This document shows positions 1 to 64,000 of a DNA stretch of 64,000 nucleotides, in pieces. Origin of the DNA: Acidimicrobiales bacterium (lineage in GTDB: Bacteria > Actinomycetota > Acidimicrobiia > Acidimicrobiales > Aldehydirespiratoraceae); contig JAVJSI010000015.1 of assembly GCA_040219515.1 (NCBI GenBank), forward strand, positions 1 through 64,000. The letters are read 5' to 3'. Numbering within the stretch: position 1 is the stretch's first letter; each line of letters begins with the position of its first letter. The notes beneath the pieces are model-generated. The model was not told the origin of the DNA, searched no databases, and saw only the letters and a program-made list of their open reading frames with translations. The position numbers and the translations under genes are program-made.

Positions 1-213
1 TTCGCCGCGGGTGACGTTGTCCTCGGGGGCGAAGCTGGTGGCGGTCTTGCCGGTGGTGATGTCGTTGTTGAAGGCCCAGTCGACGGGGCCGGCGTAGAAC
101 TTTTCGGCGGGGACGTCGGTGAAGCTGTTGGCCGCGAAGGCGGTGGCGGGAACGAGGAGTGCGACGACGACGACGGCGATTGCCGCTTTCGTCTTGGTCA
201 GGGTGATGGTCAT
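1..213 (-). CDS. Secreted SLH-like protein, 5' part only
   Basis: Only the first 71 codons lie in the window; the gene continues past base 1. The protein starts MTITLTKTKAAIAV and has a Sec-type signal peptide (Lys7, Lys9, hydrophobic run 10-22, likely cleavage after AFA at residue 27). An S-layer-homology-like stretch follows, with FTDVP, FYAGPVDWAF and ITTGK. The ATG at 213 is preceded on the coding strand by AGAGAGG. It is a close paralogue of the gene at 2247-2981: signal peptide, SLH-like part and even the sequence just upstream of the start match. Its role is probably cell-envelope associated, inferred from the SLH-like motif only. Confidence 0.7.
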   Translation of the reverse strand, partial: MTITLTKTKAAIAVVVVALLVPATAFAANSFTDVPAEKFYAGPVDWAFNNDITTGKTATSFAPEDNVTRGE

Positions 214-291
214 ATGGGGCCTCTCTACGGGAATGGAGTGCCGCACGCGGCGCACCACCCTCGCACAACGGGGACGACCACCTGCCGACCG

Positions 292-2113
292 TCAGTCGAG
301 GAACTCCTCGAGGGGCACCGGTCGCCCGATGTGGTACCCCTGGGCCAGGCTCACCACCGGGGGGCGCCGTCCACTTCCTCGGTGAGGATGTTCTGTACGA
401 ACGATCCGTCGATCTTCAGGAAGTCGACGTCGAGGTTCTTCAGGTAGGCGAACGACGCGAGACCGCTGCCGAAGTCGTCGAGCGCGAACCGGCAGCCGCG
501 AGCCCGCAGCGACGAGATGAAGCTGTCGGCGTAGCCGCCATTGGTGATCGCCGCCGTCTCGGTGATCTCGAAGCACACACGCCCCGGGTCGATGTCGCTG
601 GCATCGAGCAGTTCGCTGACCTCCTGGAGAAACGTCGATCGGCCGAGCGACACGCCCGACAGGTTGATCGCACACGTCGTGATGGCCGGCGCGCGGCGAA
701 GGGCCTCGAGCGTGTGCATCACGACCCAGAGGTCGAGTCGATGGGCCAGACCGAACCGCTCCGCGGCGGGCAGGAACTCGTCCGGGGTCAGCACGGCGCC
801 GTCGTCGGGAGCATTCATCCGGACGAGAATCTCAACGTGTGATGGACGCCAGGCGTGGCCCACCCGCACGATCGGTCGGGCATGGAGGCAGAACTCGTCG
901 TGGTCGAGTGCTTTGGTGACGAGCGAGACCGCGTCGACCTCGCCACGATGACGCACGGTTTCCGCGTCGGTCGGATTGAAGACGACGCACCGGTTCCGAC
1001 CCTGGTGCTTGTTAGCAGGCGCTGTCGGCGGCGGCGAGCACGCGGTCGACCGAGCCGCTCTCCGACGAGACGGGCACGACGCCGATACTGGCACCGACTG
1101 CGAAGACTCGATCGTCCCACTCGAAGGGCCAATCGGCGAGTGCCTCGAGGACAGTGTGGAGGAGCCGCTTGGCGTCGTCGACGCGAGCGCCGTACATGAC
1201 GATGCCGAACTCGTCGCCACCGAGGCGGGCGAACACGTCGGTCTGGCGGATGTGGATCGGAGCAGTCCGCTCACCTGACGGAGCAGATCATCGCCCGCAA
1301 CATGACCACAAGTGTCGTTGACCACCTTGAACTGGTCGAGATCGAGGAAGCACAGCACGTGGTGGGAATCGAGCGGGTCGCCGGCGATCGGCCAGATCAG
1401 TTGGTCGAGACGACGCGAGAACTCCCGGCGATTGAGGAGGCCGGTGAGCTCGTCCTGTGTCGCTTGGCAGGTGAGCTGGTTGGCCAGAGTGCAGGCGTTG
1501 CTGATGTCGGATCCCGAGCCGCGCCAGCCGACGATCGTTCCCGTGTCGTCGCGGACCGGCTTGCCGCTCACGGAGACGGTGCGGACCGATCCTCGATCGT
1601 CGGACACGAGTTCGATCTGGGTGAAGCGCTCGCCGTCGACCTCCCAGAAGAACTCCGCTGCCGTCTCGGCGAGATCGCGGAAGCGGGTCTCGCTCTCTTG
1701 CGCGCGCTGGAGCGCGTCGATGCGATCAGTGATGTCCTCGGTGAGTCCCATGAGACGGATCACCTGGGCGGACTCGTTGCGCACCGGCACGAAGCCGGAG
1801 GCGAGATGGCGCAACTTGGCCGTCGAGCTCGACGGTGAACTCGAACGTCGACGCCTTCCCACGGAATCGGGCGTCGTCGCAGGAGGGCGGAGATCCGCTC
1901 CAGGTCGTGGTCGGCGATGAACTCGAGATATTGCCGATCGACGACGTTCTCGATCTCCATGCCCAGGATGCCCAGCCCGCGGGTTGGATCGACGTCAGTC
2001 GACCATCGAGAATCGATCTCGTGGATGCAGATGGGCGCGTGAGCGATCAGCGTCGCGTAGTCGCGGCGTTCCGTCACGTCGTCGGCCGTCGGAGGGTGAT
2101 CTGCCTGTTCCAC
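292..2113 (-). pseudogene. Frameshifted PAS-GGDEF-EAL signalling protein
   Basis: The pieces of a cyclic-di-GMP enzyme are present in order but in different frames. A PAS-like part (from a GTG at 2113) runs to about 1880, continues in another frame to about 1820 (with a FEFTVELDG segment), then a second PAS-like part and the GGDEF start (DELTGLLNRREF, LDLDQFKVVND) follow in a third frame. The frame changes near 1256, where the GGDEF motif and its RxxD site are read (RQTD, LGGDEF), and changes back near 1015 into the EAL domain (EITETAA, ALDDFGSG, LKIDGSF). Near 355 a further shift joins NILTEEVDGA to the usual EAL ending YHIGRPVPLEEF, with roughly 30-40 expected residues missing. At least five frame changes plus a deletion point to decay, unless the assembly is poor here. 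Confidence 0.8.
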
Positions 2114-2190
2114 GACGATCCTGTCGGCCGGCCGACATTGATCGTGGGCGATCCACGGTTGTCCGGGCCCAGCTCGCAGCCGTCGAAACG

Positions 2191-2227
2191 CGTGACAGCC
2201 CCGAGCCACGAGCCCGGGGCTGTCACG
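2191..2227 (-). terminator. Hairpin terminator of the SLH-like gene
   Basis: A perfect 13-bp inverted repeat (2191-2203 and 2215-2227, arm CGTGACAGCCCCG) encloses an 11-nt loop, 20 nt past the stop codon of the reverse-strand gene at 2247-2981. There is no long T run after it. It also separates that gene from the start of the decayed GGDEF/EAL gene. Confidence 0.6.
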
Positions 2228-2246
2228 GTCGATACGGCGGGTGTGA

Positions 2247-2981
2247 TCAGTCGACTGCGAGAACGACGAGCGACGCGCTCTCGACGAACGTGCCCGAGCC
2301 GAGGCCCTCGTTGCATTCCACGATAACGGTGTGGGTCCCGGCTGCGACCGGGAACGCCTGGGACAGGGTCACCACTGCAGCGTTGTCCAGGGTGTTGGCA
2401 TCGAGGCTCACCGACTGCCGAAGTCCGTCCGTGCCGTCGACGTCGATGTTGCAGTTCATGTTGTCGTCGTTGCCGCCATCTCCGTCTGCTTCGATCGCTG
2501 CGGAAACGAGCAGCGTTGCCGGTCCTGCCGTGGCGATGTCGGTATTCACCGCTGTCTGATTGCCGGTGGTGAGGGTCAGGCTCGCGTTCCGTTCGGCGGA
2601 TGCGACCGTGGTCGCGGGAATGTCGGCGGTATCGGCCTTGTCGGCCAGAAGCGCATCTACTTCCGCTTGGGTGTAGGTCTGGGCCGTCAGGTTGTCGATG
2701 TCGGCTTGGAGGGCGGTGTCGGCCGGTTCGACGATGTTGTCGTTGTAGCGCTTGAGGAAGGTGACGCTCTCGCCGCGGGTGACGTTGTCCTCGGGGGCGA
2801 AGCTGGTGGGGCTCTTGCCGGTGGTGATGTCGTTGTCGAAGGCCCATTCGACGGGGCCCGCGTAGAACTTGTCGTCGGGGACGTCGTCGAACACGTGTGT
2901 CGCGTAGGCGGTCGCGGGCACGAGCAGTGCGGCGACGACGATGGCGAGCGCAACCTTCGTCTTGGTAAAGGTGATGGTCAT
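2247..2981 (-). CDS. Secreted SLH-like protein
   Basis: A 244-residue exported protein of unknown function. It has a signal peptide (MTITFTKTKVALAIV, cleavage likely after AYA at residue 27) and one SLH-like module (FDDVP, FYAGPVEWAFDN, ITTGKS, FAPEDNVTRGE, FLKRYND; residues 30-80). A short linker with YTQAEVDALLADKAD, a pattern common in trimeric or coiled surface proteins, leads to a C-terminal region of about 130 residues that looks beta-rich. Two Cys (in MNCNID and VECNEG) could form a disulfide. The start at 2981 matches the paralogue at base 213, including the upstream GAGAGG. Surface location is inferred from the signal peptide and SLH-like part. Confidence 0.75.
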   Translation of the reverse strand: MTITFTKTKVALAIVVAALLVPATAYATHVFDDVPDDKFYAGPVEWAFDNDITTGKSPTSFAPEDNVTRGESVTFLKRYNDNIVEPADTALQADIDNLTAQTYTQAEVDALLADKADTADIPATTVASAERNASLTLTTGNQTAVNTDIATAGPATLLVSAAIEADGDGGNDDNMNCNIDVDGTDGLRQSVSLDANTLDNAAVVTLSQAFPVAAGTHTVIVECNEGLGSGTFVESASLVVLAVD

Positions 2982-3140
2982 GTGGGCCTCTCTTCGGGAA
3001 TGGAGCGTCGAGGGTCTCGACGGTGCGCACACAACTCGTCGACGCGCCGCCATGGCTCGACTACACCAGGTTTCCACACTCCATCGCCGCCAGACGCGAA
3101 TCCCGCGAAAGAAACGCCGTCGGCTCCCGGACCGTTCGGG

Positions 3141-3425
3141 GTGATCCTCTTCGCTCTGACCACCGCGATCGCGCTGGTCATGGGCGAGAACCCGGCGGGC
3201 GGACCCGATGCCGGCCGGTTCGACGTGGTCGGCGAGGCGCCGACGACCACGACGACAGCGGCTGCGCCACCGCCGCGGTCGGAGTGGACCGGCTCGCTCT
3301 CGTTTCCCCGGGGCACCTTCCTGACGGTCACCTTCGTCGAGGTCACTGCGACGGTCTCGGACGCAGCCGGGAACACTGCCAACAGCCCTACGAGGGTCCA
3401 GCTGGAAGTCATCCCCTGTCTCTAA
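3141..3425 (+). CDS. Possible small membrane-anchored protein with Ig-like tail
   Basis: A weakly supported 94-residue reading from a GTG. It begins with one hydrophobic helix (VILFALTTAIALVM), followed by a Thr/Ala/Pro linker (PTTTTTAAAPPP) and ends with VTATVSDAAGNTA, a pattern typical of HYR/bacterial Ig-like repeats. No clear ribosome-binding site is visible. It could be a small surface protein or the surviving end of a larger Ig-repeat gene. It lies between the SLH-like gene and the response regulator, and 2982-3140 and 3426-3564 show nothing else recognisable. Confidence 0.35.
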   Translation: MILFALTTAIALVMGENPAGGPDAGRFDVVGEAPTTTTTAAAPPPRSEWTGSLSFPRGTFLTVTFVEVTATVSDAAGNTANSPTRVQLEVIPCL

Positions 3426-3564
3426 GCAGAGGTCGCCGTGCGCCATTCGGCCCAGGCAGTCCCGGGACGAGTGTCACGCCTCCGGCTGGGCCATTGAACG
3501 CTTCGGCGGTGACTGTCGACGTATGAGGGTCAAGGCCGAGGACAGCCACTCCCGATGAAGCGAC

Positions 3565-4251
3565 ATGACCATCCGGGTGTTTCTCATCGACGATCATGAG
3601 CTCGTGCGGGAAGGCCTTCGATCGGTGCTCGAGCGCGAGGTCGACATCGAGGTGGTCGGTGAAGCGGGAACGGCCAAAGAGGCCATCGATCGGGTCGCGG
3701 CCTGCCGGCCCGACGTGGCGCTGGTGGACCTGATGCTGCCCGACGGCGACGGCCTGGACGTGTGTCGCTGGATCAAGAAACGACTCCCCGAGACCGGCTG
3801 TCTGGTCCTCACCTCCTACTGCAACGATGACGTGTTGCTGTCGGCGATCCGGGCCGAGGCTTCCGGCTTTCTCCTGAAGCGCACGCCGGGCACCGAACTG
3901 GTGCGGTCGATCCGGCTCGTCGCCAACGGCGGATCGCTGATCGACCCCACCGTCACCGGCCGGCTCCTCGATCGTCTGCGGGTGGGCCGGGGCGGAGGCG
4001 ACGCGGCGTTGCTCGACGCGCTGAGTCCGCAGGAACGGCGTCTTCTCGATCACCTGGCCGAAGGTCTCACCAACCGACAGGTCGCCGAGCGGATGAACCT
4101 GGCCGAGAAGACCGTCAAGAACTACGTGTCGAACCTGCTGCGCAAGCTCAAGATGAGCAGCCGCACCGAGGCGGCCGTCTTCGTGACGACGGTCAACGCC
4201 CAGCTGGCGACCCGGGCTCGTCGGCACGACGGCGCCGTGTCGCACTCGTAA
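3565..4251 (+). CDS. NarL/FixJ-type response regulator
   Basis: A 228-residue two-component transcription factor. The receiver domain (1-120) has the acidic pair DD at 9-10, the phospho-acceptor Asp55 (VALVDLMLPD) and the conserved Lys in FLLKRTPG. A LuxR-type helix-turn-helix follows (about 150-210: LSPQERRLLDHLAEGLTNRQVAERM, TVKNYVSNLLRKL). No cognate histidine kinase is adjacent, so it is an orphan here and its signal is unknown. The ATG at 3565 gives a normal domain start. It converges on the transporter gene on the other strand, 42 nt away. Confidence 0.9.
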   Translation: MTIRVFLIDDHELVREGLRSVLEREVDIEVVGEAGTAKEAIDRVAACRPDVALVDLMLPDGDGLDVCRWIKKRLPETGCLVLTSYCNDDVLLSAIRAEASGFLLKRTPGTELVRSIRLVANGGSLIDPTVTGRLLDRLRVGRGGGDAALLDALSPQERRLLDHLAEGLTNRQVAERMNLAEKTVKNYVSNLLRKLKMSSRTEAAVFVTTVNAQLATRARRHDGAVSHS

Positions 4252-4293
4252 CGTCGTTCACCGCTGTCGTCCGGCGTGCCGACCGGTGGCTGG

Positions 4294-5448
4294 TCAACGT
4301 GACCCCGGCCTGCGCCAGCGCCCTCGACGGGCGGAGGTGCCGGACAGGGTTTCGGCGGCCACCTCGTGATGCTGGCGATAGCCGGAGATGAACGCCTGGG
4401 CCGTGGCCGTGAAGGGCAGCGCCAGCAGCGCGCCGACCACGCCGAGCAGGGCCGCACCCGCCAGCACCGCGCCGAACGCGACGGCGACGTGGATCTCCAT
4501 CGTGTGCGCAGTCACCCGCGGGGCGAAGATGTAGTTCTCGACCTGTTGGTAGACCACGATGACGATCAGCACTGCGAGGCCCTTCCTGGGGTCCTCGAGC
4601 AAGCCGATGAGGACGGGCAGCGCGCCGGCGATGTAGGTGCCGATCACGGGAATGAACTGTGAGATCACGCCGACCCACAGCGCCAGCGGTAGCGGAAACG
4701 GGAGATCGATGATCTCGAAGGCGAACCAGTGGACGCCGGCCGACAGCAACGCCAGGATGCCGCGCGAGTAGATGTAGCCGCCGGTCTTGCGGATGGCGAG
4801 GTCCCATACGTCGAGCACCATTGCCTGGCGATCGGGTTCGAGGAAGGAGCAGACCGTCCGCCGCAGCTTCGGGCCCTCTGCCACCAGATAGAAGGTGAAG
4901 AGGGCGATGGTGAACGCTTGGAACACGATGTTCAGCAGGGTCGTGCCCAGGTTGACGATGTCATCGGCAAAGGTGGTGGCGAGGTCGGCGGCCCGGCCGT
5001 CGTCCACGAACTCCTGCTGGAGCTGATCGAGATCGATGTCACTGTCGATGTGCGTCTGGAGCCAGGATTCGGCGTCCTCGATCAGTTCTGGAGCGTCGTC
5101 GATGAAATCGTTGATCTGTGACGCGAGTGCCGTACCGATCGCCGCCGAGAAGCCGGCGACGAGGATCAGCAGGAAGACATACACGATCCACACGCCGAGC
5201 CCGCGTCGAATGCCTCGATGTTCCATGCGGTTGACCGCCGGCTCGATGGCGAAGCTGATGAAGAGCGAGATGAGCGCGACGATCAGGAGCGATCGCAGCG
5301 ATCGCACCATGCCGGTGCCCACGTAGACGGCGATCCACCCGAGCCAGAACAGGGCGATGGCCTTGACGATCCACCTCGGCACGCTGGTGGCGGCCATCCA
5401 GGTGTCGGTGGCGCGGGTTTCGCCGTCGCCGGGCGCGTCGGTGGTCAT
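4294..5448 (-). CDS. AI-2E family transporter (PerM/YdiK-like)
   Basis: A 384-residue polytopic membrane protein of the AI-2E transporter (formerly UPF0118/PerM) family. Two N-terminal helices (about 28-75) are followed by another near 85-110, a long soluble helical part (about 110-170), and a C-terminal block of four to five helices with the family motif GVISQFIPVIGTYIAGALPV and the VYQQVENYIFAPRV segment. Members have been linked to autoinducer-2 export, Na+/H+ exchange or other efflux; substrate cannot be told from sequence. The tail is basic and cytosolic (SARRGRWRRPGSR). Confidence 0.9.
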   Translation of the reverse strand: MTTDAPGDGETRATDTWMAATSVPRWIVKAIALFWLGWIAVYVGTGMVRSLRSLLIVALISLFISFAIEPAVNRMEHRGIRRGLGVWIVYVFLLILVAGFSAAIGTALASQINDFIDDAPELIEDAESWLQTHIDSDIDLDQLQQEFVDDGRAADLATTFADDIVNLGTTLLNIVFQAFTIALFTFYLVAEGPKLRRTVCSFLEPDRQAMVLDVWDLAIRKTGGYIYSRGILALLSAGVHWFAFEIIDLPFPLPLALWVGVISQFIPVIGTYIAGALPVLIGLLEDPRKGLAVLIVIVVYQQVENYIFAPRVTAHTMEIHVAVAFGAVLAGAALLGVVGALLALPFTATAQAFISGYRQHHEVAAETLSGTSARRGRWRRPGSR

Positions 5449-5495
5449 CAGCTGCGGACGCTACCGTTTACCCCAGAAAGAGCCGGGGATGCCGG

Positions 5496-5524
5496 TTGGT
5501 ACACGAGACCGGTACCGATAGCAT
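5496..5524 (+). promoter_or_regulatory. Candidate promoter of the ribosomal protein operon
   Basis: TTGGTA (5496-5501), a 17-nt spacer and TAGCAT (5519-5524). The same arrangement (TTGnnn-N17-TAnCnT) occurs before infA, rplM and groES in this window, which supports it. It would give a leader of about 215 nt before rplC. Confidence 0.5.
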
Positions 5525-5631
5525 TGCGTCCTTGTGCGGTGAGACGTCCTTCGGGGCGGCAGCACCGATCACTTCGCACTACAGAATCGACGTCGGCGCA
5601 GGCCTCCGGGAACCACGCCGCAAAACCGAAT

Positions 5632-5666
5632 GAACGCTCCGCCGGGTCTGCCCGAGCGGAGCGTTC
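5632..5666 (+). promoter_or_regulatory. Strong hairpin in the rplC leader
   Basis: An 11-bp stem (GAACGCTCCGC with GCGGAGCGTTC, 5632-5642 and 5656-5666) continues after one bulged A into CGGG-TCTG-CCCG. No T run follows, so a leader structure is more likely than a simple terminator. It is immediately followed by the tandem repeat at 5667-5731, which repeats part of its sequence (GAACGCT). Confidence 0.6.
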
Positions 5667-5731
5667 GCGTGAACGCTTGCGATTCACGCCAACGAGACCG
5701 CGTGAACGCTTGCGATTCACGCCACGAGACC
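5667..5731 (+). repeat. 33/32-bp tandem repeat with hairpins in the rplC leader
   Basis: Two adjacent copies (5667-5699 and 5700-5731) differ by one missing A. Each contains GCGTGAA and TTCACGC as 7-bp arms around a 9-nt loop. The second copy ends 13 nt before the rplC start, with the GGAAG ribosome-binding site between. The position in the leader of the ribosomal protein operon makes a regulatory role possible, but this is inference. Confidence 0.7.
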
Positions 5732-5744
5732 ACAGGAAGCAATC

Positions 5745-6383
5745 ATGGCCACCAAGGCGATCATCGGCGAGAAGGTCGGTATGACGCAGGTCTGGGACGA
5801 GGAGAACCGCGTCGTCCCGGTCACCGTGTTGCGCGTGTCCGCGTGCCGTGTCGTGCAGGTCAAGACGCCCGAGCACGACGGCTACAGCGCCATCCAGGTC
5901 ACGCTCGGCGTGAAGGATGCGGGAAAGCTCACCCGGCCCGAGGCCGGCCACTTCGAAAAGGCCGGCGTCGATGCCGGCCGCAAGCTCGTCGAGCTCCGTC
6001 TCGACGACGTTTCGGAGTTCACCGTCGGCCAGGAGATCGCCGTGGACCTGCTCGAGCAGGGCCAGCGTGTCGACGTCACGGCCGTCTCCAAGGGCAAGGG
6101 CTTCGCCGGCGCGATGAAGCGTCACGGCTTCGGCGGTGCGCCCGCTTCGCACGGTGCCCACAAGAACCATCGCAAGCCCGGGGCTGTCGGCCAGTGCGCC
6201 ACCCCCTCCCGTGTGTTCAAGGGCAAGAAGATGCCTGGCCGCATGGGCAACAACAAGGTCACCACGCTCAACCTCGAGGTCGTCAAGAGCGACCCCGAGG
6301 CGGAAGTGCTGCTGGTGCGGGGCTCGGTTCCCGGCCCCCGCGGCGCCACCGTGGTCATCCGCGACGCAGTGAAGGGCTCCTGA
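5745..6383 (+). CDS. rplC: 50S ribosomal protein L3
   Basis: A 212-residue L3, the first gene of this ribosomal block. It starts MATKAIIGEKVGMTQVW and carries the conserved central loop that reaches the peptidyl transferase centre (KGFAGAMKRHGFGG, KNHRKPGAVGQC, GRMGNNKVT). It binds the 3' part of 23S rRNA early in 50S assembly. In most bacteria rpsJ (S10) precedes rplC; here the gene upstream is an unrelated reverse-strand transporter, so rpsJ must be elsewhere. rplD starts 2 nt after its stop. Confidence 0.97.
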   Translation: MATKAIIGEKVGMTQVWDEENRVVPVTVLRVSACRVVQVKTPEHDGYSAIQVTLGVKDAGKLTRPEAGHFEKAGVDAGRKLVELRLDDVSEFTVGQEIAVDLLEQGQRVDVTAVSKGKGFAGAMKRHGFGGAPASHGAHKNHRKPGAVGQCATPSRVFKGKKMPGRMGNNKVTTLNLEVVKSDPEAEVLLVRGSVPGPRGATVVIRDAVKGS

Positions 6384-6384
6384 C

Positions 6385-7032
6385 ATGGCATCCATCGCGA
6401 TCAAGAGCCAGTCCGGCACCGACGCCGGCTCGGCCGAACTCTCCGACGAGGTCTTCGGGATCGAACCGAACATCCCCGTCATGCACCAGGTCGTCACGGC
6501 GCAGCTCGCGGCGAAGCGCCAGGGCACGCACTCCACCAAGACCCGTTCCGAGGTTCGTGGTGGCGGCGCCAAGCCGTGGCGTCAGAAGGGCACCGGTCGT
6601 GCCCGTGCCGGCTCGTCCAACTCGCCGATCTGGCGTGGTGGCGGCATCGCCCACGGCCCCAAGCCGCGCGACTACAGCCAGAAGACCCCCAAGAAGATGA
6701 TCCGTCTCGCCCTGCGCAGTGCCCTGTCCGATCGGGCCAGCGACGGCAACGTGATCGTGGTCGACGCCTGGAACTTCGACACGCCCAAGACCAAGACCGC
6801 ACTCGAGGCCCTCTCGGCCATCGGCGCCGAGGGCAAGGTCCTCCTGGTGCTCGGCGACGGCGACGAGATGGCGTACAGGAGCTTCCGCAACCTCACCAAC
6901 GTGCACTGCCTGCACGCCGGCGAGCTCAACACCTACGACGTGCTGGAAAGCGACGTCGTGGTGTTCACCAAGGAGACCCTCCCGGGTGCGGCTCCGGCCG
7001 AGCAGGCCGTTTCCGCCGAAGGAGGCGAGTGA
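6385..7032 (+). CDS. rplD: 50S ribosomal protein L4
   Basis: A 215-residue L4. The conserved exit-tunnel loop is present (KTRSEVRGGGAKPWRQKGTGRARAGS), as is the Rossmann-like globular part. The N-terminal extension of about 20 residues (with IKSQSGTDAGSAELSDEVFG) and the short acidic/alanine tail are modest lineage variation. In proteobacteria L4 represses its own operon through the leader; whether it reads the hairpin leader at 5632-5731 here is unknown. Confidence 0.97.
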   Translation: MASIAIKSQSGTDAGSAELSDEVFGIEPNIPVMHQVVTAQLAAKRQGTHSTKTRSEVRGGGAKPWRQKGTGRARAGSSNSPIWRGGGIAHGPKPRDYSQKTPKKMIRLALRSALSDRASDGNVIVVDAWNFDTPKTKTALEALSAIGAEGKVLLVLGDGDEMAYRSFRNLTNVHCLHAGELNTYDVLESDVVVFTKETLPGAAPAEQAVSAEGGE

Positions 7033-7033
7033 C

Positions 7034-7324
7034 ATGAAGGACCATCGCGACGTCATCATCCGTCCCGTCGTCTCCGAGAAGTCCTACGGGCTCCTCGACA
7101 CCAACGTGTACACGTTCGTGGTCGCCCCGGGCGCCTCGAAGCCCGAGATCCGCGACGCCGTGGAGTCGATCTTCGAGGTCTCGGTGCTCAAGGTGAACAC
7201 GCTCAACCGCAAGGGCAAGCGCAAGCGCAACCGCCGCACCGGAGGCTTCGGCACGAAGACCGGGCAGAAGCGGGCCCTCGTCACCCTCGCCGAGGGTGAC
7301 TCGATCGATCTCTTCGAGGCCTGA
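7034..7324 (+). CDS. rplW: 50S ribosomal protein L23
   Basis: A 96-residue L23 starting [19 protein letters not shown], with the family's central basic loop ([16 protein letters not shown]). It sits at the polypeptide tunnel exit and is the docking point for SRP and trigger factor. The ATG at 7034 follows the rplD stop by 1 nt; an in-frame upstream start at 6986 would overlap rplD and add a tail foreign to the family. Confidence 0.96.
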
Positions 7325-7334
7325 GGTAACTGAC

Positions 7335-8171
7335 ATGGCCATTCGCAAGCGCAAGCCGACAAGTCCGGGACGGCGTTTCCAGACGTCGTCGGACTTTTCC
7401 GAAATCACCGAGACCAGCCCCGAGCGCAGCCTCGTCAAGGGTGAGTCCAAGACCGGTGGACGCAACAACCACGGTCGCAAGACCAGTCGCCATCGCGGCG
7501 GCGGTCACAAGCAGAAGTACCGCGTCATCGACTTCGATCGCACCAAGGACGGCGTGCCCGCCACCGTGGCGACGATCGAGTACGACCCCAACCGCACCTG
7601 CAACATCGCCCTGCTGCACTACCACGACGGCGAGAAGCGCTACATCCTCGCTCCCCGCGACCTGTACGTGGGCGACAAGGTCATGTCCGGTCAGGGCGCC
7701 GAGATCCGTCCGGGCAACAGCCTGCCGCTGCGCTACGTGCCCGTGGGCACCACGGTGCACAATGTCGAACTCAAGGCCGGTGCCGGCGCCAAGCTGGCCC
7801 GCTCGGCCGGCGTGTCGGTCCAGCTGGTCGCCAAGGAGGGCGATTTCGCCACCCTGCGTCTGCCCAGCACCGAGATGCGCCGTGTGCCCATCGACTGCCG
7901 GGCCACGATCGGCGAGGTCGGCAACCGTCAGCACGAGCTCGTCAAGATCGGCAAGGCCGGCCGCAACCGCTGGAAGGGCAAGCGCCCGCAGACTCGCGGC
8001 GTCGCCATGAACCCGGTCGACCATCCCCATGGCGGTGGTGAAGGCAAGACCTCTGGTGGACGCCATCCCGTGTCCCCGTGGGGCCAGCCCGAGGGCCGGA
8101 CCCGCAAGAGCAACCAAGAATCCGACAAGCTGATCGTGCGCCGTCGCCGGACGCGCGGTTCGCGGAGGTAA
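7335..8171 (+). CDS. rplB: 50S ribosomal protein L2
   Basis: A 278-residue L2 of normal length. It starts [17 protein letters not shown] and has the conserved [13 protein letters not shown] segment and the C-terminal catalytic-centre loop [14 protein letters not shown], whose His is essential for peptidyl transfer in E. coli L2. It binds 23S domain IV and bridges to 16S rRNA. The ATG at 7335 follows AGGTAA; upstream in-frame starts would run into rplW. Confidence 0.97.
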
Positions 8172-8176
8172 TCACA

Positions 8177-8455
8177 ATGCCGCGCAGCCTCAAAAAGGGC
8201 CCATTCGTCGACGATCACCTGCTCAAGAAGGTGGACGTGCTCAACGAATCGGGAGAGAAGAAGGTCATCAAGACCTGGTCTCGTCGCTCCACCATCATCC
8301 CCGACATGATCGGCCACACCCTGGCCGTCCACGACGGTCGCAAGCACGTCCCGGTCTACGTGACCGAGTCGATGGTCGGCCACAAGCTCGGTGAGTTCGC
8401 CCCCACCCGCACCTTCAAGTTCCACGCGGGCCAGGAACGGGGAGCTCGCCGCTGA
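8177..8455 (+). CDS. rpsS: 30S ribosomal protein S19
   Basis: A 92-residue S19 starting [19 protein letters not shown], with the conserved [16 protein letters not shown] and [20 protein letters not shown] motifs. It works with S13 in the 30S head at the A-site finger bridge. GGAGGT lies 6-11 nt before the start. Its TGA overlaps the rplV ATG by one base, so the two are probably translationally coupled. Confidence 0.96.
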
Positions 8456-9354
8456 TGACCGGGACGAAGACCAACGAGCGTCCGGGAACCCGGGCCAAGG
8501 TGTCGCACGTTCGTGCGTCGGCCTACAAGGCCCGCGAGATCCTCGACCTGATCCGGGGCAAGTCCTACGCCGAAGCCTCGGAGATCCTCGCGTTCTCCGA
8601 GCGGGGCATCAGCGCCGACATCGCCAAGGTGCTCGACTCGGCCGTGGCCAACGCCGAGCACAACGACGGCCAGCTCGCCGAAGAGCTGTTCGTCTCGGCC
8701 TGCTACGCCGACGAGGGTCCCACACTCAAGCGCTGGCGTCCCCGTGCCCGTGGCCGCGCCACCCGCATTCGCAAGCGCACCTGCCACATCACGGTGATCG
8801 TGTCGCGCTACTCCGACGAGAAGCTCGAGCAGCTCCGCGACAAGGAGGCCAGCGCCGGTCGGTCGACCACGACCAACGCCGCCGAGGCCCGACGTCGTCG
8901 TGTCGAGCAGAGCCGGGAGCGTGAAGAGGCCCGCGAGGCCGAACACGACCACGATCACGATCACGATGATCACGATCACGACGACCATGATCACGAGGCA
9001 TCGACCGAAGAGAAGGCCGCCGAAGTGGTTGCCGCAACCGAAGCAGCGATGTCGTCGCCGGCCGGCGACGACGACTACGACGCCGAGACGGCCGACTCTG
9101 ATGACGACCAGTCGCCCTTCGGCCCCTTGAGTCACGCGCCGCTCGACGATCCCAACGAGGCGCCCGACGGCTACCCGATCAAGGGCAACGCCGACTCCAT
9201 GAAGTACCACCAGGCCGACGGGCGCTGGTTCGAACAGACCGTCGCCGAAGTGTGGTTCGCCACGACCGACGCCGCCGAAGCCGCCGGTTTCACCGAGGCC
9301 GGCGCAGGTAACGCAGATCCGGCGGATGCCGGCGAAAGCAAAGAGGATTCCTGA
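8455..9354 (+). CDS. rplV: 50S ribosomal protein L22 with a long C-terminal extension
   Basis: Residues 1-122 are a standard L22 ([24 protein letters not shown], the tunnel-lining hairpin [26 protein letters not shown]). The protein is 299 residues rather than the usual 110-130. The extension has a basic helix (about 140-160), a tract of alternating His and Asp (about 163-181), an acidic region with [14 protein letters not shown], and a C-terminal module at about 239-283 ([30 protein letters not shown]). That module resembles the short domain called 'sunset' in NCBI annotations, from memory. The reading is continuous and the stop overlaps the rpsC start, so the fusion is not an artefact of frame choice. 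Confidence 0.93.
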
Positions 9355-10268
9355 TGGGACAGAAGGTCAACCCCTACGGGTTCCGCCTCGGCGTCACCAC
9401 GGAATGGAAGAGCCGCTGGTTCGCCGACCGTGAGGACTACGCCGACTACGTCATCGAAGACTGGAAGATCCGCGACTTCCTCATGACCGAGCTGCCGCAT
9501 GCGGCGATCAGTCGTGTCGAGGTCGAGCGCACCCGCGATCGTCTGCGGGTCGACGTCCACACCGCGCGTCCGGGCATCGTCATCGGTCGCCGTGGCTCCG
9601 AGGCCGATCGCCTCCGCGCCGGTCTCACCGCGATCACCGGCAACGCCAAGGTGCAGCTCAACATCCAGGAGATCAAGCAGCCCGAACTCGACGCTGCCCT
9701 GATCGCCCAGGGTGTCGCCGATCAGCTCGCCGGCCGCGTCGCGTTCCGTCGTGCCATGAAGCGCGCCGTGCAGAACGCCCAGAAGGCCGGCGCCCTCGGG
9801 ATCCGGGTCCAGTGCTCGGGCCGCCTCGGCGGTTCGGAAATGGCTCGTACCGAGTGGTACCGCGAAGGTCGAGTGCCGCTGCACACGCTGCGCGCCGATG
9901 TCGACTACGGCTTCCGCGAGGCGAAGACCACCTACGGGCGCATCGGCGTCAAGGTGTGGCTCTACAAGGGCGACATCCTCCCTTACAAGACCACCAACGA
10001 CGACAAGGCCACCCTCGAGGCGGCCATGGCGGCCGGCGAGACCTCTGGTCAGGCCAAGCCCCGCAAGGTCGTCTCCTCCGCTGCTGCCCGTAAGCGGGTT
10101 GCCACTCCCGAAACCGACACCGAGGCCGATGCCGAGGTCGAGGAAGAGCCGGCACCGCTGATCAAGGAAGCCGATCCCGAGTTCGAGAAGCTCCTCGACG
10201 AGGAAGATGCGATCGAAGCATCGACCCGTGAGCAGAGCGAGACCCCGCACTTCCGGGCGAACGACTGA
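9354..10268 (+). CDS. rpsC: 30S ribosomal protein S3 with acidic tail
   Basis: A 304-residue S3. The KH domain (about 40-110; [14 protein letters not shown]) and the C-terminal S3 domain ([38 protein letters not shown]) are complete. S3 forms the mRNA entry helicase with S4 and S5. About 80 residues beyond the usual end are added, rich in Glu/Asp/Ala ([26 protein letters not shown]). The ATG overlaps the rplV TGA. Confidence 0.96.
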
Positions 10269-10278
10269 GGTTGCCGAC

Positions 10279-10695
10279 ATGTTGATGCCAAAGAAGGTCA
10301 AACACCGCAAGCAGCACCGTGGACGTACCCGCGGGATGTCCAAGGGCGCCACCGAGGTCACCTATGGCGACTACGGCATCCAGGCCCTCGAGCCCGGATG
10401 GATCACTGCTCGTCAGATCGAAGCCGGTCGTATCGCCATGACCCGCCACATCAAGCGTGGTGGCAAGGTGTGGATCAACGTCTTCCCCGACAAGCCCGTC
10501 ACCCAGAAGCCGGCCGAGACCCGCATGGGTTCGGGCAAGGGCAACCCCGAACACTGGGTCGCCGTGGTCAAGCCGGGTCGGATTCTCTTCGAGCTCTCGT
10601 ACCACGAGGAAGACATCGCTCGCGAGGCCATCGACCGCGCGATCCAGAAGCTGCCGATCAAGGCCCGCTTCGTGAGCCGTGAGGAGGGCTTTTAG
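10279..10695 (+). CDS. rplP: 50S ribosomal protein L16
   Basis: A 138-residue L16 starting [16 protein letters not shown], with the conserved [21 protein letters not shown] and [19 protein letters not shown] motifs. It helps position A-site tRNA in the 50S subunit. The ATG at 10279 matches the family start; an in-frame start at 10207 would lie inside rpsC. The stop TAG is directly followed by the rpmC ATG. Confidence 0.97.
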
Positions 10696-10932
10696 ATGGC
10701 GAAGGCAAAGGCGCTCGCCGATCTCGGTGACACCGACCTGCTCGAGCAGTTGGCCGATCACAAGGAGTCGCTGTTCAACCTGCGATTCCAGTTCGCCACC
10801 GGCCAGCTCGACGACTCCGCGGCCATGAAGGCCGTGAAGAAAGACATCGCCCGTGTGCTCACCGAGCTCCGGGCCCGCGAGATCGCCGATGCCGAGGCGA
10901 TCGCCGCAACCGAGGAGGCCACCAGTGGCTGA
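10696..10932 (+). CDS. rpmC: 50S ribosomal protein L29
   Basis: A 78-residue L29, a two-helix protein near the tunnel exit. The core LADLGDTDLLEQLADHKESLFNLRFQFATGQLD is typical; the last 12 or so residues ([15 protein letters not shown]) are an Ala/Glu-rich extension. It begins right after the rplP stop and overlaps the rpsQ start by 8 nt. Confidence 0.94.
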   Translation: MAKAKALADLGDTDLLEQLADHKESLFNLRFQFATGQLDDSAAMKAVKKDIARVLTELRAREIADAEAIAATEEATSG

Positions 10933-11206
10933 GGCAACCCCTGACACCGGAGTTCGCGAGAACGCCCGCAAGGTCCGCGAGGGTCTCGTGGTGTCGAACG
11001 CGATGGACAAGACCGCCGTCGTCGAGACCGTCGACCGCGTTCGTCACCGCCGCTACGCCAAGACCGTGCAGCGCAACAAGAAGCTGCACGTCCACGACGA
11101 GGAGAACACCCTCAACGTCGGCGACCGCGTGCGCGTACAGGAGACCCGACCGCTGTCGAAGAACAAGCGCTGGCGTCTCGTGGAAGTCCTGGAGCGTGCC
11201 AAGTGA
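10925..11206 (+). CDS. rpsQ: 30S ribosomal protein S17
   Basis: A 93-residue S17 read from the GTG at 10925, inside the 3' end of rpmC. After about 15 non-conserved residues comes the OB fold ([60 protein letters not shown]). It is a primary 16S rRNA binder. Its TGA overlaps the GTG start of rplN by three bases. Confidence 0.95.
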
Positions 11207-11571
11207 TCCAGCAGGAATCCCGCTTGCGGGTGGCCGACAACTCGGGCGCCAAGGAGGTCTTGTGCATCAAGGTCCTCGGTGGCTCGAAGCGTCGTTATGC
11301 CTCGATCGGTGACGTCTTCGTCGCCACGGTCAAGGACGCCATCCCGGGCGCGCAGGTCAAGAAGGGCGACGTCGTCAAGTGCGTCGTCGTCCGCGTGAAG
11401 AAGGAAAAGCGTCGTCCGGACGGGAGCTACATCCGGTTCGACGAGAACGCGGCCGTGCTGATCAACGATCAGCGTCAGCCCCGTGGTACCCGCATCTTCG
11501 GTCCGGTGGGTCGTGAACTGCGTGACAAGCAGTTCATGCGCATCGTGTCGTTGGCGCCGGAGGTTCTCTGA
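11203..11571 (+). CDS. rplN: 50S ribosomal protein L14
   Basis: A 122-residue L14 of exact family length, starting at a GTG ([27 protein letters not shown]). It contains the conserved [25 protein letters not shown] and [10 protein letters not shown] segments. L14 forms an intersubunit bridge and is the landing site of RsfS. The start overlaps the stop of rpsQ. Confidence 0.97.
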
Positions 11572-11573
11572 AA

Positions 11574-11891
11574 ATGGCAGGCATGAAGATTCGCAAGGGC
11601 GATCGCGTCGTCGTCTTGTCCGGCAAGGACAAGGGCGTCGAGGGCATCGTCGAGCGTTCCATTCCCGAGAAGGGCAAGGTCATCGTCGAAGGCGTCAACG
11701 TCGCGAAGAAGCACCAGGCCCCGACTCGCCAGGACCAACAGGGCGGCATCATCGACAAGGCGATGCCGCTCGACGTCTCCAACGTCGCGGTGGTCAGCCC
11801 CCAGGACGGCAAGGCCACCCGCGTGGGCTTCAAGATCCTCGACGACGGCACCAAGGTCCGCGTCTGCAAGCGCACCGGGGCGGAACTCTGA
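11574..11891 (+). CDS. rplX: 50S ribosomal protein L24
   Basis: A 105-residue L24 with the KOW motif at its N-terminus ([23 protein letters not shown]) and the typical loop [34 protein letters not shown]. It initiates 50S assembly near the tunnel exit. Two possible ATGs (11574 and 11583); the first is used here because it lies 2 nt after rplN. Its stop overlaps the rplE start (TGATG). Confidence 0.96.
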
Positions 11892-12457
11892 TGAGCACCA
11901 CCACCTACATCCCGCGCCTTCGCACCAAGTACAACGAGGAGATCCGACCGGCCCTGAGGGACCAGCTCGAGCTCCCCAACGTGATGATGGTGCCGAGGGT
12001 CGAGAAGATCGTCCTCAACATGGGCGTCGGCGAAGCCGTCGCCTCGGCCAAGCTGCTCGAAGGGGCACTGGCCGACATGGAGACGATCGCCGGCCAGAAG
12101 CCCGTCATCACCCGGGCCAAGAAGAGCCTCGCGAGCTTCAAGCTCCGTGAGGACCAGGCCATTGGCTGCAAGGTCACCCTTCGGGGCGACCGCATGTACG
12201 AATTCCTGGATCGCCTCATCTCGTTGGCGATCCCGCGAATCAGAGATTTCCGAGGGCTCTCGCCGAAGTCGTTCGACGGCAACGGCAACTACACCTTCGG
12301 TGTGACCGAACAACTCATGTTCCCCGAGATCGACTACGACAAGGTCGACACCACCCGGGGAATGGACATCACGATCGTCACGACGGCGACGACGAACGAC
12401 CACGGTCGAGCACTGCTCGCCGCGTTCGCCTTCCCGTTCCGACGCGAGGGGCAGTGA
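11891..12457 (+). CDS. rplE: 50S ribosomal protein L5
   Basis: A 188-residue L5 starting [20 protein letters not shown], with [46 protein letters not shown] and the C-terminal motif [23 protein letters not shown]. It anchors 5S rRNA in the central protuberance and contacts P-site tRNA. The ATG at 11891 matches the family; the frame is open further upstream but that lies in rplX and rplN. Confidence 0.97.
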
Positions 12458-12460
12458 CCC

Positions 12461-12646
12461 ATGGCGAAGAAAGCACTCCGCGAAAAGCAGCAACGCACCC
12501 CGAAGTTCAAGGTGCGTGCCTACACCCGGTGCCGCCGTTGTGGCCGGCCCCGTTCGGTGTACCGCAAGTTCGGCCTGTGCCGAGTCTGCTTGCGAGAGAT
12601 GGCACACGCGGGCGAATTGCCCGGTGTGAAGAAGGCCAGTTGGTAG
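12461..12646 (+). CDS. rpsZ: 30S ribosomal protein S14, zinc type
   Basis: A 61-residue type-Z S14 with both CxxC pairs intact (Cys24, Cys27, Cys40, Cys43 in RCRRCGRP and [10 protein letters not shown]). It sits in the 30S head. Zinc-containing paralogues are often replaced under zinc starvation by a zinc-free form encoded elsewhere; none is in this window. Spacing to rplE is 3 nt. Confidence 0.97.
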
Positions 12647-12661
12647 GGAGGTGACACCGCG

Positions 12662-13066
12662 ATGACAATGACAGATCCCATCTCCGACATGCTCACTCGT
12701 ATTCGCAACGCCAACGTGGCGATGCACGACGACGTCCGCATGCCATCCTCGAAGCAGAAGCTCGCCCTGGCGGGCCTGCTCCAGAGCGAGGGCTACATCG
12801 CCGGCTTCTCCGAAGCCGACAACGGTGACAAGCCGGGAAAGACACTGACCATCGAGATGAAGTACTCGCCTGAGCGAGCACGTGTCATCTCCGGTCTCAC
12901 CCGTGTCTCGAAGCCCGGTCTGCGCATCTATCGCAAGCGTGACGAGATCCCCCGCGTGCAGGGTGGACTCGGCGTGGCGGTGGTGTCGACCAACAAGGGC
13001 CTGATGTCCGACCGAGAAGCGAGGAAGAACCGCATGGGCGGCGAAATCCTCTGCTTCGTGTGGTGA
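12662..13066 (+). CDS. rpsH: 30S ribosomal protein S8
   Basis: A 134-residue S8 starting [20 protein letters not shown], with the C-terminal core [12 protein letters not shown] and [31 protein letters not shown]. It binds helix 21 of 16S rRNA; in E. coli it represses the spc operon at the rplE mRNA. GGAGGTGA lies 9-16 nt upstream. A second ATG two codons in (12668) could also serve. Confidence 0.97.
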
Positions 13067-13076
13067 GGGAGCCGAC

Positions 13077-13616
13077 ATGAGTCGAGTTGGTAGCAACCCC
13101 ATCATCATCCCGAGCGGTGTCGAGGTCTCGATCAGTGGCGCCGACGTCACGGTCAAGGGCACGAAGGGCACCCTCGAGCAGCGGCTGCCCGGCGGTATCT
13201 CGGTGCACGAGGAAGAGGGCAACCTCATCGTCGAGCGCCCCGACGACACCGGCGCCAGCAAGTCGTACCACGGCCTCTGCCGCACCCTGATCCAGAACAT
13301 GATCATCGGTGTCACCGAAGGCTTCACCAAGGAACTCCAGATCCAGGGCGTTGGCTATCGTGCCACCGCCAAGGGCTCCAACGCCCTCGAGCTCGCGCTC
13401 GGTTTCAGCCATCCCGTCAACATCGAGGCCCCCGAGGGCATCGAGTTCGACGTGCCCGTCCAGACGCAGATCTTCGTCAAGGGGATCGACAAGCAGCTGG
13501 TCGGTCAGGTGGCCGCCGACATCCGCAAGTGGCGCAAGCCGGAGCCCTACAAGGGCAAGGGAATCCGCTACGTGGACGAGCGTGTGATTCGCAAGGCCGG
13601 AAAGGCGGCCAAGTAG
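13077..13616 (+). CDS. rplF: 50S ribosomal protein L6
   Basis: A 179-residue L6 with its two repeated folds. Conserved parts are [17 protein letters not shown] at the start, [19 protein letters not shown] in the middle and the rRNA-binding end [19 protein letters not shown]. It lies at the base of the L7/L12 stalk near the GTPase centre. Length and termini are standard. Confidence 0.97.
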
Positions 13617-13618
13617 AC

Positions 13619-13984
13619 ATGGCTTACACCGCGAAGAAGCGCCGCAGCGACCGCATGCGTCGCCACTATCGGATCCGCAAGACGATGCGGGGCACCGCCC
13701 AGCGTCCGCGCCTTGCCGTGTTCCGTTCCAACAAGCACATCTCCGCGCAGGTGATCGACGACCTCACGGGCGTCACCCTCGCCGCGGCATCCACCACCGA
13801 GAAGGCGCTGCGCGCCGACAACAACGGCAACGCCGAAGCAGCCGGCAAGTGCGGTGCGCTCCTCGCGGAGCGGGCCAAGGCGGCCGGCGTCGACACGGTG
13901 GTATTCGATCGTGGTGGGTTCCGCTACCACGGCCGGGTTGCGGCGCTTGCCGACGCAGCCCGTGAGGGAGGACTGAAGTTCTGA
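13619..13984 (+). CDS. rplR: 50S ribosomal protein L18
   Basis: A 121-residue L18, a 5S rRNA-binding protein. The basic N-terminus ([25 protein letters not shown]) is followed by [20 protein letters not shown] and ends [23 protein letters not shown], all typical. The ATG at 13619 is 2 nt after rplF; the in-frame upstream start lies inside rplF. The stop overlaps rpsE by one base. Confidence 0.96.
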
Positions 13985-14580
13985 TGGCATACGAACGTAG
14001 AGAACGTGAGCCGAATCCCCGCGATGGTGGCGAGGGCCTGCGCGAGTCGCGGGTCATCAACATCAACCGCGTCGCCAAGGTCGTCAAGGGCGGTCGCCGT
14101 TTCTCGTTCACCGCACTCGTGGTGATCGGTGACGGCGCCGGCAAGGTCGGCCTCGGCTACGGCAAGGCCAAGGAAGTGCCGCTGGCCATCCAGAAGGGCA
14201 CCGAAGAAGCGCGTCGCAACCTGTTCTCGGTCGCGATGGCCGGTTCGACCATCGTCCACGAGACCATCGGCGAGATGGGTGCGGGACGCGTCATGCTGAA
14301 GCCCGCCGCTCCCGGTACCGGCGTGATCGCCGGTGGCGCCGCCCGTGCCATCCTCGAAGAGGCCGGTATCGCCGACGTGCTGTGCAAGTCGCTGGGCTCG
14401 GCCAACCACATCAACGTGGCTCGTGCGACGATCAACGGCCTCATGGGTCTGCGTCGTCCCGACGAGATCGCTCGTCTTCGTGGCCTCGAGCCCGACGAGT
14501 TCCTGCCGGCAGGTCTCTGGGCCGCCTACCAGGAGAGCGAGCGCGGTCCGGTTGCTCCGGCCGCCACCGAGGTGTCGTGA
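13984..14580 (+). CDS. rpsE: 30S ribosomal protein S5
   Basis: A 198-residue S5 with the dsRBD-like N-domain ([40 protein letters not shown]) and the C-domain ([41 protein letters not shown]). It belongs to the mRNA entry helicase and affects decoding fidelity. A 25-residue acidic/basic N-terminal extension and a short tail are usual in actinobacteria. It overlaps both neighbours by one base. Confidence 0.97.
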
Positions 14581-14777
14581 TGGCGAACATCAAGGTCACT
14601 CAGATCCGTTCGTCGATCGGCATCAAGCCGAAGCAGCGCGGCACGCTACGGGCCCTCGGGTTGCGCGGCATCGGCAAGCACAACACATTCGAGGACCGGG
14701 CCGAGATCCGGGGCATGATCGCCCGGGTTCCCCATCTGGTCCGTGTCGAGGAAGACACAGAAGAGGTCGACTCATGA
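14580..14777 (+). CDS. rpmD: 50S ribosomal protein L30
   Basis: A 65-residue L30: [32 protein letters not shown] is the family signature. The ATG at 14580 shares its A with the rpsE stop. The end overlaps the rplO start by four bases (ATGA). The few acidic residues after the core (EEDTEEVDS) are extra. Confidence 0.95.
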
Positions 14778-15268
14778 TCAAGCTTCACGATCTCCAGCCC
14801 TCCGAGGGCTCGAACAAGCGCGGCAAGCGCAAGGCTCGCGGCATCGGCGGCAAGGGTGGCAAGACGGCCGGCCGTGGCACCAAGGGCCAGCGCGCCCGCA
14901 ACACCGTGCCGATCGGTTTCGAGGGTGGCCAGATGCCGCTCCTGCAACGCATTCCGAAGTTGCGCGGCTTCACCAACCCGTTCCGGGTCGAGTACCAGGG
15001 CATCAACCTCGACACGCTCGAGGAGACCGGCATGACCGACGTCTCGCCCGAGACGTTGCTCGAGCGCGGACTCATCGGCAAGGGGTCGCTCGTCAAGATC
15101 CTCGGTCGGGGCGAGGTCACCACGGCGCTCACGGTGAAGGCCCACGCCTTCTCCAAGTCGGCCGAGGAAGCCATCACCGCCGCGGGGGGTAGTGTCGAAA
15201 CGCTGCCGCTTCCGTGGGGCGATCGTCGTCCTCCGCACGGCAGCTTCAACCAACACACCAATCGCTGA
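14774..15268 (+). CDS. rplO: 50S ribosomal protein L15
   Basis: A 164-residue L15. The Gly/Lys/Arg-rich N-terminal arm ([29 protein letters not shown]) that threads into 23S rRNA and the globular end ([28 protein letters not shown]) are both present. The extra C-terminal stretch ([21 protein letters not shown]) is lineage specific. The ATG is coupled to rpmD through an ATGA overlap. Confidence 0.96.
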
Positions 15269-15294
15269 TTTCCCCATCGGGGAGGGAGAGAGCC

Positions 15295-16620
15295 GTGCTG
15301 TCGCGGGTATTGAACATGTTCCGGGTCGCCGACCTGCGGAACAAGATCATCTTCACCCTGGCCATGATCGGGTTGTACCGACTCGGGTCGTTCATTCCCG
15401 CGCCGGGTGTCGACATCGAGGCCGTCCAGGCCTTGCGCGATCAGGCCAACACCGGTGGCATTCTCGGGTACATCCAGCTCTTCTCGGGCGGCGCGCTCAC
15501 CCAGTTCGCGATCTTCGCGCTGGGGATCATGCCCTACATCACCTCGTCGATCATCATGCAGATCCTCGGCGTGGTCATCCCGAAGATCGAGCAGTGGCAG
15601 CAGCAGGGGGCCGTCGGACAGCGCAAGATCACCCAGTGGACCCGCTACCTCACGGTGTCCATCGCGGTCGTGCAATCCACGTCGTTCGCCTTCCTGTTCC
15701 ACAACGGCGGCCTGGTCGGCGACGTCGACCTGCTCCCGAAGTTCAGCGCCTGGACCGTGTTCGTCGTGGTCCTCACCCTCACCAGCGGTACGGCGCTGCT
15801 GATGTGGATGGGTGAGCTCATCACCCAGCGCGGCATCGGCAACGGCATGTCGCTGTTGATCTTCACCAGCGTCGTCTCGACGCTTCCGGCCCAGGGCACC
15901 CTCGTCCAGGCCGAGAACGGCACGCTCGCCCTTGTCGCTCTGATCGCCGTGGCCGTCATGCTCCTCGTCGCCATCGTCTACGTCGAGCAGGGTCAGCGCC
16001 GTATTCCGGTGCAGTTCGCCAAGCGAGTGGTGGGCCGCCGGATGTACGGCGGTCAGTCCACCTACATCCCCTTGAAGGTGAACCAGTCGGGCGTGATCCC
16101 GATCATCTTCGCCAGCTCCGTGCTGTACCTCCCCAACCTGATCGCCGTCGCCCTGCCCGACGAAGGTTGGGGCGGCAGTGTGCAGCGCTGGGTCGACAAC
16201 AACCTCGCCAACCCGGCTGCGATCACCTATCTGGTGTTCTTCGGCCTGCTCATCATCGGCTTCGCGTACTTCTACACCGCCATCAGCTTCGATCCGGCCA
16301 AGCAGGCCGACACGATCCGCAAACAGGGTGGCTTCATCCCCGGCATTCGTCCCGGCCCGCAGACCGAGCGTTACCTCGCCCGTATCCTGAGCCGCATCAC
16401 CTTCCCGGGTGCGTTGTTCATCGCCGGCGTTGCGCTGATTCCGTCGGTCTTGATCAACGTCACGCTCGGTGGGACCGATGCCTCCGGCGCGGGCGGCGGT
16501 GCGGGCGGGTTCGCCTTCGGCGGTATCTCCCTGCTCATCGCCGTGGGCGTGGCCCTGGAGACCATGAAGCAGATCGACAGCCAGCTGATGATGCGGAACT
16601 ACGAAGGGTTCCTCAAGTAG
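15295..16620 (+). CDS. secY: Protein translocase subunit SecY
   Basis: A 441-residue SecY, the channel of the Sec translocon in the inner membrane, with about ten transmembrane helices. Recognisable parts include LRNKIIFTLAMIGLYRLGSFIPAPG, ITSSIIMQIL (plug and helix 2), the cytosolic loop RRIPVQFAKRVVGRR that contacts ribosome and SecA, and the C-terminal MKQIDSQLMMRNYEGFLK. The GTG at 15295 was chosen because GGAGGGAGAG lies 4 nt before it and the start VLSRVLNMFRVADLR fits the family. Confidence 0.97.
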   Translation: MLSRVLNMFRVADLRNKIIFTLAMIGLYRLGSFIPAPGVDIEAVQALRDQANTGGILGYIQLFSGGALTQFAIFALGIMPYITSSIIMQILGVVIPKIEQWQQQGAVGQRKITQWTRYLTVSIAVVQSTSFAFLFHNGGLVGDVDLLPKFSAWTVFVVVLTLTSGTALLMWMGELITQRGIGNGMSLLIFTSVVSTLPAQGTLVQAENGTLALVALIAVAVMLLVAIVYVEQGQRRIPVQFAKRVVGRRMYGGQSTYIPLKVNQSGVIPIIFASSVLYLPNLIAVALPDEGWGGSVQRWVDNNLANPAAITYLVFFGLLIIGFAYFYTAISFDPAKQADTIRKQGGFIPGIRPGPQTERYLARILSRITFPGALFIAGVALIPSVLINVTLGGTDASGAGGGAGGFAFGGISLLIAVGVALETMKQIDSQLMMRNYEGFLK

Positions 16621-16622
16621 TC

Positions 16623-17210
16623 ATGACGGCTCCCGGCACACGCTCGATGCGCCTCGTGATTCTCGGCCGTCAGGGTTCGGGCAAGGGCACGCAGGCCGTT
16701 CGCATCGCGGACGAGTACGGCTGCATCCATGTCTCCACCGGTGACATGCTGCGCGCCGCGGTCGCCGCGGGTACCGAGCTCGGCAAGCAGGCCGAGGCGG
16801 TCATGAACAGCGGTGGGCTCGTCGGCGACGACATCATGAACGGCATCGTCGCCGAACGCCTCGGCGCCGACGACATCATGTCCCACGGCGTGCTGCTCGA
16901 CGGCTTCCCCCGCACCGCGGACCAGGCCGACGCCCTCGAACGAATCTGTGCCGACCAGGGCGTTCCCCTCGATGTCGCCATCAATCTCGATGTCCCCGTG
17001 GAAGTCGTGACCGAACGCATGCTGGCCCGCCAGCGTGAGGACGACACGCCAGAAGCGATCGAACGCCGACTGTCGCTCTACGAGGAACAGACGGCACCGT
17101 TGCTCGACTGGTTCGGCTCCCGAGACCTCCTCGCGACGGTCGACGGTGTCGGATCCGAAGAAGAAGTCTTCGCCCGGCTCGCCGGTGTGATCGATCAGGC
17201 GCGGCAGTGA
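16623..17210 (+). CDS. adk: Adenylate kinase
   Basis: A 195-residue adenylate kinase that interconverts ATP + AMP and 2 ADP. The P-loop is GRQGSGKGT (about 15-23), the AMP-binding parts are STGDMLRAA and DGFPRTADQA, and the LID is short and lacks zinc Cys, as in other actinobacteria. The ATG at 16623 is 2 nt after secY; an alternative ATG at 16647 lies eight codons later. In many actinobacteria map follows adk; here infA follows. Confidence 0.95.
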   Translation: MTAPGTRSMRLVILGRQGSGKGTQAVRIADEYGCIHVSTGDMLRAAVAAGTELGKQAEAVMNSGGLVGDDIMNGIVAERLGADDIMSHGVLLDGFPRTADQADALERICADQGVPLDVAINLDVPVEVVTERMLARQREDDTPEAIERRLSLYEEQTAPLLDWFGSRDLLATVDGVGSEEEVFARLAGVIDQARQ

Positions 17211-17222
17211 TGCCGCGACGGG

Positions 17223-17251
17223 TTGGTCGCCTTCCGCGCGTCCGGTAGCGT
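17223..17251 (+). promoter_or_regulatory. Candidate promoter of infA
   Basis: TTGGTC (17223-17228), 17-nt spacer, TAGCGT (17246-17251). The predicted transcript start, near 17258, would be right at the foot of the hairpin 17259-17279. The match to the spacing and form of the rplC and rplM candidates supports it. Confidence 0.5.
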
Positions 17252-17258
17252 AGTCCAC

Positions 17259-17279
17259 TGGCCTGGGCCACCCAGGCCA
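17259..17279 (+). promoter_or_regulatory. Hairpin in the infA leader
   Basis: TGGCCTGGG and CCCAGGCCA form a 9-bp stem with a 3-nt loop (CCA). No T run follows. It may end adk transcripts or shield the 5' end of an infA transcript starting near 17258. Confidence 0.5.
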
Positions 17280-17324
17280 TTCCGCGTGCGAGCAACCAGC
17301 TCGCCGTTCTGAAGAGGTTTCCCC

Positions 17325-17549
17325 ATCGCAAAGCCAAAGGAAGATGCGATCGTTCTCGAGGGGACGGTCACCGAGTCGCTCCCCAACGCCATGTTCCGCG
17401 TGGAGCTGGAGAACGGCCCAGAAGTGCTCGCACACATCAGCGGCAAGATGCGAATGCACTACATCCGCATTCTCCCCGGCGATCGCGTCCAAGTGGAACT
17501 CACCCCCTACGACCTCCAACGAGGCCGTATCACCTACAGGTACAAGTAG
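17325..17549 (+). CDS. infA: Translation initiation factor IF-1, AUC start
   Basis: A 74-residue IF-1 that closes the ribosomal A site during initiation. The OB fold is complete: [69 protein letters not shown]. The codon in the position of the start Met is ATC (17325-17327). In frame, a TGA lies at 17310-17312 and only AGA GGT TTC CCC come between, so no ATG, GTG or TTG is available; the next in-frame ATG would remove about 22 residues including the first strand. AAGAGG at 17312-17317 sits 7 nt before the ATC, a normal spacing. Start by AUC, as with AUU in infC, or an ATG read as ATC are the alternatives. Confidence 0.92.
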
Positions 17550-17555
17550 CTCTCA

Positions 17556-17669
17556 ATGAAGGTTCGACCCAGCGTCAAGAAGATCTGTGACAAGTGCAAG
17601 GTGATTCGTCGCCATGGCAGCGTCATGGTGATCTGCGAAAACCCGCGTCACAAGCAGAGGCAAGGCTGA
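17556..17669 (+). CDS. rpmJ: 50S ribosomal protein L36
   Basis: A 37-residue L36: [20 protein letters not shown], then [15 protein letters not shown]. The zinc ribbon is intact (Cys11, Cys14, Cys27, His32). It lies between infA and rpsM, its usual place. It is too short for routine gene-length cut-offs. Confidence 0.97.
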
Positions 17670-17670
17670 A

Positions 17671-18048
17671 ATGGCACGCATTAGCGGCGTCGACATCCCC
17701 CGTGAAAAACAAGTGGGGATCTCGCTGACCTACATCTACGGCATCGGCCGCACCACCGCACTTCACGTGTGCGAGGCGACCGACATCGACAACACCACTC
17801 GCGTTCGCGACCTCACCGACGACGAGGTCGCGAAGATCCGCGGCTACATCGAATCCGACCTCAAGGTCGAGGGCGACCTGCGTCGCGAGGTCAGCCAGGA
17901 CATCAAGCGCAAGATGGAGATCGGCTGCTACCAGGGTCTCCGCCACCGTCGCGGCCTGCCCGTTCGCGGCCAGCGGACCCATACCAACGCTCGTACCCGG
18001 AAGGGACCGAAGAAGACGGTCGCCGGGAAGAAGAAGGTGACGAAGTAA
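17671..18048 (+). CDS. rpsM: 30S ribosomal protein S13
   Basis: A 125-residue S13 starting [30 protein letters not shown], with the C-terminal [34 protein letters not shown] tail that reaches the decoding region. It forms bridges B1a/B1b from the 30S head. The stop overlaps the rpsK ATG by one base. Confidence 0.97.
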
Positions 18049-18446
18049 TGGCAACTCCAGCCGCCGGCGGTCGTCGACCGCGCAAGCGTGAACGCAAGAA
18101 CGTCACGCACGGAATCGCTCACATCAAGAGCTCGTTCAACAACACGATCATCGCGATCAGTGACCAGCAGGGCGACATCATCGCCTGGGCGTCGGCGGGC
18201 AACGTCGGCTTCAAGGGTTCGCGCAAGTCCACGCCGTTCGCCGCGCAGATGGCCGCCGAACAGGCTGCCCGTCGTGCAATGGAGCACGGCGTCCGCAAGG
18301 TCGACGTGCAGGTGAAGGGCCCCGGCTCCGGCCGAGAGACCGCCATCCGCTCGATTCAGAATGCCGGTATCGAAGTGACGGGCATCAAGGACGTCACCCC
18401 GATCCCGCACAACGGGTGTCGCCTCGTCAAGCGGCGGAGGGCCTGA
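18048..18446 (+). CDS. rpsK: 30S ribosomal protein S11
   Basis: A 132-residue S11 with [42 protein letters not shown] and the C-terminal [18 protein letters not shown]. It forms the 30S platform with S7 near the E site. The ATG at 18048 overlaps the rpsM stop; the upstream open frame is inside rpsM. Confidence 0.97.
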
Positions 18447-18447
18447 C

Positions 18448-19062
18448 ATGTCTCGCTACACCGGACCCAAGGCGCGCGTCTCGCGTCGCCTCGGCACCAA
18501 CATCTGGGGCACCAAGGGCGAGACCGTCGCGCTCGACAAGCGCCCGTACCCGCCCGGCGAGCACGGCCGTTCGCGTCGCCGTGGATCGGTGTCGGAATAC
18601 CTCCTGCAGCTCCAGGAGAAGCAGAAGGCCCGCTTCACCTACGGACTCACGGAGCGTCAGTTCCGCAACCTCTTCGCCGAGGCCAGTCGCCGCCAGGGCG
18701 TCACCGGCGAGAACATGCTCCGCTTCCTCGAGCTCCGTCTCGACAACGTGGTGTACCGCGCCGGCTGGGGGGCCACTCGTCCCCAGTCGCGTCAGTTCGT
18801 CAACCACGGGCACATCAACGTGAACGGTCGCCGGGTAACAATTCCCAGCTACCGCGTCCGCAAGGACGACGTGATCGAGCTCCGCACCAAGGCGCGTGAC
18901 TTCACCGTCGTCCAGTGGAACTCCGATGTGCTCGACCGCACGCCGCCGGCGTGGCTCGAAACCGGCGAAGACTTCCAAGTCACGGTGCGGGAACTCCCCA
19001 TCCGTGAACAGATCGATATTCCCGTCCGCGAACAGCTCATCGTCGAGCTGTACTCGAAGTAG
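18448..19062 (+). CDS. rpsD: 30S ribosomal protein S4
   Basis: A 204-residue S4 without zinc Cys in the N-terminal part (MSRYTGPKARVSRRLGTNIWG, YPPGEHGRSRRR). The S4 RNA-binding domain is at about 90-150 (MLRFLELRLDNVVYRAGWG, VNHGHINVNGRRVTIPSYRV). It nucleates 16S 5'-domain folding. The lack of Cys marks the zinc-independent form. Confidence 0.97.
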   Translation: MSRYTGPKARVSRRLGTNIWGTKGETVALDKRPYPPGEHGRSRRRGSVSEYLLQLQEKQKARFTYGLTERQFRNLFAEASRRQGVTGENMLRFLELRLDNVVYRAGWGATRPQSRQFVNHGHINVNGRRVTIPSYRVRKDDVIELRTKARDFTVVQWNSDVLDRTPPAWLETGEDFQVTVRELPIREQIDIPVREQLIVELYSK

Positions 19063-19074
19063 CCGAGGTTCACG

Positions 19075-20013
19075 ATGCTCGTCATTCAGCGTCCCACCGT
19101 CGAAGCGATCGATGAAGCGGAAGGCAACCTTCAGCGGTTTGCCATCGGCCCACTCGAGCCCGGCTTCGGTCACACGATCGGTAACTCGATTCGACGCACC
19201 CTGTTGTCGTCGATTCCCGGCGCCGCGGTCACCCAGGTGCGTTTCGACGACGCCCTCCACGAGTTCGACACCATCACCGGTGTCGCGGAGGACGTCACCG
19301 ACATCATCTTGAACCTCAAGGACCTCGTCCTTGCGGTGCACAGCGAGGAGCCCGTCACCCTGCGGCTCGACTCGCGTGGCCCGGCCGAGGTGACCGCCGC
19401 CGACATCCAACCCCACCCCGACGTCGAGGTGCTCAACGGCGAACTGCCGCTGGCCAACATCAACGCCAAGGGCCGCCTCGCCATCGACATCACGGTGCAG
19501 ACCGGTCGTGGCTACGTGTCGGCGGACCGAAACAACACCAGCACCACCATCGGTGTGATCCCGGTCGACTCGATCTACTCGCCCGTCCGCCGGGTGTCGT
19601 TCGAGGTGCTGCCCACCCGTGTCGAGCAGTCCACCGACTTCGACCGCCTCGTGCTCGAGATCGAGACCGACGGTTCGATCACCCCGCGTGATGCGCTGGC
19701 CTCGGCCGGCGGCACCCTTCGGGCCCTCGTCCAGCTGGTCGAGGAGATGAGCGACGAACCCCAGGGCCTCGAGCTCGGGGAAGCCGTCCAGGTCGCCACC
19801 GGCGGCCCCGACATGGACCTGCCCATCGAAGATCTCGAGCTCTCCGAGCGTCCTCGCAACTGTCTCAAGCGAGCCCAGGTCAACACTGTGGGCGAGCTGC
19901 TGCTCAAGAGCGAAGACGACCTGTTGGCCATCACCAACTTCGGTCAGAAGAGCCTCGACGAGGTCATTGCCAAGCTCGACGAGCGCGGCCTCACCCTGCG
20001 CAATAGAGACTGA
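19075..20013 (+). CDS. rpoA: RNA polymerase subunit alpha
   Basis: A 312-residue alpha subunit. The N-terminal assembly domain has EPGFGHTIGNSIRRTLLSSIPGAAVT and the C-terminal domain (about 240-312) has LELSERPRNCLKRAQVNTVGELL and FGQKSLDEVIAKLDERGL, which binds UP elements and activators. Length is slightly below E. coli alpha (329). It follows rpsD by 12 nt and precedes rplQ. Confidence 0.97.
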   Translation: MLVIQRPTVEAIDEAEGNLQRFAIGPLEPGFGHTIGNSIRRTLLSSIPGAAVTQVRFDDALHEFDTITGVAEDVTDIILNLKDLVLAVHSEEPVTLRLDSRGPAEVTAADIQPHPDVEVLNGELPLANINAKGRLAIDITVQTGRGYVSADRNNTSTTIGVIPVDSIYSPVRRVSFEVLPTRVEQSTDFDRLVLEIETDGSITPRDALASAGGTLRALVQLVEEMSDEPQGLELGEAVQVATGGPDMDLPIEDLELSERPRNCLKRAQVNTVGELLLKSEDDLLAITNFGQKSLDEVIAKLDERGLTLRNRD

Positions 20014-20028
20014 GAAACCGAGACTGAC

Positions 20029-20382
20029 ATGCCCGCACGACCACGCAAGAGCCGCAATTTCGGCGGCAGCGCCCAGCATCAGAAGCTGATGATGGCCAAC
20101 CTCGTCGCCTCGTTGATCGCGGCCGAGGGGATCACCACCACCGAGGCGAAGGCGAAGGCCCTTCGTCCCATCGCCGAGAAGATGATCACCAAGGCACGCA
20201 AGGGCGGGGTCCACAACCATCGTCAGGTCGTGAAGTTCCTCGGTGACCGAGAGATGGCGTCGAAGCTGTTCGACGAGATCGGTCCCCGCTACGAGGATCG
20301 TCAGGGCGGCTACCTGCGCATCATCAAGCTCGACAATCGGTCCGGCGACAACGCCCCGATGGCCCGAATCGAGTTCGTCTGA
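20029..20382 (+). CDS. rplQ: 50S ribosomal protein L17
   Basis: A 117-residue L17 with MPARPRKSRNFGGSAQHQKLMMANLVASLI, TTEAKAKALRPIAEKMITKA and the ending RIIKLDNRSGDNAPMARIEFV. It lies near the tunnel exit. It is the last ribosomal gene of the block, and a strong hairpin follows 40 nt after the stop. Confidence 0.97.
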   Translation: MPARPRKSRNFGGSAQHQKLMMANLVASLIAAEGITTTEAKAKALRPIAEKMITKARKGGVHNHRQVVKFLGDREMASKLFDEIGPRYEDRQGGYLRIIKLDNRSGDNAPMARIEFV

Positions 20383-20421
20383 AATTCCTGGCACCTCCGG
20401 GTGTCACCCATGCACGCTGAT

Positions 20422-20450
20422 CGAACGCCCCGCCACTCGCGGGGCGTTCG
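20422..20450 (+). terminator. Terminator-like hairpin after rplQ
   Basis: A perfect 12-bp stem (CGAACGCCCCGC, 20422-20433; 20439-20450) with a 5-nt loop, followed by CCGTCCCC rather than a T run. Its place after the last gene of the alpha block supports transcription termination. Confidence 0.65.
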
Positions 20451-20455
20451 CCGTC

Positions 20456-20529
20456 CCCGTCCCAAAGGTGTCAGACACCCGTCCCGCCCGCCCTGCGCCG
20501 GGACAGGTGTCTGACACCTTTGGGACGGG
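20456..20529 (+). repeat. Long inverted repeat with GGTGTCAGACACC core
   Basis: Perfect 24-bp arms (20456-20479 and 20506-20529) continue inwards, after one mismatch, for six more pairs, leaving a 12-nt loop. The core GGTGTCAGACACC is itself a palindrome and occurs again in two tandem copies at 54200-54243. This looks like a dispersed intergenic palindrome family (REP-like). No transposase is near. Confidence 0.75.
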
Positions 20530-20552
20530 TGGGGGCGTATCCTCGGGGCTGA

Positions 20553-21335
20553 ATGGTCGAGCGTCTTCCGCCACCTCCTCCCGACGGGTTCGTGCGGATC
20601 CGGATGCGGGTCGCCTACGACGGCCGGGGGTTCTCGGGATTCGCGAAGAACCCCGAGGCGAACACCATCGAGGCCGCGCTCGAGGCCGCGCTCACCGAGT
20701 CGCTGCGCCATCCCGTCAAGGTCAACTGCGCGGGGCGCACCGATCGGGGAGTACACGCCCGCGGTCAGGTGATCAGCCTCGACGCCGACGCGTCGCACTT
20801 CGACGCGCATGCCCTCGGTCGAGCCCTCAATCGCAAGCTCGGGCCCGAGATCGCCGTCGACGAGATAGAGACGGCGCCGCCCACCTTCGACGCGCGACTC
20901 AGCTGCACCGGGCGCCACTATCGCTACTCCGTGCTGAACCGCCGGGTCGGTGACCCCCTCCGTCGGCGCCACTGCTGGCACGTACCGTCGCCACTCGACG
21001 TCGAGGCGATGAACCTCGCCGCCGTGGATCTCATCGGGCTCCACGACTTCACCGCGTTCAGCAAGAGGAACAAGTCGCGCCCCGCCGAGGTGTTCCTGCG
21101 ACGGGTCCATTCGGCCGAGTGGGTGCGCCACGAGGACACGGTTCGCTTCGACATCACCGCCAACGCCTACACCCACCAGATGGTGCGCAGCCTGGTCGGC
21201 ATGTTCATCGCCATCGGCCTCGGGCGTCGGGCGGTCGGCGACATGGCCACCGTGCTGCAGGGGATGGATCGGTCGATCGCGCCGAGTCCGGCACCACCAC
21301 ACGGACTCGTCCTGTGGGACGCCCTCTACGAATGA
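20553..21335 (+). CDS. truA: tRNA pseudouridine synthase A
   Basis: A 260-residue TruA that makes pseudouridine at tRNA positions 38-40. The catalytic Asp is in NCAGRTDRGVHARGQV; other family segments are RHYRYSVLNRR, FTAFSKRNKS and the closing NAYTHQMVRSLVGMFIAIGLGR. The proline-rich start (MVERLPPPPPDGF) precedes the first strand. TATCCT at 20538-20543 is a possible -10 box close to the start. No strong ribosome-binding site is seen. Confidence 0.95.
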   Translation: MVERLPPPPPDGFVRIRMRVAYDGRGFSGFAKNPEANTIEAALEAALTESLRHPVKVNCAGRTDRGVHARGQVISLDADASHFDAHALGRALNRKLGPEIAVDEIETAPPTFDARLSCTGRHYRYSVLNRRVGDPLRRRHCWHVPSPLDVEAMNLAAVDLIGLHDFTAFSKRNKSRPAEVFLRRVHSAEWVRHEDTVRFDITANAYTHQMVRSLVGMFIAIGLGRRAVGDMATVLQGMDRSIAPSPAPPHGLVLWDALYE

Positions 21336-21358
21336 TCGCGATTCGCGCCCGTCGACGT

Positions 21359-21387
21359 TTGTCGTTGGGCGACGCTGCCCATAGCCT
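21359..21387 (+). promoter_or_regulatory. Candidate promoter of rplM-rpsI
   Basis: TTGTCG (21359-21364), 17-nt spacer, TAGCCT (21382-21387), in the gap between truA and rplM. It has the same layout as the rplC, infA and groES candidates. Confidence 0.45.
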
Positions 21388-21433
21388 TGAACGGTCCTAT
21401 CCGAATCGTCGGATTCCAGTCTCGGAGACAGTT

Positions 21434-21889
21434 GTGTCCACCACCTCAATCAAGGCCAGCGAGATCGAACGCTCGTGGCACGTCGTCGATGCTGAAGGCC
21501 TCGTCCTCGGCCGGCTCGCGACCGAAGTCGCCAACATCCTGCGCGGCAAGCACAAGGCGATCTACACGCCCAACCTCGACACCGGCGATCACGTGATCAT
21601 CATCAACGCCGACAAGGTCGTGCTCACGGCCGGCAAGGCCGAGAAGAAGCTCGTCCATCGTCACTCCGGCTACCCGGGCGGACTCAAGAGCGAGACCTAC
21701 GCCCAGAAGATGGCCCGCAAGCCCGAACAGGCCGTGCAGGACACCATCAAGGGCATGATCCCGAAGACCCGACTCGGCCGAGCCCAGATCAAGAAGCTCA
21801 AGGTCTACGCCGGTCCCACCCATCCGCACGCCGCGCAGAACCCCCAGCCGCTCGAGATCGCCCACGCCGTCGCGCGTCCCCGGGCCTGA
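21434..21889 (+). CDS. rplM: 50S ribosomal protein L13
   Basis: A 151-residue L13 with [49 protein letters not shown] and the end [22 protein letters not shown]. It is an early 23S binder. The GTG at 21434 was chosen because GGAG lies 6 nt before it and the family starts there; the frame is open upstream through truA. Confidence 0.96.
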
Positions 21890-21903
21890 AGAGGAACCTT
21901 TCG

Positions 21904-22296
21904 ATGACTGCTCCCCTCACCCAAACCACTGGTCGCCGCAAGCGCGCTGTCGCTCGTGTGCGTCTGCGCCCCGGCACCGGTGTCGTCATGGTCAACGGCA
22001 AGCTTCTCGACGACTACTTCCCGTCGCGCACCCACCGTCAGAACGCCATTCAGCCGCTCGCCATCGTCGAGCTGAGCGAGGCCTACGACGTCGACGCGAC
22101 GATCCACGGCGGCGGTACGACCGGCCAGGCCGGCGCGCTGCGTCTCGGTATCGCCCGTTCGCTGATCGCCCTCGACGAAGAACACCGGGCCCCGCTGCGT
22201 GCGGCCGGCTTCGTCACCCGCGACCCGCGCAAGAAGGAGTCCAAGAAGTACGGCCTCAAGAAGGCCCGCAAGGCTCCGCAGTACAGCAAGCGCTAG
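21904..22296 (+). CDS. rpsI: 30S ribosomal protein S9
   Basis: A 130-residue S9 starting [24 protein letters not shown], with [39 protein letters not shown] and the C-terminal KAPQYSKR whose last Arg contacts P-site tRNA. It forms the usual pair with rplM, 14 nt apart. Confidence 0.97.
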
Positions 22297-22363
22297 TCGG
22301 TTAGGTCGACGGTGCTGCCCGTGCAGTGCTTTCGGCGGCCGCCCGACGGCCGATGGAGACGCC

Positions 22364-23686
22364 GTGAGCCTTCGCTTCGGCACTGATGGCATCCGAGCGG
22401 ACGCTCGCGATGCCCTGACCGCCCCGGTGGTGGCCGCCCTCGGGCGGGCCGGCGCCGAGGTCCTGGGCGCGGACGGCCTCGTCGTCGGCCGCGACACCAG
22501 AGCGTCGGGTCCCTCCCTCGCGGCTGCGCTGCATGCGGGCGTGCAGGCGGCGGGGGGAGGGTCCGTCGACCTCGGGATCGTGCCGACGCCGGCCGTTGCC
22601 CTCTGGTGTGCCCACGAGAACGTGGCCGGCGCGATGGTGTCGGCCAGTCACAACCCGTGGCACGACAACGGCATCAAGTTCTTCGCGCCCGGGGGCGCCA
22701 AGCTGGGCGACGTCGTCCAGGACCGGATCCAGACCCGTTTCGACGAGCTGCTGGCGAGCGCCGACACGCCGACCCACGCGGTCGGTGACGACCGCCATGC
22801 CGACGCGGTCGAGCGTCACGTGGCTGCGCTGGTCGCGAGCCTCGACGGCCGGACGTTGGGCGGCCTGCGCATCGTGGCCGACGCGGCCAACGGTGCCGCC
22901 TCCACCATCATCGCCGAGGTCTTCGGGCGGCTGGGCGCCGACGTGGTCGTGATCCACGCGTCGCCCGACGGCCACAACATCAACGACCACTGCGGCTCGA
23001 CCCACCCCGAGAGCCTCTGTGCGGCGGTGCTGTCCGAGGGAGCTGATCTGGGTGTGGCGTTCGACGGCGACGCCGACCGACTGGTCGCCGTGGACGGCGG
23101 CGGCCGGATCGTCGACGGCGATCAGATCATCGCCATCTGCGCGCGGGACCGCCACGAGCGGGGGGTGCTCACCGGCGAGGCCGTGGTCGTCACCGTCATG
23201 ACGAACCTGGGCTTTCGTCGATCGATGGCCGCCGCCGGCATCCACGTGATCGACACGAAGGTGGGCGATCGCCATGTGCTGGAGGCCCTCGACGCCGGTG
23301 GCTACAGCCTCGGCGGTGAGCAGTCCGGGCACATCATCTTCCGAGATCTGGCCCCGACCGGCGATGGCGTGTTGAGCGCCGTGCAACTGATCGATGTCGT
23401 CGCGCGGACCGCTCGGCCCCTCGGCGATCTCGCCTCGGCATCCATGACCCGCCTTCCGCAGGTCCTGCGAAATGTCAGGGTCGCCACGCGCCCGGACGAC
23501 GTCGACTCGGTGCTGGCGCCCTTCGTCGAGGCCTCGATGGGCCGCATGGCCGGGCGGGGTCGGGTGCTGATTCGGCCGTCGGGGACCGAGCCCTTGATCC
23601 GCGTCATGGTCGAAGCCGAGACCGATGCCGAGGCCCAGATGGAAGCGGACGGGCTCGTTGCCGCGGTCGAGTCCCTCTTCGGGTGA
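22364..23686 (+). CDS. glmM: Phosphoglucosamine mutase
   Basis: A 440-residue GlmM that converts glucosamine-6-P to glucosamine-1-P for peptidoglycan precursors. The phosphoserine loop is AMVSASHNPWHDNGIKFF (Ser at about residue 99), the metal loop is FDGDADRLVAVD, the sugar loop is GGEQSGHIIF and the phosphate-binding loop is RPSGTEPLIRVM. The GTG at 22364 follows GGAGA and gives the normal family start VSLRFGTDGIR. It is directly upstream of the GlmS-like gene, matching the pathway. Confidence 0.95.
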   Translation: MSLRFGTDGIRADARDALTAPVVAALGRAGAEVLGADGLVVGRDTRASGPSLAAALHAGVQAAGGGSVDLGIVPTPAVALWCAHENVAGAMVSASHNPWHDNGIKFFAPGGAKLGDVVQDRIQTRFDELLASADTPTHAVGDDRHADAVERHVAALVASLDGRTLGGLRIVADAANGAASTIIAEVFGRLGADVVVIHASPDGHNINDHCGSTHPESLCAAVLSEGADLGVAFDGDADRLVAVDGGGRIVDGDQIIAICARDRHERGVLTGEAVVVTVMTNLGFRRSMAAAGIHVIDTKVGDRHVLEALDAGGYSLGGEQSGHIIFRDLAPTGDGVLSAVQLIDVVARTARPLGDLASASMTRLPQVLRNVRVATRPDDVDSVLAPFVEASMGRMAGRGRVLIRPSGTEPLIRVMVEAETDAEAQMEADGLVAAVESLFG

Positions 23687-23771
23687 GGGTCAACTGCGCC
23701 GACCCCGGACCTAAACTGGCTGCGCCCGGTGGCCGACGGGTACGAAGCCAACGAGATCGGGAGTAGCACCC

Positions 23772-26700
23772 ATGTGCGGGATCATCGCCGTTGTTCGGCG
23801 TCCCTCGAGCCGACCGACACCCATGGGGGTCGACGTCGTCGATCCGCTGCTCGGTCTGGCCTCCTCGTTGCGGGGGGCCGACCGGATCACCGATGCGCTT
23901 CGTGACACCGGTGACGCCTTGGCCACGGTCGACGGGTTGCTGCAGGGCGTACCCGGCGTGCGCCTGCTGCTCGACGACGCGTCCGTCGCCCCGGCACTGC
24001 GCCACCACTGTGGCGAGATCCAGTCCGAGGTCGAGGCCATCGAGATCGCGATGGAAGCTCGCGCGGCGCTGCCCACCGCCGAACTCGAGCGCCGCAACCA
24101 CGAACTGATCCGCGTGCGCGACGGCGTCTGGGCCATCACCCGCGATCGCCTCCGTGCCGCGCAGACCGTGGCCACGCTGGCCGGCGACATCCGGAGCACG
24201 GGTGCACTGGAAGCGTTCCTCTCGGTGCACCAGGCCCTCAGCGCCATCGACCGCCTCGAGGTCCGTGGCCGCGACTCGGCCGGTCTGCACCTGCTCGTGC
24301 ACGATCACGCCCTCGACCTCGATGATCCGGCCGTGCGCGCCGCGATCGACGCCCGCGCCGGTGACCCGAACTTCGGTTCGGGCAGCGTGCGAATCGTCGA
24401 CGGTGTGCTGAGCGTCGTGCACAAGGTCGCGGCCGAGATCGGCGAGCTCGGTGACAACACGGCCGCCATCCGTCGGGCACTGACCGAGGACGAGCTGCTT
24501 CGAGCCGCTCTCGCCAACGACACCGCTCGCACACTGGTGCTCGGCCACACCCGCTGGGCCTCGATCGGCATCATCAGCGAGCCGAACGCCCACCCCCTCA
24601 ACAGCGAGCTCGTCGACGCTGCGGGTCCCTATGTCGTCGGGGTGCTCAACGGCGACGTCGACAACTTCGCCGACCTGATCGCCGAGGAAGGCGTGAAGAT
24701 CACGCCGTCGATCACCACCGACGCCAAGGTCATCCCCAGCCTCATGAGCTGCCGTCTCGGCGAAGGACTCGAATCGGCCGAAGCGTTCCGGCGTACCGTC
24801 GCCACGTTCGAGGGATCCGTCGCGATCGGCGCGTCCACCGCCAGCGCGCCGGACCGCTTGCAGCTGGCCCTGCGGGGTAGTGGCCAGGCCCTCTACGTCG
24901 GTCTGGCCGAGGACGCCTACATCGTGGCCAGCGAGCCCTACGGCGTGGTCGAGGAGACGGCCCGCTACATCCGGATGGACGGCGAGACGCCCGGCAACCC
25001 GGAGAACCCAAACGCCAGCCGAGGCCAGATCATCGAGCTCGACGGCAATCAGGCCGGCTCGCTCGAGGGCATCCTGCGCAAGGCCTACGACGGCACCGAT
25101 CTTCCCGTCACCGAGGACGATGTCGCCGTCGCCCAGATCACCACCCGCGACATCGACCGTGGCGACCACCCCCACTATCTGATGAAGGAGATCGGCGAGG
25201 CGCCGACCTCGTTCCGCAAGACGCTGCGGGGCAAGATCGTCGCCGGCCCCGACGGTCCCGCCGTCTCGCTCGGCCCCGAGATCATTCCCACCGAGGTGCG
25301 CGCCGGCCTGGCCGACGGCAGCATCACCCGAGTCCTCGTCATCGGCCAGGGCACGGCGGCGGTGGCCGGCCAGTCGCTGGCCGCGGCGCTCGACGTGCTC
25401 GTGCCGGAAGGGCAGATCAGTGCCGAGGCGATCCTGGCCACCGAGCTGTCGGGCTTCTCCCTGCGCTCGGACATGAGCGATACGCTCATCGTCGCGGTCA
25501 GCCAGTCGGGCACGACCACCGACACGAACCGCACGGTCGACATCGTGCGCAACCGCGGGGCCAAGGTCATCGCGGTGGTAAACCGGCGCGGGAGCGACCT
25601 GACCGACCGCGCCGATGGCGTGCTCTACACGTCCGATGGTCGCGACGTCGAGATGTCGGTCGCGTCGACGAAGGCCTTCTACTCCCAGATCGCGGCCGGC
25701 CTCCTCATCGCGATCGCGATCGCCGATGAGATCCTCGGCGACGAGGGTGCCGCCGACCGGCGCTCGCTGCTGGCCGGTGTCCAGGAGATCCCGACGGCGA
25801 TGGAGACCGTGATCAGTCGTCGCGGGCTCATCGGTGAGGCCGCGCGCGAGTTCGCGCCGAGTCGCCGCTACTGGGCGCTGGTCGGCAACGGAGCCAACCG
25901 CATCGCCGCACGCGAAGTGCGGATCAAGCTCTCCGAGCTCTGCTACAAGTCCATCGCCGCCGACAGCACCGAGGACAAGAAGCACATCGATCTGTCGTCG
26001 GAGCCGCTGATTCTCGTGTGCGCGGCCGGGCTCTCGGGTTCGACCGCCGACGACGTGGCCAAGGAGGTTGCGATCTTCCGGGCCCACAAGGCGGCCCCGA
26101 TCGTGATCGCCGACGAGGGCGAGTCGCGATTCGACGCGGCGCTGGCCGTGTTGCCCGTACCGGCGGTCGACTCCCGGCTGGGGTTCATCCTGTCGGCCAT
26201 GGCCGGTCACCTGTTCGGCTACGAGGTCGCCCTGGCCATCGACGCCCAGGCGATGCCGTTGCGCGAGTCGCGCAGTGCGATCGAACAGATCGCGGCCCGA
26301 TCCGACGTCGACGGCGAGGCCGCGCTCAGTGCGCTCCAGCCGGTGCTCGAACGTACCGCCTCCACCTTCTTCGACGGTCTTCGCAGTGGCGCCTACAACG
26401 GCCACCTCGAGGCCGGTACTGCGGTGAAGATCGCTTCGCTGCTGCGGTTCGCCTTGCGTTCGGCGCCGCTCGAGGCCTACCAGATCGAGTACGGCAAGGT
26501 CGGCACGCCGGCGGTCGTTCTCGATGACCTGGCGGCCGCGCTCACCGTTGGCATCGAGGAACTCACGCGCCCGATCGACGCAATCAAGCATCAGGCCAAG
26601 ACCGTCACCGTGGGCATCTCTCGTTCCGACGAGACACTGCTCGAGGTGGCCCTGGCCCGCGCCGCCCTCGATGCCGGTGCGCCCCGCGATCGCCTCAGCT

Positions 26701-27215
26701 ATGCGTCGCTGCGCACCCTGGCCGACCTCGACCCGGCCATCGCCGAGGTCCTCGGTCACACCCGCTATCGCATCGAGGGGCTCAACGAGAACGGTGATGG
26801 CACGGCCACCGCCGTCGTGGTCGATCGGGGCGGCATCAGCCAGGGCATCCCGTCTCGTACCGACCGGTCCCCGACCCTGCGGGGCACGAAGCACCAGGTG
26901 GCGCTCGAGCGCCGGGTGTTCGTCGCCCTCGGTCGCAGCGACGGACGCTCGCTCGTGTTCGTGCCCGAACTCAAGGACAACGTCACGACCGGCCTGACCC
27001 TTCTCCAGGTGCGCTTCGCCGACGAACTCTCACCGGCCGCCTCTCGGGGCGTGTTGCAGGGGTATCGCAACCGCTACTCGGCCCTGCGCGACGCGGTGCT
27101 CGAGACCGAGGACTCCTTCCGCGAAGACATCCTGGCTCAGCAACCGGTCGTCGATCTCTTGACGCTCCCGATCAACGCGTTGGCCGATCGCTGGCGAGTC
27201 GGCACCGACGAGTAG
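23772..27215 (+). CDS. Oversized GlmS-like glutamine amidotransferase/SIS protein
   Basis: A 1147-residue protein, nearly twice the 610 residues of ordinary GlmS. The N-terminal nucleophile Cys2 is present (MCGIIAVV). A mainly helical insert of about 140 residues separates it from RGRDSAGL (165-172), which in GlmS comes near residue 26. The rest of the amidotransferase follows (LGHTRWASIG, NAHPLNS, LNGDVDNFADL), then SIS domains with FRKTLRGKI, VAVSQSGTTTDTNRTVD and EMSVASTKAFYSQIA. About 300 further residues at the C-terminus are not in GlmS. Position between glmM and acpS suggests glucosamine-6-phosphate synthesis, but the added parts leave the exact substrate open. No glmS ribozyme is evident upstream. 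Confidence 0.85.
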   Translation: MCGIIAVVRRPSSRPTPMGVDVVDPLLGLASSLRGADRITDALRDTGDALATVDGLLQGVPGVRLLLDDASVAPALRHHCGEIQSEVEAIEIAMEARAALPTAELERRNHELIRVRDGVWAITRDRLRAAQTVATLAGDIRSTGALEAFLSVHQALSAIDRLEVRGRDSAGLHLLVHDHALDLDDPAVRAAIDARAGDPNFGSGSVRIVDGVLSVVHKVAAEIGELGDNTAAIRRALTEDELLRAALANDTARTLVLGHTRWASIGIISEPNAHPLNSELVDAAGPYVVGVLNGDVDNFADLIAEEGVKITPSITTDAKVIPSLMSCRLGEGLESAEAFRRTVATFEGSVAIGASTASAPDRLQLALRGSGQALYVGLAEDAYIVASEPYGVVEETARYIRMDGETPGNPENPNASRGQIIELDGNQAGSLEGILRKAYDGTDLPVTEDDVAVAQITTRDIDRGDHPHYLMKEIGEAPTSFRKTLRGKIVAGPDGPAVSLGPEIIPTEVRAGLADGSITRVLVIGQGTAAVAGQSLAAALDVLVPEGQISAEAILATELSGFSLRSDMSDTLIVAVSQSGTTTDTNRTVDIVRNRGAKVIAVVNRRGSDLTDRADGVLYTSDGRDVEMSVASTKAFYSQIAAGLLIAIAIADEILGDEGAADRRSLLAGVQEIPTAMETVISRRGLIGEAAREFAPSRRYWALVGNGANRIAAREVRIKLSELCYKSIAADSTEDKKHIDLSSEPLILVCAAGLSGSTADDVAKEVAIFRAHKAAPIVIADEGESRFDAALAVLPVPAVDSRLGFILSAMAGHLFGYEVALAIDAQAMPLRESRSAIEQIAARSDVDGEAALSALQPVLERTASTFFDGLRSGAYNGHLEAGTAVKIASLLRFALRSAPLEAYQIEYGKVGTPAVVLDDLAAALTVGIEELTRPIDAIKHQAKTVTVGISRSDETLLEVALARAALDAGAPRDRLSYASLRTLADLDPAIAEVLGHTRYRIEGLNENGDGTATAVVVDRGGISQGIPSRTDRSPTLRGTKHQVALERRVFVALGRSDGRSLVFVPELKDNVTTGLTLLQVRFADELSPAASRGVLQGYRNRYSALRDAVLETEDSFREDILAQQPVVDLLTLPINALADRWRVGTDE

Positions 27216-27224
27216 CGTCGGCGG

Positions 27225-27596
27225 ATGATCGGCATCGGCACCGACCTCGTCGACATCGACCGCTTCCGCACGGTCCTCCACCGCACCCCGGGCATCGTCG
27301 ATCGTCTTTTTCGGGCCGACGAACGGGCCTATGCCGAACAGGCCGGCGATCCGACGGCGCGGTTCGCCGCTCGTTTCGCAGCCAAGGAGGCCACGCTCAA
27401 GTCACTGGGCCTCGGCCTCGGCGCCATGGCGATGGCCGACATCGAGGTGGTGAAACACGCCGACGGTCGCCCTGAGCTCCGCCTGCACGGCGGCGCCGTC
27501 GACATCGCGGCCGCGGCGGGAGCGCAACGGTTCCTGTTGACGATCTCCCACACCGATCATGTCGCGCAGGCGACCGTCGTGGCGTTGGCGTCGTGA
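27225..27596 (+). CDS. acpS: Holo-[acyl-carrier-protein] synthase
   Basis: A 123-residue AcpS that transfers 4'-phosphopantetheine from CoA to acyl carrier protein. The Mg-binding Asp is in IGIGTDLVDIDRF and the second signature is ARFAAKEATLKSLG; HTDHVAQATVVAL closes the fold. TAGCGT at 27213-27218, six bases before the ATG and overlapping the stop of the upstream gene, could be a -10 box for a leaderless transcript. No ribosome-binding site is seen. Confidence 0.93.
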   Translation: MIGIGTDLVDIDRFRTVLHRTPGIVDRLFRADERAYAEQAGDPTARFAARFAAKEATLKSLGLGLGAMAMADIEVVKHADGRPELRLHGGAVDIAAAAGAQRFLLTISHTDHVAQATVVALAS

Positions 27597-28933
27597 TCCC
27601 GATCGTCACGCCGGACCGGATGGCGGCGGTCGATGCCGCAGCGGCCAGCGAACTCGACCAGTTGATCGAACGCGCCGGGCGCGCCGTCGCTCGCGAAGCG
27701 CTGACGATGCTGGGCGGCACCTATGGGCGTCGCGTCGTGGTGCTGGTCGGTCCGGGCAACAACGGCGCTGACGGCCGCGCCGCCGCGCGCCGGCTTCGGC
27801 ACAGTGGGGTTCGGGTGAGGGAGATCGAGGTCGGGGAACAGCCGGCCGTACTTCCGGCGGCCGATCTGGTCATCGACGCGGCGTTCGGCAACGGCCTGCG
27901 TCGGCCCTACCTCGCCCCGGACGTCCTCGCCGGGACCTCGGTGCTCGCCGTCGACATTCCCTCGGGGGTCGACGGCCTGACCGGCGAGCGCGTCGGCGAG
28001 CCGATGGCGGCCGATCGCACGGTGACGTTCGGTGGACTCAAACCGGGCCTGGTACTCGAGCCGGGTCGCAGCCTCGCCGGTGCGGTGGTGGTGGCCGACA
28101 TCGGACTCGAACTCGGTGAGGTGCGGGTCCACGCCGTCGACGATGCCGACGTGACCCGGCTGCTGTCGGGCCGGTCGGCCGATGACCACAAGTGGAAGGC
28201 CGGCGTGCGGGTGGTGGGTGGCGCACCGGGGATGACCGGGGCCGCCGCGCTGGCCGCCCGCGCCGCCCAACGGTGCGGGGCCGGCATTGTCCAGATGGCC
28301 ATGCCCGGCGGACGCGGCGACGAGGGGCCACTCGAGACGGTCGGACATCCGTTGCCCAGAGAGGACTGGGCCGACGAGGCCTTCGCATCGGTCGACGAGC
28401 GAATTCAGGCGCTCTTGCTCGGGTGTGGGCTCGGCCCGATCGACAGACCGACGCTCGAGGCCGCGTGCCGCGTCGACCGGCCCCTCGTGCTCGACGGTGG
28501 TGCGCTCCAACCGGAGCTCGTTCCGCTGCTCGGGGCTCGGGAGGCACCCACGGTGCTGACCCCGCACGACGGCGAGTGGCATCGGCTCGCCGGCCCCGAC
28601 CGAGCGGACCGGATCTCGTCGACGCAGGCATTCGCTCTCGAACACGGCGTGACCGTCGCCCGCAAGGGTCCGACCACCATCGTGGCGGCGCCCGATGGCT
28701 CGGCTCGCGTCGTCACGTCGGGCACCGCCGCGCTGGCGACGGCGGGCACCGGCGACGTACTCGGCGGTGCCATCCTGGGCCTGCTGGCCCGAGGTCACGC
28801 CGGACCCGACGCCGCCACGATCGCCGCCCATGTGCACGGTCTCGCCGGTGCTCGATTGGGGCTGGGGTTGGTTGCCTCGGAGGTGGCCGAGCAGTTGCCC
28901 GCACTGCTCGCCGAACTCCGGCCGGTCGACTGA
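27593..28933 (+). CDS. nnr: Bifunctional NAD(P)H-hydrate epimerase/dehydratase
   Basis: A 446-residue repair enzyme for hydrated NAD(P)H. The YjeF_N epimerase half (about 1-195) has LIERAGRAVAREAL, VVLVGPGNNGADGRAAARRL and DIPSGVDGLTGE. The C-terminal ADP-dependent dehydratase half (ribokinase-like) has VVGGAPGMTGAAALAARAA, LTPHDGEWHRL and the active-site GTAALATAGTGDVLGGAILGLLARG. The GTG start overlaps the acpS stop by four bases, so the two are coupled. Confidence 0.93.
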   Translation: MIPIVTPDRMAAVDAAAASELDQLIERAGRAVAREALTMLGGTYGRRVVVLVGPGNNGADGRAAARRLRHSGVRVREIEVGEQPAVLPAADLVIDAAFGNGLRRPYLAPDVLAGTSVLAVDIPSGVDGLTGERVGEPMAADRTVTFGGLKPGLVLEPGRSLAGAVVVADIGLELGEVRVHAVDDADVTRLLSGRSADDHKWKAGVRVVGGAPGMTGAAALAARAAQRCGAGIVQMAMPGGRGDEGPLETVGHPLPREDWADEAFASVDERIQALLLGCGLGPIDRPTLEAACRVDRPLVLDGGALQPELVPLLGAREAPTVLTPHDGEWHRLAGPDRADRISSTQAFALEHGVTVARKGPTTIVAAPDGSARVVTSGTAALATAGTGDVLGGAILGLLARGHAGPDAATIAAHVHGLAGARLGLGLVASEVAEQLPALLAELRPVD

Positions 28934-28948
28934 GCCGGGGCCGAGTCG

Positions 28949-30058
28949 ATGCACCTCGTCGTGGACCTCGTCGACCCGTTTCACGGGGGATCACACCGCG
29001 CCTGGGCCGAGGGATGGACGGCGACGTCGGCGCACCGGGTCCGGCTCCACACGTTGCCGGCCCAGGCGTGGCGGTGGCGCATGCGAGGCGCGGCGACCAC
29101 GCTGGCGCCCACGCTGGTCGACGGCGCGACGAAGGACGGCCCGCCCGATGTCGTGGTCGTGTCCGACATGATCGACCTCGGTGACCTGCGGGCGCGCACG
29201 ATGACGACGCATTCCCGCGTGCCGATGGTCCTCTACCTCCACGAGAATCAGCTCACCTATCCGCGACGCCCCGACGAACCGCTCGACGCCGGTCTCGCAT
29301 GGATCACCTGGCGAAACCTCACGCTGGCCGATGAGATCTGGTGCAACTCGGCGTTTCATCGAGATGAGTTGCTCGGCGCGTTGCCGGCCTTCCTCGAGGC
29401 CGTGCCCGATCACGACCACTCCCACCTCTTGGCGGGGGTGGCGGCGCGCATGCGCGTGCGTCATCCGGGAGTCGACCTTCCGGCATCGCGTTCCCGGCAC
29501 GACCCTCCGCTTGTGCTCAGCAACCAGCGATGGCACGACGACAAGGACGTCGAGTCGGTGGTCCGGGCGATGATCCGGCTCGCCGACGATGGCGTGGTGT
29601 TCAGGGCGGCGGTGATCGGCGACCACGAGGGTGGCCACGCCGAGGTGATCGACCCGCTGCTGGACCGACTGGGCGATCGTGTCGTGGCCCGGGGGCATCA
29701 GACCCGTGCGCGCTACGAGGAGCTTGTCGGCGAGTCCGACGTCGTGGTGTCGGCCGCCCGCACCGAGTTCTTCGGCATCGCCGTGGTCGAGGCGGTCGGC
29801 GCCGGCGCCGTGCCCGTGCTGCCGCACGACGTGGCCTACCCCGAGGTCGTTCCGTCGGCGTATCACGCGTCGGTCCTCTACGAGCGGGGCGACCTTCGCC
29901 GTGCACTGGCTGCCACGCTGGCCGACCTCGAACGGCACCGGGTGGCGGTCGAAGGACTGGCCGAATCGATGGGCCGATTCTCGTGGGAAGTGGTGGCGCC
30001 GGACTACGACCGGGCGCTCGAAGGTCTGGCCGGGTCGCGGCGCAGCGGCGACCACTAG
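28949..30058 (+). CDS. QTMAN/DUF3524-like glycosyltransferase
   Basis: A 369-residue GT-B fold enzyme. The N-terminal DUF3524 signature is clear: DLVDPFHGGSHRAWAEGW (6-23) and VLYLHENQLTYP (94-105). The C-terminal half has the GT4-type nucleotide-sugar site (SAARTEFFGIAVVEAVGAGAVPVLP). Animal members (GTDC1/QTMAN) attach mannose to queuosine in tRNA-Asp; the substrate of bacterial homologues is not settled. Its neighbours truA and tsaB/D modify tRNA, which fits, but no queuosine genes are in the window. Confidence 0.85.
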   Translation: MHLVVDLVDPFHGGSHRAWAEGWTATSAHRVRLHTLPAQAWRWRMRGAATTLAPTLVDGATKDGPPDVVVVSDMIDLGDLRARTMTTHSRVPMVLYLHENQLTYPRRPDEPLDAGLAWITWRNLTLADEIWCNSAFHRDELLGALPAFLEAVPDHDHSHLLAGVAARMRVRHPGVDLPASRSRHDPPLVLSNQRWHDDKDVESVVRAMIRLADDGVVFRAAVIGDHEGGHAEVIDPLLDRLGDRVVARGHQTRARYEELVGESDVVVSAARTEFFGIAVVEAVGAGAVPVLPHDVAYPEVVPSAYHASVLYERGDLRRALAATLADLERHRVAVEGLAESMGRFSWEVVAPDYDRALEGLAGSRRSGDH

Positions 30059-30068
30059 CGTGTGCCGC

Positions 30069-30944
30069 GTGGACATCGCGGTCGAAGGAGTCACCGTCGG
30101 ACACTGGACCGACGCCACCGCTCGCACCGGTTGCACGGTGGTGCGGTTCCCCATGGCCACGATTGCGTCGGGCGAGATCCGCGGCGGTGCCCCGGCGAGC
30201 CGGGAGTTCGCCCTGCTCGAACCCACGCGAACGGTGGGCACGGTCGATGCGGTGGTGCTGAGCGGTGGTTCGGCCTTCGGCCTGGCCGCCGCCGACGGTG
30301 TGATGTCGGTGCTCGAAGCCGAGGATCGGGGGCACCCGACCCCGCACGGTCGTGTGCCCATCGTGGTCGGGCTGTCGCTCTTCGATCTCGCCGTGGGCGA
30401 CGCCTCGGTCAGGCCCGATGCGGCCGCCGGCGCCGCGGCCGCGCGCGCCGCCTCCAGCGACGCGGCGACAGGCCGTGTCGGAGCGGGTACCGGCGCGACC
30501 GTGGGGAAGTGGCGCGGCCCCGACCACATCCGCCCGGGCGGGATCGGGATCGTGAACCTGCGACGCGGCGAGCTCACGGTCACGGCCATCGTGGCGAACA
30601 ACGCCGCCGGTGAGGTCGCCGACGGTCAGGTGGAACGCGCCCTGCTCGACGGGACATTCGACGACTGGCCCGATCGGGCGGCCTGGGCCGAGGCCTCGAA
30701 CACGGTCATCGGTGTCGTGGTCACCAACGCGACGCTCGACAAGGCCGCCTGCCGCCTGATCGCCGAAGGGGCCCATGACGGCCTTGCTCGGGCCATCACC
30801 CCGCCGCACATGCGAAGCGACGGCGACGGGTTCGTCGGCGCGGCGACCGGGCTGGTCGATGCCCATGTCGACGATGTGCGGCTGATGGCGGTCGTCGCGG
30901 TGGAGCAGGCCGTCCGGGAGTCGGTCGGTAGCATCGGGGAGTGA
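30069..30944 (+). CDS. P1 family (S58) self-processing peptidase/amidohydrolase
   Basis: A 291-residue member of the DmpA/NylC/ThnT group of N-terminal nucleophile hydrolases. It has VVLSGGSAFGLAAADGVM, GRVGAGTGATVGKW and IVANNAAGEVAD. Cleavage is predicted between Asn211 and Thr212 in EASNTVIGVVVTNA, exposing Thr as the nucleophile, as in ThnT and NylC. Natural substrates of this family are mostly unknown. The GTG at 30069 was chosen because TAGCGT lies 7 nt before it; a GTG at 30060 would add three residues. Confidence 0.85.
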   Translation: MDIAVEGVTVGHWTDATARTGCTVVRFPMATIASGEIRGGAPASREFALLEPTRTVGTVDAVVLSGGSAFGLAAADGVMSVLEAEDRGHPTPHGRVPIVVGLSLFDLAVGDASVRPDAAAGAAAARAASSDAATGRVGAGTGATVGKWRGPDHIRPGGIGIVNLRRGELTVTAIVANNAAGEVADGQVERALLDGTFDDWPDRAAWAEASNTVIGVVVTNATLDKAACRLIAEGAHDGLARAITPPHMRSDGDGFVGAATGLVDAHVDDVRLMAVVAVEQAVRESVGSIGE

Positions 30945-31432
30945 ACGCTCCCGTCGACCTCTGCTGCGCCACGGCCTCCGCCGCGAGCACCCAGGCCCTC
31001 GCGATGGCCATCGCGCCGCTGATCACCGACGGAGATCTTCTCGTGCTGGTGGGCGACCTCGGCGCCGGGAAAACCGCGTTCACGCAAGGCATGGGTCGAG
31101 CCCTCGGGGTGCAGGAACCCATCACGAGCCCCACCTTCACGTTGGCCAACCGCTATCAGGGGCGGCTGACGGTGAACCATCTCGACGTCTATCGCGTCGA
31201 GGCGTTGGCCGAGGCGGAGGACCTCGCGTTGGTCGAGTTGCTCGACGACGGCGTGACGCTGATCGAATGGGGCGACGTGATCCTTCCCGCCCTCCCGGCC
31301 GATCGACTCGATGTGCGCATCTTGTTCGGCGACGACGACGATGCGCGTCGACTCGAGTTCACCGCGGTCGGGGAGCGGTGGACGGCCAGGCTCGATCTGC
31401 TCCGCACCGCCGCCGGCGAGTGGGCGACGTGA
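30941..31432 (+). CDS. tsaE: tRNA t6A biosynthesis ATPase TsaE
   Basis: A 163-residue P-loop ATPase of the TsaBDE complex that makes N6-threonylcarbamoyl-adenosine at tRNA position 37. The Walker A is GDLGAGKTAF; SPTFTLANRY, HLDVYRVE and LIEWGD are family motifs. The GTG start overlaps the preceding gene by four bases. TAGCAT at 30929-30934 lies six bases before it and may be an internal -10. Confidence 0.94.
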   Translation: MNAPVDLCCATASAASTQALAMAIAPLITDGDLLVLVGDLGAGKTAFTQGMGRALGVQEPITSPTFTLANRYQGRLTVNHLDVYRVEALAEAEDLALVELLDDGVTLIEWGDVILPALPADRLDVRILFGDDDDARRLEFTAVGERWTARLDLLRTAAGEWAT

Positions 31433-32100
31433 CCACCCCACTGGTGTTGTCCATCGAGTCGGCCACGTCCTGCGTGGGCTGCGCGATCGGCACGGCCGAT
31501 GGAGTGATCGCGTCCACCCACTCGACCCGGGCCCGACGCCACGCCGAGTCGCTCGCCCCGCAGATCGAGTTCGTCCTCGCCCAGGCGGGCGTGCACGTCA
31601 CCGACATCGAGATGGTGGCGGTCGACGTCGGCCCGGGGCTCTACACGGGGTTGCGGGTGGGCATCACGACCGCCCGGGCCATGGCCCACATGCTCGGCGT
31701 GCCGATGTTGGCAGTCTCCTCGCTCGAAGCGATCGCCCACGCCAACCGCGCCGGTGGCGCCATGACGGTGACGATCGACGCCCGGCGGGGCGAGGTGTTC
31801 CACGCGGCGTTCACGATCAGCCCCGGTGGCAGCATCGACGGCACCGAACCTGCGGTCGGGTCCCCGTCCTCGGTTCCCTCCGACGGCCCCACCCGCGTCG
31901 TGGGCGACGGCGTGCTCGTCCATGCCGAGGCCCTCTCGGCGGCCGGTCTCCACATCGATGCCGACGGCGTCCACGTGCCCTCGCCCGACTCGATTCTCGC
32001 GTTGGCGACCAGTCGACTCGAGCGGGCGGTGCAACCGGTGGAGGTGCAGCCGCTCTACCTGCGTCGTCCCGATGCCGTGGCGAAGTGGGACATGGCGTGA
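31429..32100 (+). CDS. tsaB: tRNA t6A biosynthesis protein TsaB
   Basis: A 223-residue ASKHA-fold protein that pairs with TsaD. It starts LVLSIESATSCVGCAIG and contains LAPQIEFVLAQAG, VDVGPGLYTGLRVGITTARAMAHMLG and VTIDARRGEVFHA. It is catalytically inactive in other bacteria and acts as the TsaD partner. The GTG start overlaps tsaE by four bases and its stop overlaps rimI. Confidence 0.94.
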   Translation: MTTPLVLSIESATSCVGCAIGTADGVIASTHSTRARRHAESLAPQIEFVLAQAGVHVTDIEMVAVDVGPGLYTGLRVGITTARAMAHMLGVPMLAVSSLEAIAHANRAGGAMTVTIDARRGEVFHAAFTISPGGSIDGTEPAVGSPSSVPSDGPTRVVGDGVLVHAEALSAAGLHIDADGVHVPSPDSILALATSRLERAVQPVEVQPLYLRRPDAVAKWDMA

Positions 32101-32612
32101 GCGACATCCACTACACGCGGATGGCCCCCCGTGACATCGACGCGGTCATCGCAATCGACACCGTCGCCTATCCCAACCCCTGGTCGGCTGCCACCTGGCG
32201 CAAGGAGTTGGCGGCCGCCGAACGACTGCACATGGTGGCGCTCGACGGTGCTCGCGTGGTCGGCCACGCCGGCCTGCTCTACGTGCTCGACGAGGTCCAC
32301 ATCACCACGGTCGCCACCGCCGAGGACCGGGCGAGCGAGGGCATCGCCACGGCGCTGTTGGTGCGCTTGCTCACTGCGGCCCGCGACCACGGGGCCACTG
32401 CGGCGACGCTCGAGGTGCGTTCCGGGTCGGCCCGCCCGCAGCGCCTCTACGGTCGCTTCGGATTTCGCCCTGCCGGAGTGCGGCGCAAGTACTACCAGGA
32501 CCCGATCGACGACGGCATCGTGATGTGGTTGCACGACCTCGACAGCGAGGACGTCGCCCGCCGACTTGCCGATCTGTCGTCAGGCGACCTGGCCGCCGAG
32601 GGACAGACATGA
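32097..32612 (+). CDS. rimI: Ribosomal-protein-alanine N-acetyltransferase RimI-like
   Basis: A 171-residue GNAT acetyltransferase. The acetyl-CoA loop is in VATAEDRASEGIATALLVRLL, followed by LEVRSGSARPQRLYGRFGFRPAGVRRKYYQDP, the RimI signature. RimI acetylates the N-terminus of S18 in E. coli, and rimI lies between tsaB and tsaD in many bacteria. The GTG overlaps the tsaB stop. Confidence 0.92.
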   Translation: MSDIHYTRMAPRDIDAVIAIDTVAYPNPWSAATWRKELAAAERLHMVALDGARVVGHAGLLYVLDEVHITTVATAEDRASEGIATALLVRLLTAARDHGATAATLEVRSGSARPQRLYGRFGFRPAGVRRKYYQDPIDDGIVMWLHDLDSEDVARRLADLSSGDLAAEGQT

Positions 32613-32645
32613 ACAGGCAGACATGAGCAGGCAGACATGAGCAGT
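32604..32645 (+). repeat. 14-nt tandem repeat making an ATGA stop-start ladder before tsaD
   Basis: Three copies of a 14-nt unit around GCAGACATGA place ATGs at 32609, 32623 and 32637. The first ATG overlaps the rimI stop. It reads five codons (MNRQT) to a TGA that overlaps the second ATG; the second reads MSRQT to a TGA that overlaps the third, the tsaD start. Confidence 0.8.
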
Positions 32646-33641
32646 GACGTCATTCTCGGCATCGAGACGAGTTGCGACGAGACGGCGGCGGCGGTGGTCG
32701 CTCGGGCCGGTGACGTGCGGTCGAACGTCGTGTCGAGCCAGGTCGAGATCCACGCGCGCTTCGGTGGCGTCGTCCCCGAGGTCGCCAGCCGCGCCCATGT
32801 CGAGACGATCATGCCCGTCGTCGAGGAGGCCCTCCGCGTGGCGGACACGTCGCCGTCCGGCATCGACGCGGTCGCGGCCACCCACGGTCCGGGCCTCGTC
32901 GGTGCGCTGCTGGTGGGGGTGTCCGCAGCCAAGGCGATCTCGCTCGTGTGGGACGTTCCGTTCGTAGCCGTCAACCATCTCGAGGCACACCTCTACGCCG
33001 CGTTCCTCGAAGAACCCGACCTCGAGATGCCACTGGTCATCGTGCTGGTGTCGGGTGGTCACACCATGTTGATCCTGATGGAGGACCACCTCCGCTATCG
33101 AGTGCTCGGCTCGACCCTCGACGACGCCGCCGGCGAAGCGTTCGACAAGGTCGCTCGGTTCATGGAGCTCGGCTACCCGGGTGGCCCGATCATCGACCGC
33201 CTGAGTGCCGATGGCGATCCCGAGGCCATCGCGTTCCCGCGGGCGATGGTCAACGACGGATGGAACTTCTCGTTCAGTGGCCTGAAGACCGCGGTCGTCA
33301 ACCATGTCCGCAAGCATCCCGACGTGGCGGTCGAAGACGTCGCCGCGTCGTTCCAGGAGGCGGTGGCCGATGTACTGGTGACCAAGGCGGTGCGGGCCGC
33401 TCGAGAACACGGCGCCAAGGGGTTGTGTCTCGCCGGCGGGGTCGCCGCCAACAGCCGGCTACGCGAGAAGATGGCCGCCGCGGCCGAGCGAGAGGGTGTG
33501 CGCGCGTTCCTGCCGAGCCGGGCGATGTGCACGGACAACGCGGCAATGGTCGCCGCGGCGGGGTGGTGGCGCCTGCGAGCCGACGGACCGTCGCGCCTCG
33601 ACACGGGCGCCGACCCCTCGTTGCGGCTGCCCGCCCTCTGA
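32637..33641 (+). CDS. tsaD: tRNA t6A transferase TsaD
   Basis: A 334-residue TsaD, the enzyme that moves threonylcarbamoyl onto A37 of ANN-decoding tRNAs. It begins ILGIETSCDETAAAVV and has the metal-binding His114 and His118 (AVNHLEAHLY), the GGHTMLILM phosphate loop and SGLKTAVVNHV. The last ATG of the repeat ladder is taken as the start since the other two hit stops. It ends the operon; 33642-33717 shows nothing recognisable. Confidence 0.96.
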   Translation: MSSDVILGIETSCDETAAAVVARAGDVRSNVVSSQVEIHARFGGVVPEVASRAHVETIMPVVEEALRVADTSPSGIDAVAATHGPGLVGALLVGVSAAKAISLVWDVPFVAVNHLEAHLYAAFLEEPDLEMPLVIVLVSGGHTMLILMEDHLRYRVLGSTLDDAAGEAFDKVARFMELGYPGGPIIDRLSADGDPEAIAFPRAMVNDGWNFSFSGLKTAVVNHVRKHPDVAVEDVAASFQEAVADVLVTKAVRAAREHGAKGLCLAGGVAANSRLREKMAAAAEREGVRAFLPSRAMCTDNAAMVAAAGWWRLRADGPSRLDTGADPSLRLPAL

Positions 33642-33717
33642 GCCGAACGGCCCCTTTGGTCATGACAGACGTCGGTCTCGGCTGAAGTGACTTCCGGCCC
33701 TGGCCGATCTCCTCTGA

Positions 33718-35433
33718 GTGAACCGACTTCTCCGGCGTTTCGTCGAACGAGACCTTTCCCTGGTCGTGCGCTTTCGTCGCGGTCTGCGGGCGGGGTTTCT
33801 CGTCGCTGCCGGACTGGCGGTCGGAACGCTGGTTCTCGTCGAGGTCGCGACCTCGTCGTTGAACCACGATGTCGGATACGGGCACGAACTCGCGACCCAG
33901 CGGGCCGAGGTCGCTCGGCTCAGCGAACGTCTGGCCCTGCTCGCCGGTGTCGATGACGCGGCCGAAGGGAACCGACTTCGCATCGAGATGGGCTCCGCCG
34001 TCGTCGATGTGGCGCGTCGCCAGACAGAGCTGCAACGTACGGACCCCGCACTCGCCGCGTCGACCGTCGAGTGGGAGGGCACTGTCGTGGAGTTCGACCG
34101 CGCCTTCGCCTCTGCGCTCGCGCTGCTCGACGAGTCCGTCGAGCTTCTCGCCGATCCCGACGCCTCGGCGCTCGTCGGTTCGCAGTCGGTCGTGGCGACG
34201 ATCTCGGCCCTCGCTGCGCTGGACCCCGTCTACGAGGCCCGGACCGACACCCGGGCCGACGCGGTGTTCGAGACCACCGCGACCCTCCGGCAGCAAGGTC
34301 GATGGGTGGCCGGTCTCGCGCTCGCCGCTGCGATCCTGCGGCTGGTGGTGCTCGGGCGCCCTCTGGTGCGCCAACTCGAGATCGACAACGAGGAGTACCG
34401 GCGCACCACCGAGGAGGGCGTCGAGATCCAGATGCGATCGATCGTTTCGTCGCGCCTGGCCGAGGGCATGGAAGCGGTCGACGACGAGCAGGGTGTCCGT
34501 GTGGTCGTCGAGCGGACCCTGGCGCGGCTCATGCCGACGCGTCCGGCCGAGATGCTCCTGGCCGATTCGTCGAAGGCTCATCTGGCGGTTCAGGCCGGCA
34601 ACCCGCTGCTGCCGACCCCGGGGTGCGATGTCCAGTCGCCCTGGTCGTGCCCCGCGGTGCGCCGCGGCCGGACGCAGGTGTTCGACGATTCCGATGGGCT
34701 GCGGGCGTGTCCGCATCTCTCCGGGCGCCCGGAGGGCGCGTGCTCTGCGGTGTGCGTGCCGGTGGCGTTCGTCGACGATTCGATGGGTGTCCTGCACGTC
34801 ACCGGTGAGGTCGGATGGACACCGAACGACTTCGAGGTGTTCGCCCTCGAGGCGCTGGCCGGCCAGGCGGCCGTCCGCCTCGGTACGATCCGGTCGTTCG
34901 AGAAGGCCGAAATCCAGGCCGGTACCGATGTGCTGACGGGATTGCCGAACCGCCGAGCAGTCGAAGACCACCTCGCCCGGTTCCTCGGCACTCGAACAAG
35001 CGGCGCAGTCGCAATCGCCGACCTCGACCACTTCAAGGCACTCAACGACACGTACGGCCACGAGGTCGGGGATCGCTCGCTTCGGGTGTTCGCGGAGGTC
35101 TTGCGGGGAGCGGTGCGTGAGCAGGACATCGCCGGACGCTGGGGCGGTGAGGAGTTCGTGCTCGTGCTCCCCGGGATGTCGGCTCGCGAGAGCGTCTCGA
35201 TTCTCGACCGTATCCGTACCGACCTGGCGGTCGCCTGTGCTCGCGGCGACGGGCCGCTGTTCACGGTGTCGATCGGCGTTGTCGACACGAACGCCGGCAC
35301 CGGCCTGGGGACCCTGATCGGGCTCGCCGACCAGTGTCTCTACGCGGCCAAGGAAGCGGGCCGCGACCGAGTCATCGTCGGACCGGTCGGTACCGTCGCA
35401 GCTGACGGGGCGACCTTCGAGGCGCTCGCATGA
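33718..35433 (+). CDS. Membrane diguanylate cyclase with GAF-like domain
   Basis: A 571-residue protein predicted to make cyclic-di-GMP. A first helix (about 25-45) and a second (about 197-213) enclose an extracytoplasmic helical sensor. A GAF-like domain (about 240-395) has conserved Cys (GCDVQSPWSCPAVRRGR, RACPHLSG). The GGDEF domain (about 400-560) has DVLTGLPNRRAVEDHL and the active GGEEF, with the RxxD product-inhibition site (REQD) five residues before it. The start is a GTG. It overlaps its paralogue by four bases, and the pair are probably co-transcribed. Confidence 0.92.
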   Translation: MNRLLRRFVERDLSLVVRFRRGLRAGFLVAAGLAVGTLVLVEVATSSLNHDVGYGHELATQRAEVARLSERLALLAGVDDAAEGNRLRIEMGSAVVDVARRQTELQRTDPALAASTVEWEGTVVEFDRAFASALALLDESVELLADPDASALVGSQSVVATISALAALDPVYEARTDTRADAVFETTATLRQQGRWVAGLALAAAILRLVVLGRPLVRQLEIDNEEYRRTTEEGVEIQMRSIVSSRLAEGMEAVDDEQGVRVVVERTLARLMPTRPAEMLLADSSKAHLAVQAGNPLLPTPGCDVQSPWSCPAVRRGRTQVFDDSDGLRACPHLSGRPEGACSAVCVPVAFVDDSMGVLHVTGEVGWTPNDFEVFALEALAGQAAVRLGTIRSFEKAEIQAGTDVLTGLPNRRAVEDHLARFLGTRTSGAVAIADLDHFKALNDTYGHEVGDRSLRVFAEVLRGAVREQDIAGRWGGEEFVLVLPGMSARESVSILDRIRTDLAVACARGDGPLFTVSIGVVDTNAGTGLGTLIGLADQCLYAAKEAGRDRVIVGPVGTVAADGATFEALA

Positions 35434-37118
35434 GGCCCCTGCACCTGCGGTTCGCTCGCGGCTATCAGATCGGTCTCGTGATCGGTGTCCTCATCGGCGC
35501 GGGTGTCTGGTTCTCGACACAGTCCGGACTCGACGCGGTGCAGGCGTCCAACGAGGACGCTCGTATCGCCGCCGCCGTGGCCCTCGATGCACAGTCCGTG
35601 GGCGCGACACTCGGCCAGATCGAGGACGCGCCGGAGTCGCTGGTCCTGCGGGCCGATCTGGCCCGTCACGCGACGACGCTCCGCGAGAGCTGGACGAAGC
35701 TGGCACCGTTCGCCGATCAGCCCGACGACGTTCGAGGGCTCCTCTCGGGGAGCGAGGGCCTGGCGGCACAGGTGACCCCTTTCCTCGACGATGTCGACCT
35801 TCTCGCTGGCTCCGGTGCAGCGGGCGCTGACGCTCTCGACGAGGAACCACGCGTTGCCGCGAGCCGGCTGGAGGGGATCGCGTTCGAGATCGCGGATCGG
35901 GTGGAACCTGCGATCCGCGCCGAGGAAGCGCTCGCCGATCGTGCCATCGCGGACGCTCGAACAGCGAGCCACCTGCTCTTCGTCGCCGCCGTCGGGTTCC
36001 TCCTGTTGCTCGTCGGCCTGTTGTTGCGGCCACTGAGGAAGCGATTGGAGCTGGAGTCGGCGGCGTTGACGGACGCCAACCTCGTCCACCAGGCCGAGGC
36101 GCGGCGCCAGGAACTGGCGACGCATCTGAGTGACGGCCTGGAGGCTGCCGAGACCGAGGGCGAGACGAACCTGGTGGTCGGTCGCGCCTTCGCCAAGCTG
36201 ATCCCCGACCACGAGGTCGAGATGCTGATCAGCCCCACTGGACGCGGCGCACTCACCTCGGCGGTCGTACATCCGGTACACGGCGGTCCGGGGTGCACGG
36301 TCGACTCCACGCGGTCCTGTCCTGCGGTACGGCGTGGCCGGACCATGACGTACGACGACTCGGCGGCGATCAACGCGTGCCCCCACCTGACCGGCCGCGA
36401 GGGCGGCGCCCGGGCCGCGACCTGCGTCCCGATCAGCTTCATGGGCGAGTCGATGGGAGTGCTCCACGCGACCCACGATGTCGGCGAGTCGCTGGGGCAG
36501 GAAGAGATCGATCTCCTCGGCATGGTCGCGAGCCAGGTGTCGATCCGCCTCGGGACCCTTCGGTCGTTCGCGCAGGTGGAGATGCAGGCGTCGATCGATC
36601 CGTTGACGGGGCTGCCGAATCGTCGGGCCACCGAGGACCGGCTGCGTCGGCTGCTCTCGACCGGCGGGACGGGGTCGATCGCGATGGCCGACTTCGACCA
36701 TTTCGAGCTTCTCAACGATCGGCACGGTCACGACGCCGGCGATCGCGCCCTGCGCATGTTCGCCGAAGCGGTCCGCGAGGCCCTGCGAGGTGAGGACTGG
36801 ATCGGACGTTGGGGTGGCGAGGAGTTCCTGTTCGTTCTGCCGGGCATGAACGCCTCGGAAGCAGTTGTTGCGCTCGATCGGGTCCGCGGCCGGCTGGCCG
36901 ATGCCTGTGACCGGGCGGAGACGCCGGCGGTCACCGTGTCCATGGGTGTGGTCGACACGTCCGCTGCCTCCGGCGCCGATGAGCTCGTGCGGCTCGCCGA
37001 CGACGCGTTGCTGGCCGCGAAGACCCAGGGCCGGGATCGGGTCGTCCAGGGACCGGTACTCGGCTCTTTCGCCGCCGATGCCGCAGCCGACGATCCTCAC
37101 GGAATCGCGGCGTCGTGA
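35430..37118 (+). CDS. Membrane diguanylate cyclase, paralogue of the preceding gene
   Basis: A 562-residue protein with the same layout: helix near 10-28, extracytoplasmic helical part, helix near 180-200, GAF-like domain with GCTVDSTRSCPAVRRGR and NACPHLTG, and GGDEF with DPLTGLPNRRATEDRL, the active GGEEF and the RGED inhibition site. Shared Cys patterns with its neighbour suggest tandem duplication and a common cofactor or redox input, which is inference. The ATG overlaps the previous stop (ATGA). Confidence 0.92.
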   Translation: MRPLHLRFARGYQIGLVIGVLIGAGVWFSTQSGLDAVQASNEDARIAAAVALDAQSVGATLGQIEDAPESLVLRADLARHATTLRESWTKLAPFADQPDDVRGLLSGSEGLAAQVTPFLDDVDLLAGSGAAGADALDEEPRVAASRLEGIAFEIADRVEPAIRAEEALADRAIADARTASHLLFVAAVGFLLLLVGLLLRPLRKRLELESAALTDANLVHQAEARRQELATHLSDGLEAAETEGETNLVVGRAFAKLIPDHEVEMLISPTGRGALTSAVVHPVHGGPGCTVDSTRSCPAVRRGRTMTYDDSAAINACPHLTGREGGARAATCVPISFMGESMGVLHATHDVGESLGQEEIDLLGMVASQVSIRLGTLRSFAQVEMQASIDPLTGLPNRRATEDRLRRLLSTGGTGSIAMADFDHFELLNDRHGHDAGDRALRMFAEAVREALRGEDWIGRWGGEEFLFVLPGMNASEAVVALDRVRGRLADACDRAETPAVTVSMGVVDTSAASGADELVRLADDALLAAKTQGRDRVVQGPVLGSFAADAAADDPHGIAAS

Positions 37119-37147
37119 CGATGTCGAAAATTCTCCCGCGCCCGTAG

Positions 37148-37176
37148 TTGTCCGCGCCGTGCGCTGGTCGTATCGT
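37148..37176 (+). promoter_or_regulatory. Candidate promoter of groESL
   Basis: TTGTCC (37148-37153), 17-nt spacer, TATCGT (37171-37176). The -10 shares its last base with the CIRCE element, so bound repressor would block RNA polymerase. Confidence 0.6.
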
Positions 37177-37202
37177 TAGCACTCGGCACATCAGAGTGCT
37201 AA
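37176..37202 (+). promoter_or_regulatory. CIRCE operator (HrcA binding site)
   Basis: A perfect CIRCE: TTAGCACTC, nine bases, GAGTGCTAA. HrcA binds this sequence to repress chaperonin genes until heat shock. It lies 53 nt before the groES start. hrcA itself is not in the window. Confidence 0.95.
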
Positions 37203-37255
37203 CGACCCCGCTCGCCATGCCGGCGAGCGTGAAGAAACCGATCTCGGAGGATCGA

Positions 37256-39204
<1,949 letters not shown>

Positions 39205-39207
39205 CCC

Positions 39208-39254
39208 TTCTGTGAGCTCGAACGGCGCACACGTGCCCATCCAAGCTCACAGAA
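39208..39254 (+). promoter_or_regulatory. Inverted repeat after groEL
   Basis: TTCTGTGAGCT and AGCTCACAGAA (11-bp arms, 39208-39218 and 39244-39254) start 3 nt after the groEL stop, with a 25-nt loop. It may stabilise the 3' end of the groESL mRNA; the real terminator follows. Confidence 0.45.
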
Positions 39255-39269
39255 CCGAAATGTAGGGGT

Positions 39270-39302
39270 GGCCCGGGCGATTGCCCGGGCCGCTCCGGTT
39301 TT
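39270..39302 (+). terminator. Rho-independent terminator of groESL
   Basis: A 9-bp stem GGCCCGGGC/GCCCGGGCC with GATT loop (39270-39291), followed closely by GGTTTT (39297-39302). Confidence 0.75.
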
Positions 39303-39321
39303 GTCACTAGGTTCGGCGCTG

Positions 39322-39765
39322 ATGGCATCTCACGGGGGACGGCGGCTGATCCGGGTACCGATCGGGCTGCCGGCGACCCTGGGCGTCCTCGCCGTGCTCT
39401 GCCTGTTGGCCCCGTGGGTTCGCAGCGGGAGCGTCGATCGATCCACCATCGACCTGCTGTCGTCGGCGAGCGCGCTCGAGCTGTGGGACGGACGCGACGA
39501 GGCGATCGCGCTGGGGGCGTGGTTTCTCCTGCCGGTCCTCGCCGCAGCGGCCGCGCTCGCGGCTGCGTGGGGGCACCGAAGGTTCAGTGCGTGGTGTGTC
39601 GTGCCGATAGGACCTCTGATGGCAATGGCATGGCTGGCAGTCGTGTGGTCGCCGTTCGACGCCCGCTGGGGCGCCTGGCTCGGCACGATGACGGGCACGG
39701 CGGCGACGACGCTGGCCGGATCACTTCTCTTCACCCGATCGACACAGGCGGCACCCACCTCATGA
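39322..39765 (+). CDS. Small membrane protein of unknown function
   Basis: A 147-residue protein, not recognised. Four hydrophobic segments are visible: IGLPATLGVLAVLCLLAPWV, GAWFLLPVLAAAAALAAAW, VVPIGPLMAMAWLAVVW and a weaker one near the end (GTMTGTAATTLAGSLLF). The ATG at 39322 avoids reading through the terminator. It overlaps the next gene by four bases (ATGA), so the two probably act together. Confidence 0.65.
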   Translation: MASHGGRRLIRVPIGLPATLGVLAVLCLLAPWVRSGSVDRSTIDLLSSASALELWDGRDEAIALGAWFLLPVLAAAAALAAAWGHRRFSAWCVVPIGPLMAMAWLAVVWSPFDARWGAWLGTMTGTAATTLAGSLLFTRSTQAAPTS

Positions 39766-41744
39766 GCGACGAGACCGGACCGAATCCGAGTCGACCGGCC
39801 GCCAACCCGGGCGACGTGCCGTCGGAGTGGTCGCCTCCCGGGGACTCGGTTCCCTCGTTCGCGCATCTTCCGCCACCGCCGGCGCGCCCACTTTCGTCGC
39901 TACCGCCACCGCCGCCCGTGACGATCACCGCCGGACCGGCCGAGGCCGAACCCGCGCCCCGTCGTGGATGGATCGGTCGGGGCGCGGCCCTGGCGGCCGC
40001 CGTCATGCTCGTCGGCGGCGGCGGTTACCTCGCCGTCAACGCCGGCGCGGCCAATGGTGGCGCAGAGACACCGGAAGGTGCCCTGGACGGGGCGCTCGCC
40101 GCGCTGTCGACCGAAGATTTCGTCGGCGCCGCCGAGTTCGTCGAACCGGCCGAGCGCGACACGATGGTCGACGCCGGATTCGACGTGATCGACGAACTGA
40201 TCCGGCTCGAGGTGTTCGACGAGTCCCTCGATCTCGGCTCGGTCGAGGGCATCGATCTCGAGTTCACCGACGTGGAGATCGACGCGATCGAGGTGCAACC
40301 CGGTCTCGCGCACCTCTTCATCACCGGCGGCACCGCGACCACGAGTCTCGACGGCAGCGCCGTTCCCCTCGGGGCGTTGATCACCGACCGAGTCGACGCC
40401 GACACGCTGGCGGTGACCGAGCAGTCCACCGAGCAACTGACACGCGCCGAACAACCGATCGTGGCCGTCGAGCGCAATGGCCGCTGGTACCTCAGCCTTT
40501 GGTACTCCGTTGCCGAGAACGCCCGTCTCGAGATGGGCGCGCCGCTACCGAATCCCGCGGATCGCCTGGCGGAGATCGGTGCCGCCACCCCCGAGGGAGC
40601 GGTCGAGAACTTCGTTCGAGCGACGGAGAGGCTCGACCTCGCCACGATGGTCGGCATGCTGGATCCGCAGGAGATGGCGGTGCTCTACGACTACGGATCG
40701 TTGTTCGTCGGCGATGCCCAGGACGCGGCCGACGGCTTCCTCGACTTCGCCGCCGACGAGGGCTGGTCGTGGGAGATCACCGAGCTCGACCTGCGAGCCG
40801 ACACCGACGGCGACCTGGCCACGGTGGTCATCGAACGTCTCGATGTCGTCGCCGGCGGTCCTGGCGCCTCGTTCGAGATCTCGTACACCGGCGACCGGGT
40901 CATCATGTCGTTCGAGGTCGAAGGGGCCGCCGTGGACGTCGTCGCCGAGGGCGATTGTGTGACGGTCTCCGTCGACGAAGGTCGTGGAGTGGAGACCGAC
41001 GAGACGTGCGCCGGCGACCTCCTCTCGGCGATGGGACTCGGCTCGATCACCTCGCCCGGACTCACGGGGGCGGGCGGTTCCGGGGCGGGGATCATCGTGC
41101 GCGAGGTCGACGGCCGCTGGTACCTCTCGCCGATTCGCACCGGATCGGCGCTGGTGGTGCAGAGCCTGCAGGCGCTCGACGCCGAGGCGCTGGCCGAGAC
41201 CGTGGACTCCCTGACCGAGCTCTTCCGTGACCCCTTCGGCGGTGCCTTCTTCGACGACGAGTTCCTCGACGACGAGTTCCTCTTCGAGATCGACGAATAC
41301 CCCGTTGACCCTCCCGATGAACTCGACGTCTATCCGGAGTTCTCCGATGAGAACGTCGGCCTGCTCGCCGACGGCCCGGACTTCGTGTTCGTCTACGACC
41401 TGGTCGCCGGCGCCCGCGATGAGTTCTGGTCGGTGCAGTTCCCGGACGCAGTACCGCAGGACTTCGACGCCGGCGTCGTCGGGCAGGCGGTGCTCGCCGG
41501 GAACCACCATGTGGAGATCGGTGTGCTGCAGGGTCTCGTCTTCGAGACCGACGAGGAGCTGGCCGCGTGGGTCGGCGGGACCACCGTGGTCACCGACGAC
41601 GGGTTCACCTATGTCGACCATGTCAGTGAATGGGGTATCGAGACGGCCATCGCCCGTACTGACGATGGCATCGCTTTCGTGGCGACGTACAGCGAGTTCC
41701 ATGAGCTGTCGGTCGATGCACTACGCAACCAGGTCGGCGGCTGA
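39762..41744 (+). CDS. Large membrane-anchored protein of unknown function
   Basis: A 660-residue protein, not recognised. Residues 1-68 are cytosolic and Pro-rich (PPPPARPLSSLPPPPP), one helix spans about 73-94, and the rest is extracytoplasmic and very acidic. Two segments open alike (TPEGALDGALAAL near 103 and TPEGAVENFVRAT near 270), as do two RWYLS segments, so it may be built from repeated NTF2-like or DUF4878-like units. A DDEFLDDEFLFEIDEYP stretch marks an acidic linker. The ATG overlaps the preceding gene. Confidence 0.75.
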   Translation: MSDETGPNPSRPAANPGDVPSEWSPPGDSVPSFAHLPPPPARPLSSLPPPPPVTITAGPAEAEPAPRRGWIGRGAALAAAVMLVGGGGYLAVNAGAANGGAETPEGALDGALAALSTEDFVGAAEFVEPAERDTMVDAGFDVIDELIRLEVFDESLDLGSVEGIDLEFTDVEIDAIEVQPGLAHLFITGGTATTSLDGSAVPLGALITDRVDADTLAVTEQSTEQLTRAEQPIVAVERNGRWYLSLWYSVAENARLEMGAPLPNPADRLAEIGAATPEGAVENFVRATERLDLATMVGMLDPQEMAVLYDYGSLFVGDAQDAADGFLDFAADEGWSWEITELDLRADTDGDLATVVIERLDVVAGGPGASFEISYTGDRVIMSFEVEGAAVDVVAEGDCVTVSVDEGRGVETDETCAGDLLSAMGLGSITSPGLTGAGGSGAGIIVREVDGRWYLSPIRTGSALVVQSLQALDAEALAETVDSLTELFRDPFGGAFFDDEFLDDEFLFEIDEYPVDPPDELDVYPEFSDENVGLLADGPDFVFVYDLVAGARDEFWSVQFPDAVPQDFDAGVVGQAVLAGNHHVEIGVLQGLVFETDEELAAWVGGTTVVTDDGFTYVDHVSEWGIETAIARTDDGIAFVATYSEFHELSVDALRNQVGG

Positions 41745-41762
41745 ATCAGTACCCTCATCTCC

Positions 41763-41912
41763 ATGGATCGACCACCACCCGACCCCGCGAAGCTGCTGTC
41801 CCAGTGGGAGGAGTGGGAGCGCGGTGAGACCCCGCCCGGCCGGGTCATGAGCAACCTCAAGACCGGTGGACTCCCCGACCTCTTGAAGGCGCTGGCCGAG
41901 GCGCAGTCCTGA
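41763..41912 (+). CDS. Small conserved-looking acidic protein
   Basis: A 49-residue reading: MDRPPPDPAKLLSQWEEW, then GETPPGRVMSNLKTGGLPDLLKALAEAQS. The amphipathic helix and Gly-Leu-Pro motif look protein-like, and codon use matches neighbours. TACCCT at 41750-41755 lies seven bases before the ATG and may be a -10 box for a leaderless mRNA. Its stop overlaps a possible CTG start of the NUDIX gene. Function unknown. Confidence 0.6.
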   Translation: MDRPPPDPAKLLSQWEEWERGETPPGRVMSNLKTGGLPDLLKALAEAQS

Positions 41913-42085
41913 GCGACCCGACCGCGCCGGTCGGGGAGTGGCCGGAGGCCACGGAACCGCTCGCGCCGGTTCCGCCCGGTCGCGGCGGGCCACAGCGCAT
42001 CCCGCGCCCGGAGGGTGCCGCCCTCGGCGGCCCGCCACCGTGGCACGAGGCGCCGCCCGAGGCGCTGTCGCCCGATCTCGACCGT

Positions 42086-42676
42086 GTGGTGTCGGCCCTG
42101 CAACGCCGGTCGGCGCCCCGGACCCTCGGTGCCGTCCCCGACGATGCCCACGACAGCGCGGTGATGTGTCTGCTCTACGAGGAGGACGGTGAACCCCACG
42201 TCGTGCTCACGCGGCGCTCGCCGAAGATGCGCCTCCACGCCCACGAGGTGGCCTTTCCCGGCGGCCGCCGCGACCCCGAGGACCCCGACCTGTGGGCAAC
42301 AGCCGTGCGCGAGGCCGAGGAGGAGGTGGCGCTCGATGCGTCGACGATCCAACGCGTGGGCTCCCTCGACAGCTTCGTCACCGTGGGCTCGCGCACCCTC
42401 GTGACGCCCTTCGTGGCCGTCACCGAGCGTCGCCCTCTACTCGTTCCGTCGCCGGCCGAGGTCGAATCCGTGCGCCACGTGGCCCTGGCGGAGCTGCTGC
42501 AGGCCGAGGTGTGGCGAGAGGAGATCTGGCCGCTGCGTCACTTCGGGGCACCGCGGGCGATCACGTTCTTCGAACTCGAGGGCGACACCGTCTGGGGCGC
42601 CACAGGCGCCATGCTGCGCCAGCTGCTGGCCATCGCCACCGGCACCGACGACACGATCCGCGGTGGGCCGGGCTGA
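42086..42676 (+). CDS. NUDIX hydrolase, CoA pyrophosphatase type
   Basis: A 196-residue (from this start) NUDIX enzyme, probably splitting CoA or similar dinucleotides. The box is FPGGRRDPEDPDL followed by TAVREAEEEVAL, the arrangement of CoA pyrophosphatases. The GTG at 42086 is the first ordinary start. The same frame is open back to 41828 and, from a CTG at 41909 (overlapping the previous TGA, with GAGG 7 nt before), reads SDPTAPVGEWPEATEPLAP and a Pro/Gly-rich stretch with the codon use of a real gene. The true protein may therefore be 255 residues with a non-AUG start. Confidence 0.85.
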   Translation: MVSALQRRSAPRTLGAVPDDAHDSAVMCLLYEEDGEPHVVLTRRSPKMRLHAHEVAFPGGRRDPEDPDLWATAVREAEEEVALDASTIQRVGSLDSFVTVGSRTLVTPFVAVTERRPLLVPSPAEVESVRHVALAELLQAEVWREEIWPLRHFGAPRAITFFELEGDTVWGATGAMLRQLLAIATGTDDTIRGGPG

Positions 42677-42703
42677 GGCCACGGAGCGTCGTAGACTCTC
42701 CGG

Positions 42704-43084
42704 GTGCCCGAAATTCGCTTCACCGCCGACACCCATCCCGAGCTCGTGCGCCAGGTCACGGTCTGGCTCGAGTCGACCGAGGGTGAACGCTCGGCGGTCG
42801 ATGTCGTCGAGGGGAGTGCCGCGCTCACCAAGGATGCGCTGCGCCTGATCGCTGCCGCTGCGCCGGCCCCGTTGGCCGACAGCGAACTGGTGCGAGGCCT
42901 GACCGAGCTGGGTCATCGGGCCACCGACGCGAGCCGCGACGCCACGCTCGCCGGGCTCGACGGACTCGCCGCAGTCACCGACGGAACCCTGGTGCGCCGG
43001 GTCTCCGAGGGCGGGGCGAAAGCGGCGTACGAGATGAACACGAAGGTCGCCAAACAGCTCCTGAAGTCGATTCTCCGCGGCTAG
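42704..43084 (+). CDS. Conserved hypothetical protein
   Basis: A 126-residue soluble protein, not recognised. It starts with a GTG (MPEIRFTADTHPELVRQVTVWLES) and is mostly helical with an Ala-rich centre and a basic end (MNTKVAKQLLKSILRG). TAGACT at 42692-42697 lies exactly six bases before the start and there is no ribosome-binding site, so the mRNA may be leaderless. Confidence 0.65.
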   Translation: MPEIRFTADTHPELVRQVTVWLESTEGERSAVDVVEGSAALTKDALRLIAAAAPAPLADSELVRGLTELGHRATDASRDATLAGLDGLAAVTDGTLVRRVSEGGAKAAYEMNTKVAKQLLKSILRG

Positions 43085-43146
43085 GCTCCTCTCTTTCCAC
43101 TCGGGCCCCACCAGGTCGGTGCGGCCCGACGAAGGGTTCGGAACGC

Positions 43147-44016
43147 GTGGCCGAGATCGAGATCGGGCGAGGCAAGGACGGGCGTCGGGGCATCAGTCTC
43201 GACGAGGTTTCGATCGTGCCCACCCGGCGCACCCGTGCGGTCGGCGACGTCGAGTTGTCCTGGAAGATCGACGCCTACAAGTTCGCGTTGCCGTTCCTCG
43301 CCGCGGGCATCGAGCGGCCGATCGAGGCCGATGACGCCATCGCCATCGGCCGACTCGGCGGCCTTGCGCTGGTCGACCTCGAGGCGCTCTGGGCCGCTCG
43401 TCCCGATGCCGGCGCCCTGCGTGACCACATCGCGCAGATCAAGGCGGCCGACGTGCGCGTGGCCGCCGCGGTCGGTGTCCCCCACGCGGAAGAACTCGCC
43501 CCCCACGCCATCTCCGCCGAGGCCGACATCCTGGTGATCCACGATGGCGTCATCTCCGCCGAGGTCGTCACCGCCGACGGCGCCGGTCTCAATCTCAAGA
43601 CGTTCATCCGCACGCTCGACATCCCGGTCATCGTCGGTGGCTGCGCCAGCTACTCGGCGGCCCTGCATCTGATGCGGACCGGCGCGGCCGGCGTGATCGT
43701 GGGTGTCGACCGCAGCGAGCTCGGCATCGGCGTGCCGCTGGCCACTGCGATCGGCGACGTGCGTTCCGCCCGTGTCCGCCATCTCGACGAAACCGGCGTC
43801 TACTGCCACCTCATCGCCCGCGGCGACATCCGCTCCGGCGCTGACGCAGCCAGGGCGGTTGCCTGTGGTGCCGACGCCGTCCTCGTCGACTCGTCGGTCC
43901 TGATCGGTGCCGACCCGCAGGGCGGCGACATGGTCGAACATCTCCGCGAGTCGATGGCGCTGTGTGGCTACACCGATCTGAAGGCGTTCCAGAAGGCAGA
44001 GGTGGTCGTCCGATGA
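43147..44016 (+). CDS. Compact GuaB3-type IMP dehydrogenase-related protein
   Basis: A 289-residue TIM-barrel protein of the GuaB3 family; actinobacterial members are usually near 375. Matching parts are [102 protein letters not shown] and the end [15 protein letters not shown]. The active-site loop is shortened to VDRSEL and has no catalytic Cys, and the flap region near the C-terminus is largely missing. Its role in purine metabolism is therefore uncertain. It overlaps guaA by four bases. Confidence 0.8.
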
Positions 44017-45581
44017 ACGATGTGCCGGCGAACCGGGTAGCGCCCGTGGGTGACGAGAAGGTGCTGGTCGTCGACTTCGGGGCGCAGTACGCCCAGCTGA
44101 TCGCGCGGCGTGTGCGCGAGGCCAACGTCTACAGCGAGATCGTGGCGCCCACCATCACCGCGGCCGAGGTGGCCGAGAAGGAGCCGATCGGCATCATCTT
44201 CAGCGGAGGGCCCGACTCGGTCCACGCCGAGGGCGCGATCGCCATCGATCCCGAGGTCTACGGACTCGGCGTGCCGATCCTGGGCATCTGCTACGGCGCC
44301 CAGTTGATCGCCCAGCAGAACGGCGGTCTCGTCGACCGCACCGACCGCGGTGAGTATGGCCGCACCACGCTCACGCTCGACGGCGACGGCGGCATTCTGC
44401 TCGGCGGCACCCCGGCCACGCAGCCGGTGTGGATGAGTCACTTCGATGCGATCGTCAAACCGCCGACGGGCGTCACCGCCACGGCGTCCACGCCCGACGC
44501 GGCCGTCGCCGCGTTCGAAGACGCCGATCGCAAGCTCTACGGCGTGCAGTTCCACCCCGAGGTGATGCACACCGCCCACGGCCAACACGTCATCGAGCAG
44601 TTTCTTCGTCACGGGTGCGCGACCAAGGGCACCTGGACCATGGCGTCCATCATCGACACCGCCGTCGAGCAGATCCGCGAACAGGTCGGCGATCGGCGGG
44701 CGATGTGTGCGTTGAGCGGTGGCGTCGATTCCGCGGTCGCCGCCGCGGTGGTCCACAAGGCCATCGGTGATCAGCTCACCTGTGTCTTCGTCGACACCGG
44801 CCTGATGCGGCTCAACGAGGGCGCCCAGGTCGTCGAGACATTCGAGCGCAACTACGGGCTCGAGCTGATCCACGTCGACGCCGCCGATCGTTTCTTCGCC
44901 GCGCTGGCCGGCATCACCGAGCCCGAGGCGAAGCGCAAGGCGATCGGGGAGCTGTTCATCCGGGTGTTCGAGAACGCGAAGGCCCAGGTGAAGGGGGCCG
45001 ACTTCCTCGTCCAGGGCACCTTGTACCCCGACGTCATCGAATCGGGCAGCGAGCACGCCTCCACTATCAAGAGCCACCACAACGTCGGCGGCCTCCCCGA
45101 CGACATCGACTTCGAGCTGATCGAGCCGCTGCGCAGCCTGTTCAAGGACGAGGTCCGCCAGGTCGGGCGCGAGCTCGGTCTGCCCGACGAGATCGTCGAG
45201 CGCCAGCCCTTCCCCGGCCCCGGTCTCGGCGTGAGGATCATCGGTGAGGTCACGCCCGACAAGGTGGCCACGCTGCAACACGCCGACGCGATCGTGCGCG
45301 AAGAACTCAAGATCGCCGGCCTCGAACGCGAGATCTGGCAGTCGTTCGCAGTACTGCCCGACATCCGCAGTGTCGGTGTGATGGGCGACGAACGCACCTA
45401 CGGCTACCCGATCATCATCCGCGCCGTCACCAGCGAGGACGCAATGACCGCCGACTGGGCCCGTATTCCCTACGATGTGCTCGAGACCATGAGCAGTCGG
45501 GTGATCAACGAGGTGCCCGGCGTCAATCGTGTGGCCTACGACATCACGTCGAAGCCGCCCGGCACCATTGAATGGGAATAG
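44013..45581 (+). CDS. guaA: GMP synthase (glutamine-hydrolysing)
   Basis: A 522-residue GuaA converting XMP to GMP with ATP and glutamine. The class-I amidotransferase half has the nucleophile Cys in [11 protein letters not shown] and His/Glu in [10 protein letters not shown]. The ATP pyrophosphatase half has the P-loop [16 protein letters not shown], and the dimerisation domain has [16 protein letters not shown] and the ending [13 protein letters not shown]. The ATG overlaps the GuaB3 gene stop. A 13-nt unit containing its stop codon is repeated three times. Confidence 0.97.
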
Positions 45582-45607
45582 AGAGTGGGAATAGCGAGTG
45601 GGAGTAG
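45571..45607 (+). repeat. 13-nt tandem repeat at the guaA stop codon
   Basis: Three units with a 13-nt period: AATGGGAATAG (45571), AGTGGGAATAG (45584) and AGTGGGAGTAG (45597), separated by two bases. The first carries the guaA TAG. It looks like slippage duplication of the gene end. Confidence 0.75.
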
Positions 45608-45620
45608 TGGGGCCGGAGAC

Positions 45621-46199
45621 GTGAGAGAAGGGACGGCCCTCTCGCCGGTGGACGCGTACCAGCGGGCCGCTGCGGTCTTCGGCGAGACCATCGCGGCGCT
45701 GGCCGACCACGAGTGGGAGGCGCAGACCGGCGATGACTGGACGGTCGTCACGACCGTCGCGTGGGTCGTCGTCGGCGACTCCCACATCGCCACCGCGGTC
45801 GCCGGCGAACCCCTGCGGTCGGTGGGCGAGTTCGACGCGGCGGTCCTCGGCACTGCGCCAGTGGCCGCGTGGCGGGGCACCGCGGTCGCCGCCATCGCCG
45901 CGTTGCGCGAGCCCGGCGCGATCGACCGGGTGGTGGCGCATCCCGACGGATCGCTGGCCGTCGCCGATCTCGTCGGTCAACGGGTGAGCGAGAACCTGGT
46001 GCGGGCGTGGGACATCGGCAAGGCGCTCGGCGCCCCGGTCGAGATTCCCGCCGATCTCGCCGAATGGTGTCTCGACTTCTGGATGAGCCACGCCGACGCG
46101 GTGATCGGCGGCGGGGTGTTGCCCGAAACCCCTATCGAACCCCCCGTCGACGCCGACGCCGTCACCCGCCTGCTCGCCCTCACCGGCCGTACCGCCTGA
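45621..46199 (+). CDS. TIGR03086-like DinB/mycothiol-dependent family protein
   Basis: A 192-residue four-helix protein resembling the maleylpyruvate isomerase/TIGR03086 group of actinobacterial metal-binding proteins: YQRAAAVFGETIAAL, W at the helix 2 start, AVAGEPLRSVGEFDAAVL, VSENLVRAWDIGKALG (typical). The usual His in the second helix (VAHV) is replaced (VTTVAWVVVGDSHIA), so metal binding is doubtful. The GTG at 45621 fits the family; the frame is open to a GTG at 45585 inside the repeat. Confidence 0.6.
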   Translation: MREGTALSPVDAYQRAAAVFGETIAALADHEWEAQTGDDWTVVTTVAWVVVGDSHIATAVAGEPLRSVGEFDAAVLGTAPVAAWRGTAVAAIAALREPGAIDRVVAHPDGSLAVADLVGQRVSENLVRAWDIGKALGAPVEIPADLAEWCLDFWMSHADAVIGGGVLPETPIEPPVDADAVTRLLALTGRTA

Positions 46200-46233
46200 C
46201 ATCCACGAACCGGGTTCGGGCGCGAGAGGGCCG

Positions 46234-47166
46234 TCAGGTGCCGGTGAGGCGTTCGACGACGGGAGCCATCGTCTCCAGGGCGTCGGCGCTCCACGTGACG
46301 TAGGAGATGCCCCAGCGGTCGCGCCAACGCCGGATGTCGTCGCACATCTCGTCGACGGTGCCCACCAGGACATGGGGCATCTCGGCGGCCTCGGTCGGGG
46401 TGAGGGCGAAGCCCGGCGCCATCGATTCGATGAGGGCGGCCCGATCGTCGCTCGGCAGTACGAAGTGAATGCGGGTCTGGAGCTCGAGCGAGTCGAACCG
46501 TGCGCCGGCAGCGTCGCGAATGGCGGCGACCTTCTCGTCGGTGCGGGTCGGTGACCCCGATGCCCCGGCCGCGGCATCGATCGTGCCGGACGCCAGCGAG
46601 AGGTTGATGCCGACGATGTCGGCTTCTCGCCCGGCGAGGCCGAGCACCTTCGGCCCGCCACCGGCGATCATCAGCGGCGGGTGGGGGCGCTGTACCGGCG
46701 CAGGCAGACCGTCGAGTCCGACGACCGAGTAGTGCGTGCCGGTGTGGGAGAACTCCCCGTCGGCGAAGCAGCGCTTCATCACCGTGATCGATTCGGCCAG
46801 CCGCTCGATCCTGATTCCGGGCCCGTGGAGAGGGAAGCCGGCCTTCTCGTAGTCGGTGACCTTCCAGCCGGCGCCGATGCCCCACTCGAGGCGGCCTCGT
46901 GACAACACATCGAGCGTGGCCAGTTCCTTGGCCAGCACCACGGGATTGCGGAAGTCGTTGGCCAGCACGAGGGTGGCCAGGCGGATGGTCTCGGTGGCCA
47001 TCGCCGCGGCGGTCAGCGAGATCAGCGGCGCGCAGCCGTCGTCGAGATGGTCACTGATCGCGAGGGTGTCGTAGCCGGCGGCTTCCGCCCGCCGGGCGAG
47101 GGCGACGACGTCGTGGGGGTCGGTCAGGGCGCCGGCGGACACGCCGAAGCGCAGTGGATGCGTCAT
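46234..47166 (-). CDS. LLM class F420-dependent oxidoreductase
   Basis: A 310-residue luciferase-like TIM-barrel protein. Typical parts are RFGVSAGALTDPHDVVALARRAEAAGYDTLAISDH, LATLVLANDFRNPVVLAKELATLDVLSRGRLEWGIGAGW and RPHPPLMIAGGGPKVLGLAGREADIVG. Most actinobacterial relatives use cofactor F420; the substrate is unknown. It is transcribed away from pstS, and the shared gap 47167-47335 holds the PHO-like box. Confidence 0.88.
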   Translation of the reverse strand: MTHPLRFGVSAGALTDPHDVVALARRAEAAGYDTLAISDHLDDGCAPLISLTAAAMATETIRLATLVLANDFRNPVVLAKELATLDVLSRGRLEWGIGAGWKVTDYEKAGFPLHGPGIRIERLAESITVMKRCFADGEFSHTGTHYSVVGLDGLPAPVQRPHPPLMIAGGGPKVLGLAGREADIVGINLSLASGTIDAAAGASGSPTRTDEKVAAIRDAAGARFDSLELQTRIHFVLPSDDRAALIESMAPGFALTPTEAAEMPHVLVGTVDEMCDDIRRWRDRWGISYVTWSADALETMAPVVERLTGT

Positions 47167-47209
47167 GGTCCGGCCACGCTAGTGCGACCGATGTCACCCG
47201 GTTCCGACC

Positions 47210-47242
47210 GTTCGAGAACCGTTTACTCCGTGTTCATCTCGT
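47210..47242 (+). promoter_or_regulatory. PHO-box-like direct repeats before pstS
   Basis: Three units exactly 11 nt apart: GTTCGAGAACC (47210), GTTTACTCCGT (47221) and GTTCATCTCGT (47232). Response regulators of the PhoB/PhoP type bind 11-nt direct repeats of GTTCAnC form. TAGCTT at 47270-47275 could be the -10 of the pstS promoter. The encoded PhoB-like regulator lies 6 kb downstream. Confidence 0.6.
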
Positions 47243-47335
47243 TGGGGTTTGCGGGTCACGCCCCGTCCGTAGCTTTCACTCCTGGCAAACAGGCGTACAA
47301 GTGGTACGTCGATCCATACCTGGAGGAATTCTTCC

Positions 47336-48439
47336 GTGACTATTTCGAAGCGCGTGGCTTGGCTGCTCGCAATTCTCCTGTCGTTCTCGCTGGTCGCCGC
47401 GGCCTGCGGCGACGATGACGACACCGACACCAGCGCCGAGGACACCGACACCGGTTCCGAGGACACCGGCGACACAGCCGATGAGGACACCGACACCGGC
47501 TCCGAGGACACCGGCGACATGGCCGATGAGGACACCGGTGACATGGCCGACCTGTCCGGTGAGATCTTCATCTCCGGCTCCTCGACCGTCGAGCCCATCT
47601 CCGTTCGCGTGCAGGAGATGTTCAACGACATCTATCCCGACGTGAACATCGCGGTCGACGGTCCCGGCACCGGCGACGGTTTCGCGTTGTTCTGCGACGG
47701 CGAAACCGACATCTCCGATGCCTCGCGAGCCATCAAGGAAGAGGAAGCGGCCACCTGTGAAGCGAACGGCATCAACTATGTCGAGCTGCAGGTCGGCATC
47801 GACGGCCTGGCCGTCATGACCAACGCGGCCAATGACGCCGTCGAGTGTGTCTCGTTCGCCGACCTCTACGCCCTCACCGGTCCGGAGTCGACGGGGTTCG
47901 CCTCGTGGTCCGATGCCAACGAGCTCTCGGCCGAACTCGGTGGCGACGGTGCGCTTCCCGACGCACCGCTGGACATCTTCGGTCCCGGCGAAGAGTCGGG
48001 AACCTATGACACCTTCGTCGAGTTCGTCGTCGACGAGTTCAACGAGGACCGTGGTCAGGAGAGCGAGACCCGCCCCGACTACAACCCCTCGGGCGACGAC
48101 AACGTGATCGTCAGCGGTATCACCGGCAGCGACACCAGCCTCGGCTGGGTCGGCTTCGCCTTCGCCGACAGCGCGAGCGACGTGAGGCTCCTCGAGGTCG
48201 ACAACGGCGAGTCCGGGTGTGTTGCTCCCACGGCCGAGACCATCGCCTCGGGTGAGTACCCGCTGAGCCGTCCGCTGTTCATCTACGTCAACGCCGACAA
48301 GGCCGCCGAGAGCGACGCGCTCACCGCCTACGTCGACTTCTACATGGCAGACGGCCTCGACACCGCCGTGGCCGAGGTCGACTATGTCGCCCTCTCCGAC
48401 GACGCCAAGGCCGAGACCCGGGCCAACTGGGCCGGCTGA
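47336..48439 (+). CDS. pstS: Phosphate-binding lipoprotein PstS
   Basis: A 367-residue high-affinity phosphate receptor of the Pst ABC importer. It has a lipoprotein signal (SLVAAAC, Cys24), then an acidic low-complexity linker of about 45 residues with repeated EDTGD and DTDTGSEDTGD units, then the binding domain with ISGSSTVEPI, DGPGTGDGFALFCDGETDISDASR and FGPGEESGTYDTFVEFV. The GTG follows TGGAGG by 9 nt. A strong hairpin after the gene separates it from pstC. Confidence 0.95.
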   Translation: MTISKRVAWLLAILLSFSLVAAACGDDDDTDTSAEDTDTGSEDTGDTADEDTDTGSEDTGDMADEDTGDMADLSGEIFISGSSTVEPISVRVQEMFNDIYPDVNIAVDGPGTGDGFALFCDGETDISDASRAIKEEEAATCEANGINYVELQVGIDGLAVMTNAANDAVECVSFADLYALTGPESTGFASWSDANELSAELGGDGALPDAPLDIFGPGEESGTYDTFVEFVVDEFNEDRGQESETRPDYNPSGDDNVIVSGITGSDTSLGWVGFAFADSASDVRLLEVDNGESGCVAPTAETIASGEYPLSRPLFIYVNADKAAESDALTAYVDFYMADGLDTAVAEVDYVALSDDAKAETRANWAG

Positions 48440-48455
48440 TCCCCCAATCGCACGG

Positions 48456-48499
48456 CCGGCAGCGGTCGCGCTCCCAATCGGGATCGCGGCCGCTGCCGG
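48456..48499 (+). terminator. Hairpin between pstS and pstC
   Basis: A 15-bp stem (48456-48470 with 48485-48499, one G-T pair), arms beginning CCGGCAGCGG, and a 14-nt loop. It lies 16 nt after the pstS stop with no T run. It may end part of the transcripts so that PstS exceeds the membrane subunits. Confidence 0.6.
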
Positions 48500-48572
48500 G
48501 GTGCGGACCCGGGTACCGCCTCGCTGCGGTGCCGCTGTCCTCGTTCTTCTTCGACCACTAGGTTCAATCTCG

Positions 48573-49520
48573 ATGACTGCCACCGCCGGCACCGATCACC
48601 CCATCGTCAGCCTCGAAGCTCTCGCCGGGGCACCGCGACGGGCACGACGAGAGTCGATCATCGGCCTTGCCCTCCAAGGGGCCGCGATGTTCTCGGTCGT
48701 CGTCTCCCTTCTGATCATCTACGCCCTCCTCTCCGAGGCGTGGGTCTTCATGCGAGAGGTCGACTGGGCGGTCACGTGGGGCCAGATCGGCTGGTTCCCC
48801 CGTCGCGGCATCTACGACATGCCGACGCTGCTGATCGCCAGTCTCTGGACCACGCTGATCGCCATGCTCGTCGCCACGCCGCTCGGGCTCGGTGCGGCCG
48901 TGTATCTCTCGGAGTACGCCCGACCCGGCACCCGCAAGATCCTCAAGCCCATCCTCGAGGTGCTCGCCGGCATCCCCAGCGTGGTGCTCGGGTTCTTCGC
49001 CCTTCTCTGGATCGCTCCCAACATCGTGGGCAACATCGGCGGCGAGGCCGGTCGCGGCTCGATCATGGCCGCCGGCATCGGCGTCGGGATCCTCACCATT
49101 CCCCTCGTCGCGTCGATTTCCGAGGACGCGATGGCGGCCGTTCCTTCGGCACTACGTGAGGCGTCGGCCGGCATGGGTGCCCGCAAGGTCACGACCACGT
49201 TGCGGGTGGTGCTCCCGGCCGCCATCTCCGGCCTGGTCGCCGCGCTCATCGTTGCCGTGTCCCGAGCACTCGGCGAGACGATGGTGGTCTTCATGGCCGG
49301 CGGCGCAGCCGACGCCGCCATCTTCACCGACTCGCCGTACGACGGCAGTCTCACGATGACGGCGGCGATGGCCTCGCTCGCGTCGGGCACCGACTCCGTG
49401 GTCGGCGAGGCGCTCACCTTCCAGTCACTGTTCTTCGTCGGCCTCGTGCTCTTCCTGATCACGCTGCTGCTCAACACCCTGGGCAACCGCGTGGTCGCCC
49501 GCATCCGTGAGGAGTACTGA
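48573..49520 (+). CDS. pstC: Phosphate ABC transporter permease PstC
   Basis: A 315-residue inner-membrane permease with six helices. It has the family parts WTTLIAMLVATPLGLGAAVYLSEYA, LEVLAGIPSVVLGFFAL and the EAA loop ALREASAGMGARKVTTTLRVVLPAAISG. The ATG at 48573 gives the usual N-terminus; the frame is open upstream through the hairpin. It pairs with PstA. Confidence 0.95.
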   Translation: MTATAGTDHPIVSLEALAGAPRRARRESIIGLALQGAAMFSVVVSLLIIYALLSEAWVFMREVDWAVTWGQIGWFPRRGIYDMPTLLIASLWTTLIAMLVATPLGLGAAVYLSEYARPGTRKILKPILEVLAGIPSVVLGFFALLWIAPNIVGNIGGEAGRGSIMAAGIGVGILTIPLVASISEDAMAAVPSALREASAGMGARKVTTTLRVVLPAAISGLVAALIVAVSRALGETMVVFMAGGAADAAIFTDSPYDGSLTMTAAMASLASGTDSVVGEALTFQSLFFVGLVLFLITLLLNTLGNRVVARIREEY

Positions 49521-49521
49521 C

Positions 49522-50517
49522 ATGGCCGTCACCACCATCGGCGGCCAAGCCCGCCGCCAGGGCGAGAAGATCGCCGCCGACGCGCTGACCGGTCGCCGGG
49601 TCGACATCTGGGGACGTGCGTTCGAGTCGTTGATCGCCCTTGCCCTCTTCATCTCCCTCCTGATTCTCGGGGTGCTGCTCGTCGACGTGCTCAGCGACGG
49701 CTGGAACCAGCTCTCGTCTCGCCTCGGGGCGTTCCTCAACGGCACGCTGCGATCGCGCTCCGAGGACGGGCAGCTCGGCGTCCATCAGGGCATCTACGGC
49801 TCGTTCTGGATCGGCGTGATGGTCGCCGTCATCGCTTTTCCGATGGGTGTCGCGGCGGCGCTGTACCTCGAGGAGTACGCGACCAGGGGTCGCTTCACGA
49901 ACGTGATCCAGCTCGCCATCCGCAACCTCGCCGGAGTGCCGTCGGTGGTCTACGGCCTGCTCGGGCTGTTCCTCTTCGTGCAGAGCAACACCCTCTTCGG
50001 CTTCATCGGACTCGGTTGGTTGGTCGATCTCACCGGCGGCTCGACCGTCGTCTCGGCCGGGCTCACGCTTGCCGTACTCGTCCTCCCCATCGTGATCATC
50101 ACCGCCCAGGAGGCGATCCGGGCGGTGCCGTCGGGGCTCAAGGAAGGGGCCTACGGCCTCGGGTCGACGAAGTCGGAGATGATCCGCAGCCAGGTGCTGC
50201 CCTATGCCGCCCCCGGCATACTCACCGGCACACTGCTCGCGATGTCGCGTGCCATCGGTGAGGCGGCGCCGCTGATCCTCGTCGGTGCCATCAGCGGCGG
50301 GCTCACCCGCAATCCCGGGATGCTCGACACCTCGGGCCTCACCGAGAAGTTCACGGCCCTGCCCATCGTCATCGTGACCTGGGTCCAACAACGGGGTCGT
50401 GATGAAGGGTTCGGCACCGCCGCCGCTGCCGCGATCGTGGTATTGCTGGTTCTGGTCCTGGTGTTGAACCTCGCGGCGATCTTGCTCCGCAACCGATTCG
50501 AGAAACGACGTGGATGA
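49522..50517 (+). CDS. pstA: Phosphate ABC transporter permease PstA
   Basis: A 331-residue permease, partner of PstC. It has [49 protein letters not shown] and the EAA loop [39 protein letters not shown]. The ATG is 1 nt after pstC; the end overlaps the GTG of pstB by 8 nt. Confidence 0.95.
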
Positions 50518-51436
50518 GACCCGAGACCTGTCAGAACACACTGGAACGATCATGGAAGACCTGATGAACGACGAGACGACCACCGGATTCGACGCCGGGC
50601 CCGAGGACGAGATCGAGGTCGTTCCCGACGCTGCCGCCCTTCCTTCCACGAATGTCGTGTTCGACGTTGAGCAGCTGAACGTGTACTACGGCGACTTCCG
50701 TGCCGTGCACGACGCCACGCTGCAGGTTCACGAGCATGAGATCACGGCGTTCATCGGACCCTCGGGGTGCGGAAAGACCACGGTGCTGCGTTGCTTCAAC
50801 CGGATGAACGATCTCATCGAGACCGCCCGGGTGACGGGAAAGCTGAACTATCACGGCATCGACCTCTACGACCGGAAGGTGGACGCCGTCGAGGTGCGTC
50901 GTCGCATCGGCATGGTGTTCCAGAAGCCGAACCCGTTCCCCAAGTCGATCTACGACAATGTCGCCTACGGGCCCCGGGTCGCCGGGCTCGCCCGCAAGGG
51001 TTCGGCCCTCGACGAGCTCGTCGAGACGTCACTGCGCAAGGCGGCGATCTGGGACGAGGTGAAGGACCGACTGAAGGAGAGCGCACTCGGCATGTCGGGT
51101 GGCCAGCAGCAGCGTCTGTGCATCGCGCGGGCCATCGCCACGAATCCCGACGTCCTGCTGATGGACGAGCCCTGTTCGGCCCTCGACCCCATCGCCACCA
51201 CCCGCATCGAAGAACTGATGCAGGAGCTCAAGAACGAGTACACGATCGTCATCGTGACGCATAACATGCAGCAGGCCGCTCGCGTGAGCGACCGGACCGC
51301 GTTCTTCTCGGTGGAGGTGAACCCCGACTCCGACACCCGAACCGGGATTCTGGTGGAGTACGACGCCACCGAGAAGATCTTCTCGAACCCGTCCGACGAG
51401 CGGACCGAGAACTACGTCACCGGCCGCTTCGGCTGA
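50510..51436 (+). CDS. pstB: Phosphate ABC transporter ATP-binding protein PstB
   Basis: A 308-residue ABC ATPase that drives phosphate import. Walker A is [19 protein letters not shown], the Q-loop [19 protein letters not shown], the signature [18 protein letters not shown] and Walker [16 protein letters not shown]. About 45 acidic residues precede the domain. Starts at GTG 50510, ATG 50552 or ATG 50564 are all possible; the first overlaps pstA. The C-terminal [31 protein letters not shown] is typical of PstB. Confidence 0.95.
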
Positions 51437-51450
51437 GAAGAGGAACCTCC

Positions 51451-52182
51451 ATGACTGCGGAGATGCGAAAGAACTACCACGAGGAACTCGCCGGGATCCG
51501 CGACGGGATCGTCCGCATGGCGGGGCTGGTCAGCGAGCTCATTCCCCGGGGCACCGAGATCTTCCTGGCCGCCGACCTCAACGAGGCACAGAACCTGATC
51601 GAGGACGACGACATCCTCGATGCGTTGTCCATCGAGCTGGAGGAGCGCTGCTACAGCGTGCTCGCCCTCCAGCAGCCGATGGCGTCGGACCTCCGCGCCA
51701 TCACGAGTGCGCTCTGGCTCAATGCCGAGATCGAACGCTCGGGTGACCTCATGGCGAACATCGCCAAGGCCACCCGCCGCATCTACGGCACCACGATCGA
51801 TCCCCGCGTGCGGGGTCTCATCGTGCAGATGAGCGAGGAGGCCGCCCGACTCTTCCGTCTGGCGATCGACAGCTACGCCGAAGGCGACAGCGGCCTCGGG
51901 GCGGCGCTGCGAGACATCGACGACCGGCTCGACGAACTCCATCGTGAGACCATCCAGGCGATCTTCGAAGCGCAACAGGACCACAGCTACGACCTTCAGG
52001 CGGGCGTGCAGTTGGCCCTCGTGTGTCGGTTCTACGAGCGCATCGGCGACCATGCCGTCAACATCGGCGAACGGGTCTGCTACATGGTCGACGGGTGGCA
52101 CCCCGAGCACACCGGTGCCATGCGGGCCAACGCACGGAAGCAGGAAGTCGTTGACGCGACGCAGGATTCAGACGCCGACTGA
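51451..52182 (+). CDS. phoU: Phosphate signalling regulator PhoU
   Basis: A 243-residue PhoU with two three-helix repeats. Family motifs are RKNYHEELAGIRDGIVRMAGLV, LALQQPMASDLRAITSALWLNAEIERSGDLMANIAK and LALVCRFYERIGDHAVNIGERVCYMV. PhoU links Pst transport to the kinase and keeps it off when phosphate is ample. It lies between pstB and the kinase gene. Confidence 0.95.
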   Translation: MTAEMRKNYHEELAGIRDGIVRMAGLVSELIPRGTEIFLAADLNEAQNLIEDDDILDALSIELEERCYSVLALQQPMASDLRAITSALWLNAEIERSGDLMANIAKATRRIYGTTIDPRVRGLIVQMSEEAARLFRLAIDSYAEGDSGLGAALRDIDDRLDELHRETIQAIFEAQQDHSYDLQAGVQLALVCRFYERIGDHAVNIGERVCYMVDGWHPEHTGAMRANARKQEVVDATQDSDAD

Positions 52183-52203
52183 TCTCGGCCGGCGGGTCGC
52201 ATC

Positions 52204-53484
52204 GTGACGGCCTTCTTCATCGGAATCGCCGGAGCATCGCTCATCGTCGCGCTCGCGCTCGTGGTGATGGCCGGACGCGAGCGGCGACGGGTGACCCACC
52301 GGCTCGACCGGTTGGCCGTCGGGCTCGGGAGGAACCAGAGCCCGTCCGATTCGCCGATGACGGCGACGGAGCGCCTCGAGGTGGCCGTGGAGACGTGGCG
52401 GGCCTCGGTGGTCGACATGGCGCACGAGCACCGCTACCGGGCCGCGCTCGAGGCCATTCCGCTCGGCGTCGTCGTCGTCGACGCCAACCAACTCCCACTC
52501 TTCGTCAATGACACCGCGGCGTGGTTCCGCGAGGGCCGCCACGGTGAAGCGGTCGTCGCCCATGCGATCGACCGCCTCCTCGCGCTGTGTGCCGATGGTG
52601 GTACGCACGAGGAGACGATCCAGCTCTACGGTCCACCCCGTCGGCGCCTGCATGTCACCGCCGCGCAGATCCTCGACGACGAGCGGTCTCTCGGCACTCT
52701 CGTACTCATCGACGACGTGACCGAACAGGAACGGATCGATGCGATCCGTCGAGACTTCATCACCAACATCAGCCATGAACTACGCACCCCGATCGGTGCA
52801 ATGAGCCTCCTGGCCGAGACGCTGGTCGGCGAGACCGACATCGAGGTGGTCGAGTCGCTGGCCGAGCGTCTCAGCCGCGAAGCCGACCGTCTCGCCACGA
52901 CGGTCGACGATCTGCTGGAGTTGAGCCGGATCGAGCACAGCGGCGATGTCGATTTCGAGCCGATCGAACTTCAGGGTGTGGTGGCCGGCGCCCACGACCG
53001 GGTGCGGTCGGCCGCTCAGCAGCGGGGCGTGGAGATCGGCGTCACGATGCCGGAGAAGCCGCTCGTCGTGATGGGCGATCGTCGCCAGTTGACCTCGGCC
53101 GTCTTCAACCTGCTCGACAACGGCGTGAAGTACAGCGGACCGTCGGCCGGTGTCGTGTCGATCCGGGCTCGTCTGGTCGACGAACAGATCGAACTGACGG
53201 TGCAGGACGGCGGCATCGGAATTCCGCGCAAGGATCTCGACCGCGTCTTCGAACGGTTCTACCGGGTCGACTCCGGACGCAGCCGTCACAGCGGTGGCAC
53301 CGGCCTGGGCCTGTCGATGGTCCGCCACATCGTCGCCAACCACGGAGGCCGCATCGGCGTCGATTCGGTCGAGGGCGAAGGAACGACCTTCACGATCTTC
53401 CTGCCGGCGGTGCCGCCGCCCGATGCCGAGATGCCCCCCGACGACCGGTCCGATGGTGACCTGGACCACGAGATGAGACCCTGA
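52204..53484 (+). CDS. Phosphate-type sensor histidine kinase (PhoR/SenX3-like)
   Basis: A 426-residue kinase with one N-terminal helix (about 2-24), a PAS-like domain (about 75-165), HisKA with the phospho-acceptor His191 (TNISHELRTPIGAM), and HATPase with FNLLDNGVKYS, VQDGGIGIPRKDLDRVFERFYRVD and GGTGLGLSMVRHIVANHGG. The lack of an extracytoplasmic sensor loop fits PhoR/SenX3, which read PhoU-Pst state. It overlaps the regulator gene by one base. Confidence 0.93.
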   Translation: MTAFFIGIAGASLIVALALVVMAGRERRRVTHRLDRLAVGLGRNQSPSDSPMTATERLEVAVETWRASVVDMAHEHRYRAALEAIPLGVVVVDANQLPLFVNDTAAWFREGRHGEAVVAHAIDRLLALCADGGTHEETIQLYGPPRRRLHVTAAQILDDERSLGTLVLIDDVTEQERIDAIRRDFITNISHELRTPIGAMSLLAETLVGETDIEVVESLAERLSREADRLATTVDDLLELSRIEHSGDVDFEPIELQGVVAGAHDRVRSAAQQRGVEIGVTMPEKPLVVMGDRRQLTSAVFNLLDNGVKYSGPSAGVVSIRARLVDEQIELTVQDGGIGIPRKDLDRVFERFYRVDSGRSRHSGGTGLGLSMVRHIVANHGGRIGVDSVEGEGTTFTIFLPAVPPPDAEMPPDDRSDGDLDHEMRP

Positions 53485-54188
53485 TGTCCGACTCCGCCGC
53501 AAAGATCCTGATCGTCGAGGACGAGGAGAGCTTCGTCGAAGCGCTGCGTGTCGGCCTCCAGCGGGAGGGCTTCATCGTCGAGGTGGCCCGCGACGGCCGG
53601 GAGGCACTCGACCGCTTCGCCGAGGTCCAGCCTGATCTCGTCCTGCTCGATGTGATGCTGCCGAAGATCAGCGGTATCGATGTCTGCCGTGAGATCCGCA
53701 GCCAGTCGCAGGTGCCGATCATCATGGTCACGGCCAAGGGTGAGGAGATCGACACGGTCGTCGGGCTCGAGGTCGGAGCCGACGACTATGTGCCCAAGCC
53801 CTACCGGCTGCGCGAGTTGGTCGCCCGCATGCGTTCGCTGCTGCGCCGCTCGAACTGGTCGGGCTCCGAGGAAGAGCTCGTCGAGGACGGCCTGTTGCGG
53901 GTCGGCGGGATCGTGCTCGACAAGGACCGCCACGAGGTCACGCTCGGCGACGAGGACGTGCAGCTGCCGCTCAAGGAGTTCCAGCTGTTGGCGCTGCTGA
54001 TGGCGAACAAGGGTCTCGTGGTCACCCGCCAGACCCTGATCGACCGGGTGTGGGGCTATGACTACGTGGGCGACACCAAGACCCTCGACGTGCACATCAA
54101 ACGTCTGCGGGCCAAGGTCGAACCCAACCCCGACACCCCCGAGCTCATCGTCACCATCCGCGGCCTCGGCTACAAACTCGTCGGCTGA
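53484..54188 (+). CDS. OmpR-family response regulator (PhoB/RegX3-like)
   Basis: A 234-residue regulator with the phospho-acceptor Asp56 (LVLLDVMLPKISG), the switch Thr/Lys (VTAKGEEI, YVPKPYRL) and a C-terminal winged helix (LKEFQLLALLMANKG, TLIDRVWGYDYVGDTKTLDVHIKRLRAKV). It most likely binds the 11-nt repeats before pstS. The ATG overlaps the kinase stop. Confidence 0.94.
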   Translation: MSDSAAKILIVEDEESFVEALRVGLQREGFIVEVARDGREALDRFAEVQPDLVLLDVMLPKISGIDVCREIRSQSQVPIIMVTAKGEEIDTVVGLEVGADDYVPKPYRLRELVARMRSLLRRSNWSGSEEELVEDGLLRVGGIVLDKDRHEVTLGDEDVQLPLKEFQLLALLMANKGLVVTRQTLIDRVWGYDYVGDTKTLDVHIKRLRAKVEPNPDTPELIVTIRGLGYKLVG

Positions 54189-54199
54189 CCCGTCCCCCC

Positions 54200-54256
54200 G
54201 GTGTCAGACACCTGTCCCGTCGGTGTCAGACACCTGTCCCGTCCCGTGGGTGTCAG
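54200..54256 (+). repeat. Tandem GGTGTCAGACACC palindromes
   Basis: Two identical 22-nt units (54200-54221 and 54222-54243), each a GGTGTCAGACACC palindrome plus TGTCCCGTC, then a partial copy (GGTGTCAG, 54249-54256). Same family as the inverted repeat at 20456-20529. The place after the regulator gene suggests a terminator or REP-like element. Confidence 0.75.
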
Positions 54257-54278
54257 CGGCCGTCGATAGGGTGGCCCG

Positions 54279-57200
54279 GTGCCTGATTCCCCCCTGCTCG
54301 ACGGCCTGAATCCCTCCCAGTTCGACGCCGTCGTGCACACGGGCGGGCCACTGCTCGTCGTTGCCGGTGCCGGTTCGGGCAAGACCCGGGTGCTCACCCA
54401 TCGCATCGCCCATCTGATGGACGAGGGCTTGTCGCCGTTCGAGATCCTGGCCATCACCTTCACCAACAAGGCCGCCGGCGAGATGAAGCACCGGGTGGGC
54501 GAGCTCGTCGGACCCGTCGCCCAGAAGATGTGGGTGTCCACCTTCCACTCGGCCTGTGTGCGCATCCTGCGGCGCGATGTCGAGCGGCTCGGGTTCCCGT
54601 CGCGCTTCTCGATCTACGACCAGGCCGACGCCGTGCGCCTGGTCGGCTACGTCATCCGCGACCTCAACCTCGACCCGAAGCGCTTTCCGCCCCGCTCGGT
54701 ACACGGCGCCATCTCCGCCGCGAAGAACGACAACATCGGTGCCGCTGCCTATGCCGAAGCCGTGCAGCAGATCTACGAACGCAAGATCGCCGACGTCTAC
54801 TTCGAGTATCAGAAGCGTTTGCTCACTGCGGGGGCGATGGACTTCGACGACTTGCTCCAGCGCACCGTCGAGTTGTTCCGCACCCATCCCGACGTGCTCG
54901 ACAGCTGGCGGCGCCGCTTCGGTCACGTGCTGGTCGACGAGTACCAGGACACCAACCCGGTCCAGAACGACCTGGTGCTCATGCTCGCCGAGGAACACCG
55001 CCAGGTCACCGTTGTGGGCGACAGCGACCAGTGTCTCCCGTCCGGCACGATGGTCGAGACGCCCTCGGGGTTGCGACCGATCGAAAGCCTCGAAGAGGGC
55101 GACGAGGTGCTCGGCACCGGCGGCGGTGCTGATCTCGTCGCCCGACCGATCACCCACGTGCACCGGTCTCGCCACGTCGGGCGCCGCTATCGCGTCACCG
55201 CCGGCGGCCACACGATCGAGGGCACCCCGCACCACATCGTCCCGGCCCGACTGGATCTCGATCCGTCGCAGCACGTGGTCTATCTGATGTACCGCCACGA
55301 CCGTGGCTACCGGATCGGGCAGACCAGAGCGATGCGGTCGGGCAAGGCCGGTCTCGACATCGGGCTGCGGGTTCGCTGCAACCAAGAGCATGCCGACAAG
55401 GCGTGGATCCTGAAGGTGGTCGACACGCCCGCCGAGGCGTCGTGGTGGGAATCGTGGTTCGCGGCGACCTACGGTCTCCCCACGGCCTGCTTCCACGCCG
55501 TCGGACGCTCGTTGGCGATGTCCGACGAGGACCTCGTTCGGCTCTATGCCGAGGTCGACACATACTCGGGGGCCAAGCAGCTCTTCGACGACCTCGATCT
55601 CCACGACGAGTTCCCTCATCATCGTCCCCAGGGCGGAAGGAACCGACAGACCCTGAACCTCACGATGTTCTCCGATCTCCGAAGCGGTGACGTCGGGTCG
55701 CACCGTGTCCAATGGTGCTCGAATCGCCTCGACATCGCCGAGCGCCTGCGGTCCAAGGGTCACTCGGTGCGCCCGGGCAAGAGTGATTCCCTTCGGGTCG
55801 AAACCTCACGCAAGCACTATCGCGAGGCACTCGACTACGCCGTCCACATGGCGTGGGACGGCGACCTCGAGGTCGCCCGACGGGCCATGATCGATGGTGA
55901 GCTCCACACGCTCCAGCCGTTGTCGCATCTCCGACCGGGCATGGTCGTCAAGGTGGCGACGGCTGACGGACTGGTCGATGCCAGGGTCGAAGAAGTCGAG
56001 GTGCTCGATACCGAGGGCGACGTCTACGACCTCGAGGTCGCCGACATCCACACATATGTCGCCGACGGCGTACTCGTGCACAATTCGATCTATCGATTTC
56101 GAGGCGCCGACATCCGCAACATCCTCGAGTTCGAAGAGGCCTTCCCCGACGCCACCGTGGTGGTGCTCGAGCAGAACTATCGGTCGACCCAGTCGATACT
56201 CGACGCGGCCAACGCCGTCATCGCCAAGAACGTGGGCCGCAAGCCGAAGGACCTCTGGACCGACCAGGGCCCGGGCGCCAAGATCGTGCGCTATCACGCC
56301 GACGACGAGTCCGACGAGGCCCAGTACGTCGCCAACGAGATCGCTCGGCTCCACGACCACGAGCAGGTCCGCTACGACGAGATGGCGGTGTTCTACCGGG
56401 CCAACGCCCAGTCCCGCGTGTTGGAGGAGTTCCTCCTGCGGGTGGGCATTCCCTACAAGGTGGTCGGCGGCACCCGCTTCTACGACCGCCGCGAGATCAA
56501 GGACGCCATCGCCTACCTGCGGGCGATCGTCAACCCCACCGACGAGGTGTCGGTGAAGCGGATCATCAACGTGCCCAAGCGGGGCGTGGGCGACTCCTCG
56601 ATCGGCAAACTCGATGCCTGGGCGAGCGCCACTGGTGAGTCGTTCGACCAGGCCGTGGTGCGCTTCGACGAGGCCGGGGTGGGCGGACGAGCGGCCACGG
56701 GAATCGAGAAGTTCCTCGTCCTCACCACCGAGATCCGCAAGCTCGATGCCGGGCCCGCGACCATCATCGAGGAAGCTCTCGATCGCTCCGGCTATCTCGA
56801 GGAGCTCCAGGCCGATCGTTCGGTCGAGGCCGAGGGCCGCCTCGAGAACCTGTCCGAACTCGTCGGCATGGCCCGCGAGTACGAGACGGTCGACGAGTTC
56901 CTCGAGCAGATCTCGCTGGTGAGCGAGACCGAGCAGGCCGAGGCCGACGAGTCCACCGTCACCTTGATGACGTTGCACTCGGCCAAGGGTCTCGAGTACC
57001 CCTACGTGTTCATCATCGGGATGGAGGACGGCGTCTTCCCCCACATCCGCTCGCTCGGCGAACCGCACGAACTCGAAGAAGAGCGCCGCCTCGCCTATGT
57101 GGGCATCACCCGGGCGATGCAGAAACTCCACCTCACCAGCGCGTGGAGTCGAATGCTCCACGGCACCACGCAGTACAACCCACCCAGCCGGTTCCTCGAC

Positions 57201-57569
57201 GAGATCCCAGCCGAACTCATCGAAGAGGTCGGCGGGTCGCGCATGCTGCGGTCCAAACGAGACCGCGGGTCCTACGGATCCAGCGGCACGACGTATGGCG
57301 GCGACCGGCAGCGCATCGGGGCCACGCGAGAGCGCGAGCATCGCGAGCGGGTCGTCGAGCAGGCCCTTCAGGCGGGAACCGCGCCGCCCTCGTCGGGTGC
57401 CGACAGCCTCGGCCTGCGCATCGGCGACGATGTGCGCCACTCGCAGTGGGGCGAAGGGGTCATCGTCGACATCGAAGGTGCGGGCGACAAGGCCGAGGCC
57501 AGCGTGCACTTCCCCACGGTGGGCGAGAAGCGACTGTTGCTGGCGTGGGCGCCGCTGCAGAAGATCTGA
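54279..57569 (+). CDS. pcrA: ATP-dependent DNA helicase PcrA/UvrD with intein
   Basis: The 1096-residue precursor would give a 745-residue SF1A helicase (repair, replication restart) once the intein (residues 252-602) is removed. Extein motifs are the Q motif LNPSQFDAV, Walker A VAGAGSGKTRVLTHRI, motif II HVLVDEYQDTN, motif III split as VVGDSDQ and SIYRFRGAD, EQNYRSTQSIL, TLMTLHSAKGLEYPYVFIIG and EEERRLAYVGITRA. The C-terminal DDVRHSQWGEGVIVDIEG is the PcrA Tudor-like domain that binds RNA polymerase. The GTG at 54279 is six bases after TAGGGT (54267-54272) with no ribosome-binding site, suggesting a leaderless mRNA. Confidence 0.95.
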   Translation: MPDSPLLDGLNPSQFDAVVHTGGPLLVVAGAGSGKTRVLTHRIAHLMDEGLSPFEILAITFTNKAAGEMKHRVGELVGPVAQKMWVSTFHSACVRILRRDVERLGFPSRFSIYDQADAVRLVGYVIRDLNLDPKRFPPRSVHGAISAAKNDNIGAAAYAEAVQQIYERKIADVYFEYQKRLLTAGAMDFDDLLQRTVELFRTHPDVLDSWRRRFGHVLVDEYQDTNPVQNDLVLMLAEEHRQVTVVGDSDQCLPSGTMVETPSGLRPIESLEEGDEVLGTGGGADLVARPITHVHRSRHVGRRYRVTAGGHTIEGTPHHIVPARLDLDPSQHVVYLMYRHDRGYRIGQTRAMRSGKAGLDIGLRVRCNQEHADKAWILKVVDTPAEASWWESWFAATYGLPTACFHAVGRSLAMSDEDLVRLYAEVDTYSGAKQLFDDLDLHDEFPHHRPQGGRNRQTLNLTMFSDLRSGDVGSHRVQWCSNRLDIAERLRSKGHSVRPGKSDSLRVETSRKHYREALDYAVHMAWDGDLEVARRAMIDGELHTLQPLSHLRPGMVVKVATADGLVDARVEEVEVLDTEGDVYDLEVADIHTYVADGVLVHNSIYRFRGADIRNILEFEEAFPDATVVVLEQNYRSTQSILDAANAVIAKNVGRKPKDLWTDQGPGAKIVRYHADDESDEAQYVANEIARLHDHEQVRYDEMAVFYRANAQSRVLEEFLLRVGIPYKVVGGTRFYDRREIKDAIAYLRAIVNPTDEVSVKRIINVPKRGVGDSSIGKLDAWASATGESFDQAVVRFDEAGVGGRAATGIEKFLVLTTEIRKLDAGPATIIEEALDRSGYLEELQADRSVEAEGRLENLSELVGMAREYETVDEFLEQISLVSETEQAEADESTVTLMTLHSAKGLEYPYVFIIGMEDGVFPHIRSLGEPHELEEERRLAYVGITRAMQKLHLTSAWSRMLHGTTQYNPPSRFLDEIPAELIEEVGGSRMLRSKRDRGSYGSSGTTYGGDRQRIGATREREHRERVVEQALQAGTAPPSSGADSLGLRIGDDVRHSQWGEGVIVDIEGAGDKAEASVHFPTVGEKRLLLAWAPLQKI
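55032..56084 (+). other. Intein in the PcrA motif III, with GIY-YIG-like insert
   Basis: A 351-residue in-frame intervening protein. It begins with Cys1 (CLPSGTMVETPSGLRPIESL, block A), has the block B TxxH in IEGTPHHIV (about 62-70), block F VYDLEVADIHTYVADG and ends VHN, followed by Ser as the +1 residue. So splicing residues are intact. Between blocks B and F are about 230 residues. They contain VVYLMYRHDRGYRIGQTR (82-99), whose Tyr84 and Tyr93-Arg-Ile-Gly fit the GIY-YIG nuclease pattern, then Arg102 and the helix AEASWWESWFAATYG with Glu140. No LAGLIDADG motif is seen. The nuclease call is tentative. Confidence 0.92.
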
Positions 57570-57594
57570 CTGACGCCTGACCGACGCCCGTCCC

Positions 57595-57622
57595 CGAGCC
57601 GAATCTCGGCTCGCTTCTTGTT
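57595..57622 (+). terminator. Rho-independent terminator of pcrA
   Basis: An 8-bp stem CGAGCCGA/TCGGCTCG with a 3-nt loop (57595-57613), then the T-rich CTTCTTGTT. Confidence 0.7.
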
Positions 57623-57692
57623 GATATCGGCGGGCATCGGCCGACTCGGGAAGTGACATGTCGACACTGCTGCCCGGGCTCGAGGAGCCTTC

Positions 57693-58358
57693 ATGACCGG
57701 CGCCCCCGTGGCGTTCGGCTCCCGCGAGGGCGGTATGGATCGACGAAGCTTCGTCGGTCGGACCGTGGCCGTCGGCGCAGCCGTGTGGGCGGCCCCGAGC
57801 GTGATCTCCATGGAACCAGTAGCCGCCGCGGTGGGGTCCTGTGCCGGGGTGTCCGTCCACGAGTTCTCGTCCGGACTCGACGGGTGGACCATCGACAACG
57901 AATGGGGTGACGGCGTCAACGGGCTGTGGAACCACAATGTCGACGCCGGCCGCGATGGTGGCTCGCTGCACTACGGGCGCGGAGTCGGTGGCACGTACCG
58001 AACGGGCTCGAGTCGGAACTCGGGTCGGGTCTACTCGCCCGAATTCCTGATGCCCGCGACGGGTCCCTTCGTTCTCAAGTTCACGTTGTGGCGCCAGGTC
58101 GAAACCGTGAAGAACGGCTCCGATCGGCTCACCCTGCGGATCCTCGGTCCCCCGAACGCGTCCCTCTACTCCGTGTCGTCGGTCGGTGACACGTCCGGCT
58201 TCGAGAACCACACGATCACCCTGCCGAACGGTGTCAAGGGTCGAACGATCCGACTCCAGTTCGAGTTCGACACCCGCGACGGCAAGAACAACGATCACGA
58301 GGGCATCTACATCGGACGTTTCGAGCTGAACGCGTGCCCCCCACCGGGCGGCGGCTGA
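57693..58358 (+). CDS. Tat-exported protein of unknown function (paralogue A)
   Basis: A 221-residue protein with a twin-arginine signal (MDRRSFVGRTVAVGAAVWAAP) after a 14-residue leader. The mature part begins GSCAGVSVHEFSSGLDGWTIDN and looks like a single jelly-roll, carbohydrate-binding-like domain (GRDGGSLHYGRG, NSGRVYSPEF, YSVSSVGDTSGFENHTI, EGIYIGRFELNACPP); two Cys near the ends could pair. The ATG at 57693 has GAGGAG 5 nt upstream. Ligand unknown. Confidence 0.75.
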   Translation: MTGAPVAFGSREGGMDRRSFVGRTVAVGAAVWAAPSVISMEPVAAAVGSCAGVSVHEFSSGLDGWTIDNEWGDGVNGLWNHNVDAGRDGGSLHYGRGVGGTYRTGSSRNSGRVYSPEFLMPATGPFVLKFTLWRQVETVKNGSDRLTLRILGPPNASLYSVSSVGDTSGFENHTITLPNGVKGRTIRLQFEFDTRDGKNNDHEGIYIGRFELNACPPPGGG

Positions 58359-58423
58359 TCCAGTCCCGACTGGGCCATTCGACCCACAATCGTGAAGTCC
58401 GAGGGACATCGGCCGACAGATAC

Positions 58424-59176
58424 ATGGTCATGTCCGTTGTCCGTTCGCCGCGCCCTACATCGATGATGGACCGTCGTGCCTTCCTCGGGCGCACGACTGC
58501 GGCCGCCGCCGCAGCGTGGACCGTTCCGGCAGTTCTGAGCATGGATCCGGTCGCCGCGGCGGCAGGGTCCTGTTCGACCACCACGGTCTACGAGTTCTCG
58601 TCCGGACTCGAAGGCTGGACGGTCGACAACTCCTTCGGTTCCGGTACGACCGGGTTCTGGAAGCACAACAACCAGGCCTCTCGTGATGGCGGGTCGCTGC
58701 ACTACGGCAACGGCACGAGCGGGAACTTCCGCACGGGCAACTCCCGCAACTCCGGACGGGTCTACTCGCCCGAGCTCGAGATCCCGAGCTCCGGGCCGAA
58801 CACCGTGCGGTTCACCGTGTGGCGCGAGGTGGAGGTGGAGGATCCCGGCTACGACCGGCTTCGGCTTCGCATCCTCGGGTCGCCGAACCAGACGCTCTAC
58901 CAGGTCTCGTCGATCGGCGACACCAGTGGATTCGAGACGTACACGATCGCGATCCCCTCGACGTACAACGGCGACACGGTCCGCTTCCAGTTCGATTTCG
59001 ACACGATCGACGGGAACTACAACGACTACGAAGGCGTGTACATCGGCCGGTTCGAGGCATCCGCGTGCCCGCCGGTGGCCGCCGCGGCATTCGGGGCCCA
59101 GTCCGCCCGTTCCGCACAGTCGGTCACCACCGTCGATGACGACCCCGAGGACGAGCCGGCGCCACCGCGTCGCTGA
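58424..59176 (+). CDS. Tat-exported protein of unknown function (paralogue B)
   Basis: A 250-residue tandem paralogue of the preceding gene: same 14-residue leader length before MDRRAFLGRTTAAAAAAW, same domain (EFSSGLEGWTVDNSFG, SRDGGSLHYGNG, NSGRVYSPELE, YQVSSIGDTSGFETYTI, GVYIGRFEASACPP). It adds a C-terminal Ala/Ser and acidic tail (VTTVDDDPEDEPAPPRR). The ATG at 58424 is chosen to match paralogue A; ATG 58463 and 58466 are also possible. It ends 1 nt before the end of the opposing gene. Confidence 0.75.
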   Translation: MVMSVVRSPRPTSMMDRRAFLGRTTAAAAAAWTVPAVLSMDPVAAAAGSCSTTTVYEFSSGLEGWTVDNSFGSGTTGFWKHNNQASRDGGSLHYGNGTSGNFRTGNSRNSGRVYSPELEIPSSGPNTVRFTVWREVEVEDPGYDRLRLRILGSPNQTLYQVSSIGDTSGFETYTIAIPSTYNGDTVRFQFDFDTIDGNYNDYEGVYIGRFEASACPPVAAAAFGAQSARSAQSVTTVDDDPEDEPAPPRR

Positions 59177-59177
59177 T

Positions 59178-59750
59178 CTATCCAGCGGGACAACTCAGGT
59201 CGGGGCCGACCGGCCTCGGTTCGTCGTCGGTCTCGAGCGCGGCGAGGCGTTCGTCGACCTCGTCCTGGGTCTCGTTGAGGTAGACGATGATCTTCTCGCC
59301 GACGACGCCGACGGGGAAACGTTCGAGCCCGCATCCGAGCTCGTTGAAGGTGACGATGTCACACGCAACATCAGTGCTCGACTGGAGCGTGAACGTCCGT
59401 CGATCGGGGTCCCAGGCGGCGGAACAGTCGCGAGGGTCCGCCGGGCGGCGCACGGAAAAGGCGAGCCAGCCCACCTCGGGGTCGTCGCCGATGTGCTGGA
59501 CGTAGATGTCGCGCTGGCCCTGCGATCCCGCGTCGGCGTAGAGGATCGGCCCACGCGCCGCGATCTCCTCGCTCTGGCGGCCGATGAATCCGGCGTCGAA
59601 CTGGGTGTCGCCGAGCTGCACCTGCACCGTTTCGCTCGAGCGGGCCACCCAGAAAACCATCGCCCCGAGCAGGAGCGCGATGACCACGCCGGTGATGCCG
59701 ACGATCACCGCGCTGCGGGCACTGATCTGGGGGCCTCTCGCAACAGGCAT
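59178..59750 (-). CDS. Membrane-anchored protein of unknown function
   Basis: A 190-residue protein, not recognised. One N-terminal helix (about 14-37, SAVIVGITGVVIALLLGAMVFWV) is followed by an extracytoplasmic domain with four Cys (RDCSAAW, VACDIV, LGCGLERF, DLSCPAG) that could form two disulfides. It converges on the Tat-protein gene and diverges from sucC. The gap 59751-59904 holds TAGTAT at 59832, a possible -10 for sucC, and little else. Confidence 0.65.
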   Translation of the reverse strand: MPVARGPQISARSAVIVGITGVVIALLLGAMVFWVARSSETVQVQLGDTQFDAGFIGRQSEEIAARGPILYADAGSQGQRDIYVQHIGDDPEVGWLAFSVRRPADPRDCSAAWDPDRRTFTLQSSTDVACDIVTFNELGCGLERFPVGVVGEKIIVYLNETQDEVDERLAALETDDEPRPVGPDLSCPAG

Positions 59751-59904
59751 GAGTTCCTCGGTGGTCTGGGTAGCGGAATCTGGGTGGCGAATCCTGGGGT
59801 CGCGGATGTGGAGGCGACAGGGAGACCCGCCTAGTATCGCCCGTGTGCCGCCGCTGAGCCGCCTCGGCCGGTGATGGCACTTTTCGCGTCAGCAGGAGGA
59901 AGCG

Positions 59905-61044
59905 ATGGATCTGTTCGAACATCAGGGCAAGGAGTTCTTTGCCCGGTACGGCATGCCGGTGTCACCCGGCGAGGCCGTGTTCACGGTCGACGACGCGGTG
60001 GCGGCGGCCGAACGTCTCGGCACCCCTGTAATGGTCAAGGCCCAGGTACACACCGGCGGCCGCGGTAAGGCCGGCGGTGTGAAGTTCGCCGCCGACCTCG
60101 ACGCCGTCCGCGAGCATGCCGGCAACATCCTCGGTCTCGACATCAACGGCCACATCGTGAAGCGCCTCTTGATCGAGAAGGCATCCGACATCGCCGAGGA
60201 GTACTACGCCAGCTTCACCCTCGACCGTTCGGCCAAGAAACACCTCGGCATGCTCTCCAAGGAGGGTGGTGTCGAGATCGAGACCGTCGCCGAGGAGACC
60301 CCCGACGCCATCGCCAAGATCTGGATCGACCCCGTCGACGGGCTCACCGAGGACGCCTGCCGGGGCTGGGTGGCGGCCGCCAACCTGCCCGACGCTGCGG
60401 TCGAGGGCGCGGTCGACATCCTCCAGAAGCTCTACACCGCCTACACCGAGGGCGACGCCGATCTCGTCGAGATCAACCCGTTGATCCTCACCCCCGAGGG
60501 CAAGGTCCACGTGCTCGACGCGAAGGTCACGCTCGACGGCAACAGCGAGTTCCGTCACGAGGACTACGCCCAGTACGACGAGACCCAGCCCCGTGACGAA
60601 CGCGAAGAGGCGGCCCACGCCAAGGGTCTGCAATACGTCGGCCTCGAAGGATCGGTCGGTGTGATCGCCAACGGCGCCGGGCTCGCGATGAGCACCGTCG
60701 ACGTCGTCAACCAGGTCGGCGGAAGCCCGGCCAACTTCCTCGACATCGGTGGCGGCGCCAACGCCGACGTGATGGCGGGTGCGCTCGAGGTCATCAACAA
60801 CGACCCCGCGGTCAAGTCGATCTTCATCAACATCTTCGGAGGCATCACCCGTGGCGAGGAAGTCGCCAACGGCATCCTCGAGGCGATGAAGCGGGTCGAG
60901 ATCGACTCACCCATCGTGATCCGCCTCGACGGCACCAACGCCGACGAGGGCAGGGCGATTCTCGCCCCCAACCTGAACGACAAACTGATGATGGAAGAAA
61001 CGATGCTCGACGCCGCCCGCCGGGCTGTGGAACTGGCGAGCTGA
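59905..61044 (+). CDS. sucC: Succinyl-CoA ligase subunit beta
   Basis: A 379-residue SucC of the TCA cycle. The ATP-grasp part has MDLFEHQGKEFFARYGMPVSPG, VMVKAQVHTGGRGKAGGVKFA and DLVEINPLILTPEGKVHVLDAKV; the CoA-ligase part has GSVGVIANGAGLAMSTVDVVNQVGGSPANFLDIGGGA and INIFGGITRGEEVANGI. AGGAGG lies close before the ATG. sucD follows after 11 nt. Confidence 0.97.
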   Translation: MDLFEHQGKEFFARYGMPVSPGEAVFTVDDAVAAAERLGTPVMVKAQVHTGGRGKAGGVKFAADLDAVREHAGNILGLDINGHIVKRLLIEKASDIAEEYYASFTLDRSAKKHLGMLSKEGGVEIETVAEETPDAIAKIWIDPVDGLTEDACRGWVAAANLPDAAVEGAVDILQKLYTAYTEGDADLVEINPLILTPEGKVHVLDAKVTLDGNSEFRHEDYAQYDETQPRDEREEAAHAKGLQYVGLEGSVGVIANGAGLAMSTVDVVNQVGGSPANFLDIGGGANADVMAGALEVINNDPAVKSIFINIFGGITRGEEVANGILEAMKRVEIDSPIVIRLDGTNADEGRAILAPNLNDKLMMEETMLDAARRAVELAS

Positions 61045-61055
61045 GGAGAGCTGAC

Positions 61056-61940
61056 ATGAGCATTTTCGTAGACGAGAACACCAAGGTCATCTACCAGGGC
61101 CTCACCGGCTCACAGGGCAGCTACTACGGCCGCCTCAACGCCGAGTACGGCACCCAGGTGGTCGCCGGTACCCATCCCAAGAAGGCCGGTAGCGATGTCG
61201 ACGGCGTGCCGATCTACGCCAACGTCGCCGACGCCGTGGCCGCCACCGGCGCCACCGCGAGCTGCATCTTCATCCCGGCCCCCGGCGTGCGCGGCGCAGT
61301 CATGGAGGCCGCCGCGGGCGGCGTCGAGTTCATCGTCGCCATCACCGAAGGCGTGCCCGCCCATGATGAGGCGTACTTCTACAACGAGCTCAAGCGGAGC
61401 TTCCCCGATGTGCGGCTGCTCGGCCCGAACTGCCCCGGCATCATCAGCCCCGGCAAGTGCAACATCGGCATCACCGCCGGTCACATCGCCAAGGAGGGCG
61501 GCCCCGTCGGCATCGTGAGCCGATCCGGCACGCTGACCTACCAGGCGCTCTACGAGCTGAAGCAGAAGGACATCGGCGTCACGACGTGTGTCGGCATCGG
61601 TGGCGACCCCGTGCCCGGCACGTCGTTCATCGACTGCCTCGAGGCCTTCGAAGCCGACCCCGAGACCAAGGCCGTGATGATGATCGGCGAGATCGGTGGT
61701 TCGGCCGAGGAAGAAGCGGCCGACTACATCAAGAACCACATGACCAAACCGGTGTCGTCCTACATTGCAGGGGTCACCGCCCCTCCCGGCAAGAAGATGG
61801 GCCATGCGGGCGCCATCGTCTCGGGCGGCAAGGGCACCGCAGCGGCGAAGATGGAAGCGCTCGAGGACGCCGGCGTGAAGGTGGGCCACAACCCCACCGA
61901 AGCGGGCGAACTCATGGCCGAGATCGTCGCCAACCTCTGA
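61056..61940 (+). CDS. sucD: Succinyl-CoA ligase subunit alpha
   Basis: A 294-residue SucD. It has QGLTGSQGSYYGRLNAEYGTQVVAG, LLGPNCPGIISPGKCNIGITAG, GIVSRSGTLTYQALYEL and the active-site His near HAGAIVSGGKGTAAAKMEAL, which is phosphorylated during the reaction. It forms the enzyme with SucC. A terminator hairpin lies 45 nt after the stop. Confidence 0.97.
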   Translation: MSIFVDENTKVIYQGLTGSQGSYYGRLNAEYGTQVVAGTHPKKAGSDVDGVPIYANVADAVAATGATASCIFIPAPGVRGAVMEAAAGGVEFIVAITEGVPAHDEAYFYNELKRSFPDVRLLGPNCPGIISPGKCNIGITAGHIAKEGGPVGIVSRSGTLTYQALYELKQKDIGVTTCVGIGGDPVPGTSFIDCLEAFEADPETKAVMMIGEIGGSAEEEAADYIKNHMTKPVSSYIAGVTAPPGKKMGHAGAIVSGGKGTAAAKMEALEDAGVKVGHNPTEAGELMAEIVANL

Positions 61941-61964
61941 CCGTCCGGTGGGGGTGTCACCACG

Positions 61965-63059
61965 TTGAGGGGTGAAGACTGCAAGCGTGGAGGGGTGCGC
62001 CCCCTCCACGCCCCTCTTCTTGCTGTCTGTTTTCTCCTCGCCGCCTGTGGGACCCGTTCGGTCGACGTGGCCGAACCCGACACGACGACCTCGAATGTCT
62101 CGTCGACCGCGCCCACCACCGTGGCCCCGACGACCACGACATCCTCGTCGGCCACCACCTCGACGACCACCCTGGTGCCGTGGGTGCCGGCGCCGCCGCT
62201 CGCGCTCGACGGCGACGGCGTGCCTCTCAACGGCCAGGCCGACGGCGTCGTCCTGACCACCACGGGTTGGGTGGTGCCGGTGCTCGATGCGGTGGGGGAC
62301 ATTCGTCGGGTCTGGACACCGTGCGGGCGCGAGACACTCATCACCAGTGGCGAGTTCGTGGGCGAGGTCGACTTCGTGCTCGATCCGGGTCACGGCGGCG
62401 CCGAGGAACCGGGCGCGGTCGGCCCCGGTGGAACCCGCGAAGCCGATCTCAACCTGGCGGTGGCCCGCCGGGTCCGCGATGCACTCGAGGCCGACGGCCA
62501 CACGGTGATGATGACCCGTGACAGCGATGTGCGCGTACCGATCGTCACCCGGGCCGAGATCGCGCTGGCCCTCGATCCGATCGCGTTCATCTCGATCCAT
62601 CACAACGCCGGCACCGAGGCGGTCAGCAGCGAGCCCGGCACCGAGATGTTCTTCCAGCTCGAGTCGACCGACTCGAAACGACTGGCCGGGCTGATCTTCG
62701 AGGAGACCCGAGCGTTTCTCGACCCGCTCGGGTCGACCTGGTTCGCCATGGAGGATGCGGGTGCGATGGGTCGCGCCAGCCAGAGCGGTGGCGACTACTA
62801 CGGCGTGCTCCGACGTCCGGCCGCGGTGACCAGCGTGCTCGCCGAGTTCGCCTACATCGTGAATCCGGTCGAGGAGGAACTCCTCAACCGTCCCGAGGTC
62901 CAGGACGGCCTCGCCGAGGCGGTGCGGTCGGCCGTCGAGCGTTTCGTCGACACCGATGACGCGGGCTCGGGCTACACCGAGGACCCGATCTTTCGCGGCT
63001 GGGGCCCCACCGGCGCCGGCCGCACCACGAACTGCACGGATCCGGCGCTCGAGTCGTGA
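61965..63059 (+). CDS. N-acetylmuramoyl-L-alanine amidase, lipoprotein
   Basis: A 364-residue Amidase_3 enzyme that cuts the bond between MurNAc and the stem peptide. A lipoprotein signal (LLAVCFLLAAC, Cys28) and a Thr/Ser-rich linker lead to the domain. Zinc ligands are His in VLDPGHGG, Glu in TREADLNLA and His in FISIHHNAG; the catalytic Glu is likely in VLAEFAYIVN. Starts at TTG 61965 or GTG 61995 are both possible; the sucCD terminator hairpin overlaps the 5' coding end in either case. Confidence 0.88.
   Translation: MRGEDCKRGGVRPLHAPLLAVCFLLAACGTRSVDVAEPDTTTSNVSSTAPTTVAPTTTTSSSATTSTTTLVPWVPAPPLALDGDGVPLNGQADGVVLTTTGWVVPVLDAVGDIRRVWTPCGRETLITSGEFVGEVDFVLDPGHGGAEEPGAVGPGGTREADLNLAVARRVRDALEADGHTVMMTRDSDVRVPIVTRAEIALALDPIAFISIHHNAGTEAVSSEPGTEMFFQLESTDSKRLAGLIFEETRAFLDPLGSTWFAMEDAGAMGRASQSGGDYYGVLRRPAAVTSVLAEFAYIVNPVEEELLNRPEVQDGLAEAVRSAVERFVDTDDAGSGYTEDPIFRGWGPTGAGRTTNCTDPALES
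61985..62011 (+). terminator. Terminator of sucCD, overlapping the amidase start
   Basis: An 11-bp stem GCGTGGAGGGG/CCCCTCCACGC with a 5-nt loop, then the pyrimidine-rich CCCCTCTTCTTGC. It lies within the first codons of the amidase reading, so it could also restrain its translation. Confidence 0.65.
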
Positions 63060-64000
63060 GGCGACGCTCATCGGCGCGCACGGCGACCGCGTTTCTCGTC
63101 GCTGCCGGGCTGGCCGTCTCCTGCGTGAGCGGGGGCACGGAGGTGAACGAACCGGTTCCGACCCTGTTCGACGACTCGACGTCGACGGCCGAGGTGCCGG
63201 CCGAGGAGGCGACCTCATCGACCCTGCCGACGACCACCCTTCCCATCGCCGACCGGTTGCCGGCGCTGGCGACCGACGCCGCCGGCGCCGTCCGGACCGA
63301 TGACGGGGCGCTGTTGCCCATCACCGGCACCGACGGCGACGTGTGGTTCGTGCTCGGTCCGTGTGGCGGCGAGCAGATCGAACCCTCGGGGTTCGTGTCC
63401 CCGATCGAGGCGCAGCACGTCGTGCTCGACCCGGGCGGAGCCGACGACGCGGCCGGCCGCGTCAACCTGGCGGTGGCCCAGCGCACGGCGGAGATCCTCG
63501 CCGCCGACGGGGTGGCGGTGACCCTCACCCGTACCGGCCCGGTCGAACTCGGCGCCGGCACCCGTGGCGCGGCCGCGGTCGCACTCGGCGCGACGGCCTT
63601 CGTGTCGATCCAGCGTGGCGAGGACGGCTCGGCGACGACCTCGGCTCCCCGGCCCACGGTGTTTCGTCGGGCCGGCGACGACGCCAGTCGCCGGCTGGCG
63701 GGGCTCATCCACCAGGCGCTGGTGGAGGCGTTCGCCGGCCTCGAGGGAACCTTCGTCGCTCCCGACGAACCGGGCGTGCGGGCGCTCCTCAACCAGCGGG
63801 GCGAGGACTACTTCCGAGTGTTGCAAACGAGCAACGGCGTGGCCGCGGCGCGCGTAGAACTGTTGGCTCTGGGCGAGAACGAGACGACCCTCCTCGCGAG
63901 CGAGGAGGGTCGTGACATCGAGGCGCAGGCCCTGGCCGATGCGATCGTTGCCTTCCTCGTCACGAACGAGGAAGGCAACGGGTTCATCGACCCGGTCGAG
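63056..64000 (+). CDS. Amidase-like lipoprotein lacking zinc ligands, 3' end cut by window
   Basis: At least 315 residues; the frame stays open to the last base. The GTG overlaps the preceding stop by four bases. A lipoprotein signal (FLVAAGLAVSC) and a Thr/Glu-rich linker match the upstream amidase, and the domain aligns with it in order: HVVLDPGGADD for LDPGHGG, AGRVNLAVAQRTAEILAADGVAVTLTRTG for EADLNLA and what follows, FVSIQRGED for ISIHHNA. All three zinc ligands are thus replaced. It is probably a non-catalytic paralogue that arose by tandem duplication. Confidence 0.8.
   Translation, partial: MRRRSSARTATAFLVAAGLAVSCVSGGTEVNEPVPTLFDDSTSTAEVPAEEATSSTLPTTTLPIADRLPALATDAAGAVRTDDGALLPITGTDGDVWFVLGPCGGEQIEPSGFVSPIEAQHVVLDPGGADDAAGRVNLAVAQRTAEILAADGVAVTLTRTGPVELGAGTRGAAAVALGATAFVSIQRGEDGSATTSAPRPTVFRRAGDDASRRLAGLIHQALVEAFAGLEGTFVAPDEPGVRALLNQRGEDYFRVLQTSNGVAAARVELLALGENETTLLASEEGRDIEAQALADAIVAFLVTNEEGNGFIDPVE

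Follow-up and report, generated by a model that had tools for sequence, protein, structure and literature searches.

Glucosamine-6-phosphate synthase (GlmS) catalyses the step at which carbon and nitrogen become committed to the cell wall, and its established chemistry combines a cysteine nucleophile, the transfer of ammonia to the SIS domains and a Schiff-base lysine. The window analysed here (64,000 nucleotides of contig JAVJSI010000015.1, from an Acidimicrobiales bacterium) contains a GlmS-like gene of double length, which raises the question of whether such a protein is the working GlmS of this organism and what its additional parts might do.

Layout of the long gene

The double-length GlmS-like protein described in the first-pass annotation was found to be encoded by a single intact ORF (1147 aa, 23772–27215, plus strand). 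Between it and a same-genus relative (89% identical) the nucleotide differences number 103, 62 and 478 at codon positions 1, 2 and 3, a bias indicating that the gene is maintained as a protein. A minus-strand ORF of 1096 aa (23604–26894) that overlaps it was read as a by-product of high G+C. E. coli GlmS (609 aa) served as the alignment reference for the insert positions, and the parts of the gene are as follows:

23772–27215, plus strand: long GlmS-like gene, whole, 1147 aa, stop codon included in the coordinates
23772–23798, plus strand: N-terminal strand, residues 1–9, with nucleophile Cys2 (codon 23775–23777); E. coli GlmS alignment and model
23799–24200, plus strand: helical insert 1, residues 10–143, between glutaminase strand 1 and helix 1; alignment, model and conservation (57 sequences)
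24201–25142, plus strand: remaining glutaminase domain, residues 144–457, with R165, R261, W262, N293, G294 and D317; alignment
25158–26243, plus strand: two SIS domains (isomerase), residues 463–824, with E715, K719, E722 and H738; alignment and fold match
26244–26573, plus strand: helical insert 2, residues 825–934, leading from the SIS domains to the C-tail; alignment, model and conservation
26574–26621, plus strand: catalytic C-tail, residues 935–950, with K943 equivalent to E. coli Lys603 (codon 26598–26600) and T946 to Thr606; alignment
26622–27212, plus strand: separate alpha/beta C-terminal domain with a PAS/GAF-like fold, residues 951–1147; own model, fold matches and absence from one relative (G224)

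In the alignment, 138 inserted residues occupy positions 6–143, and strand 1 occupies residues 3–9 in the AlphaFold model, so that insert 1 practically spans residues 10–143 (ca. 134 aa); its six modelled helices, between residues 19 and 137, bear out the earlier observation of about 140 helical residues after the nucleophile. Smaller inserts within the glutaminase domain were seen at 183–215, 235–249 and 405–417. Insert 2 (ca. 110 aa) appears in the alignment as two adjoining insertions, 825–845 and 848–934, and 199 residues (949–1147) lie past the normal GlmS C-terminus. The length of about 300 residues previously given for the region after the SIS domains was accurate (825–1147, i.e., 323 residues), but this stretch consists of two additions with the catalytic C-tail between them, and that C-tail, with its K943, had been overlooked. 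The C-tail (HQAKTVTVG at 940–948 in the alignment) has a mean identity of 0.96 across 57 sequences; its residues 936–950 are modelled with pLDDT < 50. At first Lys603 seemed to have been exchanged for Arg; this was discarded, as the alignment put the lysine (K943) ca. 110 residues beyond the usual place of Lys603.

Catalytic residues and fold of the core

Thirteen catalytic residues are retained in all long forms tabulated (21/21). In E. coli numbering, this holds for the glutaminase residues Cys1, Arg73, Trp74, Asn98, Gly99 and Asp123 and for the isomerase residues Glu481, Lys485, Glu488 and His504 along with the Schiff-base Lys603. The tabulated phosphate and sugar contacts are likewise kept except for Ser303, which is Ala also in 19 of 53 standard GlmS rows. 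Close to the active site, Thr76 is changed to Ser and His77 to Val, Ile or Met in 21/21 long forms, and Gly505-Pro506 is constantly Ile-Asp. The last E. coli GlmS position is Glu in 53/53 standard rows and Gly in 21/21 long rows, where the chain continues.

The predicted model matches the GlmS/GFAT fold over residues 2–949 (Z 40.7–41.7), human GFAT-1 being the best match (Z 41.7), and E. coli GlmS (2j6h_A) is matched across the glutaminase and two-SIS fold with Z 40.7 over 588 residues. The long form has domain order, fold and catalytic residues in common with bacterial GlmS (E. coli b3729; TIGR01135), from which it differs by its length (1147 versus 609 aa), the two helical inserts and the ca. 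200 residues past the C-tail. Its core is 29% identical to standard GlmS (26% to that of E. coli), the long family forms one clade on a stem of 7.85 changes per column, and the NCBIfam equivalog TIGR01135 scores it at 212.8 bits, below the curated cut-off of 418.05 and about half of it. We have filed it as a separate long subfamily that would work like GlmS, outside this equivalog. The divergent core (29%), the half-cut-off score and the changed active-site neighbours count against GlmS identity.

Genomic context and distribution

The first-pass annotation had noted no second GlmS in the window and had named a normal-length glmS elsewhere in the genome as the finding that would speak against a working enzyme; such a gene was sought in the whole genome (99.98% complete) and not found, the long gene being the only SIS match. 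NagB has no match in this genome, GlmU is not recognisable in it, and two murA genes are present. Whether GlmU type goes with GlmS type was considered as well, and no association showed in the rows listed. The long gene occupies the slot of standard glmS in three of the four standard-type relatives examined, among the following neighbours:

21904–22296, plus strand: rpsI (ribosomal protein S9), conserved neighbour; Pfam PF00380
22301–23686, plus strand: glmM (phosphoglucosamine mutase), the next pathway step, upstream; TIGR01455, 463.1 bits (cut-off 447.55)
27225–27596, plus strand: acpS (4'-phosphopantetheinyl transferase), conserved neighbour; Pfam PF01648
27593–28933, plus strand: nnr (NAD(P)H-hydrate repair), conserved neighbour; Pfam PF01256 and PF03853

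The long form was present in 54 of the 61 genomes searched (this one and its relatives), which argues against chance. A close relative of the gene also occurs in a non-metagenomic strain, Aquihabitans sp. G128. Of the class, 394 genomes were compared: in 193 the long tail occurs without a standard GlmS over the cut-off, in another 193 the situation is reversed, and none has both; in about half of the sampled genomes the long form is apparently the sole GlmS. Two long-form genomes (G303 and G358) contain standard-type pieces and one genome outside the class (G450) holds both kinds, which counts against the reading as the working GlmS. The tail profile also gave weak matches to four further frames (G007, G180, G182 and G650), of which the two inspected look by eye like methylmalonyl-CoA mutase; all four were regarded as chance matches, and the counts omit G182 and G650, while G007 and G180 also hold a true match. 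Among the matches listed from open-access PubMed Central we found no paper describing a long GlmS form.

Because it is the sole SIS match, NagB is missing, glmM and murA are present, the two GlmS kinds exclude each other across 394 genomes and the slot is shared with standard glmS, there is good support for the long protein as the working GlmS, as had been proposed from its position after glmM.

The added regions

Insert 1 and the tail domain differ in conservation. Insert 1 keeps its length despite a mean pairwise identity of only 0.35 with six invariant positions (57 sequences; core 0.60–0.68), and such weak conservation makes a precise role less likely. Conservation of the tail domain comes close to that of the glutaminase core (0.58 versus 0.60), with 24 of 192 positions invariant, seven of these being Arg or Lys. 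In one relative (G224), the protein stops just past the catalytic C-tail and lacks the last domain alone, which indicates that this domain is removable.

Modelled by itself, the tail domain (ca. 196 aa) reached a pLDDT of 93.5. Its best fold match is the N-terminal sensor region (residues 174–361) of the mycobacterial large glutamate dehydrogenase, over 164 of 196 residues (Z 8.9, rmsd 4.7, 15% identity; a modest Foldseek E of 5.5e-3). This region is probably a PAS domain, since a homologue shows a Pfam gap between ACT1 and HM1. Most of the weaker fold matches are to ligand-binding, non-catalytic sensor domains, with methionine-R-sulfoxide reductases (GAF fold) among them (Z 5.7–6.4). Foldseek against PDB and viral models gave no match at E 0.001 or better, and as the Z-based comparison re-examines Foldseek's own matches, the absence of a family there proves nothing. 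Among 57 members, Pfam gave nothing below E 0.0046, and a PDB sequence search gave no match. Proof of homology to the dehydrogenase region from sequence failed: hhalign scored 23.0 (probability 3.4%), where 60 column shuffles gave a mean of 14.4 and a maximum of 21.2, the remaining seven segments of that dehydrogenase scored 11.0–19.8 and its full length 21.7, none of them significant, and hmmsearch was not significant either. The large glutamate dehydrogenase, too, belongs to glutamate metabolism and has a module added to it (PMC8175468); its module precedes the catalytic core, whereas that of the long GlmS follows it, and the host enzymes are unrelated.

GFAT-1 is described as a metabolite-regulated amidotransferase (PMC7000685), and unlike the long form it has no such tail domain. 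The eukaryotic UDP-GlcNAc feedback site was rejected for the long GlmS, as all four contacts compared differ (Thr447, Thr458, Gly461 and His463 of GFAT-1 are R605, A614, V617 and Y619) in a hand count on the alignment that left out Gly355 and Arg343. Human GFAT-1 is reported to be disturbed by C-terminal tags (PMC7000685), which bears on how a domain past the C-tail would be tolerated and counts against a regulated GlmS.

A proposed regulated enzyme and its alternatives

We consider the protein to be, more likely than not, a working glucosamine-6-phosphate synthase, a deeply diverged long form with regulatory modules of its own. By analogy with GlmS chemistry, the N-terminal Cys2 would hydrolyse glutamine, the ammonia would then reach the SIS domains, and the Schiff base with fructose-6-phosphate would form at K943 of the C-tail. 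The helical inserts appear to adjoin the nucleophile strand and the C-tail link, the ends involved in coupling both active sites, and by this placement could influence the coupling. For the PAS/GAF-like tail domain, the likeliest role is to bind a small metabolite, perhaps an anionic one, and to adjust activity via the C-tail. Regulation, suggested earlier as one option, is plausible to this extent: a separate domain is modelled confidently and is absent in one natural variant.

The additions might instead be structural, serving oligomerisation, protection or dimer stability in a working GlmS that senses nothing. Helical additions often serve packing, insert 1 keeps length rather than sequence, G224 is viable without the tail domain, and a sensor-like fold by itself demonstrates no function; the core-like conservation of the tail with its 24 invariant positions and the sensor domains among its weaker fold matches argue the other way, and we hold this reading to be rather unlikely. 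An autonomous, conserved domain whose weaker matches include methionine-R-sulfoxide reductases could also carry a catalytic activity of its own and make the enzyme bifunctional, but with mostly non-catalytic sensors matched by fold and the Pfam and PDB sequence searches empty at the levels given above, we regard this as very improbable.

The other option raised at first, an amidotransferase for another sugar phosphate with glucosamine-6-phosphate coming from an unrecognised source, is compatible by sequence with the very diverged core, its long stem and sub-cut-off score, and would fit the constant changes at His77 and Gly505-Pro506; the pathway may also be unusual in a genome where GlmU is unrecognisable. 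It is nonetheless improbable, given the mutual exclusion with standard GlmS, the locus after glmM common to standard glmS, the presence of MurA with no further SIS or NagB match, and the retained phosphate and sugar contacts, among which the one altered position varies in standard enzymes too.

Implications

The long form departs from the usual end of GlmS, with Gly and a continuing chain, and the curated family model scores it under the cut-off though it is apparently the sole GlmS in about half of 394 genomes. In two model bacteria the control of GlmS is external and lies with RNAs, a ribozyme or partner proteins (PMC10216114; GlmZ/GlmY/RapZ in E. coli, the glmS ribozyme and GlmR in B. subtilis), whereas the extra domains of the long form lie inside the enzyme. 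We tentatively suggest, at somewhat less than even confidence, that a PAS-type sensor akin to that of the large glutamate dehydrogenase responds to a nitrogen or sugar-nucleotide signal and gates entry into cell-wall synthesis via the C-tail, one lineage having taken control of GlmS away from separate RNAs and proteins and built it into the enzyme. Natural versions that have or lack the tail domain are available for comparison, and the long form would allow allosteric control acting directly on a bacterial GlmS to be tested.

Anatomy of the long GlmS

The long GlmS-like gene encodes an uninterrupted 1147 residues. The only Pfam domains over cut-off in it are a glutamine amidotransferase (253-388) and two SIS stretches. 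Over residues 243-822 the NCBIfam glmS model (TIGR01135) scores 212.8 bits, half the cut-off. Nucleotide differences from a same-genus relative (103/62/478 at codon positions 1/2/3) fit a protein-coding gene in the + frame, and we attribute a 1096-aa open reading frame on the complementary strand to high G+C. An alignment with E. coli K-12 GlmS, 45 long relatives (one in two pieces) and four standard ones located the additions.

Genes and reading frames (window positions) and parts of the protein (residues, from the alignment)
23772-27215 (+), long GlmS-like gene
23604-26894 (-), 1096-aa open reading frame
Residues 10-143, first large insert, between strand 1 (nucleophile-bearing) and helix 1
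Residues 183-215, 235-249 and 405-417, smaller inserts
Residues 825-934, second large insert, between the last SIS helix and the C-tail
Residues 940-948, HQAKTVTVG in the catalytic C-tail, with K943 at the Lys603 position
Residues 949-1147, C-terminal extension past the usual GlmS end

The first-pass annotation had described a tail of about 300 residues behind the SIS domains; extra residues do lie there, but the same stretch also holds the catalytic C-tail, K943 corresponding to Lys603. Among the relatives, two long forms of 1244 (L046, genome G010) and 1317 residues (L047, G011) carry additional insertions, and in a third (L045, G047) the gene breaks after about residue 743 into two frames that overlap, which may reflect decay, a genuine split or an error of sequencing.

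The catalytic equipment was tabulated (E. coli numbering) for 21 long forms, i.e., the window protein and 20 relatives, and 53 standard rows. All 21 keep the glutaminase residues Cys1, Arg26, Arg73, Trp74, Asn98, Gly99 and Asp123 as well as Glu481, Lys485, Glu488, His504, Lys603 and Thr606. Fixed changes relative to the standard rows include Tyr25 to Val, Tyr28 to Arg, Thr76 to Ser, His77 to Val/Ile/Met, Ile100 to Asp, Gly505 to Ile and, at position 506 (Pro, Thr or Ala), a change to Asp. Glu608, the last residue of standard GlmS, is Gly in the tabulated long forms, where the chain continues beyond it; Ser303 is Ala in all 21, and also in 19 of the 53 standard rows.

Conservation and divergence

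Across 57 sequences, the glutaminase core averages a pairwise identity of 0.60, the SIS domains 0.66-0.68 and the C-tail 0.96. The second insert reaches 0.55 (14 of 110 positions invariant) and the tail domain 0.58 (24 of 192). At 0.35, with 6 of 134 positions invariant, the first insert is loosely constrained, which counts against a precise role. Invariant tail-domain residues include R951, R972, R998, R1029, K1040, R1059 and R1101, basic side chains that would suit an anionic ligand.

Over 598 core columns (21 long, 53 standard, E. coli), identity is 66% between long forms, 29% between long forms and standard actinobacterial GlmS and 26% between long forms and E. coli, as against 44% for standard versus E. 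coli. A quick maximum-likelihood tree sets the long forms on one side of a branch (SH-aLRT 100). The stem, at 7.85 changes per column, is too long to be placed, and either great age of the family or fast evolution may lie behind it. Of the best 80 of 570 loci, those on named contigs, 52 are labelled Acidimicrobiia and most others bear broader labels, while five are labelled Acidobacteria (two), Bifidobacterium breve (two) and Thermoanaerobacterales (one), labels that we suspect to be wrong. The names point to Acidimicrobiia as the probable class of the window.

Structure model and the tail domain

The AlphaFold2 model of the whole protein, built from 57 sequences (the window protein and 56 named-contig loci), has a mean pLDDT of 87 and a pTM of 0.77. 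Its core (within 2-949) superimposes on human GFAT-1 (Z 41.7, 600 residues, rmsd 4.8) and E. coli GlmS (Z 40.7, 588 residues, rmsd 4.6). pLDDT drops below 50 only at 936-950 (the C-tail) and in the three final residues; the C-tail of GlmS is mobile, and we read the low values at 936-950 as reflecting mobility.

Modelled alone, the tail domain (952-1147) reaches pLDDT 93.5 and pTM 0.89 and thus looks like a separate folding unit. No Pfam match was better than E 0.0046 (57 members), and none among PDB sequences was significant (best E 0.57). By fold, the tail domain best matches residues 174-361 of the Mycobacterium smegmatis 180-kDa glutamate dehydrogenase (Foldseek E 5.5e-3, probability 0.98; Z 8.9, 164 of 196 residues, rmsd 4.7, 15% identity), followed by GAF, PAS and dCache-type sensor domains (Z <=7.2), mostly confined to about the first 133 residues. 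We infer that 174-361 is the PAS domain of that enzyme, owing to a Pfam gap in its homologue from the own genome, the large glutamate dehydrogenase L227: there the flanking ACT1 and HM1 have Pfam models, and the stretch between them (residues ~215-377), probably a PAS-type domain, has none. For the tail domain against the glutamate dehydrogenase region, hhalign scored 23.0 (60 column shuffles: mean 14.4, maximum 21.2; probability 3.4%), and no hmmsearch match was significant. We therefore claim similarity of fold, not kinship.

One genome (G224, locus L157; 2.2 Mb, 95% complete), the sole one described with tail-domain loss, retains both large helical inserts; its protein ends in ...HQAKTVTVGISRR, nnr starts 16 bases past the stop codon, and acpS was not found at the locus. 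The tail domain can therefore be lost with the catalytic end kept, as expected of an added module. G182 (1.8 Mb, 98% complete), a genome from the window's order and the genus of G224, lacks both a match to the window protein and a GlmU above E 1.3e-17; it perhaps represents a lineage losing amino-sugar synthesis.

Distribution and gene neighbourhood

The first-pass annotation suggested that this gene is the working GlmS, and the search for a standard one supports this: in the own genome (4.02 Mb, 99.98% complete) the window gene is the single SIS match (control 14/14 well-known genomes), and no NagB-type match was found (control 9/14). Given that glmM lies directly upstream over its equivalog cut-off (463.1 vs 447.55 bits) and that two MurA exceed theirs, UDP-GlcNAc should be needed. 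GlmU (TIGR01173) has no match above 74 bits in this genome and exceeds cut-off in 103 of 197 genomes of the class. Among the rows listed, other orders mostly show full-length GlmU, and in most rows from the window's order, whichever GlmS type is present, the match spans just model positions 2 to ~344 of 452, the acetyltransferase step being missing.

In the class sample of 394 genomes (completeness 90% or more), the tail profile occurs in 194, or 193 after removal of a chance match in G182, and standard GlmS over the TIGR01135 cut-off in 193; none has both (genome lists compared by hand) and eight have neither. Of these eight, G146 holds a long fragment and G186 and G197 standard-type fragments. 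G270, G192, G166, G108 and G182 have no match to the window protein. Two long genomes are partial exceptions: G303 (L155) also has a 236-aa standard-type fragment, 70% identical to E. coli, at a contig edge, perhaps contamination, and G358 (L154) a standard-type gene in two frames. Outside the class, G450 has a long gene together with a standard gene over cut-off. In all three the standard-type glmS may be contamination. A whole-protein search of 61 genomes gave the long form in 54, the standard type only in six and no match in G030, again none on a second search. Across 396 genomes of the phylum the tail profile was found in 41, or 39 without the weak G182 and G650, seven of them outside the class.

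Among the best 80 of 570 loci, glmM lies within 1.2 kb upstream in 60 of the 65 with upstream room, and acpS or nnr within 2.5 kb downstream in 68 of the 75 with downstream room. The same slot (rpsI-glmM-glmS-acpS-nnr) is held by standard glmS in G207, G364 and G058, and in G040 standard glmS lies outside it. The long gene is away from its glmM/acpS/nnr neighbours in G356 (same family as G207 and G364) and, outside the class, in G568, G450 and G533; G457, also outside, retains all three. In our reading, the gene was swapped in place in some lineages and is located elsewhere in others. In the window, 28949-30058 (+), downstream of nnr, matches tRNA-queuosine alpha-mannosyltransferase (QTMAN_N, E 1.9e-43).

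Proposed regulation

Three sizeable additions stand at defined places alongside complete catalytic equipment. The chemistry would be that of E. coli GlmS, and the additions would have a regulatory role. The first insert is anchored beside the nucleophile strand and the second in the C-tail link, and the tail domain is attached where the C-tail, bearer of the Schiff-base lysine, ends; long GlmS plausibly regulates itself. None of the four eukaryotic UDP-GlcNAc contacts compared is conserved in the window protein, so any feedback should act at a different site. Human GFAT-1 is reportedly disturbed by C-terminal tags (excerpt of PMC7000685), at a position where the long GlmS carries a whole domain.

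We did not find the long form described in the literature searched. It is a real GlmS variant that occurs in about half of the Acidimicrobiia genomes sampled, and is most likely the working GlmS of its hosts.
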